DNA from: Phlyctochytrium arcticum
Lineage: Eukaryota > Chytridiomycota > Chytridiomycetes > Chytridiales > Chytridiaceae
NCBI GenBank assembly: GCA_025602905.1
Contig: JAHLKI010000005.1
Span: 744,001-808,000 of the forward strand
Direction: 5' to 3'
Length of the DNA stretch: 64,000 bases
Shown: positions 1-64,000 of the stretch, one piece after another
Numbering within the stretch: the first letter of the stretch is position 1
How the letters are laid out: each line of letters opens with the position of its first letter
Translations under genes and position numbers: made by a program
Notes under the pieces: model-generated
What the model was told of the DNA's origin: nothing
What the model saw: only the letters and a program-made list of their open reading frames with translations
Database searches by the model: none

Positions 1-35
1 TGCAGCAATAGAGCATATTGTTCGGCAACAGCTAG

Positions 36-3000
36 TCAAATCGTAAGATTCTCGGGTCCTACTTGCACCAGCCAAGTTTCGCTGATTTACTTGAGAACAG
101 GTCAACTTGGCATGCATTCTATGAATATGTCGAACGGATTGGTCAGATTGGAGACGCACACGTAAGTTTCTCGCAGCATGCCCAGCATACGTCCGTATCT
201 TACTTACGCCGTTTATCCCTAGCGCAACCTTGCTTTGAACTTGCAAAACACGATTATGGAACCATTCAACTTGCTGGTCAAGGACATGGATTCAGTTCGC
301 AAAGCGGTATTATATTTAGCATTACACGTTATCTGATTTGTTTCCTTACGCAACCTTTTAGCAAGTGGATAGGGGTTCAGAATACTCCCGAAATCTTCAA
401 GATGCATATGCTTGTTTGCGGAAGGTAAGATTACATTCTGGGCGTTGGACTACAGGCAGAAATGTATTGAAACTCTCTATGCAGGCAAAAGAAGACTATG
501 ACGTACTGCAAGGCAATGCCCAAGAGACACAAAATAATCATCTTAAGGCACGTGCTAATGGCAATATGAGGGAGAAAGACATCGATAAGGTATTAGATTA
601 TGTTGGTACCTGTTAAACTTCTTCTAAACCTGGCTGCCCAGCTTCTTAACAAGGCAACCGTAGCCGCAGACAAAGCCGACGCGGCGAACGAAACCCTTCA
701 AGTCTGTGGTGAGATTTGCAAGAATGCCCAGGAACAGTACTATGGGCAGCTTCTACCTGTGCTCTACGAAGACATACGGAAGGGGGAGCAAAGTAGGGTT
801 GCGTCCGCCAAACAAGTATTGCTGGACAGTTTATTTTTGGAGAAGGCCATTTCAGATGCAAGCGGCGCGGCAGTCGATTTAGCAAACGAACGTGTTGCGC
901 AAATCGATGTAGATGAGGATATAGAAGAGTTTAACGATGTTCATCTTGTGGATGATGCTGATCGCAAAGGGCATAATGTGGCAGTCTCCAACTTGATTAA
1001 CCCCGTCAAAGCCGGCCGCATGCTGTTGAAGCGCGGCGACTTTATAGCGGGTTGGAAGTCACGATATTTTGTCTTGATGGAGGAGCAACAAGAGCTCTAT
1101 TGTTTTGAGAATGAAGCGTCTTTGAAACCCCGGGAAGTGATTTCTCTCAAGCAAAGTGCGATACATGGATTAGATGATTCATATTTCACTCGGCCGTATT
1201 GTTTCCAATTGGTTAACGTGTCCAACAAGGGCCGCCAGACATTCAATCTCATCGCGGAATCCGCCACTGAAAAAGAGGAATGGATGCGACATATTGGGCG
1301 ATTTGCATATTGCTGCATCCGGGGTATGCTAGCTCGTGAGCGGCGGGCACTACAACTGCCAACGCAGGGCTCGGATGAGGAAAAATACATCATCAGGCGT
1401 TCATTCCAGCTCTCTATTATGGAGGCAAAAGAACTTCCTCAAACGCCGACACTGGGAGGGCTCAACCCGTACTGTATCGTCTTGTTCGACGATGTCAAGC
1501 AAGGCCGAACGACGACCAAAAATACTGACATGCCATTCTGGGGTGATGAGTACGAGTTCGAGGACATTTGCGCTCATTTTACCCGCTTGCGCATCGTCAT
1601 ATTTAATCATTCGAGAATGCAGCGCGACGGTGATTTGGGGTATGTCAGTATCAATTTGGAGGCCGCAAAACCAGGAATGCGTGTTGAACAGTGGTACCCC
1701 ATCAAACAACTACCTCGTCCCAGCTCCGACGATGGCTCATGGCGAGGATCCCTCCGGGTTGGATTTTGCTTAAATGTTCAACAACTTTTACCCGCATCCA
1801 CCTACACGCGCTTCTTGGAACTGGCTACCGAGCCGTCCCTCACGTGTATTCGCATTCTTGGCACCGTTTGTGGACAGCAAAGGGAAAACGTGGCCAAAGT
1901 TTTCATGTCGATTTTGCACGCTCGAGGCGAAGAGATTGTAGGATTGAAAACGTTGCTGGAGACAGAGATTCAAGCAACCGATAATCCGAATATCATTTTC
2001 CGAGGAAACACCATTGCTACTAAAGCATTGGACCAGTACATGAAAATGGTGGGAATGGACTATTTGAACGAAACGATTGGCGCTTTGGTACGGCAAGTCG
2101 TGCAGGCTAAAGAGTCGTGTGAGGTGGATCCTACTCGAGTAGAGCAACAGGAACTTCTTCCCCGAAATCGTAAACGCTTGCGCGCAGTTGTCGGCCGATT
2201 TTGGGAGGCCATTCAAGCATCTTTGCGCAATTGTCCTCGCGAATTGATCGAAGTTTTTACCCATCTCCGCTTGAGTGTTTTGGCGCGATGGCCCGGCGAG
2301 GGTCAACAAGTACATTATTCGGCAATCAGCGGCTTCATCTTCTTGCGATTCTTTTGTCCCGCTATTCTGAATCCAAAGTTGTTTGGGCTTATGCCTGACT
2401 ATCCCGACCCTCTTACCTCCCGGACTTTTACTCTCATTGCGAAAATCCTGCAAAACTTGGCCAATTTGACTGACTTTGGGGCAAAGGAACCGTACATGGC
2501 GGAATGCAATGGGTTTATTGAGGCCAACTACGAGGCCATGAAGGCGTTCATTGACAACATATCGGCGGGGTCGCCCACAGGCCGCTCAAATCCACCACCA
2601 CGTATACGGAATGCAGTTTCCCGCCGCGATTTGGATACTCTCTACACGTTTTTCGTTCAAAATTTGGAGGCAGTGGCGGAATACTCATGGACGCCAAACA
2701 CAGATTCTATCAAGGATGAATTGATGCAAACCCTGGCGAAATTAGATTCGGCGCATCGCGAATTTTCCGTGCATTATAAGCAACAACGACTGGGTTCTTT
2801 GACCAATTTGAAACAGGAAGCGTCGCAATCGACACTGGATTTGCGGTCAGCCGCCACTGGACCGAATTCGTCCTCCGGATCGTTGGCACAGAGCGATAGT
2901 AGTAGCATGAGCCGTATAGTTGCTGAGCAACCGCCTCAGCTTGAGCTTCCAATGTTGACTTTGGACCACCCTGAGCGGCCGGCGGGGATTGACCCAAGCG

Positions 3001-4478
3001 CGTCGTTTGACGATTTGCAAACGATATTAATGTCACTTGGCGCAGAAGGATTTTTCCTCTTACCTCCTGAGCAGCAACAACCGATCGCGCCCCCTCGCCG
3101 AGGATCACGGGTCGATAGCACACACAGTGAAAGTCCTCCCGTTTCTCCCCGATCGCATCATCGTAAACGGTCCGGCGGCGGCAAAAGTTTCATTAAAACA
3201 CTGATGGGTGGGGTCGGCAGTCTTGGGTCGCATCACCACAATCATGGTACGGGAAGTGGCAGCGATGCCAGTGCTGGCCGGGCGAGTGTTACTAATGCTG
3301 CTGCTACTGACATGAACCGGGCGGGAAGTGGCAGTCATCTTTACTATCAACCCAACCGATCCAGCGGATCCTTGAATGGCAATAATAATCATGCCGGAAG
3401 TTCACTGGCTGCCCCATCATCAAGCACTGCCGACTCGTTGGGCAACGGTGGTCGTCGCCGCTTCCGCAGTAATTCAAGTTTAACATCCATGACCTCACAC
3501 GAATCCAACTCGTGGCCCAGTTCCCGCCGCGTGTCGGAGGACCAGCGACTCGATAACTTACCACATCCTGCCCTCGCGGCCGTCTCGCAACTCGACCCAG
3601 CCGGCAGTGATTCGAGCTTGGTCGCCACGATCCAGTCCGTCTTTACAAGTGCCACTGGCCGCTCGACGAGTAGCACGACTACAGCGAACCCCCGCGCCCC
3701 GCCCATCCCACCCCACGGAATCAAATCCAGTTCCGGGGCTCCTGCCAAGGCAGCGTCCCTCCTGCACTTTCCAACATCGTCTTCATCATCCTCCATATCT
3801 GGCTCAAGCAGCATGAAGAATCCATCACAGTCGGCGCTCAATATCTCGCGTCCGTCCAACAACGACCGTCCACCTCCACCGACAACACAAAACATTGCCA
3901 TATCTCCTCCCCGCAGCTCATCTAATCCCCACCACACTGCTGGCGACTCTTCCCTGGTCCACCCCCCAACTCGAGTCCGTGGACCCCGCTCCACCCCCGA
4001 ATTCCCCTCTCCTATCCGACCACCACCCAATCCCGGCGTCCAAATCCCTACCTCCTCCCCTCCAACGAAATCACCCTCCTACCTCTCATCCTCGCTCCCT
4101 TCCCCGTCTTTTGCGCTCCCCTCCTACCTGGACATCCAATCTCCTCTCCACACCACCGATCATCATTTTGAAGACTCTCCCACGGCCGGGTTCACACCTA
4201 CACCCACGGGCCCACCAGAGCATTCATCAATGTCGTCACACCACCCCTCTCGCGGCAACTCGGAATCCAACGACACCCTAACCTCACTCTCAACCTCCCA
4301 TTCTCTCCCCGTCATAAATCCCAACGCACCTTCTTCGTCATCTTCTCGCCGCCGTACGAATTCTACCACGTCGAATAATGCGTCGTACTCGACGTCACCT
4401 GCAAGTGATACCGCGTCCATTGACTCAAGAAAGGAGAAGAAGAATCGGAGATGGAGTGTCATGTGGAAGGGGACGTAA
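36..4478 (+). CDS. BAR-PH-C2-RasGAP domain protein, 5' truncated by the window
   Basis: Predicted Ras GTPase-activating protein that would switch off Ras-type GTPases at membranes. Visible exons are 36-161, 223-306, 362-424, 485-589 and 642-4478, in one continuous frame of about 1404 residues; the start lies left of the window because the first visible exon follows a splice acceptor (gctag). Domain order: helical BAR-like region (exons 1-5, to about base 930), PH domain (about 1000-1315, ending in the usual W of EEWMRHI), C2 domain (about 1396-1710), RasGAP domain (about 1830-2530) with the likely arginine finger in FRGNTIATKAL and the FLRFFCPAILNP signature, then a 550-residue Ser/Pro-rich low-complexity tail. 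BAR and PH suggest recruitment to curved or phosphoinositide-rich membrane. The domain calls are firm; the partner GTPase is not visible. The gene is convergent with the helicase. Confidence 0.85.
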
Positions 4479-4933
4479 TTGGGCTACTATAGCATACTTG
4501 TGTACAAACCTGATTTTTTTGTCTCTGAATCTTGAAACGATAACATGTCAATTTACTATCCCTATGCAGCACGCTGTAGGAATCAGAAGAACTCTATCTG
4601 TCCTATTAATGTTATGTCCATGCGGAACAGAACTCAAAAGTCCTATTCTATTATTCCATGCTAATGTAAAGGCCGGTTTCAAACAGCTGACTCCCAAAGT
4701 ATAAAACCAAGAACACTTATTCATTAATCATGCGAGAGGGAAAAAAATCATGCAAGAGGGAAAAAGGGGGGAGGGGAAGAAAAATAATAAACAATGCATA
4801 ATCGAAAAGAAAGAGAAATCGAAATACAGAGAAAGTGATTGAAACTAGTTGGATAGCCGAGGTAGTTTCATCAATGTTGCGTTGAGTGTGTGTGTGTGTG
4901 TTTGCTTGTCAACCTTTGCGGTACGGTAGTAAT
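4479..4933. other. Intergenic 3'-3' spacer
   Basis: Shared 3' flank of two convergent genes. It holds an A-rich stretch around 4740-4800 with two near-identical copies of 'catgcaagagggaaaaa'-like sequence and a short GT dinucleotide run at about 4886-4901 next to the helicase stop codon. I see no gene. Confidence 0.6.
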
Positions 4934-7488
4934 CTACCAACCACCGCCGTTACTGGATGGCTCAGCCTCGCCGAAGCCGGCGTCACCACCGCCAAAGCCA
5001 CCCTCGTCAGCATCACCGCCGCCACCCCAGGCATCACCACCGCCAGCTCCCCAGGCACCACCTCCGCCGGCGTCGTCACCACCAACGTCTGGTCGTGCTT
5101 CTCCGAGAGGTATGTAACCTTCGGGCAAATCAGCGTCCAAATCCTCGATATCAAGAACTTCGCCATCGTCCTTCTCACTGCCGAACAAAATTTAATCAGA
5201 TTTATAGTGTTTCCATGTGAATGCAAAAAAAAAGAAATAGTACCTGGCTTCACCATCATCCATGTTGTTAGCGGCGGCCATCTCAACCAAGAATTCCGGG
5301 ACCTCTTGGCCAACTGATTTGAGGATTTTGATGAGTGGGGCAGCGAACTCGGAGTTCTCCTCGGTGAAGAAACTGGTAGCAAGACCCTGGTTACCGACAC
5401 GGGCAGTTCGACCGATACGGTGAATGTAGTCTAGAATTACGAATGACGATTGGTTAGGTCCTTGTCATAGAGTAGGCGGCAAAGGAAGTAAGACACTAAC
5501 CTTCCATGTTTTGGGGCATGTCATAGTTGATGACGTGAACAACATTGGGAATACTATATTGAAAGTCAGTGCCCGTCTTCCAAAACAATTACAGTTGTTA
5601 AACTTACTCGAGACCACGGGCAGCAAGATCGGTGGCGACCATCAAAACCTTTCTTCGGGCCTTGAAGGCACTGATAGAGTCTTCACGTTCACCTTGCGTA
5701 CGACCACTGTGAACAGATGTGACAGGGAACTCGTGAGTGTAAAGGTACTCGTCAAGGGTGTCGACGGCACGACAAGTGTTGACGAAGATGAGCGTCAAAC
5801 CAGGCTCCTGCTCGTAAAGCACGTCCAAGAGCTTGGCACGCTTGTCAAACTGCTCAACCTTCTCGATCTGAGATAGAGTGTCAGTAAACCTAATAGACAG
5901 AGAATGAGCCAGCAAATGGCAATAATTACCTTTTGAACAATATCCTTGGGAACGGTACCGACTTTGCCGACATTAACCATCACGCAATCAAGCAAGAACT
6001 CCTTGGCCAAAGAACGGATCTGAAGACGGTGAAGTAAATAACGTGCTCCATTATGGCAATTTACAAATGCGCCAAGGTACTTACAGCCTTGGGGAAGGTG
6101 GCGGACAAGAGGGCAGTCTGACGAGACTCATCGTGAGGCATGTCGAATCCGTGAACGATACGACGAACGACTTCCTCGAAACCCAATTCGAAAAGACTAA
6201 AACAAGATATCGGTCAGCGAACCAATGATGATCATCAAATGGTGGAAGGAGGAAGAGCTTACCGATCAGCTTCGTCAATGACCAGGAACTTGACCTTCTT
6301 GAACGAGATGCGGCCCTGCTCAAGCATGTTGAGCAAGATACCGGGGGTAGCGGAAAGAATATCACAGCCACGCTCGAGCTCGCCCATAAGCTTTTTCGAG
6401 TCGGCACCACCGTAGATGACACCAGGTCGAATCCACGTCTTGTAACTATTCAACAGTACAGTGAGTTTGATTCCAAGTGGGGTGAGCACAATTCTGTGCG
6501 TGAATACTTACGCGAACTTTCGGCACTCGTCAAAAGTCTGAGCAGCCAATTCACGGGTGGGGAGAATGACAACCATGGCCGGTTCTGGAAAAACCGTGTG
6601 TCAGTCAATACTAGCCAAGTTGCCATTCCTATGGCATTATACTTACCAATCTTCTTCTTGAAGAAGGATTCTCCCTCAGCAGCCTTACGGATCTTGTCCT
6701 TGCCGAGCTTCAACATGTTGTTGAGCATAGGGATAATGTAAGAAGCAGTCTTTCCGGATCCTGGAGTTGATATAGAGTTAGCCACTGCCTGACTCTTGTG
6801 TTTATACAATGCAAGCTTACCAGTTTGGGCGGTCGCCATCAGATCACGTCCGGAACAGAGAATAGGGATAGCCTCGGCCTGAATGGGCGTAGGCTTCTCG
6901 TACTTCATCAAATCAATAATGTTGTGCATCAACTCGGGGGCCAGGTTGGCCTCAGCAAACTAAACTTTATATTAGTATCGCGAACGATTATGATGAAACA
7001 ACAGACATACGCTGGTGAGCTTGTCTGGCTTGTCTTCACCAGAAGTTTTGACCTCGCACTCGTTAAGACGGTCGAAAGCGGCACCAGATTGAACTCGGTT
7101 CTCCTCGTACAGCTGGAGGGCAAAGTGAGTTTTATGGCAAAATTAACAAAATGTAACTTGAAAGAACACATACCTCCTTCTCAAGCATGGGGTCAGCCTC
7201 ACCGTCCTCCCAACGCTTGGCCATACCAAACCATTGACGGTCCTCAAAGGCGACTTCGGGGAGCTCCTCACCCTTCTCACCATACTTCTTCACTCGCTCG
7301 TCAATGACGGGTGCGGCGGGTTGAAAACCACCACCACCACCTCCACCCCATGCGGGAGCGGGAGTTTGCTCGGTAGTATCATCAGCGGGAGCAGCGTCGC
7401 CGCCGGCACCCCAGGCATCACCGCCACCACCGGCACCCCAGGAGTCACCTCCGTTCGTGTCTTCGGCAGCTCCGTTATCCCAGCTCAT
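4934..7488 (-). CDS. DEAD-box ATP-dependent RNA helicase, Ded1/Vasa-like
   Basis: ATP-dependent RNA unwinding protein of 623 residues. Exons (minus strand): 7174-7488, 7011-7112, 6821-6959, 6647-6760, 6512-6584, 6263-6445, 6085-6196, 5930-6019, 5608-5867, 5501-5553, 5244-5430, 4934-5177; they sum to a clean frame. Motifs in order: AQTGSGKT (I), PTRELA (Ia), TPGIL (Ib), DEAD (II), SAT (III), LIFVNT (IV), RGLDIPNV (V) and HRIGRTAR (VI). Upstream PTPIQAEAIP matches the Q-motif region. Both ends carry Gly/Ala/Asp/Trp-rich repeats built from DAWGAGG-like units, unlike the RGG tails usual in Ded1/Vasa proteins. Motif Ib has Ile where Arg is usual (TPGR). Likely roles are translation initiation or RNP remodelling, inferred from the family. 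Eleven introns of about 50-75 nt make it the most intron-rich gene here. Confidence 0.9.
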
Positions 7489-8420
7489 GCTTTATTTATT
7501 TGACGGTGGAACGTAAAGGAAAGACTATGGGATACAACGAAAATGAGTTTTAGTGAGTGTCTCGCGATTGGAAATATGCAGGAACACGGCAGCGGATGAG
7601 ATGGAGATTCGGATAGATCGCATCTGGGCAAACAGAAAACGGGCCTTGTGCCGATCCAACTGCAGAGCAGTGCCAATCTCCAGGGCCGGCTAGCGCCAGA
7701 AAACGACGGCGGGGAGAGGTAAAGGATATACGGTGCGTACCTGGTCAAAACTTTCCTGCAACTCAGAGAAGGATCCAGAGATTGCTTTTCACTTCCTTTT
7801 CCACCTGAGAACCCTCCTCTTCTCCGCTCCTCTTGGGAAAAGAGCCGATTGTTTCTCGTTTGGAACCGTCCCTGGATCCTGGTTGCAGCCACTTTTCCCA
7901 CGCGCAGTAGCTGGTTAGATTTCCCTGGAATGTTTTTTTCTGACCCCCTCTTTACTTCAAACTGCTGAAGCAGTGTCAGAGCACTGAGAGCAGTCTCAGA
8001 CTTTGTTGATTGCTTTCATCATGAATGGATAGCCCAAGTTCTCTTGAACATGCGCGCCAGCAAGCTGCATCAAACCGTTCAAACGGCCTTCCCAAAGTAA
8101 ATAAACGTCATGCCCGGAGGGTCGTGATGAACAGTTCAGCCACCAACGCGCCACGCATTTCAGTCCAGAGGCCCAGAGTGCAGGCAGCAGTGCAGCAGTG
8201 CAGGGCCTCTGCAGGCACAGCTCCCCAGACAGGGTCCTAGTCAAACTTCTCACAACGAGGTGCGATGCGCAGCGCTAACATGTGGAGTTTGCTGCTTTAC
8301 ATCAAACACTACTGCGGACAAAATGGCAAGATGGGGTCAAGGCTACTGCGCGCTCCGTGTTTGACGCTCCTGAAACCACGGGTAGATATGCAAGATGACG
8401 GAATACTACAATCAAACATA
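7489..8420. other. Intergenic region upstream of the helicase
   Basis: Upstream flank and probable promoter of the helicase, followed by sequence without coding signal up to the transposon target duplication. A short pyrimidine-rich tract sits near 7785-7830. No RNA gene seen. Confidence 0.5.
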
Positions 8421-8429
8421 GTCATTTGC

Positions 8430-8516
8430 GGCGGCTGCCAAATCTCCACCACCAAAATCCTATTTCTCCACCCCCTGACTCATACCTGCCTCTCACAAAA
8501 TGTTTGCACAGCCACT
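8430..8516 (+). repeat. Left terminal inverted repeat of the MULE
   Basis: 87-bp repeat, inverted copy of 11703-11789 with two mismatches. The perfect 9-bp direct repeat GTCATTTGC lies just outside (8421-8429). Confidence 0.95.
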
Positions 8517-8771
8517 CGTCCTCACCTCTTTTGTGACAGCTTTTGTGAACCTGCTTGTGAACAGCTTCTGAAGCAGCTTGTGAACAAACTTGTGAGGAAG
8601 CTCATAGAGACAGGACCCTTGTAAGAACTTTTGATGAGGTCGACAGACGATCTCATGTAATAGCGGAAGACATGTATATTGGAAAGATAAAACGGACTTT
8701 ATGTGATAGCAAACAACAAATTTATAAGATAGGCAAGATCTTGGAAGAAGAGTGAAAATTTGAACCGATAA

Positions 8772-11593
8772 TTACTTTCTCAATGGGCATTTCCAATAAG
8801 TGTGGGAGGCCGAACCGCAGCCACTACATTTCCTTACGGCTCGGACTATGGGTAGTGGAACTAGGGGCAGTGATGTCTCCGGTGAACTACCGGGGGTTGC
8901 AGTCTCCAAAGCCGCGGCTGGGCTGGCCATGTCCGTGTCGGAGAGGAAATCATCCGAGTACACTTGGGTTTCTAAAAAGGCAATAGGGCACTGCGAACGG
9001 TCATGCCCGCGCTCGTGACACACCCCACATTGCTGCTGACTCGCAAGCAATTGGCTTTCAGCAATTTCTCCCGTTGTCTTCGCGCGTTTGTTCCCACGCC
9101 TATGCGTGTTTTTCACAAAGCGACCAAGAGCCGGCTCGCGCACCTCCGAACCTGCGGCAACCGGCGGCAGATGCCATCTTTCAATGAAGTCACTCATTTT
9201 CAGTCCACGATCCTGCTTCTGCATCTCCAATATTTCATGCGAACACGGCACACCCATGACAGTTCTATGCCATGAGGTACAGGGTTTCAGAACCAATGAC
9301 CCTTCACTTAAAATAGTGTTAGGATCGTTTGCTTTGACAATTCTGTCAGCCTTGATCCGCTCTTTATCCACCATGTGAAGGATATGTAAAGGGAGTCGCT
9401 TGTTGACATCCGCATAGAAAGGCTTAATCATGACAGTTGGTTTCGCTCGCTTCTTGCTCTTTTTCTTTTGGTTGGGATCGTCTTGAAGGAGAAAGCGATG
9501 TTGAATTAGGGCATCAGAGGTCGCTTCGGTTCGGTAATTGGCCATCTGTGCGGCGCATTTGTCTCTGATGGTTGTATAGAGGGTGTAGATGGTGGCATTA
9601 GCAGAACCATCATCTTTGATGGCATTCCAGTGCGCTCCTTCCACACGAGAAGTCACAGTGGTATTCAAGTGCTGATGCTTGTCGATATAAATGCTGGACC
9701 AGTGTTGACGGAGCGGGAGCTTATTTTTTTCCAAATAGGCAATTGTTGCCTTATCCACGTCTCTCTCCATCTGTTCCCAAAGTTCCTTGAACTCTTCTTC
9801 GGTGGTAGCATTTTCCAGTTCCTCCCAGGCCCTATAACAAAAGATTAGAACTATCCCTAGGTACCGGTGTGAGAATTACAAAGCGCAGTAAAACTCACTC
9901 TTTGAAGATGGCAAATGCTTCTGCATCATGCTTTTTGTCAGCGTCAACAAAGTTCTTTTGGCAATTCTTTTTAATGTTTTGCCATAAATGCCATCCGCAA
10001 AGTATGATTTTTGTGTTGGGCCACCGACTCTTCACAGCTCCAACAAACGCAGTATCGCAATCGATGACAACGACGGCTGGGGCTTTCGGGAGTGATGCTG
10101 TTATCCTGTCAATTGCAAGCTGGTAGTCTTCGGTGGTTTCGCCTGCCATTAGCATGAACGCGCCCGAAAACGTGTGGTACGTGTTCGTTATTCCCGCGAC
10201 GTGGAGAAGAGGTAACTTGTGCCGATTAGTCCGGTATGTGCAATCCATAATAAGCACATCACCAAACTTTGTCAAAAGCTCCGCCATGTATTGCTGTAGA
10301 CGAGGAGTGTTACAACAAGCACAAATGAAGCTGCTGGCATGACAAACTCACATCCGTTTGAAAAAACAAGTGCGTGAGAACATTTTCCTCATTTTGAATC
10401 ACATCAGTTACAACCCCTTGGTCAACCATTTCCGCAAGATGATCTAGGAGGGCTGCGAGGGGAGAGCGACCTTGCAGTATATCGTCCATTCTTTTCACCT
10501 TCCGATTGCCGATTTCTTTAACAATCATGGGAGACGACGTATGGTCCTTGATGGTCGCCATGATTTTACGCGGCTTAGTTCCTGCTTTGATCATGGTATC
10601 GATGTCGTGGGCAACAGAGCTGTTCTGAGTAAAGCGTCGCGCTTGAAACATAGATCGCAAACCCTCCCTCGTCAATTGCGGATGACCGGTGTGAGTGCCC
10701 GCGCCAGAGCCGTTGCCGAAAATGATCGTCCACTCTCCCACAAGGCCGTCCTTGACTGCACCCTTCAGAATTGCCATATACGTGCAACCTGACTTTTTGC
10801 TTCCCTTGTTGCGCAGTGGAACGCCTTCGTCTTTTGGTCTATACTCCCCATAGCATGCGCAGGGGCGCCACAATTTGTGCACTGGGGTGTTAGGCCCACC
10901 AACGCGCTTTTCTCTCAAGTTTGAAATGGCAAATCCGTTGTCCATAGCAAACTGCTTCAAAGCAAAATCGGCTTCCTCAGATGTAGCGAATGGGCACGAG
11001 GGCGGAGGTGGGGGAGTCCATGCTGCGCAAAAGATGTCTTATCATCGTATGAACCATTTCGTCTTCAATATTATCATACCATTGGAGGTTGGGGAATCTT
11101 GAAGTTCATCCATGACTACCTGATTGCCCAACTGACCGTTGTGTGCCGCGGCATCGCTGGAATTGCCATGTAAGCCGACCTCGGTAATGCCGATACTGGT
11201 ATCTGCGCCTGCAATGAGGTACATTAGACTTAAATAAAGTGATAGGGAAAAAATACATACCTTCGAATTGATGCACACACTCAGAATTGTTTTGGATTTC
11301 ACTGGTCGGGCTCAATCCAGTAACAGTTTCTGCTGAACATAAACAATTGATTTATGAGATTTCTGTAAGGATATATGAACTACTGAACGATATTTCAAGC
11401 TACCATCAGAGAGATCTGGACTGCCATGATCCACAGGTTGTACTACTCGCAAGGCCTTCTGCATCATAGTCGGCGTTACCTGCGTCAATGCCATCAATTC
11501 CGCGAACTTCTGGGCCATCATTCTGTTATTTTCCTCCATGAGCGCTTGCATGGCCTTGAGGACATTTTCGGATGGAGGGTTGCTGCTGGACAT
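8772..11593 (-). CDS. MULE transposase (FAR1 / DDE / SWIM)
   Basis: Predicted transposase of the surrounding element, cutting and joining DNA at the inverted repeats. Exons are approximate: a first exon from ATG 11593, one or two small exons near 11080-11300, a long exon about 11020-10350 with the FAR1-like DNA-binding region (Cys-containing WRPCACYGEYRP ... CTYMAIL), an exon about 10295-9896 and an exon about 9840-8772. The DDE core shows Asp in VLIMDCTYRT, Asp in VVVIDCDTAF and the likely third acid in SRVEGAHW. Then come a SWIM-type CxnCxH motif (CTSWHRTVMGVPCSH) and two zinc knuckles (CGVCHERGHDRSQC and CSGCGSASHTYWKC). No internal stop is seen in the main exons, so the enzyme may be intact. 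Exact splice sites of the 5' exons are unsure. Confidence 0.85.
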
Positions 11594-11702
11594 TTTTTAT
11601 ATTGGGCTACTAAAGAGTGTCGTTACTGTGAGGGGAGTGTTTGTGGGCAAGGAAGGGCAAAAATGGATCTGGGGCAACAATTGTCGGACTTTTGTCCGGG
11701 CA

Positions 11703-11789
11703 AGTGGCTGTGCAAACACTTTGTGAGAGGCCGGTATGAGTCAGGGGGTGGAGAAATAGGATTTTGGTGGTGGAGATTTGGCAGCCGCC
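11703..11789 (-). repeat. Right terminal inverted repeat of the MULE
   Basis: 87-bp inverted partner of 8430-8516. The second copy of the 9-bp target duplication follows at 11790-11798. Confidence 0.95.
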
Positions 11790-11798
11790 GTCATTTGC

Positions 11799-13545
11799 AT
11801 AAAATGAAAAGCCTCTTGTCAAAGTGGGACGCAGAGTGGGACGTATGGAAAATTGCAAAAAAGGGATAAAGTTAGAGTATGGAAAAGAACACATTACCCT
11901 TTCGTAAGTCCTCATCGAGCCACTCCTGCTCTCTCAGCCTGCTCTCAGACCACGAATGCACTATGATACCATCCACTAGCACAGTACAGCGCTCGCTCCA
12001 CCTTCGCGCGAGCAGCGACAGTCCTTTCCTCCCATACCACAAAACAACCGATGGCAAGCATACTCATTTGAGTTGGCCCTGGTCGGCGTGCCCCAGTGTT
12101 GCCGAGCGTTAGAGTCCCTTGCGGGTGCAAGAGTCATTGGGGGGTTTACTGAGATGAGCAAGAAAAAACTGGGAAGACGGCCGGCCTTTCATTAATCGAG
12201 AGGCCCATTGCAACCTGGCTGTGGAAATGGTCGCTATTAGTTGAAAGTTGCATCAGGCCCTGTTGCGCAGTTTTATGGGTGCCTTACGCGTTGCTGCAGG
12301 GGTGGACGTCTAGGGCCCGATTCGCAACATGCCCTTTTAACCAGCTTTTCGAGATTTGTAAGCGAGAATGAATGTATCAATTCTGTTTAGATGTATCCTC
12401 CTGGTACTGCCGGCTACGATGTGTTGCCGTTGCGGTTCTGTTGCGGTTCTCAATTCCAAGTGGTTGTCGCTGGGGGAACTGGGACTGTCGAACTCATCCT
12501 CGGCCTAATGGCCAAGACGGCGTGGTCCTGACCAAAGAAATCTATTTAGTTTTGTTCGTTTGGACCTTCCTGTCTTGCCTTCTCGATTGTTGCCCTGATG
12601 TCCAGTATGTTTAGTCGCTCGGCCAAGAATCAGCGTGATAGCTCAACATCTAACTTGCCGCTTGCAAGTTCTTCACAGTCAAGTGTCATATTTTCTTGCC
12701 GATAAAACTTGCGACCGTGAACTCCTCCGAAAACTCCCAATCGAATGAACAAAAGCATCAATAAGGTGCTGATACTAAACTGCGCACGTTGTCTAGTTGT
12801 GACTTGGTGGGTATGCTAGTCCACCACATTTTATCCTCCTCTGACTTGTGAAATAGGCTCAGGTAGACCTCGCGTCAGAGGTCTATTAAAACAAGCAGCA
12901 ACCTCCTAGTACTATCAGATATCATCCTCCTGAACACCGTTCCCACACCACTTATTTGCAGACCCAATCGTTGGTTACCACCCGAAAACGATGAACTACC
13001 TCCAAATTAAGCACCTCCAAATTAAACCCGAAAACAAGTCAACAGGTCTCAGGTGGAGGAATCTATCGTTTGTGCTCCAACGAGACTGATCACATTTTTG
13101 GGACTTTCGATATGACTTTACATTCCCACGCATACACAGCATATCACCCAATCCGCCCGTTGGGGTCTGAGCTCGTTAGAGACACCAACGCTCGTGAGAC
13201 TGAATGTCTTGTAACTTATCGGAAGTCTTCCAGAAAAAGAATAGACACACCAGCGTCAGCAAGTCATCCAATCATTTATTTGGGCCCGGACTTGAAGGAA
13301 ATGATGCAAGCATCCCTTATTCTGCTCATGATGATACCACCGTTCAGTTGCATTCCAGCAGTATACTTGATAGGTCGGGAGCGTACTCTTGATTGCAAAA
13401 ATTATGCCTTGGGAGTCTATGCAGCAAGGACTGAAATGATCATCTGGCGAACGCCCCTGGGACATGCGCAGTTATTTCCGTGGAAAAATAAAAAGGACTA
13501 TGGCTGGGTGAGTGGGATGAATTATTATTGTCTGGAGTATAACGG
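11799..13545. other. Gene-poor accessory spacer
   Basis: Between the MULE and the MITE I find no convincing gene. Open frames at 12372-12614 and 13070-13549 have no recognisable domain and no supporting splice signals. A small local duplication, 'acctccaaattaa', occurs twice around 12993-13025. Confidence 0.5.
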
Positions 13546-13553
13546 ATAATGTA

Positions 13554-14013
13554 GGAAGTTGTTAAATGTACGCCCTTTTGTTGTTAAATGGACGCCCTGT
13601 TCAAAGGACGCCTTTGCCCAGCTGCGCAATTTGATCCGGTTGAGGCCTCTACCGGGGTGGGACTGTAGTTCCTGTAAAAAACGAGGGCCTGGGTACAACG
13701 CTAAGACGTGTCTAGACCAGGACGGGTTGGAGCAATCGAGCTCATGCACGTTTAGCGATGGCACATTAAGCAGCTCGTCTTCATTGGAATAGCTTCCCTT
13801 CCACAACTTTTGGTCATCCAATATTTACCAACTTTGATTCTAGTCACTAGATAGTAACAGGCCTCGGCTCGTTACTATGCCGTTTTCATCCGTTGAAGTG
13901 GTAAAGCGCTTTTCCCATAAAAGGGCGTACATTTAACCAGAATAACCAGAATAATAAATACCGTTGGGAAGGCGTCCATTTAACAACAAAAGGGCGTACA
14001 TTTAACAATTTCC
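13554..14013. mobile_element. MITE with 43-bp inverted repeats and 8-bp target duplication (hAT-like)
   Basis: Non-coding 460-bp element. Its ends, 13554-13596 and 13971-14013, are inverted repeats matching at 42 of 43 positions, and it is flanked by a perfect 8-bp direct repeat ATAATGTA (13546-13553 and 14014-14021). An 8-bp duplication fits hAT (or P) transposases. Each inverted repeat contains two related sub-blocks (GTTAAATGTACGCC and GTTAAATGGACGCC), and a third partial copy of the end motif lies inside at about 13917-13936. No transposase is encoded, so mobility would depend on one elsewhere. Confidence 0.9.
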
Positions 14014-14021
14014 ATAATGTA

Positions 14022-15137
14022 CTGTTGTATCCACCGTGGTACTTTTGACAGTAGTGTATCACTCTTGTTGGTACAGGTTCCCGCTTGTGAGGTATATAAC
14101 ACGGTTCCGGTTTCATGACAAACATCCGCTGGGCATTTCCGATGTGCTGCGCAACCTTGCAACAGATCAATTCCGTATCTGTCAAGCATTTTTGCCATTT
14201 TGACTGTAAGATAAATGGACCCGAAAAATGCAAAGGTTTAATGATACCTCACACTTTTAGAATGATGGTCCGCCATTTCCTTGTGATCCACGTCCCCCAT
14301 CCAGACACCGGGACTAAATGTAGTTTCCAAAAACCCAGAGCAGAGATTCGAGTCTCAGAGAGTTGCATTTTGCCAGGCTTTAGAAGCTATGCGAGAGTAG
14401 ACTGCTGAGAGCTTGAAATGTTAATCGCACCAATTTTGGACATCTTACTCTCAGATGAAGAAGGAGTAACCCTAACCATGCCGGGGTGGGTGAAGCATGA
14501 ATATAAACGTGCACAATGGTGGAATTGTGAACCCTTGATCATCTGAACGAGAACCCTCTTTTCCCACATGTGGACCCACCCCACTTCTCGTGCAGATAAT
14601 GGAAGGTTTGCATGGCGAAGGAACTCAGGATCTGAACTTTTTGGCGATTAATCTCTCGATTGCTCCCTGAATATGTCACGTTGCTGCTGCCCCCAAGTTG
14701 TTTTTGCAGCTCTCCACTTGACAGACTCTGAGAGGGCCTTCAAATCTATATTCGACACTTACACGATTTTGCAGTGTTTTTTCTCACGCTTTATATCCAG
14801 GATTTCCTTTTTTGCTGCACCCTTGATTCCTGTAAACTATGCAATCTTCTTTTCCAAGGCCTTCCTTTTTGTTCTAGTTCAGCTTGATTCTTTACATTTT
14901 CTTTTTGGTCTTTTCTGAGCTCCCATCACTGCCGGCCTGTTCCCTGCCTTTCAGAGAATGAGTGATAGTTTCAGCAAACATATATTGGTGCCGTATGCAG
15001 GGATATTTGTACGCATGTGCATAAGAAGCGTCAGACACCTCTTTGATTGATACCAAGGACGACAGTTATTCCTAGCAGTCTCGCCCCCAAGTCCTTCTGG
15101 AAGTGCGATGATCAAAAATGAAAAGAAGAAAAAGAAT
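14022..15137. other. Spacer with a possible fragment of a Cys-rich coding exon
   Basis: Between the MITE and tRNA-Asn. On the minus strand, 14198 down to about 14024 stays open and encodes a Cys-containing stretch (GCAAHRKCPADVCHETG) preceded by a good splice acceptor (ttatcttacag, about 14205-14216). It could be an exon cut by the MITE, but no homology is recognised. Nothing else is seen to 15137. Confidence 0.3.
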
Positions 15138-15211
15138 CGCTTCCGGCCAGGCTTGAACTGGCAACCTCCCGATTAACAGTCGGACGCGCTAGCCAATTGC
15201 GCCACGGAAGC
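15138..15211 (-). tRNA. tRNA-Asn (GTT)
   Basis: 74-nt cloverleaf on the minus strand without intron. Acceptor stem GCTTCCG/CGGAAGC, D-arm with the usual A-box TGGCGCAATTGG, anticodon loop CTGTTAA giving GTT for Asn, and T-arm GCCAGTTCAAGCCTGGC. Transcription runs into a T-rich stretch (TTTTTC then TTTTC, plus-strand 15117-15135), a normal RNA polymerase III stop. It is a useful contrast to the split tRNA-like elements further right. Confidence 0.95.
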
Positions 15212-16199
15212 TGTTTTCTCGATGAAAACCGAGCTGGAATTGCTGGTTATAACGAGTAGACCAGGTACGATCAGGAGCAATCTTCGTAATAATCGCCACA
15301 GCTTCTGGAACAACTACAAACGTTTAATTTTGATGCATGAATATGGTAGAAACGTATCCCAGCATGAAGTTGGGTACTCCCCTCATAGAACGCAGATAGA
15401 AACTTACTAAAAAGTGATGGCGCTGAGCGGCGGTGTTTGGCGGATCGCAGGGCGGATCGGTGGGTAATTCGGGAGAACGCGAAAACCGGAGGGGGTTTCA
15501 CCCTATGGACTGGTAGCGCACATTGCTTGTACAGGTCCCACAAGGGGTGTTTGCCTTGTGTTGCTTTTGGGTCTTTAATTTACGCGGCCTTGTTGTTCTG
15601 GGCAAATGTCTTTCGGGTCAGGTCTGGCTGTCAGGTCGAGCGAAAAGAGAAGAGTTGCCCAAAGTTCCCGCCCAAGGATACTCGTGATGTGGTGTACTCG
15701 TGTACGAAGTGGAGAGTGTAGAATGGGTGTTATCGTTGATAGTGGCTCATCCGGACAGCCGGGAACTTTGCAATTCCACCTTTATTCCAGTCGCAGAAGC
15801 GTGACTTGGTGTGTCTACTACGAGTCCGTCTTACCTCGAGTGTGGGGTAGATCCTCCTACTCAAGGCTCTTGCTTGGGCTATGCATGCACTATAGATGAA
15901 CCATGTCCCCAAGTGGGGAAAGTAGGGAAAGTACGGAAGTACCGAGCTGACTGACAGGTCTGAGGGAACACCAGAACGACTCAGAATCGATACATGACAG
16001 TGAAGCCTTGGATCGTTCTTGCGAGGGGCCCTGGAGGCAAAGAATTTGGCAGTTTAGCCAGGCCCTGCCCAAGCACCATGGCACAGTCACAATAATAGAG
16101 GCACAGCCATGTTACTGCCCTCCGGCACGGCCTGAACAGCATCGATCATCCCCCGTAGTACCTGTCCCGCATAAAGACCCTCCTGCCCCTCGGCCATTC
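15212..16199. other. Spacer between tRNA-Asn and the FAS promoter
   Basis: No gene recognised. Short open frames here have no domain signature. Confidence 0.5.
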
Positions 16200-16488
16200 C
16201 CTCTCTTGTTCTTCTTTTTTTTTCCCAGCCGCCGCCTGCTTCTCTCTCAGGCCGGATAGCAGTGAAAGGAATCTCTAGAACTCGACCCGACGACCACCAA
16301 CACGCAACGACAACCCGACTCTCTCTCTCTCGGTCGCTTTGTCTCTGTCTTGTGTGTGTTTGTCATCGTAAAAACACTCTTGAAACTGGTATGTATCCCC
16401 GGACTTTTGACAGGAGCCCATCTCTAAACCCTCTCTCTTTCTCCCCCCGACAGATCATCGAAATCCCACCGAAATAAACAAACGAATC
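16200..16488 (+). promoter_or_regulatory. Probable FAS promoter and 5' leader with intron
   Basis: A strongly pyrimidine-rich stretch (TTTTTTTT and repeated CTCTCT, 16200-16350) precedes the synthase ATG, typical of highly expressed fungal genes. A likely intron in the untranslated leader runs 16389-16453 (GTATGT...CAG, 65 nt). The ATG at 16489 follows AACGAATC. Inferred from composition and splice signals only. Confidence 0.5.
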
Positions 16489-19400
16489 ATGGCGGAATCC
16501 TACCGAACCCACCAACACGAGCAGATCCGCCGTCTGGCCATCAAGCAGAACGGAATCCAAATCACGCTCCCCGTTCCCTTGTCTCTCTGGCCCGTCGCAG
16601 AAGCCTTCAAGGAATCTTATGCCTCGCTCGTGCCCGCTACTCTCTCCGAGACATTGATTGTTCCCGCTGCTGCGCACGACGACGACGACGAATTTGCTGA
16701 TGACGCTCAAAAGTCGGCCGAGGTTACCGCCGCCGCCGCCATCAATGCCCAAAAGATTCAGCTCTTGGCCAGCTTTCTCGACTTTTCGCTGCGCCGCGCT
16801 ACGTCCAACTCTACCAACAATGCCAATGCCGCCGCTACTCCCGGGGGAACTGGTGATTTGCTCGCTTTTGTCGCAGTCATCTTTTCCCAGTTGCAGCGAA
16901 AACTAAAGTCCAATGACATTCACGCTGCAACCCGCGACATTACTCCCGTTGACGCCCGGACCGCCGTCCTGCGCTCTTACTACCTGGCTGTGGTCGCTCT
17001 CAAGCGTCACAACATTTACGACGAGGCCATGGCTCAATCCACCACTAGCATCAACAACAACAACAACAACACATCATCATCCATCACATCAAACACTAGC
17101 ATTGGCAAGGAGTCTGCCCTCTTTTCCGCAGCTCAGGCCGGTCGCGCCACCATCATGGCTGTCTTTGGCGGTCAGGGCAACGTCGAAGAGTACTTTGACG
17201 AACTGGTTTCCCTTTTTACCACCTACGAGGCTTTTGCCCGCCCCTTTTTGGCTCAGGCCGCTCTCACCCTTGCCCAGCACTCTTCCTCGTCCGAGGCTCA
17301 GGCTCAGTACTCGACCAAGATTGATGTCATGGGGTGGCTTCAAAACCCCGAATCTCGACCCAGCACCGAAAACTTGTTGGCGACTCATCTCAGTTTGCCG
17401 CTCATCGGATTGACCCAATTGGCCAACTACTTCATTACCTTTAAGCTGCTCAACAAAACTCCTGGAGAATTCCGCAGTATCTTAGCTGGTATGTATCTCT
17501 TTTTCTCTATACTTTGAGGTCAGATGACTTACCCTCATCCAACAGGAACCACCGGTCACTCTCAGGGAATTGTGTCTTCGGTGGTCATTTCAGCTTCCGA
17601 GACGGAAAAGGAGTTTTTGGAAAACACCCAAAAGGCGCTTACTTTGTTGTACTGGCTCGGTCTCCGTTCGCAGAGCGCTTGTCCCGCCACCACTCTCAAC
17701 CCCAACATTTTGCAAGACTCGCTCGCTAACAGCGAAGGAGTTCCCACGCCCATGTTGGCCGTCAACGGTCTTCGCTACTCAGAGGTCCAGCAACACGCCG
17801 AAACCACAAACTCGTTCTTGCCCGCCGACCGACGCGTTCATCTCTCTCTCGTGAACGGTCCGCGCTCAACCATCTTTACCGGCCCACCTCAATCACTCTA
17901 CGGTCTCAACGTATCTCTCCGCAAGTTGAAGGCCCAGACTGGTCAGGACCAAAGTCGCATTCCCCACTCGCAACGTAAAGTGCGCTTTTCCTCGCGTTTC
18001 TTGCCTGTGGCCGTTCCTTTCCACTCCGAGTACTTGAAGGATGTCCCCAGCATTCTCGAGGCCGATATCAAGGCTCACAACCTGCAATTCGAGGCCAAGA
18101 AGCTTGCTGTCCCTGTCTACCACACTCACACCGGCGAGGATCTCCGCCAGTCTGACAATGTGACCTCTTCCCTTGTTCACCAAATTTGCTTGCAGCCCGT
18201 CTACTGGGAAAAGGCGACTCACAAGAGTACCCATGTTTTGGACTTTGGTCCCGGTGGTGCCTCTGGTGTCGGATCTTTGACCCACCGCAACAAGGAAGGA
18301 ACTGGTGTTCAGGTCATTTTGGCCGGAACCCTAGAGAATGTCCCCGCTGAACTCTTGGATCGGTCCTACATTTTCGACCGTGATGTCCACTCGGTTCGCT
18401 TTGCTCCCAACTGGGCCGAAAAGTTCCGCCCCAAGCTGATTCGCATTGCCAGCACCGGAGAGATTCACGTCGACACGCCATTCAGTCGTCTCTTGGGCAA
18501 AGCTCCGCTAATGGTGGCCGGTATGACGCCTTGCACGGCCAGTGAGCAGTTTGTCAGTGCCGTTACCAATGCTGGATTCCACGTCGAGTTGGCTGGTGGA
18601 GGTCAGCACACTGAACAGTACCTCCGTGATCGCGTCAAGAAAATCATGGACCGTATTGCACCCGGTGAAGGCATTACTCTCAACATTTTGTTTCTGAACC
18701 CGCGTCTGTGGGGAATTCAGTACCCTGCCGTCCAAGCCATGCGTCGTGAGGGTATCCCCATGGAAGGTGTCTGTATCGCCGCCGGTGTGCCTTCCATGGA
18801 TGTCGCCGATGAAGTCATTAAGAACTTGCGCGCCGCCGGATTACGCCATGTCGCCTTCAAGCCTGGCAGTGTCGAGACGATTCGTCGCGTCATTACGATT
18901 GCCCGCAACAACCCCGACATGCCCATTATCCTGCAATGGACCGGTGGTCGAGGCGGTGGTCACCACTCTTTTGAAGATTTCCACCAGCCCATGCTCGAGA
19001 CTTATGGTGCCATTCGCCGTGTCGAGAACTTGATTTTGGTCGTCGGTTCTGGATTCGGTGATGACCTCGGTACTCTGCCCTACTTGACTGGTGAATGGTC
19101 CACCCAGTTTGATCACCCCCCCATGCCCTTTGACGGTCTCTTGTTTGGATCGCGTGTCATGGTCGCCAAAGAATGTCTGACCTCCCCTGCTGTCAAGGAA
19201 CTGATTGTCCGTGCCCCCGGAATCACCGACGAATCGCTGTGGGAGCGAACGTACAAGGGCGAAATTGGCGGTATCCTGACCGTCAAATCCGAATTGGGCG
19301 AACCTATCCACAAGATTGCCAACCGTGGAGTCCACTTTTGGCGTGAAGTCGATGACTCGTTCCTCTCTCTTCCTCGTGAAAAGCGTCTTCCAGCCCTTTT

Positions 19401-22400
19401 GAAGAAGAAGGATTACATTATCGAGCGCCTCAACGCTGATTTCCAGAAACCATGGTTTGGTCAAAAGACGGATGGCAAACCCTGCGACTTGAACGATATG
19501 ACGTACACTGAAGTCCTGCGTCGTATGCTCGAGTTGATGTACATGAAGCACATGTCTGCCTGGATTGATGTGACGTACCGAGAGACATTTGGCGATTTCG
19601 TGCGTCGGGTTGAAGAGCGATTTGTGCAGTCCGAGACATTGTCGCTCTTGCAAAACTTTGATACCTTGATTGAAAATCCGGAATCGTTCTTGGACGCCTT
19701 TTTGGAGACGTACCCCCTGGCCGACGAACAGACTTTGACTCAGGAGGATGTGTTCTACTTTTTGACCATTTCTTCCATCCCCTGGCGCAAACCTGTTCCC
19801 TTCATCCCTGTCATTGATGAAAAGTTTGAGTTCTGGTTCAAGAAGGATTCTTTGTGGCAGAGTGAGAACGTCGAGGCGATTGTTGGCCAGGATGCTGGGC
19901 GTGTCGCTATTCTTCAGGGTCCTGTTGCGGTTCGTCATTGTACCCGCGTTGACCAACCCGTCAAGGAGATCCTGGGCGATATTTACTCGGGTCATATTGC
20001 TGCCCTCAAGAAACTGTACTATGGAGATTCGGATGTGGCTATCCCTGTCGTCGAGTACCTTGGTGCCCGCCATGTGCAGTTGGTGGATAACCAGTTGTCG
20101 GGGTCGACTGTGACAGAGTTGCAGGAAGGCACGCGCATGTTTGAGTTGTCGCGTGAGTCGGCCTTGTTGCCGGCTACCGAGGCGTGGATGCAACATATTG
20201 CCGGACCAGAACACACGTGGTTGCGTGCTCTCTTGACTTCATCGGCCATTGTTCAAGGCAAGCATTTGGTGCCCAACCCTCTTGCCAAGATACTGCGACC
20301 CCGTCCCGCCCAAACGATCTTCATCAAGTATGATGCGCGACGACAACCCCAAGTCTTGACTGTCCACGACCGTGATGAAGACCGTATCACGCCTGACCGC
20401 CACCCTGCCGTCGTTATTTCTTCAGAGGGAGACAAGATCAAGGTGTCATTGTTCCAGAAGCGCGAAAAGGAGTATGTCCCACTCGAGTTTTTGTTCACGT
20501 ACGTCCCATGGCAAGGTCACAACCCCATCCACGAAATCATGGACGGGCGAAACCAGCGCATCAAGGACTTCTACGGTGCATTGTGGTACGTAGATGCATC
20601 CCAGAGTCAGACCATTACCCCGCAAGACACTTTCCGGTCGTCGTTCACCGTGTCCTCGGACCGGGTGCGTGATTTCACCACGACTGTGGGCAATGCGGCT
20701 GAATTGTATGCTCCTGCGCCGGCTACCTCCAGTAACCCCGCTCAAGGTGCTGCGCCCATGGATTTCGCCATTGTTGCTGCGTGGAAATCGCTGGTGACTG
20801 CTATTTTGCCCAAAGAGATTGACGGCGATTTGCTCAAATTGGTGCACTTGTCGAACCAGTTCCGCATGCTGGATGCCAACCAGATGTTGCATGTTGGGGA
20901 CAAGGTTGATACGGAAGCCGTTGTTGAGTCAGTTGTCATCAACGAGTCGGGGAAGGCCGTTGAAGTCAAGGCTACCGTCAGTCTGCAGGGCCGGCCGTTA
21001 GTTGAGGTTGTTTCGACATTCTTGTACCGCGGAACATTTACCGATTACGAAAACACCTTTTTGAGGACGACGGAGCAGCCGGTTCAAGTGGTCTTGTCTT
21101 CCCGCAAGGATATTGAAGTCTTGCAGAGCAAGTCGTGGTTGAAATGGGATGATGTTGCCAGCAAAGAAAAGTTGGCTCCAGGTGCTGTTTTGATTTTCCG
21201 ATTGGAAACGTATGCCCAGAACCGGGATGCCAAGGTATTGGCCAAGGTTCGCACCACTGGATCCATTTCACTGAAGACTACGCGGGAGACGATCACGGTT
21301 GGCCGGGTTGAACATGAGGCGACCAATGTGCATGGCAACATTGTGTTGGAGTACTTGAACCGTCATGGTGCGTCCATTGAGCAACCAGTCTACTTTAAGA
21401 CGGGCGGGTACTCGGTCCTGCCGGATCCCAAGGTGTTCCCTGCCACCGTCACAGTTCCCACGACCAACAACGCCTACGCGATTGCATCTGGCGATTTGAA
21501 CCCGATCCACACCAACCCCTACTTTGCCGACCTGGCCAACCTGCCTGGAACGATTACGCACGGCATGTGGACATCGGCCTCTACCCGTAAATTTGTGGAA
21601 ATCTTTGCGGCCAATAACCATCCTGAGCGGGTCAAGGAATACCATGTTGCATTCTTGGATATGGTTTTACCCGGTGATCAGCTCGAGACCAAGTTGTACC
21701 ATGTTGGCATGTCCAACGGCAAGAAACTCATCAAGGTCGTGACCCAGAACTCCAAGGGTGTCAAGATCCTGGAGGGTAGTGCTGAAGTCGAACAACCCGC
21801 CACCACCTATGTGTTTACCGGTCAGGGATCCCAGGAAGTTGGTATGGGTATGGACCTTTACGAGGCTTCTCCGATTGCCAAGGAAATATGGGACCGGGCT
21901 GATACCCACATGCTCCAAACGTACGGTGTCTCCATCTTGAACATTGTGCGAACCAACCCCAAGGACATTACCGTTCACTTTGGTGGCAAGAAGGGTGCGG
22001 CCATCCGCAAGAATTACCAGAGCATGACATACGATATCATCGAGAATGGGAAATTGAAATCGTTGCCCCTCTTTGCGGCCATCAAGGACAATACCCTCAG
22101 TTATACGTTTTCGCACCCCAATGGGTTATTGAGTGCTACTCAGTTTACGCAGCCGGCATTGACGCTGATGGAAATTGGATCGTTCCAGGATATGCGGGCC
22201 AATGGACTCGTGCAGCAGGATTGTCCATTTGCGGGACATTCTTTGGGTGAATATGCTGGACTCGCTTCTGTCGGTGAAGTACTCTCCGTCGAGGCTTTGG
22301 TGGATGTCGTGTTTTACCGTGGTATGACAATGCAAGTTGCGGTTCAGCGAGATGCTGAAGGCCGTTCTGATTACGGCATGTGTGCTGTCAACCCCATTCG

Positions 22401-25400
22401 AGTCGGACCCACGTTTAGCGAGCAGGCCCTTAAGTTTGTGGTTGAAGGGATTGCGGGCCACTCTCAAGCTCTCCTGGAAATTGTCAATTACAACGTGGAA
22501 AACTTCCAGTATGTCGTTGCCGGCGAATTGATCAACCTCGAAACCCTCCGAGTCGTTCTGAACAAGATTAAGGGGCTCAATGTCAATTTCAAGGAACTGG
22601 CCAAGACAAAATCGATGGATGAGATTGAGGCTGTTTTGACCGAGTTGGTGCAGGACGGTTACGCTTCTGCTAATAAGAAGCGCGGGGATGGCAAATATGT
22701 TACCCAGGAACGTGGAGTTGCTACGATTCCATTGGCGGGTATTGATGTTCCTTTCCACTCGAGCTTTTTGTTGAATGGTGTCGTTCCCTTCCGTGAGATT
22801 CTGCGGAAAAAGCTGGAGGCGAAATTCATCAATGTCAGCTTGTTGGTTGGCAAGTATATCCCCAATTTGACGGCCCAGCCTTTCCGTCTCGACAAGGATT
22901 ACTTCCAAGATGTGTATGCTTCCACCAAATCGGCTTTACTCAAGCAAGTACTTGCGGACTGGGACGAATCGCGGAACCAGACGCCTGAAGCTCAACAACA
23001 GTTGGGATACCTCCTCCTGATTGAATTGCTTGCTCACCAGTTTGCGAGCCCCGTGCGATGGATTGAGACCCAGGACAGGCTGTTCAGGGATGTGCAGGTT
23101 GAGCGCATGATTGAGGTTGGACCGTCCCCGGTACTGTGTGGCATGGCTGCACGCACGCTCAAGATCAAGTATGAGGCGTATGATGATGCTGTTACGCATC
23201 GTCGGGAGCAGTTGTGTACTACCAAGGACAAGAAGGAGATTTACTATGATCTGCAGGATGAGGTTGTCGAAGAGGCTGAGGAGTCTGCTGCTGCGCCGGT
23301 TGCGGTTGCGGCTGCTCCGGTTGCGGCGGCTGCTGCCAGTGCCCCTCGAGCTGGTCCCGCTGCGGCTGTCACGGATGAGAATGTGTCGGCCAAGGAAGTG
23401 CTCCTGGTTCTCATTTGCCAGAAATTGAAGAAGTCATTGGCGGATGTTCCTCTCAGCAAATCCATCAAGGACCTCGTGGGTGGAAAATCGACTCTGCAAA
23501 ACGAGATTTTGGGTGATTTGGCGGCCGAGTTTGGCAATGTGCTTGCTGACAAGGCTGAAGAGTTGCCGTTGTCTGAGGTCGCTGCTGCACTCCAGGACGC
23601 ACATTCGGGTGCGCTGGGCAAGACAAGTACCGGTCTGACCAACAAGTTGGTGGGATCCAAGATGCCTGGTGGATTCGGCATGGGACAAGTCAAGGCTTAT
23701 TTGACGTCAGCTCATGGGTTGGGACCCAAACGGAGTCAGGCGGTTCTTTTGCATGGTCTGTTGACGGAGCCTGCGGCGCGTATGGCCGGTGAGGCGGATG
23801 CCAAGGCATGGTTGGACGCTACGGCCAAGTCGTATGCAGACAAGGTTGGAATCACGCTCGGTGGAGGAGCTGGTGATGCGGGTGGTGCGGGTGGTGCGGC
23901 CGGTGGAAGTGCCGTTGCCATCAACAGTGAAGAGTTTGATAAGCACAAGTTGACTTTGGATCTGTTTGTGCGTCAGCAGTTGGAGGCTGCAGCCAAGTAC
24001 TTGGATGTTAACCTACTTTCCGAGGCTCGTGTCGCTGCGACCGAACGGGATGCCCGCAACGCTCTCCAGGGTGAAGTCGACAACTGGGTCGCGGAACACG
24101 GTGATGTGTACGGTGAAGGTGTCAAGCCTGCCTTTGACCGATTGAAGGCTCGCTCGTTTGATTCGTACTGGAACTGGTCCCGTCAAGATGCCTTGCAATT
24201 GTACTATGACATGATTTTCGGCCGGATTTCGACTGTTGACCGTGAACTCATGAACCAGTGTGTCCACCTCATGAACCGTGCCGAGGACGCCGAGTCTTTG
24301 ATTCAGTTTATGGAATACTACATCGAAAACTCTCCCGAAGCCAAGGGTGAGAATTTCGTCAAGGCCAAGTCCCTCTCCAAGATTCTGTTGGACAACTGTC
24401 GGGAAGCCCTCAACCACGATCCCGTCTACAAGAACTTGGCGTACCGCCCCACTCGCCCCAAGACTCACATCAAGGACAACGGCGAGCTGGTCTACGTGGA
24501 GGAACGCCGCAAGGCAAGCAACATGAAGGATTACGTTGAGGAAATGCGGGCTGGATCCAAGCTGACGCAAATTCCGGACACGGATGTGTTGGTCAACAAG
24601 TTCCAGGAGTTGGCGATTTTGCTCAAGAATGCCAAGGAGGTTGATGCGTCCACCAAGACTCAAGTCGATGCCCTGTTTGGTGAGATCCAAAAGAACTTGC
24701 CGGCGTCAGCGTCCACCTTCAAGGGCGGAAACTTGCCTTTTGTGTTTTTGAAGCGTCGGTCGCCTCTCGACCCTTCGCAATGGGAACCTGATGCGGAAAT
24801 GAGCGATTTGTACCTGAATGCCTTGACCAACATGGCCAACGAGGGTATTTCGTTCAAGGGCCGCCATGCGTTGATTACCGGATGTGGACAGGGATCCATT
24901 GGTTGTGAAGTGCTCAAGGCGTTGTTGTCGGGTGGAGCCAAGGTCATTGTCACCACGTCGCGATTCAGCAAGGCCGTCACCGAGTTCTACCGAACCATTT
25001 ACGAGCGTCATGGGTCCAAGGGATCCAAGTTGGTCGTTGTGCCGTTTAACGGAGCTTCGCTGCAGGATACGCGTGCTTTGGTTGATTACATTTACGATAC
25101 CAAGGGTGGACTCGGCTGGGATTTGGACTTTGTTATTCCGTTTGCTGCTATCCCCGTCAATGGAAAAGAACTCGACAACTTGGACTCGTTGGCGGAGCTT
25201 GCGCACCGTGTTATGTTGACCAATGTGTTGCGGTTGATGGGTTGTGTCAAGACCAAGAAGCAGGCCATGAAGTATGATACCCGTCCCGCTGCAGTTGTGT
25301 TGCCCTTGTCGCCCAACCACGGAACCTTTGGCAGTGATGGATTATACGGAGAGGCCAAGCTTGCTCTGGAGACATTGTTGAACCGTTTCCATGCCGAGAG

Positions 25401-28400
25401 CTGGAGTTCCTACTTGACCATTATTGGAGCCGTTATTGGGTGGACCCGTGGAACTGGACTCATGAACGCTAACAACATTGTTGCTGAGGGAATTGAATCC
25501 CTAGGTGCCCGAACGTTCTCGAGCCACGAGATGGCCTTCAACTTGGTTGGATTGTTGCACCAGGATATTGTCAAATTGTCCGAGTCTGACCCGATCTGGG
25601 CGGACCTGAACGGTGGATTGCACTTTGTCGCTGATTTGAACAAGATTTCGTCTGGATTGCGCAAGGATCTTTTGGAGACCAGTGAGATTCGTCGTGCTGT
25701 TGCGCGTGAGGCTGCTTTGGACAAGGCTACCATCAATGGACCCATCAAGCATGAAGATGTTCGTGTCACCCCCCGTGCCAACATGAAGTTTGAGTTCCCG
25801 CCCCTCAAGGCTCAAAAGTTGACTCACTTGCGTGGTCTGCTCGATTTGGAGAAGGTGGTTGTTGTCACCGGATTCGGTGAAGTTGGACCATTTGGTGGAT
25901 CGCGTACGCGTTGGGAATTGGAAGCTTACGGCGAGTTCTCGCTCGAGGGTTGTATTGAGATGGCGTGGATGATGGGATTCATCAAGTTCCACACTGGACC
26001 ACTCAAGAAGATTCCTACCTACTCGGGCTGGATTGATGCCAAGACCATGGAACCCGTCAAAGACCACGAAGTCAAGGCCAAGTACGAAAAGAAGATTCTG
26101 CAGCACAGCGGTATTCGGTTGATTGAGCCAGACTTGTTCCAAGGCTATGATCCCGAGAAGAAGATGTTCTTGCAGGAAATTGCTGTTGACACCGAGATGG
26201 CGCCCATTGAAGTCTCCAAGGAGGAATCCGAGGCACTCAAGCGTCAACATGGAGATGCGGCGGTGATTGAGCACCGCGGAGACCAGTACTTTGTCCGTCT
26301 TCAAAAGGGTGCTACGATTTTCATGCCCAAAGCGCTTCGATTCGATCGTCTTGTTGCTGGTCAGATTCCTACTGGATGGGATGCCAAGCGCTACGGAGTT
26401 CCTGAAGATATTGTGTCGCAAGTTGACCCTATTACTCTGTACACCCTCGTATCCACCGTTGAGGCATTGACTACTTCCGGTGTCACTGATCCTTACGAGT
26501 TTTACCAATATGTTCATGTATCTGAGGTCGGCAACACTTCTGGAGGTGGTATGGGTGGTATGCGTGCCATGCAGCGTATTTTCCGTGAGCGAATGTTGGA
26601 GAAGCCCGTTCAGGCCGATATCTTGCAAGAATCCTTCATCAACACTATGCCAGCCTGGATCAACATGTTGCTCTTGTCGTCTTCGGGACCTATCAAGACT
26701 CCCGTTGGCGCCTGTGCTACGGCTGCCGAGTCGGTTGAAGTTGCTGTCGATACCATCATGTCGGGCAAAGCCAAGGTTGTTCTCTGTGGAGGATATGATG
26801 ATTTCCAGGAGGAAGGGTCATATGAGTTTGCCAACATGAAGGCTACCTCCAACTCTGTTGAAGAATTTGCCCGGGGCCGTGAACCGCGCGATATGTGCCG
26901 ACCTGCTACCGATACACGAGCTGGATTCATGGAAGCCCAAGGTGCTGGTATTCACGTTCTCATGTCGGCTGATCTGGCTGTCAAGATGGGAGTTCCTATC
27001 CGCGGTATTATTGCTTGCACCAACACGGCTACGGACAAGAATGGTCGATCGGTTCCAGCGCCTGGACAGGGTATCTTGACGACAGCTCGCGAGGCCCCTG
27101 GCAAGTACAAGTCCCCTCTGCTCAACTTTGATTACCGCGCCAAGCAACTTCGTCGTGAGCGAGACCATATCAAGCAGTGGGTCGGCAAAGAATACGAGGC
27201 CTTGTCGGATGAGGTTGAAGAGCTCAAGAAGTCGGGTGAAGAGGTTGATGAAGAGTTCATTGCCGAGCGTACCGCATTTATCGAGAAGGAAACCAAGCGA
27301 AGAGAGAGTGCTGCTCTGTCTACCTGGAGCCATGACTGGTGGCGCAACGACCCTGCTATTGCTCCTATTCGCGGTGCGTTGGCTACTTTCGGTCTGTCGG
27401 TTGACGATATCGGTGTTGCATCTTTCCACGGAACCGGTACCAAGGCTAACGATTACAATGAGTCTTCCGCTGTCAACCAGCAAATGGCCCATTTGGGTCG
27501 TGCTCCCGGTAACTTGATTCCTGCCGTTTTCCAAAAGCACTTGACGGGTCACCCCAAGGGAGCCGCTGCCGCCTGGATGTTGAACGGAGTCTTACAAGTT
27601 CTCGAGACGGGTCTCATTCCTGGAAACCGCAACTTGGACAATGTAGAAGACCGATTGCGTCAATTCAAGTACCTGCTTTACCCATCTCGCACCATTCAGA
27701 CTGACGGTATCCGGGCTGGTCTATTGAAGAGTTTCGGTTTCGGACAGGCTGGAGGCGAGATTTTGGTGGTTCACCCCGACTACCTGTTTGCCGCCCTCGA
27801 GGAAGGCGATTTCAAGACGTACCTCACCCTCCGCCAAAAGCGTGAAACGGCTTCGTACCGATTCTACCACGAGATGTTGACGGGAGCCAAACCGTTTGTT
27901 CGCGTCAAGAATGCCGCTCCGTACACGGATGCCCAACAATCTGGTGTTTACCTCAACCCCTTGGCCCGTGCCAGCTATGACAAGACTTCAGGATCATGGA
28001 ACTTTAACGGTCAAGTCAAAGTCAAGGCCAACCCCGACGTGAATGTCTCTGCGGCCCTCATTGCGGCTACCCAACGACTTGCCGGTAGTGCTGATACTGA
28101 AGCCAAGGGACTCGGTGTCGATGTGCAGCTCATTTCCGAGATCCCAACCGAAAACGACACGTTCCTTTCCCGCAACTTTACCGATGCCGAACGCGAATAC
28201 TGTTCTTCAGCACCCGATGCGCGATCAAGCTATGCGGGTCGTTGGGCCGCCAAGGAGGCTGTTGTGAAGGCAGTCAGCTCGGCCGTCGGTGACAAGCAAG
28301 TCGTCTGGACCCAAGGTGCCGCTGCTCCACTGAAAGACATTGAAATCCGCCGCGAGGCCGGTCACGCTCCCGTTGTCGTTTTGCACGGTGATGCCAAGGC

Positions 28401-28488
28401 CGCTGTCGAAAAAGCCGGAATCAAGTCCGTCAAGGTCACCATTAGCCACAGTGGATCATATGCTGTCGCCATGGCCTCGGCCAACTAG
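16489..28488 (+). CDS. Fatty acid synthase, single-chain (beta-alpha fused)
   Basis: Cytosolic type I synthase making long-chain acyl-CoA from acetyl- and malonyl-CoA with NADPH. Exons 16489-17488 and 17546-28488 (57-nt intron) encode 3980 residues, equal to yeast Fas1 plus Fas2 joined. Domains with visible active sites: acetyltransferase (GHSQG, Ser about 339), enoyl reductase (about 650-1000, GGRGGGHHSFED), dehydratase hot-dog region (GDLNPIHTNPY, about 1648), malonyl/palmitoyl transferase (GHSLG, Ser about 1899), acyl carrier domain (VGGKST, Ser about 2315), ketoreductase (ITGCGQGSIG, about 2775), ketosynthase (GACATA, Cys about 3390; HGTGT downstream) and a C-terminal phosphopantetheinyl transferase (LGVDVQLISE, WAAKEAVVKA). 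One carrier domain only. An Ala-rich linker precedes the carrier domain and a Gly/Ala-rich linker follows it. All active-site residues checked are present, so the enzyme should work. Confidence 0.97.
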
Positions 28489-29333
28489 GACCATTATCAC
28501 CATTCACGCATTCTCACGCACGCATACACCAACACAACAAGGCGTATCCCATATACCACCCATTTTTTTCGTTTATTTCATTGTCCCATCATTCCTCACC
28601 ACCCAAATGACAAACAAGCATACTATGGGAACTGGAAACGGAAAAGGAACAAAAGGAAGAGAGACCTTTTCGACCTGCTTTGACACCAAGAGCCTTTAGT
28701 TTAGATTATTTTTTACGTTGGTTGAGATGACACTATTTTCTTTGAGAGACACTTTTTTTTTGTATCATTTTATTTTGTTGTTTTTTATCATTCTTCTGTT
28801 TTTGTAACTATATTCAAATTGAGAGAGTTGGATTTTGTTGCACATACTGTTCTTGTTGGCTTTCCGGTCTTTCGATCTGGTTCTTTGTTTTCCATGAACG
28901 TCCGTGTTAGTCACCTCACATGCGGCATAAACTGACGCAGCCCATCGCATCTCATTACCTCCCCATCAGACCCACTTGACCAACCAACCTACCCAACAAG
29001 GCGTGAAAACCAGTGCGTTGAAACCCGAGCACAATGTGGTAGTTTCCCAGCGAACCCGTCGCCAATATCACGTTTTTCAAGCTGCGATTAACGCGCGCAG
29101 TATACATTTGCAACGCAAACAGGTCATACCGCGTAGCTTTCGGTTCACATACTCTACAAATGCAGTATCAAAGACCAAGGGCCTAATTGAAAACGGGGCC
29201 ACAGCTCTGTTTCTACGTCCGGGTTTGGTTGTCTTTGCGTACCAGTGCACCCATCTCGTACTGCGCAACTCCATTTCTCCACACTCGGCGCGTCAGTCAT
29301 AAGTGTCTCAAAAATCATTCACAAACACAAAAC
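28489..29333. other. FAS 3' region
   Basis: 3' untranslated and intergenic sequence, T-rich at 28700-28810. No further gene. At 29281-29333 the conserved leader of the first tRNA-like element begins. Confidence 0.5.
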
Positions 29334-29708
29334 GCATTGGTGGCGGAATGGGCAAGCTCTCCGGCTTATTGATCTTAGATCGTAAATGCAATCCTCACTC
29401 TGGCAACACCAGCATTGCGGGCTTAGCCCCCAAAGCAACCGTTGCCAAAATCCACAATCTGTAACTTATTATCCACTTTACCGATCTTAGATCGGTAGGG
29501 TGCCCCTATGTCAACATGTGGGTATAGGGGATCTTCACCGGATGAGGTGGCACCTTGGCGATCCAAGATCGGTAGGGTGCCCCTATGTCAACATGTGGGT
29601 ACAGGTGATTTTCACCTTGGTTGAGGTGGCACCTTGGCCCTAGTGTGGGCCGGGTGCTTGATGATGATAACGCACAGATGAGCTCCGAGTTCGAATCTCG
29701 GCCAATGC
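29334..29708 (+). ncRNA. tRNA-like hairpin-array element 1
   Basis: Starts with acceptor strand GCATTGG and an A-box/D-arm (TGGCGGAATGGGCAAGCTC), ends with T-arm CCGAG-TTCGAAT-CTCGG and acceptor strand CCAATGC, followed by T9 (29721-29729), a polymerase III terminator. Right after the D-arm is the imperfect hairpin TTATTGATC / GATCGTAA. The insert includes a 77-bp tandem duplication (units starting 29494 and 29571). Total 375 bp. Function unknown. Confidence 0.7.
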
Positions 29709-29780
29709 ACTCACAATACATTTTTTTTTGAATTGGGTGAGGTCTGAGCATGTTCTGACCTGTTTGGAACAAAATACCCC

Positions 29781-29872
29781 GTTTTTGACAGGTGGAGAGA
29801 CGTGGCGCTCTCCACACTTGTGCTGGAGACAATGATAGAGAACCGAACATGCCACTCAGACAACAAAAGCAT
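29781..29872 (+). repeat. Orphan leader of a tRNA-like element
   Basis: Carries the conserved upstream sequence of the family (GTTTTTGACAGGTGGAGAGACG, TCTCCACACTTG, CAGACAACAAAAGCAT) but breaks off after GCAT with no tRNA-like body. It marks a truncated copy between elements 1 and 2. Confidence 0.6.
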
Positions 29873-29937
29873 CCCTGTTTCGCCGCACTTATCGCGTCAG
29901 TTCTAAGTGTGCCAAAATTCATTCACAAACACTGAAA

Positions 29938-30326
29938 GCATTGGTGGCGCAATGGGCAAGCTCTCAACTTATTGATCTTAGATCATAAAGCAACCCCCTC
30001 TTGTCGGACGTCCATCACGTATCACCCAACTGATTGGCTTCAATGCCAATCGCCCCCCTTGACCGTGTACTTGGATGCACGGTCAAATTCACCGCAACGC
30101 AATGAGCGTTCGGTTCCATCCGATCGAAACGATCGAACATAGTTTCGCAGATGCGCACAGTATCTGCACTTTCCCACTCATTAATGTGATGAATGGTTTT
30201 CCGTGCGATAACAAGAGTTATGGCACGTACCCCACATTTATTACAAATGTGGTTCGTGGTGATTATATCCGTAGTGGTAGTTCCGAGTCTTCTGACAGAG
30301 CTCCGAGTTCGAATCTCGGCCAATGC
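29938..30326 (+). ncRNA. tRNA-like hairpin-array element 2
   Basis: Same ends as element 1 (GCATTGG ... CCGAG TTCGAAT CTCGG CCAATGC), 389 bp, followed by T6 (30338-30343). The insert holds many hairpins: GATTGGC/GCCAATC (30032-30051), a 9-bp stem TTGACCGTG/CACGGTCAA (30059-30086), GCAGAT/ATCTGC and an 8-bp stem CCACATTT/AAATGTGG (30232-30252). The leader closely matches that of element 1. Confidence 0.7.
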
Positions 30327-30466
30327 ACTCACAATACTTTTTTGGGGACTGGAGCATGTTCCAAACGGGCCCGGTTTTTGACATGGAAGAAACGCGTCAA
30401 GGTCTCTCTCCACACCTTGCCGGAGGCAACGATATGGGAACCAAAAATACCAATCAGATATTGAAA

Positions 30467-30688
30467 GCATTGGTGGCGGAATGGGCAAGCTCACTGGCAT
30501 TTGCAATAATGCAGACATATCTTACTACTGTGTGACAAATAAGTAGTTCTCGATATCAAGCAAAACATACTGCATTGCCCCCCTGGCTGGGTTAAGTATG
30601 GCCTAGCGAGGGCCGTCATTTATCATCCATACCTTTGTGTGATTTATAAGTACCACCCGGAGCCCCGAGTTCGAATCTCCGCCAATGC
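30467..30688 (+). ncRNA. tRNA-like hairpin-array element 3 (shortest full copy)
   Basis: 222 bp from GCATTGG to CCAATGC, then T7 (30698-30704). The first hairpin is GCATT/AATGC, followed by ATATCTTACTACTGTGTGAC, a block shared with elements 4-6 and marking a subfamily. The T-arm has one change (CTCCG for CTCGG). Confidence 0.65.
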
Positions 30689-30704
30689 ACGATCTTCTTT
30701 TTTT

Positions 30705-32135
30705 CCCACTGTCTTTTTTTTGACTAGTCATGCTCCCCATTTTGACATGCACGCGAGACGCGTCCGACTCGAGTATTCTATTTTTGCGCAGCACTAATGG
30801 GAAACCATCAATATCTGGACCGTTTTGAAATTTGCCAAGCACAGTTTTGGTACCAGCCCGGAGATCCACTGAACGTGACTGAAGGTGCTCAATTGGGCGG
30901 TTTCCGCCCATACCACCGCTTCCAATGCGTTCAAATTGTCGTTTGAGTAGCAACTATATTTTGATCTTGAGACGATGCTGTGCTCAAGGCTCAGATAGAG
31001 TATGTTTCTATGATGATGGCTAGTATGTTTGAGAAGGTCCAAGAGCTGGGAGAGCAGTTGTGATAACAATAGGAACAAACGCTGTTCAGTCGGGTTTACT
31101 CCAAACAGAAATAGCATGCTCTGACACTCGAATTAAAGGGCAATGACACTCTTGACACTAGAAAAAAGCGTAGCTCTCGCCTCTATAACGGTGTTCAGCT
31201 GCCCAGCTATTCATCCCTTGCTCCCTGTAAGTCTCCAATCGTCAGTTGGTACGTGAGAGCAGCCTTGCTGAGAGCCTTGCCCAAGTTGCCCATTCACATA
31301 ATTCTTCCGATACTTTCCGACTTCCGATATGCTCCGACTATACAGATTTTAAAACTCCGCTGGCCCAGCTGGGCCAGACGAGCACTCACCGCGACATAGT
31401 CATTTATTTCATTTTGGGTTGTTAAAAATTCCAATTGGAGACTGCTGCTTCCAAAACCGGAATAAAACCTTGTCGCGTCGGAGTCTTCGTGTATGCCAGC
31501 AACGCGAAAATTGCCAAAATGTTCATCGCAGTTTTGACATGCATTTCGGCGGCCAGGGATATGCACATACGCTACGGACACCAGATGTGGCTAGAAATGG
31601 ATTCCTTAGACAATTCTGGTATAGAGCTTTCTTTCCTTGATAATTTTTGAATTAATGTGGGCTGCCAGCGAATGGTTTTCGGCTCACCTTGAGATGGACA
31701 CCGTGGGATTTCTACGGCCAGGGACGTTAACATACGCTACGGAAATCGGACGTGTATAGAGACCGATTTCTTGGACGATTCTGGTATAATAATTTCTTTC
31801 TTGATACTTTTTGAGTCACTACGGGGCTGCCAATGAATAGCGCTCCCCGGGATGGATCCCGTGGGAGAAACAGTACCAGAGACGCCATGCGTGTAGCATT
31901 TGTACATTGTACACGGAGAATGCAATGTTATATACTACAGCCAGTGCGAGTGTGTCCCGTTTACCTGGTGCTTCGTGGACGTCGTGCGCAATCAAAGTCA
32001 TCAAAGTCCGAACCCAGTCAAAGTGTGGAGCGCACGCACCATAACCGTGTCTCTTTGCATGTCAGAAACGGAGCGGTTTATTCCATCCATACAGAAATGT
32101 GTAAAGTGCAAAGTGATGCAAAATAAAGTGTGAGA
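30705..32135. other. Spacer with old element debris
   Basis: No gene recognised. It contains a diverged 165-bp tandem duplication (listed separately) and, at 32010-32135, the downstream tail of minus-strand element 4. Confidence 0.4.
31545..31850. repeat. Diverged tandem duplication, period about 165 bp
   Basis: Two head-to-tail copies starting near 31551 and 31716 share blocks GGCCAGGGA, ACATACGCTACGGA, GATTC/TTCTTGGACGATTCTGGTAT and GGGCTGCCA. Clearly diverged; non-coding. Confidence 0.6.
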
Positions 32136-32561
32136 GCATTGGCCGAGATTCGAACTCGGAGCTCCTACTACAGTATGATTTTTACTATTGGAGGTCTTAA
32201 CCCACGTTCGTGTCGTGGGAAGACACCCACTAGTATCGCTGTTGATAGAAAACCCGGATCCTGGGAATGATTTCAACAGTATTGCTGTGAACGCCGGCCC
32301 GCGATATAGCGCAGCCGCCCGCTATAGCGACAGCGGCGATATCGCGTGACGTCGTTCATCAGGATCGCTGAGGGATCCTACTCCCCATTGTGAGCAGAGT
32401 CCTTCAGATTCTCTGAACGAATGCCACCCAGTAGTGGGAGGACTCGTCCAGTTTAGAACTCAGAGTATAAGATATACTTATAGCCCGAATTATCACACAG
32501 TAGTGAGATATGCCTGCATTATTGCAAATGCCGGCGAGCTTGCCCATTCCGCCACCAATGC
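32136..32561 (-). ncRNA. tRNA-like hairpin-array element 4
   Basis: Minus-strand copy, 426 bp; the 5' half is at 32530-32561 and the T-arm/acceptor at 32136-32165. It shares the GCATT/AATGC first hairpin and the CTCACTACTGTGTGATA block with elements 3 and 5. Insert hairpins include CCCACG/CGTGGG, AGGATC/GATCCT, TTCAGA/TCTGAA (32403-32417) and AGTATA/TATACT. The terminator is weaker (TTTATTTT). It lies head-to-head with element 5. Confidence 0.65.
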
Positions 32562-32726
32562 TTTCATGTTAGGAGTGTGCTCTCCAGTACCCCTAATGAT
32601 TCGCGTGACTAAAGTAAAATTGTGCGCAACCCAGTTTGACAGGTGAAGCCACGCGCCATGGTCCCCTCTCCACACTTTGCCGGAGTCAATGATATGAGAA
32701 CCAAATTAACCAGTCAGACAACAAAA

Positions 32727-33066
32727 GCATTGGTGGCGGAATGGGCAAGCTCCCCGGCATTTGCAATAATGCAGGCATATTTCACTACTGTGTTATAAAT
32801 CCAGGCTAGGGACTCACCTGGCCCGGATATTATATCAATTGAACTCGGCCACGCCGCGAGCGTTGGGCGATGTTCATCGCAGCACTACTTCTCGCCATCA
32901 GCAAGACGTACTGCCTCGTCCCCCAGCTGGGTTAGTTCCCGGCTGCGGGATGCATACCCGTCGTTTCACGATTTTCGTGAGATGACGGATAACGCTTATC
33001 ATCCACGCAACTGCGCGGATGATAAGTATCACAGTAGAAGCTCCGAGTTCGAATCTCGGCCAATGC
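32727..33066 (+). ncRNA. tRNA-like hairpin-array element 5
   Basis: 340 bp, ends as in the family, followed by T7 (33080-33086). Insert hairpins: GCGATG/CATCGC, CCCAGCTGGG, TCACGA/TCGTGA (32966-32980) nested inside CCGTC/GACGG, and a 10-bp perfect stem CTTATCATCC/GGATGATAAG (32995-33026). Divergent pair with element 4. Confidence 0.7.
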
Positions 33067-33357
33067 ACTTACATTACAGTTTTTTTGGGTGGGTTAGCTC
33101 TCACCTTGGAACGCAACACCCCGTTTTTGACACGCGTCATTTTTGCGCAGCATGGGGAGACAACCACGCGCGTCTTGCAGCTTTTGACAACCGTCAATCG
33201 CAGATTTGAGAGCAGCCCGTGATCTACTGAAGGTGTCAATGAAAAGGCATTATAGTCAGCACTCCGGCAAAGTGTGGAGACCCCGTAGCGCCTGGTGTTT
33301 GTTCCATCGATATGGATGTGTAGAGGGCAAAATCATGCAAAACAAGATGTCTAAGTT

Positions 33358-33931
33358 GCATTGGCCGACATTCGAACTCGGAGGCTCGTCCTGTGTGCGA
33401 TGCTTATATCCGCACAATTGCGTGTAGCTAGTGCTATACAAATGCAGGGATGATCAGCTTATGAACGGGCTGCAGTATCTCAGGCGAACACACCCATATC
33501 AACGGAGTATCCTCATCGGATTACTTCAATAGCTGTAGTGACAGTAACGAACACAACCCACTGGGTTGTCTTCATTGAATCACTGATTAGCTGCAGCGTC
33601 TCCATCGAACACGACCCACCCTGATGGGACGTCTTCATTGGATTACTTCAGTAGTTGAATTGTCTCAATGAAGACATCCACTGTAGTGGTATATCTTCAT
33701 CGGATTACTTCGTTAGTTGCTAACGCATACAGTTCACAATAGTGGGTTGTCTTCACTGGATGAATTTATCACCGCGGGCCGCAACTCACGAATGTGAAAG
33801 GAGACCAGCAGCGAGTCGTCTTGTGGTATAGATCTCAGGACATAATCATAGCCTAAAATCTGGCACACAGCAGTGAGAATGCCCTGCATTTTCGCAAATG
33901 CCGGTGAGCCTGCCCATTCCGTCACCAATGC
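33358..33931 (-). ncRNA. tRNA-like hairpin-array element 6 (largest, modular insert)
   Basis: 574 bp on the minus strand; T-arm at 33364-33390 and D-arm half at 33900-33931. The insert contains about five tandem modules of 56-63 bp (33490-33770), each with a TTCATYGGATTACTTC-like line and a hairpin whose stem differs between modules but keeps pairing (ACAACCCA/TGGGTTGT, CCCA/TGGG, CCACT/AGTGG, TTCAC/GTGGG). No strong T run follows the 3' end. Confidence 0.65.
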
Positions 33932-34444
33932 TTTCATGCCAGAGACGTCCCTTTACTGATGCGCGTGGGTGAAATGCACCCCGTTTTGACAGGTGGAGAG
34001 ACGCGTCGGCCGAAACTCAGAGACCTGATACAACGCAGCGTGGATTTCCTATCAAGCATTGATGGTAAAGCGCTCGACATGCATGCGGCAATGTCAAACC
34101 CTCTTATTGTATATGCTTCTTCACCATGCTTGCTCTTATGGCGCGAAGGATGTAAAGCCAATTGTGATTAGAGTACAACTGGTCGGACTTACGTCCCCTT
34201 CATGCAGAACGAATTTCCGACTATCCCATGGTCTATATTCAGACGATCTCTAGTTACATTCATGTAGCCCAGAGTCGGGAGACTCGCCCTCACCCAGTTA
34301 TTTAGGAGGAGCGGTGATGACACAGTAGAGCAGTAGAAGCTTCGAGTTCGGCGTTAGGACCTCATTTTGACGCACACGTCCTAATGCGCCTCCATACTAC
34401 CAACGCAGTGTTTATAAAAGGTGGAATCCCCCTCAATGGGACAC
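33932..34444. other. Spacer with leader remnants
   Basis: Contains a fragment of the family leader on the plus strand (CCCCGTTTTGACAGGTGGAG, 33979-33998) and a degenerate 'agcttcgagttcg' T-arm remnant near 34337-34350. No gene. Confidence 0.4.
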
Positions 34445-34623
34445 GCATTGGTGGAGGTATGGACAAGCGCACGGCGGCCAACCTTGAAGTGATGAGGTTG
34501 TCATGAATTGGTGTCAGTTACCGCCGATTGTCGTGAAATGGTAAAGTTGCGAGGCTTGATCACCCTCTCTTCTTTATAGTACCGAAGCGTCAACCAGCTC
34601 CGAGTTGGAATTTCAGGCAATGG
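34445..34623 (+). ncRNA. Degenerate tRNA-like element 7
   Basis: About 179 bp. The 5' half is recognisable (GCATTGGTGGAGGTATGGACAAGC cut by changes) and the 3' half is decayed (CCGAGTTGGAATTTCAGGCAATGG). The acceptor pairing is broken and no good T run follows, so it is probably dead. Confidence 0.45.
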
Positions 34624-34964
34624 TATACCTCTTTCCTTTCTACATCCTGTTTGGTTTCCACGGTCGACAGATCCTGACCACAGAGATTTCCCAAGTCTTG
34701 AGATTGTCCCACCCGTGTCTTGCGAGCACCTCAGCAGCATGACTGCCTAATGCTCTTCGCGTGCCCATAATACTCGAGTACTATTGCCCGAAATGTACTT
34801 GTACAGAAATCTCGAGACGGCGAAATAAAGTTTTGGGCCGCTGGACTTATGGCTGAACCTGTGGTCGCCATTTTAATTCAAGGAGGAGCCAAGGGTTTTG
34901 TGGAAACAAACAATAGTGCGCGTGACACCTCGTGTATAAAGAGGAGGCCCGACCAGTCCCCCCC

Positions 34965-35172
<208 letters not shown>

Positions 35173-35388
35173 ACTTTCTCCTGCTTTTATTTCCAGCTCA
35201 TTGCCAGCAGCAATCTTGTCAATCTCCAGCCTTCAAGTCTAAGTCTTTGATTCTATAAATCAACGAGCCAGCCGCAAAGCAAAGCAAGGCAGCCACAAAA
35301 GCGGGTTCCGACGGCTAAGATATCTTTCTTCTCCTCACCTTCCTCCAGCTGTCCCCCGAGGAATCTTGGACCTGTAAACACTGCCACC

Positions 35389-37581
35389 ATGACACAAAAC
35401 CACAACGAGATCATGTACACGGTCGAGTCGCCCGGCGCTCCCGATATTCCTGGCGAGGGCAAGGTGAGATAGATATGGTTTGGCGTCAAAACGCGTCCTC
35501 CGAAATCGTCCATTTTGCTAACGACCCTTCGGGAATTGTTAGCCCCGCCGACACTACCTCCATGCCGACAAACCCATTGCTGTGCATCCCGAAGGTGCTA
35601 CCACGCTCTGGGAGAACTTTTTGCGCGGAGTCAGCATTTCGGGCGATTCCCCCTTCCTCGGCAGCCGCCCCCTCACCAATGGTGTCCCCGGCCCTTACGT
35701 CTGGCAGACCTACAATGAAATCCACAAGAGAGTCAAGAATCTAGCGTAAGTGGGCCATTGTCCTTTGTGCATGCATGCATCAGCAAAAATACCAAACAAA
35801 ACTGTAAATAGAGCCGGTTTTGCCATCCGAGGCTTGACTCCCGAATCTGCGGTCGGTCTCTTTTCCATTAACCGCCCCGAGTGGATCATTGCCGAACAGG
35901 CTTCTTTCTGCAACAATCTCATTACTGTCCCCTTGTACGATACCCTCGGCGTCGAAGCCCTCGAATACATCATCAACCAAACAGAGCTCCGCCTCGTGAC
36001 GGCCACCTGTGACAAGGCCAAATTCTTGCTCCAAGTCAAAGACAAGCTCCCTTCCCTCAAACATCTCGTCATTATGGATACCCCCGATGAGGCTCTCATC
36101 ACCCTTGGTCGTGAGCACGACGTCGAAGTCATTTCCTACTTGGATTTAGAGCGCGAAGGTGCCGCTACCCCTCACCTTGGCAGCGCCCCCAAACCCAGCG
36201 ACATTTGCACCATTTGCTACACCAGTGGTACTACCGGTATGCCCAAGGGTGTCATGCTTGCCCACTCCAACTTGTTGTCATTCACAGCGGCCACCCGGCA
36301 ATTGGTGATCGGCGGATCCCTCGTCGATTACAACAAGGACGATTGCTACATTTCCTACTTGCCTCTCGCCCACGTCTTTGAACGCATCGTTCAGGTCTGT
36401 CTTACTTATGTTGGCGGCCGCATCGGTTTCTACCAGGGTGACACGCTCAAACTCCTCGATGATGTTGCCGAGCTTAACCTACCATCTTTGCTTCGGTCCC
36501 GCGTCTTTACAACCGCATTTACGACAAGGTCCAACAGTCTGTCAAGGCCAAGGGTGGTATTGGCGCCATCCTGTTCAACCAAGCCTTTTCCGCCAAAAAG
36601 GCTTACCTCGCCCAAGGCTACACCACCCACCGCCTGTGGGACAACCTAGTCTTCAACAAGGTTCGGGCCCGCCTGGGCGGAAAAGTCCGTCTCATGCTTA
36701 CAGGCGCTGCCCCCATTTCTGGCGACGTCATTACTTTCCTCCGCGTTTGCTTTTCCGCCATGGTCTGCGAAGGCTACGGTCAAACTGAAACTTCAGGTGG
36801 CGCAACCCAAACCGATGGCCGAGATCTCTCCTCGGGCCACATTGGTTCCCCATCTCCCCACTGCGAAGTCAAACTCCTCGACGTCCCTTCCATGTCCTAC
36901 ACTTCCCAAGACAAGCCCTTCCCACGCGGCGAGATCCTTATTCGCGGCGCCAACGTCTTTAAGGGCTATTACAAATCCCCCGAAAAGACTGCCGAAACTC
37001 TTGACGCGGACGGATGGTGTCATACCGGTGATGTAGGCCAATGGGACGCCAACGGCCGCCTCCAAATCATTGACCGTGTCAAGAACATTTTCAAGTTGGC
37101 TCAAGGCGAGTACATTGCTCCCGAGAAAATCGAACTCGTCTACCAAAAGCACGAAATTGTCGCCCAGAGCTTTGTCTACGGTGACTCTCTCCAAGCCGTC
37201 CTCGTTGCCGTCATTGTCCCCGACGAAGACGTCTTCCCAACCTGGGTCGCCGCCCAAGGCCTCCCAACCACCGGCAAATCATTCGCCGAACTCTGCGCTG
37301 ACCCCGAGGTCACCAAATTCGTCCTGAAACAGTTGGAAACATTTGGCAAAGCTGAAGGCCTCAAAGGCTTCGAAAACATCAAGAGCGTCCACTTGTCCCC
37401 TACTCTCTTGACCCCCGAGTCTGGGCTTATGACTCCTACATTCAAGCTCAAAGTACGTCCTCTTTAACCCTACAGATTTTTGTCACACACCAACTAACCC
37501 TTTATTTTCTTTTAGCGTCATGAAGCTAAAAAACATTACCAAGAACATTTGACGGCCATGTATGCCTCCATCACCCAGTAG
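35389..37581 (+). CDS. Long-chain acyl-CoA synthetase with an apparent frameshift
   Basis: ATP-dependent activation of long-chain fatty acids to acyl-CoA (adenylate-forming FAA/ACSL family), usually at ER, lipid-droplet or peroxisomal membranes. Exons 35389-35463, 35543-35745, 35812-37452 and 37516-37581, about 661 residues. Visible motifs: ICYTSGTTGMPKGVMLAHSN (P-loop/AMP binding), SYLPLAHVFERI, GYGQTETSGG, WCHTGDVGQWDANGRLQIID and KNIFKLAQGEYIAPEKIE. The reading frame slips by one base near 36474-36480: before it DDVAEL, after it PTIFASVPRLYNRIYDKV, exactly as the family reads. No splice signals fit, so one base seems to be missing after CTTAA. This may be a sequence error or a real null mutation; the rest shows no decay. 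Paralog type (Faa1/Faa2-like) is not resolved. Confidence 0.85.
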
Positions 37582-37968
37582 AGGAACCAAAAAAAAAACA
37601 TCAACAGATCTCTCTCTCTATGTCCCTCCAATAACCCCCGATATCACGTACTAATACCGTTTTCTTTTGTCTATGCAACATTTGTATTTTGTTTCTTGTT
37701 TGTTTCTGTTGATCGGAAAGTATGAATCGAATTTGTGTTGTTCATCACAGTTAAAAAAAAACATTTCACGACGCATTGCTCTTTGCGACCCGTATGCTCC
37801 CAAACACATCCATGCACCGACTGCGCAAACTGTGCGTCGGGCGGGATATGGAGGAATATACTGGTATTTTAATATAGTTGCAGTCCCGCATAGTCATAAC
37901 GGTGTCTTCCAGATATGGCATCACTTGACGCTGGTGGTTTAGCACACAATGAAAAAAAAAGATATAGT
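37582..37968. other. 3' flank of the acyl-CoA synthetase
   Basis: 3' untranslated sequence followed by the downstream tail of element 8, including its terminator (A9 on this strand, 37952-37960). No gene. Confidence 0.5.
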
Positions 37969-38352
37969 GCATTGGCCGAGATTCGAACTCGGAGCTCTGT
38001 TCAGGCTTACCCCGTCCCACAAGAGACGGTGTGCAAACATTCCCACGGGAATGTGATCACCAATGAAGGTGAGTACTGCACCTTGCGGTGCAGCAACTTC
38101 TCACCCCGTCCCACAAGAGACGGTGTGCAAACATTCCCACGGGAATGTGATCACCAATGAAGGTGAGTACTGCACCTTGCGGTGCAGCAACTTCTCCCCA
38201 AGGTGAGGAGACTCCCTTGGGAGTGAGTTATACCACCCTGATATGGTAGTAACTACTGTACATCATGCGATGTAGCAATCTCCCCAGAGGAGATAAATGG
38301 GGGACCAAGTCAATAACGAGGTCAATGAGCTTGCCCATTCCGCCACCAATGC
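37969..38352 (-). ncRNA. tRNA-like hairpin-array element 8
   Basis: 384 bp, minus strand, followed by T9 (plus-strand A9 at 37952-37960). The insert contains an essentially perfect tandem duplication of a 94-bp unit (38010-38103 and 38104-38197) and a chain of short hairpins, for example CCGTC/GACGG, CATTCCC/GGGAATG, CACC/GGTG, ACTCCC/GGGAGT (38211-38224), TACATC/GATGTA (38259-38274) and ATCTCC/GGAGAT. Confidence 0.7.
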
Positions 38353-38557
38353 TCTTGATATCTGATTGGTATTTTGGTTCCCATAATGACTCGGGCCAAA
38401 GTGTGGAGGGGCAACTACCATTGACGCTGGCATAAAAGTGTGGAGAGGGACCATGACGGGTCTTTTGGCATGTCAAGAACGTGGGGTGTCGTTTTGTTCC
38501 AATCAACCAGGGTCAGAATGTGTAAGAGGTCAGTGCGAAAAAAGATGGGTCGTGGGT

Positions 38558-38837
38558 GCATTGGCCGAGATTCGAACTCGGAGCTCTGTTTCAACGCAAC
38601 GGGGCCATTCCCACAGGAGAATGGTTCCCTAACCAACTGCTTAGGTGCACCCGCACGATAACACGGGGGCCATATTCCCATAGCCCATGATAGTTATCCA
38701 ACTACAAGCGGAGATTCGCCTCCCTTGGGAACCGCAGCTATAAAGCATACATATGCCTTATAAGACAGGGGATATTATATTCCCCCCTTCCCAGTCAATA
38801 TGGGTGTCAGTAGGCTTGCCCATTCCGCCACCAATGC
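38558..38837 (-). ncRNA. tRNA-like hairpin-array element 9
   Basis: 280 bp, minus strand, followed by T6 (plus-strand A6 at 38538-38543) and then, head-to-tail, by the leader of element 8. Insert hairpins include CCATTC/GAATGG, GGAG/CTCC and GCATA/TATGC. Confidence 0.7.
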
Positions 38838-39000
38838 CTTGTTGTTTGACTGGAATTTTGATTCTCATTACCGTACTATTTAGACTGCCAAAAGTGTGGA
38901 GAAGTGCCACGACGCGTCTTTTGGCATGCCCAAAACGGGGGTCCACTGGGGTTCAATCAGGTCATAAAACAGGTCAGAACCAGTACGAGCTCAAATACGC

Positions 39001-39040
39001 AAAAAAAGAATCTTGCTTTATTCGAGATTCGAACTCGGAG
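39001..39040 (-). ncRNA. tRNA-like element 10, 3' remnant
   Basis: Only the T-arm (CGAG TTCGAAT CTCG, 39023-39037) and a decayed acceptor remain, with a T7 terminator (A7 at 39001-39007). The expected 5' half is not found within several hundred bases, so the copy is truncated. Confidence 0.5.
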
Positions 39041-39500
39041 CTCTATGCTGTTTTGGTTATCATCCCCCACCCGGGTTGGATGATAATTTCTTTCACTCGT
39101 CCCTTGCCTGATCAAAGAACAGGTCGAGTTCCAAGATCACTTTTTGATAATGCTCTGAACTGAACCTAGGATGTTAGTTTGCAATGATGAATAAGTACCG
39201 CTTATAATGGTGGTTGGTGAAAAGAAATGGGACCAGCTACTTTGCTGCGCATTGTTGTCATTCAGGTCTCCTATGACTTTGCGTTGCTCGAGAAGACTCT
39301 CACTGGGGTGTGCAGGGCACCTCTTATGAAACTCTCTTCCCAATAGCCTTTAGCATCAATAGGTCACTTGGCTCTCACTGTCAACAGAGATGTGGCCCCA
39401 TGGTATGTGGCAGAGGAGCATTTCAAATAGAGTGTGAAAATAAAAATTGAGAAAATGAGAACAAGAGGCAATCAAAAAGTAGTACATAAAATCGTCACAT
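39041..39500. other. Spacer downstream of LeuRS
   Basis: 3' flank of the leucyl-tRNA synthetase gene. No gene or structured element recognised. Confidence 0.5.
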
Positions 39501-42500
39501 TTACAACAATCTATACGTAGGGGCACCAGGCAAAGCCATATCGGCCTTCTTAACATCCTCTGGTTTCCAGTCCTCACCGCCCCTCTTGACCTTGTCAACC
39601 TCGACAATCTCCACCTCGTTGACCTTGAGCGTCATCAATTCCCGCTTGATGTAATCCCGGTTTTGCGACAGAACGGCCAATTCGTCAAACTTGAGCTTCC
39701 GGTCAAACGCCGCCGGACCGAGTTGCTCCACGTTTTGCTTCACAGACGCAACAAACGGCATGATTTGCTTGTTCTTCATAAATCCTCGGGAGATGAGGAG
39801 TTGTTTCTCGGTATTGTTAAACGTTTTGGTGGATTCGTCCCAAGTTTCTTTCAGGAGCGCAACAGCTTCATCCTGCCATTCGGGGAAACTTGTTGCTACG
39901 AACAAACGCAGCAGGCCTTGCTTCTCGGGACCCGGACTAGCTGGCCGAGCACCCTTCTTGGTCTTCTTGCGGGCCAATTGGTCTTCGGCTGATCGAACTT
40001 TGGATGCCAATGCCCGAATGTAGGAAGCGGCGGCCAGGATAGATGCGTCCGGGTCGCGGGTCAAGGTAGGCCACAGGGCCTTCTTAATGGATTCGGGTTT
40101 GTGGAGGAGGTTGGACCAGACGTGCTCACTCCAGTGAGGAATGAAGGGGGCAAGGACGAGAGACAATACTTCGATGTATCGTTTGACCAAATCTTGGTGC
40201 ATCCCTTCGTAAGATTCGCCTTCAACAGCCGAAGTGCCAGAGCCTTGGCCGGTCGTGGCTTTTCGGTATTCGGATCGTGCGTTGGACAATTCGTAGAATC
40301 CCAGTTTGAGGGCTTCACGGTAGAGCATTTGCTGGTACGCCGCATCGATTTCACCAATGAACTGGTTGATTTCAGCCTCAAAGACTCGGTCGTTCCATGT
40401 GTACTCGCCGGTGCGCAGCTTTCCTTGGTCGCAAAGCGCAAGGGTCTCTTCAATCCATTCGCGTTCTGTGTAGAGCTTGAGAATGGCGTCGTCGGCGGTT
40501 TTCTCCAGGAAGTTGGCGTCTTCGACACTGTCACCGGCATCCGCGAGGGAGAATCGGGTTGCATCGGCACCATAAACTTTGAGGGCATCATGGATGGTCA
40601 TAAAGTTTCCGGTGGACTTGGACATTTTTTCACTGTTGAGGAGCAAGTGACCATTTACGCGGACGCCACGGGGCCATTGTTCTCGAGGGAAAATGGCCGT
40701 GTGGTTGTAGATGAAAAAGGTCAAGTGGTTGTTGATCAAGTCCTTGCCCGACACTCGGAGATCCAGTGGGTAAAAGTACTTGAATTCACGCTGGGCACGT
40801 TCGAGAATATCGGCACTGATGGTGGTGGTGGTGGGCTTGGGTCCATCCATAAGAATGTAATCCCAAACTTCATCGGTCAGCTGGTCAGCAGGAATGTTGC
40901 CTTCGCCCATTTTGGAACCGTCCAAATTTCCACCGTGCAACAAGTGCGAAACTGTGTAGTAGGCCATGTAAATGGTCGAGTCTGACAGGGATTCAATCAG
41001 GTATTGGGGGTCCCAGGGTAAACGACTACCGAGACCAAAACTGCGGGAACACGCCCACTGGCCCAACCAATCCAACGTCTTTTCAAACTGGTTGCGGGCT
41101 TCCGAGCTGTACAACTCCATATCCGCAAGGGCCTGAGCGGCGAGCTTCTTCCATCCTTCCTCACCATAGTTCATGTACCACTGCGGGGCCAGAGTCACGA
41201 CACATTCATCTCCACTACGAGAAATGACGAGACCCTCAGGCTCACAGTATGGGAATGCAAGACCTTCCTCAATCAGCTTGGTGCGGATCAAGGCTTTGGC
41301 ATCACGGACAGGTGTGCCGGCAAAATCACCAATTATCAAGGTACCGTGGTTGAAACCTTCACGGTAGACCTCAGTCTTGGCTTCGGCCAGTTGAGCCTTG
41401 TCTTTTTGACTGTTGATCTTGTATTTTTTGATGGCAGCTTCAGCGGCGCGGTCACCGAGGTTGGGAGTGCGGATAATGTTGGGGAACGTATCAAAGAAGG
41501 GTTCAACCCATTTGGATTGGACATTGTAGTATGCAGCCTTCTTCTTCAGGTCTTGCAGGGTAATGTAATCATCAGGAGAATCAGATGGGACGGAAGTAAC
41601 TACACCAGTTCCCTTGTTAACCAACACACCCTCCATGGGGAGGGTGTAAACCTTTTCGTAGGGGCAAAGAGGAGCGTGCAGTGGAACACCAATCAGATCG
41701 ATGCCCTTGACCTCACCCAGCTTCTTAACAACACCAGGTTCTTCGAATAGCTTCTGGAAGGCCATGTTTTTCGCTGATCGCTCTGTGCAAACCCAAGCCT
41801 CCTTGTCGCTAACAGCGTAAATGCCGTAGGTAATGTCTACGCCTACGTAGCAGTTAGTCTGACCATACATAGTTTCGGGACGCAGGGTGCCAGCAACAAG
41901 GTAGAGTTTCCGACCAGTCAGGGCAGTTTGAGTCTTGCTAGACGTCAAAACTTGACCAACTGGGACACCCTTGACTTGGTCGCGTTCGGCTTCTGGCACA
42001 TCCAAGAGCTCCTTCATCAAGACTTCCATCTTGATGCCAGTGTATTCCTGCACACCAACACCTTCTCCCGTGGCTCGATCGTGGTCCATGCATGGCTGTC
42101 CATCCAGCGGTGAGTAGATTGTGTATCGCTCGCCAAACTTGACCTTATTTGCGGCTCGGAACTTGTTGAACTGCCACCGCACAAACGAATCAAAGTAAGG
42201 GTTGATGTCCGTGGTGAAGAAGGACCGGCGCCAGTCAACTGATAGTCCAAAGGCTTTCAGATCCTCAATGGCACGAGGGGGGAAGTAGTACAACCAATGC
42301 CTTGAATCAGCGAAATTCTTGATTTCCTCATTTGGAATTCCCATTTGCCGCATGATTTGGAACTGGTAGGTCAATCCAGTGCTCTTGGAGTTGGCCTTGC
42401 CGTGCTTCTTGACAAATTTGGAAGGATCAATATCCGCCGACGACGCCGTGACTGGCTTTGCCTCATTGGCTTTGGCAGCAGCTTCCTCTTCCGTCTCCGG

Positions 42501-42981
42501 CTTGAAACCCTCAAATTCGGGTCCAAACATCTCAATCTCCTTCTTCAACTTGTCCGCACATGCCTTGATCGGCATACCCGTAACGTGGAATCCAAAGGGA
42601 AACAAGACACGCTTTCCCTTCAAACGTTGGTAACCCGCCGCGAATTCCAGCTTGGAAAGCGAGAATGAGTGTCCCAAATGCAGCAGACCGTTCATGTAGG
42701 GGAAAGGGAAAGTACCCATGAACTTCTCAGGAACCGGTTCACCAGGTGCCGGGGCATTGGCCTCCAAAATTTTCTCGGCTTCCCATTTCTGCTGGGCCCA
42801 GACTTCTGACTTTTGCAACGCTTCCAACTTGGCCGTACCCTAAACAGTGCAGAAATCCCGTCAGTAATTCAATTATAAACAAAGTCAAACATTTCATTAC
42901 CTTTCTCTCTTCTGCAACATTCACCGACGTGCTTGTCGACGTTGTCGTCACCTCTACCGGTATGTCGCTCGCAATAGCCAT
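39501..42981 (-). CDS. Leucyl-tRNA synthetase, cytosolic eukaryotic/archaeal type
   Basis: Charges tRNA-Leu with leucine. Exons 42901-42981 and 39501-42839 (61-nt intron) give 1139 residues. Class I signatures: HLGH (HIGH) in NGLLHLGHSFSLSK and EKMSKSTGNF (KMSKS). The CP1 editing domain shows the T-rich region GTLRPETMYGQTNCY. Length and order fit cytosolic LeuRS. The start was placed at the first in-frame ATG (42981). Upstream of it the frame stays open to about 43158 without any ATG, encoding an Arg/Ser-rich, acid-poor stretch that resembles a mitochondrial presequence (see findings). Adjacent to the tRNA-like field, probably by chance. Confidence 0.96.
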
Positions 42982-44299
42982 TGTTGCAATATCTCCTGCG
43001 GATGAGTTCACCAAAGGCTGATCTGTCTGTCCACTGGCTTGTCCAAAAGATCCAGTACTACTGAATCGAGAATGACGAGACTTGAAGATGGGTGGCAGAG
43101 CGTTTCGGGTTGTTGCTAACGCCGCACGCCGTAAAATCGTAAAACCTGGCGTTGCCAAAAAATGTAATAAGCCGGCCAGAGTGGACGTCCTGGCGGAGTT
43201 TGGTGAAGCAAAGGTACTTCCGAGCTCCGACCGCAGTAAAACAAAAACTCTCAGCAGAGTAGTAGTACCGAAACTGTCGTTTGCCTTGTAACAGGAAGAA
43301 GAGTTCCTTCTTGCTATTCAAGCAGATCCGCTAACGAGGATTAGAATGCTCCACAATCCAGTCCACAATCCGCAAAGTGGAATTTGAGCTTTGGTCACCG
43401 TGGCAACAACACCAATCAGATCTACACAGCCACTGAATCCAGTCAGTTGAATCATGTGACGGTGACTTTCCCACCTGTTTCCCACCTTTCCGACGGTATC
43501 CTACTCAACATGAAGAGGCCTGTTCCCCAAGTGTTTTCTCCAAATTACTGAGCTATATATAATGGGCAATTTCAGACTTTCCGATAGCAGACACAAGTCT
43601 TAAATCCAACCGCGGTTTCCACCCAACCCACATTAGTGACAATCTACGTGATGGCCTGTCTCCTGTCTCTGGTAAACGTACATGCAGTTCGTTTTTTGGG
43701 CCTCCTGTTTTCAAGGAACCAAACCTCTGCTGACGCCACTGAATGAAATGAGACACTGTAGAAGGGAGGCGGTGTATTTGTACCGTGAGGGCTAGAGGGG
43801 CCCGATAAAGGGTGCGAAAGGGCTAACCAATCAATCACTTCCTGACACCATTTGCATTTTTTCTTTTCCAAACAATCACATCCCAGTTGAACATTATGGC
43901 ATGAGCGCTGTGATCCACGATCATTCACTTTTGACCGGTTTCGACCGATACTAAACGCGTCAAACATGAATTGCTCATGTAAATGGACTTGTAAGTGACT
44001 ACGGTCCGTGACCCATTCGATGTTGGTAAGCAAAGGCTATCGCCATCGTGCATGTGCTGCATAATCATCAAAACCCGATTAAGCGGGGAACCATCATTTG
44101 AAAGGCACTCCATTTGGTCATCATTCAGTTTCGATTTACACTACAGGTAATCCCAGACTGACAAAAATATATAATCTACATAGAGGCGCTACTGGCATAC
44201 ATTTCGAGAGTGCTTCGGATAGGACAGCTCAGTGGTTATAATGCTTGATCTTGGAAAGAGTAGGTAGGAATGACAATGCTTGATCTTGTGGGGAGTAAC
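42982..44299. other. Upstream region of LeuRS
   Basis: Contains the ATG-less in-frame extension of LeuRS (42982-43158 on the minus strand) and the 3' flank of alkaline phosphatase. Near 44236-44295 a 'aatgcttgatcttg' motif is locally repeated. No other gene recognised. Confidence 0.4.
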
Positions 44300-46439
44300 T
44301 CAGTGGTGGTAATGGATAATCTCGTAGGGAGCCGGGCCGACACTTCCTCCGCGGCGATCAACGCCAGCAAAAGTTCCGTTGACAGTACTCTGTCGCAAGC
44401 GTTCAGTGACCGAGTCCAAGTCGAGCTTGAGTTGTTGAACAATAAAGTGCCCAATCTCGGTGTTTTCGCGGTTGCCGGTCAACTTGTGCGCGTTCAGACC
44501 ATGTGCATACTGAAAAGCGGAATGAGAGAAGGATTTAGTTAGCATCTGACTTCGCCGAGTGCCCAAATGAATACCAAGGACTTACCAAATTGACATCAAC
44601 AGCTGAATGGCCGCCCGTCGCCCAGCCCAGCTGCGCACGCATACTTTGCATTTCGGACAATGCAAACATGAGCCGGCCGAAAACGACACCCCGATCAGCC
44701 TCAGCGGCCTTCTCAATGCTATCAATCTCAGCGTCGGTTGCGTCCTTGATGTTCATCCACTGCTGGACAACCGTTGTCTTGATCCATTCGCGACGGTCGC
44801 TGAGAGAGGTGGTTTTGTTGCGGAATGTGACAATGTCGGGAGCAATCATCTCAACGGAGCGAGCAACGCCGACAAGAGCTTGGGGCTTCCACAAGTAATC
44901 GGGGTAGGAATTGCGGTTCACTTGACGGGCCACAGATAGTCCACCAGTTTCGTGGTCGGAGACAGAAATCATGACGGTGTCAGGGTGAGCGTCGACGTAA
45001 GCCTTGACTGCAGCGACAGCCTCTTGGTAGGCAAGAATCTCGCGAACATGTGCAGCTCCGTCATTGTTATGAGCAGCCATGTCAATCCTGCTGCCCTCAA
45101 TCATCAAAAAGAAACCTTTAGACTCTGGCTTCTTCTGATTGGCGGCCGTGAGAATGTCAAGCGCCTTGACAGACATTTCCTTGAGCGATGGTTCCTTTGC
45201 TGCGTCGCGATCAATGGAGTAAGCTGTTAAAACGGGAAAAGAGTCAGTGACGGTACGCGAGAGAAATGATACTGATGATAAACTTACACATATGATCTGG
45301 CGTAAAGAGTGAAAGAATAGGAAGACTAGAAAAGGGAACGACGTGTGTCAGAAAATTCGCAATATCGCTCAAACATATCATGATTCTTACGTGGTCTCGT
45401 CAGATGACATCTCCTGGAAGGGTTTGAGGTCGTTGACGACATTCCAACCCTCTTTGCGTGCCATATCAAACAGATCCAAATCGTCTTTTCGGCAACTGGC
45501 GACTTGAGACCGAGGCCGGAACTGGCACGCACCGCCCCCAAACATCAGATCAACACGGCGTCCCAATGGATAATGGCCAATCTCTTGCAGGGCGATATCA
45601 TTCTCAGACGCGCGAGAGGCCACATGCGCAGCAAAAGAAGCGGGTGTGGCATGGGTAATACGTGACGTAACAACCATTCCAGTAAAGTAGCCCTTTTCCT
45701 TGGCAGATTCGAGAACGGTGCCACATGGTTTAGCATCCGCATCCTAAAATCGCGTTTGTTCAGATGTGCGAACCTGATCATTGACATTGAAGGTGTTACT
45801 TACCACAGCAATACCTCCATTGTAAGTCTTGATGCCACATGCAAAGGCCGTTGCGCCTGCCGCTGAATCCGTCACCAAACTGTCAGTACTCTGCGTCCGG
45901 CTTGATCCAACTAAAAGGCAAAGCATTGTCAGAAACGCGTAAATGTAAGTAGATTAGCTCACAAAATACCTAGAATGGTGTCGAGTGGAAGCTGAAAGCC
46001 AATAGGCAAATTGTCCGTGTATTGCTTATAATTTCGGGCCAGCGTCTCGGAAGCGGGTCCAAACCCGTCCGAGATCATGAGGATGACATTTCTTTGATTT
46101 CCTGGACCTGCGTAGACGGAAAAATTTGAGAGTTAGTCGCTAATGTTGACCTTGATAGATTTGTAAGAATGTACATTTACCCGGCGAGCGCTGAACATGC
46201 ACCGCTCCCGCTACCACCACCCCCACAAGCACTCCAAATGCTGTTCCGAAGAGTCCGTAAACCATCTTTCGTTTTCGACGACGTTTCTGTTCCTCAACGG
46301 CGAAATCAGCCGGGGTTCGATGAGGAAGTAAAGAGGCGCTTTCGGGATCAGCGGAGGAGTGATGGTGGGGGGGTCTTATGTAGCCGAGAAGCGGTTCACG
46401 CGACGAGCGTGCGGGCACTTGAGATGTGTTGTTGGCCAT
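44300..46439 (-). CDS. Membrane-anchored (vacuolar-type) alkaline phosphatase
   Basis: Zinc/magnesium phosphomonoesterase resembling yeast Pho8, expected in the vacuole lumen. Exons (minus): 46181-46439, 45970-46107, 45804-45910, 45391-45743, 45288-45325, 44586-45223 and 44300-44509 sum to 580 residues in frame. The N-terminus is cytosolic and basic (EEQKRRRKRKM), followed by one membrane segment (VYGLFGTAFGVLVGVVVAGA), a type II signal anchor. Active-site features: VILMISDGFGP (first metal Asp), DSLVTDSAAGATAFACG (phosphorylated Ser and following region), FFLMIEGSRIDMAAHNND, VSDHETGGL and TGGHSAVDVNLYAHG with metal-binding His. All key motifs are intact. Six introns, all short. Confidence 0.93.
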
Positions 46440-47194
46440 GGTTTTTTTTTGACTTTACAAGTTGCACAAGTCCGATTGTGGGTAAAACCGGGCGAAATGT
46501 AGAACAAAACGTGTTCCTGTCAAAAATTCTGCGAAAATCTGTTGTGTTGCTGAGGACTCGGCGCTCGTGGTGCGCTCTCAGATAACAGCCCGCAGATATA
46601 CACCAAAAGTGCCGAACTTTTGCAGAAAGTAGAACCGCACGAGCAAAAGGCAACGACCGCGCAGCTGAAATCGACCTCAGATATGTATGCCTCTGACAAC
46701 AAGAAGTTGGGCAACTGCAGAAAGGCGTTGAAATGTCTTGCGGTCGACTACAGCGATTGAGAGATGGCCTCCTCGCGAAACCGCCAAAACAAGCTCCGGG
46801 ACGACTGCTGCGCAGGAACGTCCCAAATCGGAATAATTGTGCGTGCCGGCGCAGCAGCGTGGCGCGGGCGAACGTGGTTCCCATTTCAAACTCCGTTGGT
46901 GGAGCTTGGCCCACGAAAGAGGGCAGGACAGTCTCGACACCATGCATGGCATTGCATGCATATATGCGTCGTCGTATTGCACGCACGTTTGTTCTTTGCA
47001 CCACTACGGCATATCAACGGGTCATGCTTAACATACAAATCTCCTTCCACTAGTGTAATTTATGCGCACTGATTCAAATACTAGTATCCAAGATGAACAT
47101 TTTAGTTTGCAAGATGCAAACCGGCCGCGAAGCAGTAGAGACGGGAATCAATACGCAACTGGGAATGTAACTTTTGCAAATCTGCAGCGTAGCA
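46440..47194. other. Spacer between alkaline phosphatase and Nudix genes
   Basis: Promoter side of alkaline phosphatase. A minus-strand open frame (46396-47004) is Cys/Arg-rich without a recognisable domain, and I treat it as chance. Confidence 0.4.
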
Positions 47195-48061
47195 TCATCT
47201 GCATGGCAGACCTATTGAGAATGAAAAAGAAGAGGACTTACTTTCCAATGTTTGATGGAGATCTCTGAACGGGAGGCCAACAGGCTGCAGACTCCACTCA
47301 TCTGGTTCTTGTTGCGCCTGGGGGTGCAGATTTTCGGGCGCATCTGGGTCCACCTGTCCATGATTCAACAACAGAGAGCGATGCTTCCGACAGCCCGAGC
47401 ATTAACCCACCTCTGCAGTGACAACACGGGTGCAGCTACTGGTTATTCCCGGCTCATAGGTTATAATTGGCCCGATGCCAGTGACTTTCCCATGATAGCC
47501 CGTTTCCTCATGCAACTCTCTGAGCGCGGCTATCTCAATGGCCTCGTCTCCATCCAGCAGACCTGTTACAGCATCTCAGGGCGGGGGCCAGCTGATTCAT
47601 TTCTTGGATAGTCATTCATACCAGAAGGAAACTCTAACGTCCAGCCGCCAGTTGCTGGCCGGAACTGGAGGACAAGCAACAAAGTCTTCTCTTGTGGATA
47701 TCGATCGGGGCTGGTACTTTTTTCCAGTATTGCGACCACATCCACAGCTACTTTGGAGTTGAATACTCTTGTCCTTGACAAAATCTCGACAGGATGTTCT
47801 TACCGTCCACATCCCTCTTACTCCTATTGTGGATTCTTTCACAGGCTTCCCATTTCCGGGGCAATCCACTAGGATCGTCGAAGCTAATCTCAGACAGAGA
47901 AAGCCATTTTGGATTTGATAGTGGTGCATAGGTTAATGTGGGATGGGCCTTTATCGCATTGGTTATGTCGGCAGCACTCAGAATACTTGGCACGATAAGT
48001 ATTGCATGTATTTGGAGGGGTCTTCCTATGATACATACGGCAAAGTTGACATGGGTGTCAT
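47195..48061 (-). CDS. Nudix hydrolase, ADP-sugar pyrophosphatase (YSA1/NUDT5-like)
   Basis: Hydrolyses ADP-ribose or related nucleoside diphosphate sugars; the family clears free ADP-ribose. Exons (minus): 48039-48061, 47804-47985, 47622-47750, 47411-47562, 47242-47353 and a short last one, 47195-47211, giving 204 residues. The Nudix box is complete (GLLDGDEAIEIAALRELHEE followed by TGY), fitting Gx5Ex7REUxEExGU. Upstream LQFRP.TGGWTLEFPSG and downstream PIITYEPGITSSCTRVV are typical of the ADP-ribose pyrophosphatase subfamily. The starting exon (MTPMSTLP) and the final 5-residue exon are the least certain. Divergent from mL46. Confidence 0.82.
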
Positions 48062-48351
48062 GATGTTGTCTATAAATATAGTACAAAGTCTGTCAGGCTT
48101 CCGCACCCAGCGGTAACACTCCAGAATTTCCAAACCGCAACAAGCAAAAGGTTTACCGGTCTCGCCGTCTCAACAAAAGGAGAAGTAGAGACTGATCTTG
48201 TGGGAGGATTCTGCGATCTGCTTGCGAAATTGTGGAGCAAATCTCGAAGTCGCTGTCTGTGGCACAGCGCATAACGACGGGAGATCAATTCAAGTTTGGC
48301 TTGGACGATTATCGGAAAGAATTTTGACCGCAATTCGTCAAGAGAAATACA
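48062..48351. promoter_or_regulatory. Bidirectional promoter region, Nudix gene / mL46
   Basis: 290 bp separates two divergent ATGs, so the two promoters must overlap or abut. On the Nudix side there is a TATA-like TATAAATATA at 48071-48080, close to its ATG. Inferred from arrangement. Confidence 0.4.
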
Positions 48352-49271
48352 ATGCTAGGCATAGAAGCAACCAGAGCTACTTTGAGGTGCATTCGTCGAG
48401 CGCCCTTTTCGAATCGCTGCGTCCGGCAGTACAGTTCCCCCACCCCCACGACGACCAAGTCAACCTCCAGCGTACACGTCGGCATCCTTCTCAAACGGTC
48501 CCCAGTTATCCTCCGCACACTCACACCATTCGAATCCGCTTACTACGCCTACCGTGAATCCCTCGAACTGTCCGAAGCTAGTTCTTTTAAACTCGAGTTT
48601 TACTTCAAGAAAGGTTCAACAGCCGAACAGAGGTGGTTTGCGGCACAGGAAGCTGCTGATGAAGAGATCAAGAAGCTGGGTGTTCCGGTGCAACCCCGGG
48701 ATGAGGAGTTGTCGCATATAGAATTGGCCGGGAGGGAAACGGAGGCGGATCGATCGGGCGACAAGAAGAGTTTGGAGCGTATGTTGGAGCGAACGGTATA
48801 TCTAGTTGTGAAGCGACCAAGTGGAGAATGGGAGTTCCCGGCGGGACCACTTGAAGAAGCAGAAGTACTACATGAGGTACATATCAAAGATTGCATCAAC
48901 TTGGGAGATCTGCTTCTTTTGTTTATATTGTTTTCTCAAATGAAATATAGGCTGCAACCCGGCACCTGCATACCGAAGTAGGAGCCAATCTGGAAAACTG
49001 GGTAGTAGGACGCACACCCGTTGGTCATGCTGTATCACCGTCCACCAAAAAGCAGGTTCGTCAACGTAATCCTGTACCTCGTATAGCGGCGCTCCCCTAA
49101 CACTCCACTTTACGTTAGACGTTTTTCATGAAGTCCCATATTATCGCAGGGCGGATTACGCCAAGCAAAGAAAAAGTCACAGATCACGCTTGGTTGACAA
49201 AGCAAGAGCTTTCCACCACATTGGAGAAGAGTTATTACGACAAAGTCAAGGGGATGTTGGCAGAGCTGTAG
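48352..49271 (+). CDS. Mitochondrial large-subunit ribosomal protein mL46
   Basis: Component of the mitochondrial 54S subunit (yeast Mrpl17), with a catalytically inactive Nudix fold. Exons 48352-48876, 48951-49055 and 49119-49271 encode 260 residues. The N-terminus (MLGIEATRATLRCIRRAPFS) is Arg-rich and acid-poor, a likely matrix presequence. Features: FESAYYAYRESLELSE near the start, GEWEFPAGPLEEAEVLHEAA in place of a Nudix box, and the C-terminal FFMKSHIIAGRI ... DHAWLTKQEL typical of the family. Confidence 0.88.
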
Positions 49272-49463
49272 ATTTCCCATCGCATGTGGCAAGCTACGCG
49301 TGAGGGGGTGGAAGTACCAAAGGTGCATTGTTCATATACACATAATTTATAGGTCTCTTGGTTTCTGAATTATCCATCGCAATCGATTAGTGTCCGATAA
49401 TCATGAATGGTTGAGGGGATTGGGCAGGTAGCCCGGCGTGGGATTTTTTTAAGCACTTTTAAT

Positions 49464-50153
49464 CTATCGGGTATTTGGTATACTATCGAGCGTCGTTGTT
49501 GCCCTTGATGCGTCAACCTGTGACCCTGGTGATCCCTCGAGATTGCGTTCGTCGTTTTCTTCAGCATTGTCAGTTTCAGCAACAGTCATGCCGGTGTTGC
49601 CCAAAAGATCGCCCTCCTCCTCCTCTTCTTCCTCGGACTCGGATCCTTCATAAGGTGGATTCATTGGATCCCACTCTTCCTCTCGCTCGTCTGCATCAGA
49701 ATCCCCGTTTGTTTCAATGTCCTTGTCATCAAACTCCGTTGGCCTAGAAAGCTCATTTAAAAAACATAAATATAAACGGAAAGATCAGCCCGCACCATAT
49801 GTTGAGTGAGCGTAGATACTTGATATGGTCGGTGAAGAGAACTTGAGCAATTTCACCTTCGATTTTAGTCGCTGTTAAATCAAATCTGTCTATAATGACA
49901 AAGTTGCCTTGTTCCAGCTGTTAGGCCCACCAAACCCGGTCAAGGTAAAATACAAGGCAGTTAGATACTCACCCCGCTTCACCCATATAACTTTCTGGAA
50001 CTTTTTTGGAAGTATTACCAAAATCGTCTCTTTGCTAGGTAATGCAACCAAAAACGATCCTCCCCGGGGTTCCAGAACTTTGGCTATAAGTTGAGTATCG
50101 GTAGGCGTTGGAAGCGTGGTCAGCTGTGTTTGGGTAGTTTGCTTGCGACCCAT
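49464..50153 (-). CDS. EIF1AD-like eIF1A-domain protein
   Basis: Small S1-like OB-fold protein related to eIF1A; animal EIF1AD is linked to late 40S ribosome assembly. Exons (minus) 49973-50153, 49796-49907 and 49464-49743 give 190 residues. The OB fold is seen in LIAKVLEPRGGSFLVALPS ... VILPKKFQKVIWVKRGNFVI. The C-terminal half is strongly acidic (runs of Glu at about 49600-49640) with EEEWDPMNPPYEGSESEEE. Divergent from the Emi1-like gene. Confidence 0.82.
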
Positions 50154-50349
50154 GGCGATATGTACAAGGTTTGTATGAACGGTTGTTGAAATAGTTCAAG
50201 AGGTCATCAAAATTCAAATTTTTGGGAAATTTGGCGTAAATAAATCAGGTCCACAGCCACACCTTGAAACTCAGATAGTCAGAACTTTCTGCCAACTTTT
50301 GGCCAACGAAACACTTTCCGTCGATCACAGCACGAGTCTATCAACAGCA
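50154..50349. promoter_or_regulatory. Bidirectional promoter region, EIF1AD / Emi1-like
   Basis: 196 bp between two divergent ATGs. The region is AT-rich (for example GGCGTAAATAAATCAGG at about 50230-50250). Inferred from arrangement. Confidence 0.4.
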
Positions 50350-50920
50350 ATGTCCGACACAAATACAGCGGCACGGCCAGGGGAAACAGTCACCACTGCC
50401 GGCTCAACCAGTGGCGTCTTTCGTACTGAGAAGGATGGCAAAGTTGAATACACATGCTCGATGTGGACGGCCTTTGACAAAGTTCAGCTCTGCTACAGTA
50501 AGTATCCTAACTCTGCCTATGCACAAACAATATTGGAAAAGATAGCCAATAACGTGAATAGCCGCTATTCCTCAAGCCAAGTATTACTATCGATACGGAA
50601 AGCTGCGCGATTGCAGCCAAATCCGATCCGACTTTGCCTTCTGCTTTGCAATGAAGACAAAGTCTAAAGCGGAAGCGAACGTATGTCCTTTGCTGCCATC
50701 TTCTACCTGAATCGTTTCCTTACAGTGATTTGTATTCCATCAGAGGTTGATTGCGCACCGAGAGGAGGAGCTCTATGACAGGAAGGTTGAGGATCGGCCA
50801 TCCAAGGCAGTGTGGGAGGTATGTAGCAAAGAGGAGCCGCTTTCAGCAGCAGTATCTAACCCTTTTCATTTCGTATAGCTCCGCTCACAACCTCCGCCAA
50901 ACTTTCCGCCAACAATCTAA
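50350..50920 (+). CDS. DUF3128 / Emi1-like small protein
   Basis: Exons 50350-50497, 50577-50680, 50744-50818 and 50879-50920 give 122 residues. The conserved core reads CSMWTAFDKVQLCY, then YYYRYGKLRDCSQI, then FAFCFAMKTKSK, with paired cysteines as in DUF3128 proteins such as yeast Emi1, some of which are mitochondrial intermembrane-space proteins with a twin-cysteine helical hairpin. The acceptor of exon 2 was chosen to keep this core in frame. The N-terminal 40 residues are Thr/Ala/Gly-rich and likely disordered. Function otherwise unknown. Confidence 0.75.
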
Positions 50921-51327
50921 GTGACCACCCAAACCATACCCAGGCTTTGTCATCAGGCAAGGTTCCATATCTTGCAGTTGCTCGTACAGTTAGTCTCAAA
51001 AAGTAAACTAGCAGGCTCTCTGAGTGGCATTGGTCGGGTCACATCCACACTCCGCCCTCACCCGTTAACCCACCGCGGCTATCTTCCACTTACTCCAGTG
51101 CCAAATGGAAGCGCTTTTGCCAGATCACTACAATCTGTAAATATATACATTTATTCTTCACACCCATTCAGGATTTTATGATGACCAGCTGTCCGGGCAC
51201 TGGCCTTCTTCCGGCTCCCTCTTCAGTATTGACGCTCTATGTGGCGTGGCGCAGTCGCAGGATAATCATCGGCGTTCTGACGTGTACACTTTGGAAAACA
51301 TGCAAAATCGAATCCGCCCTGAAATCT

Positions 51328-52678
51328 ATGTCGCGATATCAACCCCGCGATCTAACACTCTCTACCTTTGATCCCGTCGATAAAGCCCGTGTCCTTGTTG
51401 TAGGTGATCCTGGTGAGTTTATGGTCTGTAGTACGCTTCCGATTTACGGATGCTAACAGGATCATATCATTCCTGAACATTTGAGAGGTGTGGGAAAAAC
51501 AAGCTGGGTTCATCTAATTTGCCAGGGTACACCACTCAAGCGACCAGTGCATACTGTTGGATGCAACGTTGATGTCAAGGTGCGCATCATCTCTTCATGA
51601 AAGATGAACCAGAGCGTAATATCACACGAGCAGATTTTTGAACATCCATCAACTGGCCGCCCACACTTTCTGGAATTCATCGATGTCGCAGGCACAACCA
51701 AACACCGAGCATCACGGAGCCTGTTCTACAGTCACATTCATGGCCTAGTTCTGGTGTACGACACTACGAACAAGAAATCATATCACAATTTATGGAAATG
51801 GGTCGTTGAAGTATTCAACTCCGGACAATTGCGTAGCGGGCGGGGAGACAGCGGGTCAAGTCCCGTAAGTTGGGAAGGGCCAGTGGGAAGGGGTAGGTGG
51901 CCTTACTCTTTCTGACAGAGGAAAGCGAAGGTTGACCTTTCTTCTCAGATTTTGAGCTGGACGTGAGGGTTGGCGACATGCGACCAACCATTCCAGTACT
52001 AGTTGTTGGAACCAAATCCGATTTGGCAGATGAAGCGGCTCTGCGCCGGCGGAGTAGTCTTGCCGAAGAATACAACGCTGAGTGCGTTACAATGGTAATG
52101 AGTGCTTTACATTGGTTACCTATAATATGTCTAATCCGATCTGGATAACGCAGTCAAATACCCAGCCATTATCATTTAATCCATCCTCTGACCGGATAGA
52201 CTCTTTCTTTTCGTCAGTTTTGGATTCCAAATCGCAAAACTTACACGGCCCATCATCTCTGTCTTCGACGTCTGCAACCCCCACCAGCTTTGGATCTGGA
52301 TCGCAAGGAAATCTGCTTTATGGAAGTGGATCTAGCCTGAATGTCGCAGGAGGTGGTGGAGGTCATCTACACCCGCACGCGGGCTTTGGAGGGGCTGGGA
52401 TGGGAAGTGCGCACCTAAACACTGCGACGCCAGATGTACAACGTCGGAGGATTCCGCCGTCAGGTAGCCATCATGTGGGCGCCGGTGGAGGACTGAACGT
52501 GGGGATCAAATCTGGCATGCGACCGGGAAGTCCAGGGCGGTCCTCAATCTCTGCTCAAGGTTCTAGTGGATCGAACTCGATGCTGAACGTTGGCCCGCTC
52601 GATGCTGGGGCGGGCAGTTCGACAGGGGGTGACGCGTGGAGGAACAACTACGCTTTGGGGAAGGGGGGCACGCGATGA
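51328..52678 (+). CDS. RABL3-like small GTPase with Gly/Ser-rich tail
   Basis: Exons 51328-51412, 51488-51579, 51634-51864, 51957-52094 and 52154-52678 give 356 residues. GTPase motifs: P-loop VLVVGDPGVGKTSW, switch region TPLKRPVHTVGCNVDVK, FIDVAGT (WDxxG position), LVLVYDTTNKKSYHNLWKWV and VVGTKSD (G4). The TVGCNVDVK and GRPHFLEFIDVAG segments are typical of RABL3 (Rab-like without lipidated C-terminal Cys). The last 130 residues are Ser/Gly-rich, end in KGGTR and have no prenylation motif. The acceptor at 51634 was preferred to 51613 because it gives a 54-nt rather than a 33-nt intron. The family is known mainly outside Dikarya, which is a mild taxonomic hint. Confidence 0.8.
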
Positions 52679-54303
52679 CCTGCATTTCACAGCGTCGTTT
52701 TTTTTGCAGCACTGTATCTAATTAGGCATTGCACACCATGTCTGGGCTTTAATCCAGCTATTGAGCAACTTTGAGATGCTGTTGTGGCCAGTACCGCGAT
52801 ATTCAGCGGACCTTTTCTTGACTGCACCATTCGAACCTTGGTTGAGCGTGCCAGTACGATTAACCAGTCTCTTTTTGGACTTTCAAGATGTGCATCGTTC
52901 ACTTGCGCGAAAAGCATTTATATTTTCCTCCCTTGTATTCTGCGCTGGACTTTTTCAGATCTGAGTAATGGAGACAATAACGCCCGTAATTGGGCAGAAC
53001 AATTACTTCACGGCATTTGGTACGAGATTTTATTTTATTTGAAGGGGTTACGACAAGCCAAGTGCAGATCCGATGGATTTATCCCAATCATACGTGGCGG
53101 AATGTTGTGAATGATATAAATCCCTTGATTTTTTGAACCCTTTCGCAAAGAACTCCATCTCAAGCAAATACGATAGAAAACCGTCTTTCAAATACTGACC
53201 TGATGGAACGCGTGATCCGGCTCAGAAATCTCGGATGTGATATTCATTCGCCCTCGAGGCGCGGCTAGTTAGTGCCTCTTAATACAACTCTAATGCCACC
53301 AAACACAACGCACACCAAATTATGGTATACTATAGATCTGACCCAAGAAGACAAACTAAGACAAAATAGGGGGGAATATAGAGAGATAACTTATGCCTCA
53401 TAAATGAAGCAACAACATTACTCCGAAAAAACGTGGGAGAAAACAGATAGACTCACGTTTACGCACAGGACGGGCAATCGACAGGGCATGTGTTCATCCG
53501 CCTTTGTTCTACTTGAGAGCTCATTGGTTTGACGTTCACAGTAGTTCTGGGGTTTGTATAGGCCTGACGCGGATCAAGGCTTGCGGGCTAGGTACGGCAT
53601 TTCATGAAATCTGCCTGTTGCGTCGGTATAAGAGCTGCGTAACTAGCACCCACCCCAATGTATAATCGACCTTGCCCCCCCCCCCCCCCCCCCCCCCCCC
53701 CTCCCCTCGCTGCCGCGTTTGTTCCCGGTCTATACTACGCTGTTCAGATTGTAACGCTCCGGTGATCTTCCTTCCTCGGCGACCACGAGCCGATTGTCCC
53801 AATCACAACTTTGGGAGCGTGCACAGATAGACATCTACAATCATCAGTAGCACCGGAGGAGCATTTGGGCTTGTATCTCTCAGTGTTTTTTTCTGACGAG
53901 TCAGATCTGCTGTCACCCCAATTTGGCATTCGACCCTGGGGCCTTCCCTCCACACCTGTCAAACCAATCGCCAAGCTCTGGGAACGCGAGTGGGTAAACT
54001 CATCGGCTCGGCAAAAACTTCCAATGCTTTATTGACTGTGCAAAGTTCTCGATCCGTAATCATACCGCTTGAATTTCCAGACTTCAGGTCCACGTTTTCG
54101 TTAGGGGTTTGTTTAGCGGTATACTTCTCTCATCACCACCGTTGTACGCGGGGCTCATACATCATGATCCACTCTTCATCCGGAATGTAAGGGATATTGC
54201 AAATTTCCCATCTTCAACTCGATCGGTGTTTTGATCACAGGGAGATGGGAAAAAACATTATGACCCAGCCTGGGCGTAAGATGATAACGAACACAGCACA
54301 AAG
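52679..54303. other. Gene-poor spacer
   Basis: No gene recognised. It contains a poly(C) run of about 27 nt (53675-53701), listed separately. Confidence 0.5.
53675..53701 (+). repeat. Poly(C) run, about 27 nt
   Basis: Second long C homopolymer in the window, starting after CCTTG and ending at CTCCCCTCGC. Not inside a gene. Confidence 0.85.
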
Positions 54304-54329
54304 CTTCGAGTTCGAATCTCGAGCGATGC
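54304..54329 (+). ncRNA. tRNA-like element 12, 3' remnant
   Basis: A T-arm (CGAG TTCGAAT CTCG, 54307-54321) with a mutated acceptor strand (GCGATGC) and no 5' half. It is followed by the leader (CTCTCCACACTTTTGGCAG) of the full element at 54416. Confidence 0.5.
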
Positions 54330-54415
54330 AATCCCCGTAGGGCTGGGGTACACCTCTCCACACTTTTGGCAGTGTGAATAGTTATCAGAATCAAAATTCC
54401 CGTCAAACAACAAAA

Positions 54416-54723
54416 GCATTGGTGGCGGAATGGGCAAGCTCACTGGGTGCTGTTATTGACCGGTCGATAACAAGCAAATCTCAGCTGGTCCGTAACGGTA
54501 GCTCGGGCTGCCGCTCTTGCCTATTTGTCGGCCTGTCTCCCCTCGTGGAATTCGGCGCAGCGCCGGGAATATCCCCCGTAGCTGAACTATGACCGGTGTC
54601 GGCCACGGAAGAATATCCTGGCAGTACGCCGAGTTTCCCGAGGCGACACTTGTCGGAAAGCATTGAAAGCAGCACGGCGGAGAGCGAGCTGCCAGAAAAC
54701 CGAGTTCGAATCTCGGCCAATGC
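54416..54723 (+). ncRNA. tRNA-like hairpin-array element 11 (isolated full copy)
   Basis: 308 bp with intact ends (GCATTGG ... CCGAG TTCGAAT CTCGG CCAATGC) and T8 at 54734-54741. The first hairpin after the D-arm is GTTATTGACC/GGTCGATAAC, a near-perfect 20-nt palindrome. It lies 15 kb from the main field and carries the same leader, showing the family is dispersed. Confidence 0.7.
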
Positions 54724-54741
54724 ACTCTCACTATTTTTTTT

Positions 54742-56218
54742 GCACCCCGCCGATAACATAAAATTCTACGCGGTTGAGAACTTTGCTAGTTTTGATGACC
54801 ATCATCTTGTCCAAGGTTAGAAGCCCGCCAATAGTCGTTATGCCAGCTCCCGGGGAGGGCATCAACCGATGGCGGCCTCATTGGAAAAACGTGCCCGGAG
54901 GTAAACTCACTGCCTCGGGTTATAATGCTCAGGTCTTGCTGATCAAGCCATGACGGCCATGCACAGCCATGGACAGAGGTGTTATCGCGTGAAGTGGGTG
55001 ATGTGTGGTGCCATCATTGATGGGAAACTGAAATGGGGTTGGGGGAGCATGTCATTTTGAACATCCTCCTCTCCTGCGTGTATAGGGCTCTATCACTACC
55101 ACTTGGCCCTCGCGTTCCCACGGCCTGTCTTTCCTCGCCGGTCATACCTTTCTGCCGTTTGCGTCTGTGCCTCCTGACTCTGCGGAGATGCATTTATCCT
55201 TTTATTCTATTTGTGCATTGCTTTCATCTTTCCTCACCGTAAACGTCCTGGTCACAGGGCACGGCTCTTGATGTCCATTTTGCAAAATGAAACCTCCCGA
55301 AGAAGGACCTGGGGACCGAGGGATCTTTCTAAAAGTCAGTGCATTTAGTCCACTGGCCAGTCCGTTGCCCGGCGGCTACGCCCGCTTTTCTATTTCCATA
55401 AATGAAACGCTTCGAGAATGGTGGGAACAATTTGCCAACGTCAGAAGGAAGCTGCTAACCGCTTTGAATGACGATGTCCTTCGCGACAATGGTGTGCTGC
55501 TAAAAAGTCGTGCACTGAATACCAACCTTGTTATCGATAAACTTGTACCAGGCAAAAGTCACGGTTGCAGCAACTAAGTTTATTACGTCGATCACATTGG
55601 CAAGAAAACGCAATGGAAGCTGCAGCTTCACTAATTATATTAGGATGATTTCGATCACTCTCTGTCATGCACAAAGTAGTATACCACCAGAGGAACCTCC
55701 AAAGGCACCAAGAAGAGTCTGTCGAACTATATATTCCGAGGTAAGGTTACAATAATCACAGAGTATATATCTGACCCCCATCCGAAGCGAAAGACCATAA
55801 TCATCCTCCCCGTACTCTTCCAACAAGGCATGGCTTTTTTGTTTGTTCCAGCTGTTCACTCCACCGTTCGGCAGCTTCTCGTTGCCCGCAACGAGTAATT
55901 GGAGGATCGATTCCAGAAGCTCGCTGGTGGGCAATCAAGCCGTCAAAGTTCCAGTGTTCACACGATTTGGATTGTCAGTTTGTCCTTTTCTGGCATAATG
56001 TATGCTAAGCGCGGGAGAAACCGTGAGTCTTCGTGAGAAACCAGGTGAGAAACCCAGGTTCTTGACCTTGGATCGTGCGCACTGATCTTCATGAAGTATA
56101 TTCGGTACTATTCATTTTACGATCTATCCGAATTCTATTCATTTTACGATCTACGGTCGTTCTATCTAGGTGGCAGAAGGCAGAACAGAATCCAGAAAAC
56201 AGTTAAGGGACCAATCAA
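54742..56218. other. Gene-poor spacer
   Basis: Contains an open frame 55287-55577 (96 codons) without a recognisable domain, and a locally repeated ATTCATTTTACGATCTA motif near 56107-56150. I cannot support a gene. Confidence 0.4.
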
Positions 56219-57466
56219 TTAGAGGCGTAAAAATAGGTTCACATTAGTGGAAGGCACATTCTTGACTTGATTCGGAATGCCTTGCCCAAGCAGGTATTGA
56301 ATTGCACCCTGCGCCGAGTGTGCTTTGCCGGAACTAAGAGTGACAGCCAATGCGCCTGCAACGTGAGGACAAGCCATTGAGGTTCCATCCAAGCTTATAA
56401 ATCCCCCGCCCATCTTAGCCGCGATAATTTGGGTCCCCGGTGCAATAATACGCACGCATTTGCCAAAGTTGGATTAACGGGTGGCAAACTCACTGTTTCT
56501 CTCCGAGGCAGCTACGCTGAGAACCCCCGGGACACTTTGGGGAGTTCTCTCGCATGTTCCGTTTGACTCATTTCCCGCAGAGACGGCAATTGCCATGTCC
56601 GCGTCTACTAACGCTCGCACAGAATCCGCCACGGGTAGGTGATTCCCATTTATACCCCAGGAAAAGTTGGCTACAGTTGTTTTTCCCTTTCCTTGGATCT
56701 GTTGAAGCGTCCATCGCAGGGCGCCAAGGACGTCTTGAAGGGTCTTGCCAAGCTCGACGGAGATAATGTTGGCTTTCCGGGCAATTCCATGCGTCTTGCC
56801 TGCTGCAATTCCGGCCACATGAGTACCATGTAGTTCGGTGAGTTTCCCGTCTTCAGGATAACCCAACCTGACACGACCCTGGAACTCGCTGTGGGTGACA
56901 TCCACGATTGAATCGACAATATAAATATCCACCCCAGCACCTGCCGAAGAGTCGAAATTAAAGGTGCCATCAGTAACCCCATCAATGGCATCAAGATTCC
57001 AGAGACTTGAATCAACTGGCAGAGAATCAGTATTGAATCTTCATATGGAGAATCCCGATCGAGAAGGTTGGGCAAGTTGACGTTCTGGATCACATATGCA
57101 ACATCTTGGTGATCTCGGATTGAGGCAACTGTAGCGGAGGAATCACTTTTGAAAGCAAATCCTTGGTAGTAGCCATCCCCAAGATTGTATCGGTCGAGGA
57201 TCTGAAGACTTTTCCCATCTCGGCGATCAAGGGTCGCTGAGCTAGCGACTTCCTCAATAAGCGCAGTAACATTGCGAGGTATCAGGTTGTCCACCGGGTA
57301 ATGGAAGCCCACGATATATTCTCCGGGAATGGGAGCTGTACTCGCAATAAATTTAGTACTGTGCTCTCACTAGGTCCAATCCATACTTACTTTCTTGGCG
57401 AATCAGAGGAGAAGCGGTGGTCAACGAGACTAAAGCCAAGGCAAACGCAATCCTCATTGAGAACAT
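56219..57466 (-). pseudogene. Broken subtilisin-like serine protease (proteinase K family)
   Basis: Paralog of the intact gene at 58437-59719, same two-exon plan: first exon 57391-57466 (signal peptide start MFSMRIAFALALVSL), second from 57335. It keeps the I9 propeptide (PGEYIVGFHYP), the Asp region (IYIVDSIVD, with Ile for the conserved Gly after DS), HGTHVAG and [11 protein letters not shown]. Two lesions break it: a one-base frame slip near 57025-57040 in the propeptide-catalytic junction, and an in-frame TAA at 56474-56476 where the paralog has Tyr. Together they make a functional enzyme unlikely. Confidence 0.85.
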
Positions 57467-58436
57467 ATTGATCAGAATTGACGATATGAGGTTGTGCAAG
57501 GAGAAAAATGGTCTTGTTTTGAAGAGGTACCACATGAAGCTTTGAGTCCGTATGCTGCAATTTATAGCCTTGAGCGTTATATACTGACAGACATCGAAAA
57601 ATTACCTCACATCTGGTACAAGGACTTTTCACAAAACTGTCAGGTAACTTCCCGGGTAGACTCAGGAGTCAGGAAACTTTGTACCGTTCAAGATCCCATT
57701 AGGACGGTGATCTGTGCTTTAGATCAAGGGGTCTATGCCAAGCTATTCAAAATCGAACGATGAGCACGTCTTGGTACATAGTACATCGGACGTGCGACAA
57801 GAAACCCATGTGCTCCATAATTGAAACGATTACAGTACGCACCCCTCGTCGTTCAACTCCGGCCATTGAAAGAACTCGCAAATCTGGAACCTTGGAATTT
57901 TAGAACCTGACCACAATGTTATGACTTGTGCGTGATCTTGCAGTATTGGCCGTGGTACTGATCCCAGCGTTACGCCAGGATATTGATTAGAAATCACTAT
58001 TATCATTTTGATTTCAGATCGAAAAAGGTTGAAATCTTGCAATGTCAAAGAGGTCAAATCAGCGGTAGGGCAAGGACAGGCGATGAGCCAGGCCAAGTGC
58101 ATGTTATATATATAGGACATCAAATATTATCCATTTTTCAGTGGAAATTATTTCATAATACAGTGCGAATACTGTTAAGAAGAATTATGTTTCATAGGTA
58201 AGAGTTGGCGGGTGCTGAGGGCGGGTGTTCTACTATCTACTTCGATTTTGGAGAGAAATTGAAATCCATTGGTGAGAAGGTATATATTCCGATGTAAGGA
58301 AATTCTACTGCAGTTATGAGATTCTCTCTCTATGTACCCAATGTCCTTTCCCCACAGACATCATCAGTCGGAAAACTATGAGCTGGAGGCAAACTGGATG
58401 CTCTAAATCTAGAAGTTGAGGGGCAAAGCGACGGCT
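57467..58436. other. Spacer between the two subtilisin copies
   Basis: 3' flank of the intact copy and upstream region of the broken one. No gene recognised. Confidence 0.5.
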
Positions 58437-59719
58437 CTAAATGTTCAAGAACAAGTTGACGTTGTTGGAGGGTACTTTCTTCAACTTGTCTTTGGCTGCC
58501 GTTGCGATCAAGTATTGAATGGCACCTTGAGCAGACGTTGCCTTGCCAGAGCTGAGGACAACAGCCAACGCACCAGCAACGTGGGGGGCAGCCATGGATG
58601 TTCCAGTCATCAAGCGGGAGCCGCCTCCCAACTTGGCTGACAGAATACCAGTGCCGGGGGCAATAATCTGCACACATTTTCCAAAGTCGGAATAGTCGGT
58701 GTCAAATTCATCATTCTTGTTGGACGAGGCTACGTTGATGACTCCAGGTGTGTTGGAGGGGACTGACAAACAAGACTCCTTGCGTTCGTTGCCAGCAGCG
58801 ATGGAGATGGCCATGTCGGCATCAACGAGAGCACGGGTGGCATCTGTCAGGGGCTTGTTCTCTCGGTAAATGCCCCAAGAAAAGTTGGCTACTGTGGGCT
58901 TCCCTTTGCCCTTGATTTGGTTGAGCATCCACTGCAAGGCGACGATAGCTTTGTCCATTGTGCCACCGTATTCAACCGCAAGGATGTTGGCTTTGCGGGC
59001 AATGCCGAACGTCTTTCCAGCGGCGATACCAGCAACATGCGTGCCATGTTCGGAGCGAGGCCTTCCGCCTTCGGGATATGCCCATTTGATTCGACCTTCA
59101 AATTCAGTGTGTTTGATATCAACGCCTGAGTCAACGATGTAAACATCAACGCCGGCGCCAGCGGAAGAGTCAAAGTTGAAGGTGCTGTCACGCGTCCCAT
59201 CAATAACATCCAGATTCCAAAGCTGAGCGTCAACAGGGACGGAATCGGTTGGCGCTTCAACTGGGCGATCGAGAGACTCGTCTTGACGCTCTGGAATGAC
59301 AATGTTTGGGATCACGTACGCGACCTCCGGGTGGTCTTGGATGGATGCCAGAACGGCAGGTGAGTTACTCTTGAATGCAAATCCCTGATAGTAGCCATCC
59401 CCCAGATCGTAGCGGTTAAAGACTTGAAGATCGGCACCATCGCGGCGCTCAATAGCGAGGTGAGCGGTCACCTGTCCGGTAACTTCATCAATGAGGGCAG
59501 TGACATTGCGAGGCGCGAGATTGTTTGTGGGGTATCGGAAACCGACGATATATTCGCCAGGAATAGAAACTTTTGACCGGGGAAGAAGGACATCATTAGC
59601 AAACTATGGTATTGATAGGGATTTATTCGGTGCAGGTACTCACTGTCGCGGGGGAAGAGCGGGGATGCCACCACCACAGAGGTCAAGGCCAGCGCAAAGA
59701 TAGATTGAACACCAAGCAT
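58437..59719 (-). CDS. Secreted subtilisin-like serine protease (proteinase K family, S8A)
   Basis: Extracellular endopeptidase of 402 residues. Exons (minus) 59644-59719 and 58437-59569 (74-nt intron after the signal peptide). Signal peptide MLGVQSIFALALTSVVVA, then an I9 propeptide inhibitor (PGEYIVGFRYPTNNLAPRNV to about PEVAYVIPNIVIP), then the catalytic domain with Asp in VYIVDSGVD, His in HGTHVAGIAAG, the oxyanion region and Ser in GTSMAAPHVAG. Cys residues in SCLSV and KCVQII may pair. All catalytic residues are present. A tandem partner lies 1 kb downstream in the same orientation but is broken, pointing to local duplication followed by loss of one copy. Confidence 0.93.
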
Positions 59720-61932
59720 GTTGTTGTTCTGCTATTGATATGAGGCAATTGAACAAGGAAACTGAAGCAGTCAACCAGCTGGATATACGAGAGTGGAGCG
59801 AATTGCGTTGACCGGTCAGCTTTTATCTGACCCGGCCACCACTTATTTAAAGAATCAGCATGTACTTGTATTCATGAATGCTCAGGACAGAGTTGACAGG
59901 GGCCAGATCTTGTTTTTTCAAATGTTTGGGGGCATCTGAGCCATGCATGTCCATGATCTCAGGGGCAACAGGAAGTCGAGTAGATCGATAGAGGCAATGT
60001 GTTGCGTGGAATCACTGGAATGGAGGTGTTCTCGAAAATACAAAGCTTCTTACAGTCTTAGTCCCCGCAGACATTTTGATGTGAAATCATTCCAGAATGC
60101 TACAACCCAAAAGCTTGGTAGATCAGATATATATCTCAAAAGTGCATCTTTCATTTTCATCGTTTGCCATCTTCCTGGCCATCTTCCTATATACCTGGAG
60201 TCCTGGACTCCAAAGTTCGAACTTTCCACCCTCCAAGAGTTACACAAACTAATATCTGTAACTTTACTGTGCTCGAGTACTACACCAGCGGCGTTACCCT
60301 CGAACGCCATGATTTATTTTTTTGATCACAACTCCAATCTCACATCCCATTGCAAACTGAATTTACGTTCAATAAATTATCAATGATTCGCCGGAAGCGC
60401 CCGAATCGTCTGGTTCAGAAAACTGCATTGTGAAATAGTCTCAGCCTGGGTCAGGCAACACGGGTCCGGGAAGGTATACTGCAAAATTCTTGGTTTTTGG
60501 TTCTATAAATCGTGTAAGTGGCAGATACGATCGTGGGAACTTTATCTTCGCTCAGTGGTCAATCTATAAGTTGGGAGAATTACAAAAATGGCGGCTAACT
60601 ATCACAAGTAATGAGAAAAACGACAAGTGAAAGTATCGACTCATGGACCGTCTGCACTGACTCTGCAGTCAGCTCAGGTTCCCCTGCCGAAAGCCAAACC
60701 TGCCGTTTTGGTGCGCATATATAATGTGAAGACAAGGACCCTACTACTCTCGAATTTGCCCTGCTCAATAAGATCAAATGCAACAAGCTTGAGGATGTTG
60801 TTGTAAATTGACGACTTGGGTGATGTCCGGGTGATGTTTGATTATTCAGTGAATGGCGACAAAGAGTCCAAAGAAAGTCGTCTGGGGAAGCGTCTCCAGA
60901 TATCATATATAGCTCTTTTCCCACATCGCACATCAAAAAAGTTTTGATATACCCATTAGGAGATTGGTTTGCTCAAGTTCCTAAATATGGACAATGGCCT
61001 TTCACGTACAAAAATCATTCTGAACGAGATACGTAGTGTTGTTGGAAAAAAGTTGGAAAAGGGATGGTCGTCACAACGTGCAAGATCTTTGTTATTAAAA
61101 ATCATTACTGCTATGTAACAAGATTTCTACGGGTTGCAGAGAATCATTCCATTGCGATGTTACTCTCAGGCAATTCGTTCGTCAAGATACAAAAACCTGT
61201 CCCGCAATCTGTAAATCTGAAAGCACGGTCCTCGTTTGCTACACCGATACTTGGATCGATACTTTCAATAAAATTACTGTGATGAAAAAACAGCCAAGAA
61301 CAAACTCCCAATCATTTAAATAGTTTCAAGGTGCCTGGGTAGCCACTGATGCATGTTTTGCAGACATTTTTTCTCAGCTCGGGTCGCTTCTAAATTTTTT
61401 ATACTCGTCACAATTGAGCTAGCTGTGTTCTATTCGTTTCACGTCCATCAAGGAGTTGAAATCCAATTATTGTTCGACAGCTCCACGTTTCACGAAGCTG
61501 ATATATTGAATCCGGTAATTAGGCAGATCCGCCGGACTCGAATGTTCGAACATAGGAACATAGCCGACATAGCCATGGCCCAGAACATGGCCGGTCTAGT
61601 ACTGTAGCTCCCAGGAGACCCCGCATCATTTGTCGGTGCCAACGCGTCTCTCGACGCGTCGAAAAAATGCTACTCGAGCAACTTTTGAAATTTGAAGGGT
61701 TCCCTGGACAAAAATCAAGACGACCTTTCGCTATGCCATGCACCTTTTTTTGCTCTGATGGACTAGTGGGGGCCCACTTTTGTCCCATTTGACCACTTCG
61801 ACCAGAGCCTCACACCTCAATTATGTGGTCCCAAAACCGCGAAATCCTTCCGACAACATCTTGGGGACAATCGACAATCGATCGGCACTGGAGTAACTCC
61901 GTTGATGGACCTACTTCAGGCCAGTAAAGCAG
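59720..61932. other. Gene-poor region
   Basis: Upstream flank of the subtilisin gene and long AT-rich sequence. Open frames (for example 59943-60386) have no recognisable domain. I see no RNA gene or repeat. Confidence 0.4.
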
Positions 61933-61939
61933 TATATAA
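61933..61939 (+). promoter_or_regulatory. TATA box candidate of the copper radical oxidase gene
   Basis: TATATAA about 140 bp before the first ATG (62078), in good position for a regulated secreted-enzyme gene. Inferred. Confidence 0.4.
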
Positions 61940-62021
61940 TGCAATGTAGAGGAGGACATCCCCGGCAACCTTTCGTTTCCAAACTACACACACTCCTCAT
62001 AGATAGTTATAGATTATTAGA

Positions 62022-63977
62022 TTGAGATCGACGAACTCTTTCTTTCCATCTTCCATAGATATTAGACTTGACGCATCATGGGGCCGAGCATTCGACCTCA
62101 ACGTCCTCGCGACCGTGACCCTCCTCGCTACCGGGCCGATTAGCATCTGCGCAAAACCTCTCAAAGGCCCATCATCCCTTACTTCCACCGCCATTAGATC
62201 TCGCCCATCAGGTGTTGCGCCATGCCCTGCGACACCAGATGCCGGCACCTGCGAGCCAATCAAGGATGCTTGGTCCCCCAATGTTGACCTGATGGATACA
62301 AGTGATTTCTACGCTGAAGGACGACCAGAGGGAGGATGGTACACCACTCCAATCCACACTACACTCCTCAACAATGGCAAGGTTAGTATTTCAAGCATTG
62401 ATCGCGCCCATCATACATTAGCATATCTAAGCGCAACTTATATTCAATAGGTCTACGTGGTAGGCTGGGATCGACGTGACTACAAGAATTGCGTCAAACC
62501 TGATGGAACTCGCAAGCACGGCGTATCCTTCATCATCGACCCAGAGGACATTGTCAAAGCCGGCCAGCAACCAAAGCCGCAGAACGCTCCGCAACCCACA
62601 TTCGTCATCCCCAAGCCGATCACTGACCTACGCAAGAACAAGGAGGACACGCTCTACTGCTCCGGCCAAGTAACCATGAAAGATGGCCGTGTCTTTGTGG
62701 TTGGAGGAGCATCATACGAAAACGTGGGTGGAACCAACGAAGTGGAAGTTGGGCTTAACTATGCCCGAATCCTTGATCCTGTCACAGGCAACTACACGGT
62801 GTCGTCCGAATCACCCATCGGTACCATGTGGTATCCTACTGCCGCTGTTCTTACCAGTGGCGATGTGCTAGTCACCGGCGGATTTGCGCGCTGCTGCGAT
62901 GGAGACAACGACGCGAATGACAACGTTGGGATCTACCACCCCAAAAACGATACGTGGACCTTACTAGGTCCAGTCGCTGACCACAACATATCGCCAGGCA
63001 TCAAAGACTACACACACACTTGGGTCGTCCCTGAACCTGTGGAGGTTGGCGGCCTTCCGCGTCACTTGCTGATGATGGGCCACAAAGGGAAAATGCTCTA
63101 CTACAACACCGACAAGAACACTCCAAACGAGAAGCGCGCTATCGAGGCACCGAATGGTAATCGACCACTGACAAATGGTGGTGACCCGACTGGTTGGGAC
63201 AGCACAGCCTTTTACTCTCCCAATGGTGAACTTGTTACCCTCGGCGGTGGACAGGAACCTCAGCGGGTTGACTTTTTCAATGTGGACACCAACACTTGGC
63301 GTAGCCACAACACAAGTTATCAACGCGACAACTCAATTTCCGTTCTCTTGCCCGACGGCACTGCCCTTGTCATGGGTGGGACATCGCGGAACGACTCGTT
63401 GATGGTCCCGCCCCCTCAACTGTATGACCCTTTCACTGATGTCTGGACGACCTTGCAAGGATGGTCGAACGACAATCAGACTCGCGCTTACCACTCTAAT
63501 GGCCTGCTCCTGAAAGACGGACGCGTACTCGTTGGCGGAGGTATCGACAACAACAACGGCCACGATATTGCCTGTGAGCGCGTTGACATGCGTGTTTTCA
63601 CTCCACCATACCTGCAAGGCAAAGGCAAAGATCAGAAATGCATCACCCGGCCGGTCATCGACACTCAGAAGCCAATCACTTTCACCATCGCCAAGAACGC
63701 CAAAACAACCAGCAATCCTACTACGACCATCACCTACTCGGGTCCCAAGTTACGATCGGTCCGCGGCGCAGCACTCATGGCCTTGGGCAGTTTCACACAC
63801 GCGTTTGACCAAAACCAACGCTACATTCCGTTGGACATTGAGTCGTCCAAGGATGGTTCCGTAGTCCTTTCAGTCGCAAACTGCACCGCTCCTATCGAAG
63901 GACCATACAATTTGTTTTTGATTTCTGAGGATGGTGTACCTTCAGTAGGAGCTTTGAGTCAGTTGAAGGTTGTCTAG
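62022..63977 (+). CDS. Copper radical oxidase (glyoxal oxidase-like), start uncertain
   Basis: Secreted H2O2-producing oxidase of the galactose/glyoxal oxidase family. Exon 1 to 62381, exon 2 62451-63977. The Cys of the Tyr-Cys cofactor is in LYCSGQVTM, its Tyr in MWYPTAAVL, the axial Tyr-His in RAYHSNGLLL and the last copper His in GSFTHAFDQ; kelch-like repeats (DGRVFVVGG, GDVLVTGG, DGRVLVGGG) and a C-terminal DUF1929 segment complete the fold. A hydrophobic stretch (LNVLATVTLLATGPISICA) looks like a signal peptide, but its frame has no ATG. The only nearby ATG (62078) is one frame off, so either a base is lost between 62080 and 62100, or initiation is non-AUG. The start given is only the open limit of that frame. 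Confidence 0.87.
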
Positions 63978-64000
63978 ATCCTGTTCTTTTAGTTATTTTG

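Follow-up and report, generated by a model that had tools for sequence, protein, structure and literature searches.

Introduction

Several described RNAs combine parts of a tRNA with other sequence. In engineered tRNA-scaffold RNAs, a structured RNA is placed in the anticodon arm of an intact cloverleaf, and the tRNA body closes it off and protects it. Vault RNAs and tRNA-derived SINEs have internal A and B boxes and end in a T run. In bacterial and organellar tmRNA (SsrA), the ends are described as joining into a tRNA-like domain that has a deformed D arm, lacks an anticodon and encloses a variable, structured region (PMC3985003). The TMERs of gammaherpesvirus-68 are described as RNA polymerase III (pol III) transcripts with a tRNA-like part at the 5' end, to which hairpins are added (PMC8223928). 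In a fungus, the major milRNAs of Neurospora are reported to be pol III-dependent, and one of them comes from a tRNA precursor that needs RNase Z; there, cleavage removes a tRNA moiety from the precursor, and the abstract has no mention of split tRNA-like units around variable inserts (PMC3547838).

The units described here, from a 64-kb window (the whole stretch of DNA analysed) of the chytrid Phlyctochytrium arcticum, resemble each of these systems in part. As in tmRNA, a tRNA-like domain without an anticodon arm is formed from both ends around a variable structured region, an arrangement known best from that ribosome-rescue RNA of bacteria; however, the units are nuclear with pol III signals, their acceptor is of the Gly and not the Ala type, and the insert is not conserved within the genome. 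Like the TMERs, they are predicted to give pol III transcripts joining a tRNA-like part and hairpins, but the hairpins lie between two tRNA-like halves and not 3' of one tRNA-like structure. Compared with vault RNAs and tRNA-derived SINEs, the spacing of the boxes is several times larger, the ends form an acceptor stem, and DNA duplication appears to be the source of the copies. Unlike the engineered scaffolds, the units are natural and lack a D stem and an anticodon arm.

Number and location of the units

Searching the window for paired 5' and 3' end patterns gave nine full units and a decayed tenth. The 20-nt 5' pattern, with at most three mismatches, occurs 10 times against 0.01 expected, and the 23-nt 3' pattern 10 times against 0.00 expected. 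The plus strand carries u29334 (29334..29709), u29938 (29938..30327), u30467 (30467..30689), u32727 (32727..33067) and u54416 (54416..54724), and the minus strand u32136m (32135..32561), u33358m (33357..33931, the longest at 575 nt), u37969m (37968..38352) and u38558m (38557..38837). Eight of the nine thus lie in the field 29334..39040 and the ninth beyond it, and both strands carry copies, in agreement with the preliminary description; its listing of copies did not include the decayed unit u34445 (34445..34624, plus strand). The inserts of the nine full units are 174–526 nt long. Elsewhere in the genome there are three further two-ended units and one whose A box is mostly deleted. The genome-wide count of paired ends that had been proposed as a check comes to about 14 two-ended units in this one genome, most of them inside one 50-kb stretch. 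Exact matches to the 3' end were absent from the viral contigs.

The tRNA-like ends

In a typical unit, the acceptor stem is 7 bp long, the A box comes without a D stem, an anticodon arm is missing, and the T arm contains the B box. The conservation of the tRNA-like ends claimed earlier was borne out: 5' and 3' ends are nearly invariant among units while the inserts are not. There are T-stem mismatches in u30467 (an unpaired position) and u33358m. The acceptor stem together with A73 is identical to that of the genome's tRNA-Gly(GCC); this combination occurs at 11 places, and all nine that were checked are tRNA-Gly. The T arm matches 17 of 17 nt of the genome's tRNA-Gln(UUG), found at seven places (three of three checked). 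In an alignment of the tRNA-like core of 12 of the 14 units (C5b and C8 were omitted for indels), 97.6% of the cells are paired in the acceptor stem, 80% in a helix designated P2, and 95% in the T stem. P2 runs directly into the T stem and leads to the long variable insert, and nothing outside the insert makes an anticodon arm. P2 is absent in u54416 and weak in C2b, u38558m and u34445; in u33358m an extra paired C lengthens it, a kind of change that the core alignment is unable to score.

For every one of the 10 units whose T arm is unmutated, the acceptor-plus-T-arm fold lies at most 1.0 kcal/mol above the minimum; it costs 5.9–14.8 kcal/mol in the four with mutated ends. The T hairpin is part of the minimum-energy fold in only six of the 14 units, and an end-to-end duplex of the two ends is preferred in four others, by 0.1–1.0 kcal/mol. 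No two-sided changes were observed in the acceptor and T stems of the 12 aligned units; these stems barely vary, and pairing there is therefore indistinguishable from sequence conservation or recent homogenisation.

Pol III signals

The units have the features of type 2 pol III genes, namely an A box, a B box and a T-run terminator with no internal terminator, apart from eight internal T4 runs. In 10 of the 14 units the next 40 nt contain a run of T5 or longer, compared with 32 of 715 control 40-mers, and in 13 they contain a T4. The terminator-like T9 run after u29334 is at 29721..29729; on the same (plus) strand, T6 follows u29938 (30338..30343), T7 follows u30467 (30698..30704) and u32727 (33080..33086), and T8 follows u54416 (54734..54741), and on the minus strand T9 follows u37969m (37952..37960) and T6 follows u38558m (38538..38543). 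The decayed u34445 has mutated A and B boxes and no T4 within 40 nt downstream. Within the unit bodies there are no T5 runs (5.8 expected) and eight T4 runs (22 expected), a lack that is not strand-specific (A5, 2 vs 5.8; A4, 9 vs 21). The A and B boxes are about 175–530 nt apart, far beyond the spacing in normal tRNA genes; yeast TFIIIC has been reported as tolerant of varied A–B spacing (PMC4090602).

Structure and evolution of the inserts

When the inserts were folded against dinucleotide shuffles, as had been proposed, none of 300 shuffles reached the energy of the insert in 10 of the 14 units. In the window these are u32727, with the strongest structure (z −9.7), u37969m (−7.6), u32136m (−7.3), u29938 (−7.1), u29334 (−5.5), u33358m (−5.3) and u54416 (−4.0); 28 background 300-mers from the window gave z from −2.2 to +1.1 (60 shuffles, plus strand only). 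The sense strand is more extreme than the antisense strand in 12 of the 14 units, and the antisense strand also beats all 300 shuffles in seven. Perfect hairpins of at least 7 bp number 49 over the 14 inserts, against 24.3 ± 3.8 (maximum 36), and the longest helix, allowing 1-nt bulges and mismatches, reaches 16–31 bp in seven. The inserts are thus hairpin-rich as first described, except that u30467 (z −1.7, 13/300) and u38558m, whose ends are good (z −1.3, 27/300), are weakly structured; the decayed u34445 shows no excess structure (z −0.6, 81/300). Internal duplication is seen in the 327-nt insert of u29334 (a block of ~88 nt, 87.5%), in u37969m (a 94-nt tandem duplication, 99%) and in u33358m (repeats of ~62 nt, about 70%).

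The earlier statement that inserts do not align between most copies holds in that most have no blastn match to one another, but it needs qualification. The first 67–94 nt of the insert are common to u30467, u32136m, u32727 and u33358m, and the global alignment score exceeded all 80 shuffled controls in each of five unit pairs tested, which indicates that some inserts are distantly related. In the pair u38558m/u54416, 63 nt of upstream flank are common at 90% and the inserts align near chance.

In four of five aligned insert pairs, more base pairs are retained through substitution than chance would allow, as judged with shuffled partners and from inserts only. For u32727/C8, z was 3.5 one way and 3.8 the other, values that none of 80 shuffled partners reached; for u32136m/u33358m it was 3.2 and 2.9 (1/80 and 2/80), for u32136m to u32727 2.2 (0/80), and for u37969m to u38558m 2.1 (1/80). 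In C2a/C2b, pairs were kept no better than chance (z 1.2, 12/80). With another null, P was below 0.05 in eight of 13 directional comparisons over eight unit pairs; those not reaching this level were u32727/u30467 in both directions, C2b to C2a, u29334 to u29938, and u32727 to u33358m. Compensatory change was also considered, with nominal P values of 0.012 (u32136m/u33358m) and 0.045 (u32727 to C8). The observed number of two-sided changes was, however, often reached by shuffled partners (15–34 of 80 for u32727/C8 and u32136m to u33358m; 8 of 80 for u33358m to u32136m), and hence this claim was dropped and pair retention alone was kept.

A guide-like capture of genomic sequence was rejected as a source of the cargo. 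When the six units in 29334–33931 were compared with the genome at E up to 1, their cargo matched family members only; the stretch also matched an intergenic repeat that lies between units and is unrelated to them (40 of 51 candidates scored).

Comparison with known RNA families

The units match none of the known families tested (tmRNA, tRNA, Rfam families and SINE features). The suggested Rfam covariance search found nothing at the units in the window, ARAGORN called no tRNA or tmRNA at units in the window and at four other loci (L072, L073, L075 and L077), and a genome-wide search for the tRNA cloverleaf (RF00005) had no hit at a unit among the 63 of 1200 candidates scored. Literature searches returned no account of such units, which carries little weight because they also missed a relevant Neurospora paper.

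Proposed function and alternatives

From the sequence, the units are probably pol III genes for RNAs that are matured via tRNA-like ends and carry a fast-evolving hairpin cargo. TFIIIC would bridge the distant A and B boxes, and the transcript, running from GCATTGG to CCAATGCA, would be trimmed by RNase P and RNase Z like a pre-tRNA and receive CCA. The tRNA-like domain may protect the RNA and hold the hairpin cargo between its halves. The cargo would grow via local tandem duplication, its sequence changing fast with base pairs kept, which fits a job needing structure over a fixed sequence; the RNA may, for instance, supply RNA processing, or it may bind or act as a decoy for a dsRNA-binding protein. 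An antagonist might drive the diversification of the cargo, although this is conjecture. Of the two possibilities raised in the preliminary description, an undescribed class of ncRNA or a mobile element, the first fits the sequence evidence in the form of a structured pol III-type ncRNA with a changing cargo, and the second is not supported.

If transcribed, the units would be natural tRNA scaffolds and, in the eukaryotic nucleus, a counterpart to the body plan of tmRNA. They would show that the top half of a tRNA is able to promote the transcription of an unrelated RNA cargo, direct its processing and clamp it. They would also stretch the known A–B box spacing and offer a tractable system for asking why an RNA fold stays while its sequence is discarded. 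A more speculative version, which we regard as rather unlikely, is a nuclear eukaryotic RNA family that arrived independently at the tmRNA body plan: a tRNA-like domain that is a chimera of a Gly acceptor and a Gln-type T arm, and that is matured and perhaps charged with an amino acid, would close a hypervariable cargo of hairpins. An arms race would diversify this cargo through tandem duplication, and the RNA might serve, for example, to sense viral or dsRNA-binding proteins or to act as their decoy.

The main rival is that the units are tRNA-bracketed small-RNA precursors, in which the ends serve as promoter and processing handle and Dicer cuts the hairpins to milRNA-like RNAs carried on Argonaute. 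This possibility specifies the fate of the cargo and is compatible with the pol III-gene explanation; we consider it somewhat unlikely. The genome has Piwi-domain matches at five loci (eight matches) and Dicer_dimer matches at two, and the longest helices of 16–31 bp favour it. Most hairpin stems, however, are below 16 bp, which is short for Dicer. Furthermore, the cargo of the six units compared with the genome has no matches beyond the family, so that no targets are apparent, though matches of ~20 nt would escape detection. Precedents are the pol III-dependent milRNAs, in particular the one from a tRNA precursor, as reported for Neurospora (PMC3547838), and the viral TMERs (PMC8223928).

The units could instead be DNA-level elements that give no functional RNA, whether sites bound by TFIIIC, inverted-repeat DNA or tRNA pseudogenes in decay. 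The A and B boxes rank among the best-conserved parts, and since half of the inserts are unusual on the antisense strand too, a DNA-level inverted-repeat origin has some footing. Against this, the acceptor 3' strand, outside the boxes, is conserved in 11 of 12 units, and the T-run terminators and sense-strand bias point to RNA; we regard a purely DNA-level role as improbable.

Equally small, or slightly smaller, is the chance of a nuclear tmRNA-like RNA that is charged with glycine by virtue of its acceptor and works with the ribosome. The acceptor is identical to tRNA-Gly, but GlyRS normally reads the anticodon too. The alanine identity pair G3-U70 is missing, being A-U in all 12 units, and neither ARAGORN nor Rfam called tmRNA (RF00023) in the regions searched. 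No conserved tag frame is expected because the inserts are mostly without a blastn match to each other. The resemblance to tmRNA (PMC3985003) is one of gross anatomy: an acceptor stem, a T arm, a deformed D arm, no anticodon, and a helix adjoining the T arm from which a long variable insert extends.

A family of mobile elements, such as a tRNA-derived SINE, would account for tRNA-like sequence with A and B boxes, multiple copies on both strands and decayed copies, and is nevertheless very improbable. The boxes of a SINE lie ~30–60 nt apart in a head that is followed by a body, whereas here they are at opposite ends of the unit; the two-ended units number about 14 and are mostly clustered; and neither target-site duplications nor unrelated flanks were found. 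The flanking direct repeats are 0–7 nt and no longer than in shuffled flanks (12–100 of 100 reach them), and an upstream flank is common to copies. Giant-intron tRNA genes, which would explain the two tRNA ends and, like normal tRNA introns, the separation of the A and B boxes, are hardly tenable, as there is no anticodon arm outside the insert, the D stem is broken, P2 leads straight into the T stem, and ARAGORN called no such gene in the regions it covered.

Flanks and remnants

The shared upstream block precedes u30467 (30377..30466), u32727 (32635..32726; untranscribed if the RNA starts near GCATTGG) and u54416 (54353..54415) on the plus strand, and u37969m (38353..38411) and u38558m (38838..38868) on the minus strand; another copy (29784..29872, plus strand) lies 65 nt away from u29938. 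With 0–1 mismatch, its core occurs only among family members; with three mismatches, there are 12 further places, compared with one for the reversed control. This combination of a shared upstream flank, flank repeats like shuffled ones and few clustered copies matches what segmental DNA duplication followed by decay leaves behind, and on the same grounds the mobile RNA element first suggested is not supported. Two lone 3' ends mark lost units: at 39014..39038 (minus strand) a T arm is left with a decayed acceptor, and at 54306..54330 (plus strand) the T stem is TCGAG/CTCGA, a paired change from CCGAG/CTCGG.

Family members and their identity

The 5′ and 3′ end patterns of the tRNA-like units occur 10 times each in the window, against about zero expected, and pair up into nine full units, as the preliminary description had counted, plus one decayed unit (34445; units are named by start position, with m for the minus strand). 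The window covers C5:744001-808000 of the source genome (31.5 Mb, 91 contigs). Outside it, two tandem units (C2a and C2b) are located on contig C2, a unit with a short A-box deletion (C5b) at C5:823165-823519 (-), and a unit with its A box mostly deleted (designated C8) at C8:359506-359825 (-). Together with the window units they form the analysed set (n = 14). Contig C68 (40 kb) duplicates the window region, with 99–100% identity over the 20 kb compared, and all but one of its 9 units match window units letter for letter; because of this repetition its units were left uncounted. Decayed remnants are present at C8 ~776 kb, on C2, and at window positions 39014 and 54306. Locus L073 1000-2300 (C8 ~775.5–776.8 kb) contains two apparent decayed units in opposite orientations, the B box being recognisable in one and the A box in the other.

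The units form a real, unusual and apparently undescribed family of putative RNA genes, seen here in one genome. The Rfam comparison proposed in the preliminary description recognised no family at the window units, and neither Rfam nor ARAGORN recognised a tRNA there. The cargo (variable insert) of the six units in 29334-33931 had no relatives beyond the family at E values up to 1. None of the open-licence papers listed by literature searches gave an account of such an RNA, and the novelty claim extends no further. A SINE identity was rejected since the SINE features tested in the units fail. The units share the shape of the tRNA-like domain of tmRNA, but membership was rejected. ARAGORN called neither a tmRNA nor a tRNA at the window units or at the C2, C5b and C8 units.

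tRNA-like ends

Twelve units were aligned at their ends, C5b and C8 being omitted because of indels. All 12 begin with the seven bases GCATTGG, and 11 carry CCAATGC. The T arm is CCGAG TTCGAAT CTCGG, directly adjoined by a short helix, AGCTC/GAGCT, with 80% of cells paired across the 12 units. The A box, TGGCGGAATGGGCAAGC, lacks a regular D stem, and the aligned units have no anticodon arm. The acceptor stem and the next A are identical to those of the genome's tRNA-Gly(GCC) (11 places; all 9 examined are tRNA-Gly), and the T arm to that of tRNA-Gln(UUG) (7 places; all 3 examined are tRNA-Gln). Because of these identities, a chimeric origin is likely in the case of the acceptor; for the T arm it is possible, given the strong T-arm consensus across tRNAs generally. 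For the 10 units whose T arm is unmutated, imposing the acceptor stem and T arm on the fold cost 0–1.0 kcal/mol; for 30467, 33358m, 34445, and C8, whose ends are mutated, the cost was 5.9–14.8 kcal/mol. Left unconstrained, six of the 14 units had the T hairpin in their minimum-energy fold, and a further four showed a slight preference for an end-to-end duplex.

Structure and possible growth of the inserts

In the folding comparison with dinucleotide shuffles proposed in the preliminary description, the inserts of 10 of the 14 units were more stable than all 300 shuffles (z −4.0 to −9.7); in the other four, 13 (30467), 81 (34445), 27 (38558m), and 12 (C2b) of 300 were as stable. The antisense strand beat all shuffles in 7 of 14 units, and z was more extreme on the sense strand in 12 of 14; control sequences from the window were flat. 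The described richness in hairpins was confirmed, with 49 perfect hairpins of at least 7 bp against 24.3 ± 3.8 (maximum 36) in 200 shuffles.

As also described previously, most inserts did not match each other by blastn. Between 32136m and 32727, identity is 95% in the first 75 nt and 97% in the final 34, and blastn matched nothing in the middle. Units 38558m and 54416 have 63 nt of upstream flank in common (90% identity), and their inserts aligned with a score of 23, where shuffled sequence averaged 16. Internal duplications in 37969m (94 nt, 99%) and 29334 (~88 nt, 87.5%), and repeats at a ~62-nt offset in 33358m (33358-33931, minus strand), suggest a route of cargo growth. By eye, each of the 33358m repeats might fold into a hairpin whose partners differ, which may allow compensatory evolution to be tested internally.

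Base-pair retention between inserts

Predicted pairs of one insert were checked in another against a null obtained by permuting the observed letters over the paired sites; the whole procedure was also run with shuffled partners (n = 80). Values are per comparison, uncorrected for number, and the comparisons have units in common: 32727 to C8 kept 62 of 75 pairs (55.6 expected, z 3.5) and the reverse 63 of 77 (z 3.8), neither z being reached by any of the 80 shuffled partners; 32136m to 33358m kept 83 of 111 (z 3.2, 1/80) and the reverse 64 of 82 (z 2.9, 2/80). Retention also exceeded the null for 32136m to 32727 (z 2.2, 0/80) and 37969m to 38558m (z 2.1, 1/80). It was not significant for C2a to C2b (z 1.2, 12/80), and a separate check of 29334/29938 in the 5′ part gave no significant result. 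Only the 32727/C8 alignment is secure along the whole insert (blastn E 6e-38). Two-sided changes did not exceed the shuffled-partner control in the seven directional comparisons; the shuffles reaching the observed number, out of 80 each, were 25 (32727 to C8), 34 (reverse), 15 (32136m to 33358m), 8 (reverse), 3 (32136m to 32727), 9 (37969m to 38558m), and 56 (C2a to C2b).

Transcription signals and proposed working

A run of T5 or longer lies within 40 nt downstream of the unit end in 10 of 14 units, and T4 in 13; T5 occurred in 32 of 715 overlapping control 40-mers from three window stretches. Unit bodies (4636 nt) contain no T5 run against 5.8 expected from control stretches, which is not a strand-specific sign because A5 is also low (2 against 5.8) and T4 (8 against 22) and A4 (9 against 21) behave alike. 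Upstream, up to ~90 nt are common to the copies. The 19-nt core of this flank was found at 0–1 mismatch in family members only, and at 3 mismatches in 12 further places against 1 for a reversed control.

From sequence we infer a pol III transcription unit, where it begins and ends, and how it folds. The intact acceptor–T-arm half suggests that RNase P/Z processing and CCA addition would follow, while any task of the hairpin cargo is conjecture. A small-RNA fate of any transcripts is possible because the genome encodes Piwi domains at 5 loci and Dicer domains at 2.

Surroundings of the cluster

The cluster is flanked by fatty acid synthase-like ORFs (Pfam basis for 16489-17514 only) and a cytosolic leucyl-tRNA synthetase ORF (39501-42827, minus strand, 100% identical to DFS34DRAFT_403140 of Phlyctochytrium arcticum), the whole spanning 16489-42827. 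Between two units, and outside both, 31143-31982 is an interspersed intergenic repeat with ~35 loci on many contigs, mostly at 65–82% identity. In 35750-37467, an AMP-binding domain is divided between two ORFs (35750-36646 and 36694-37464), which suggests a frame break or assembly error. Upstream of an acyl-CoA synthetase gene, a poly-C tract (34966-35169) has 204 bases in the window and 22 in C68, probably an assembly or length difference.
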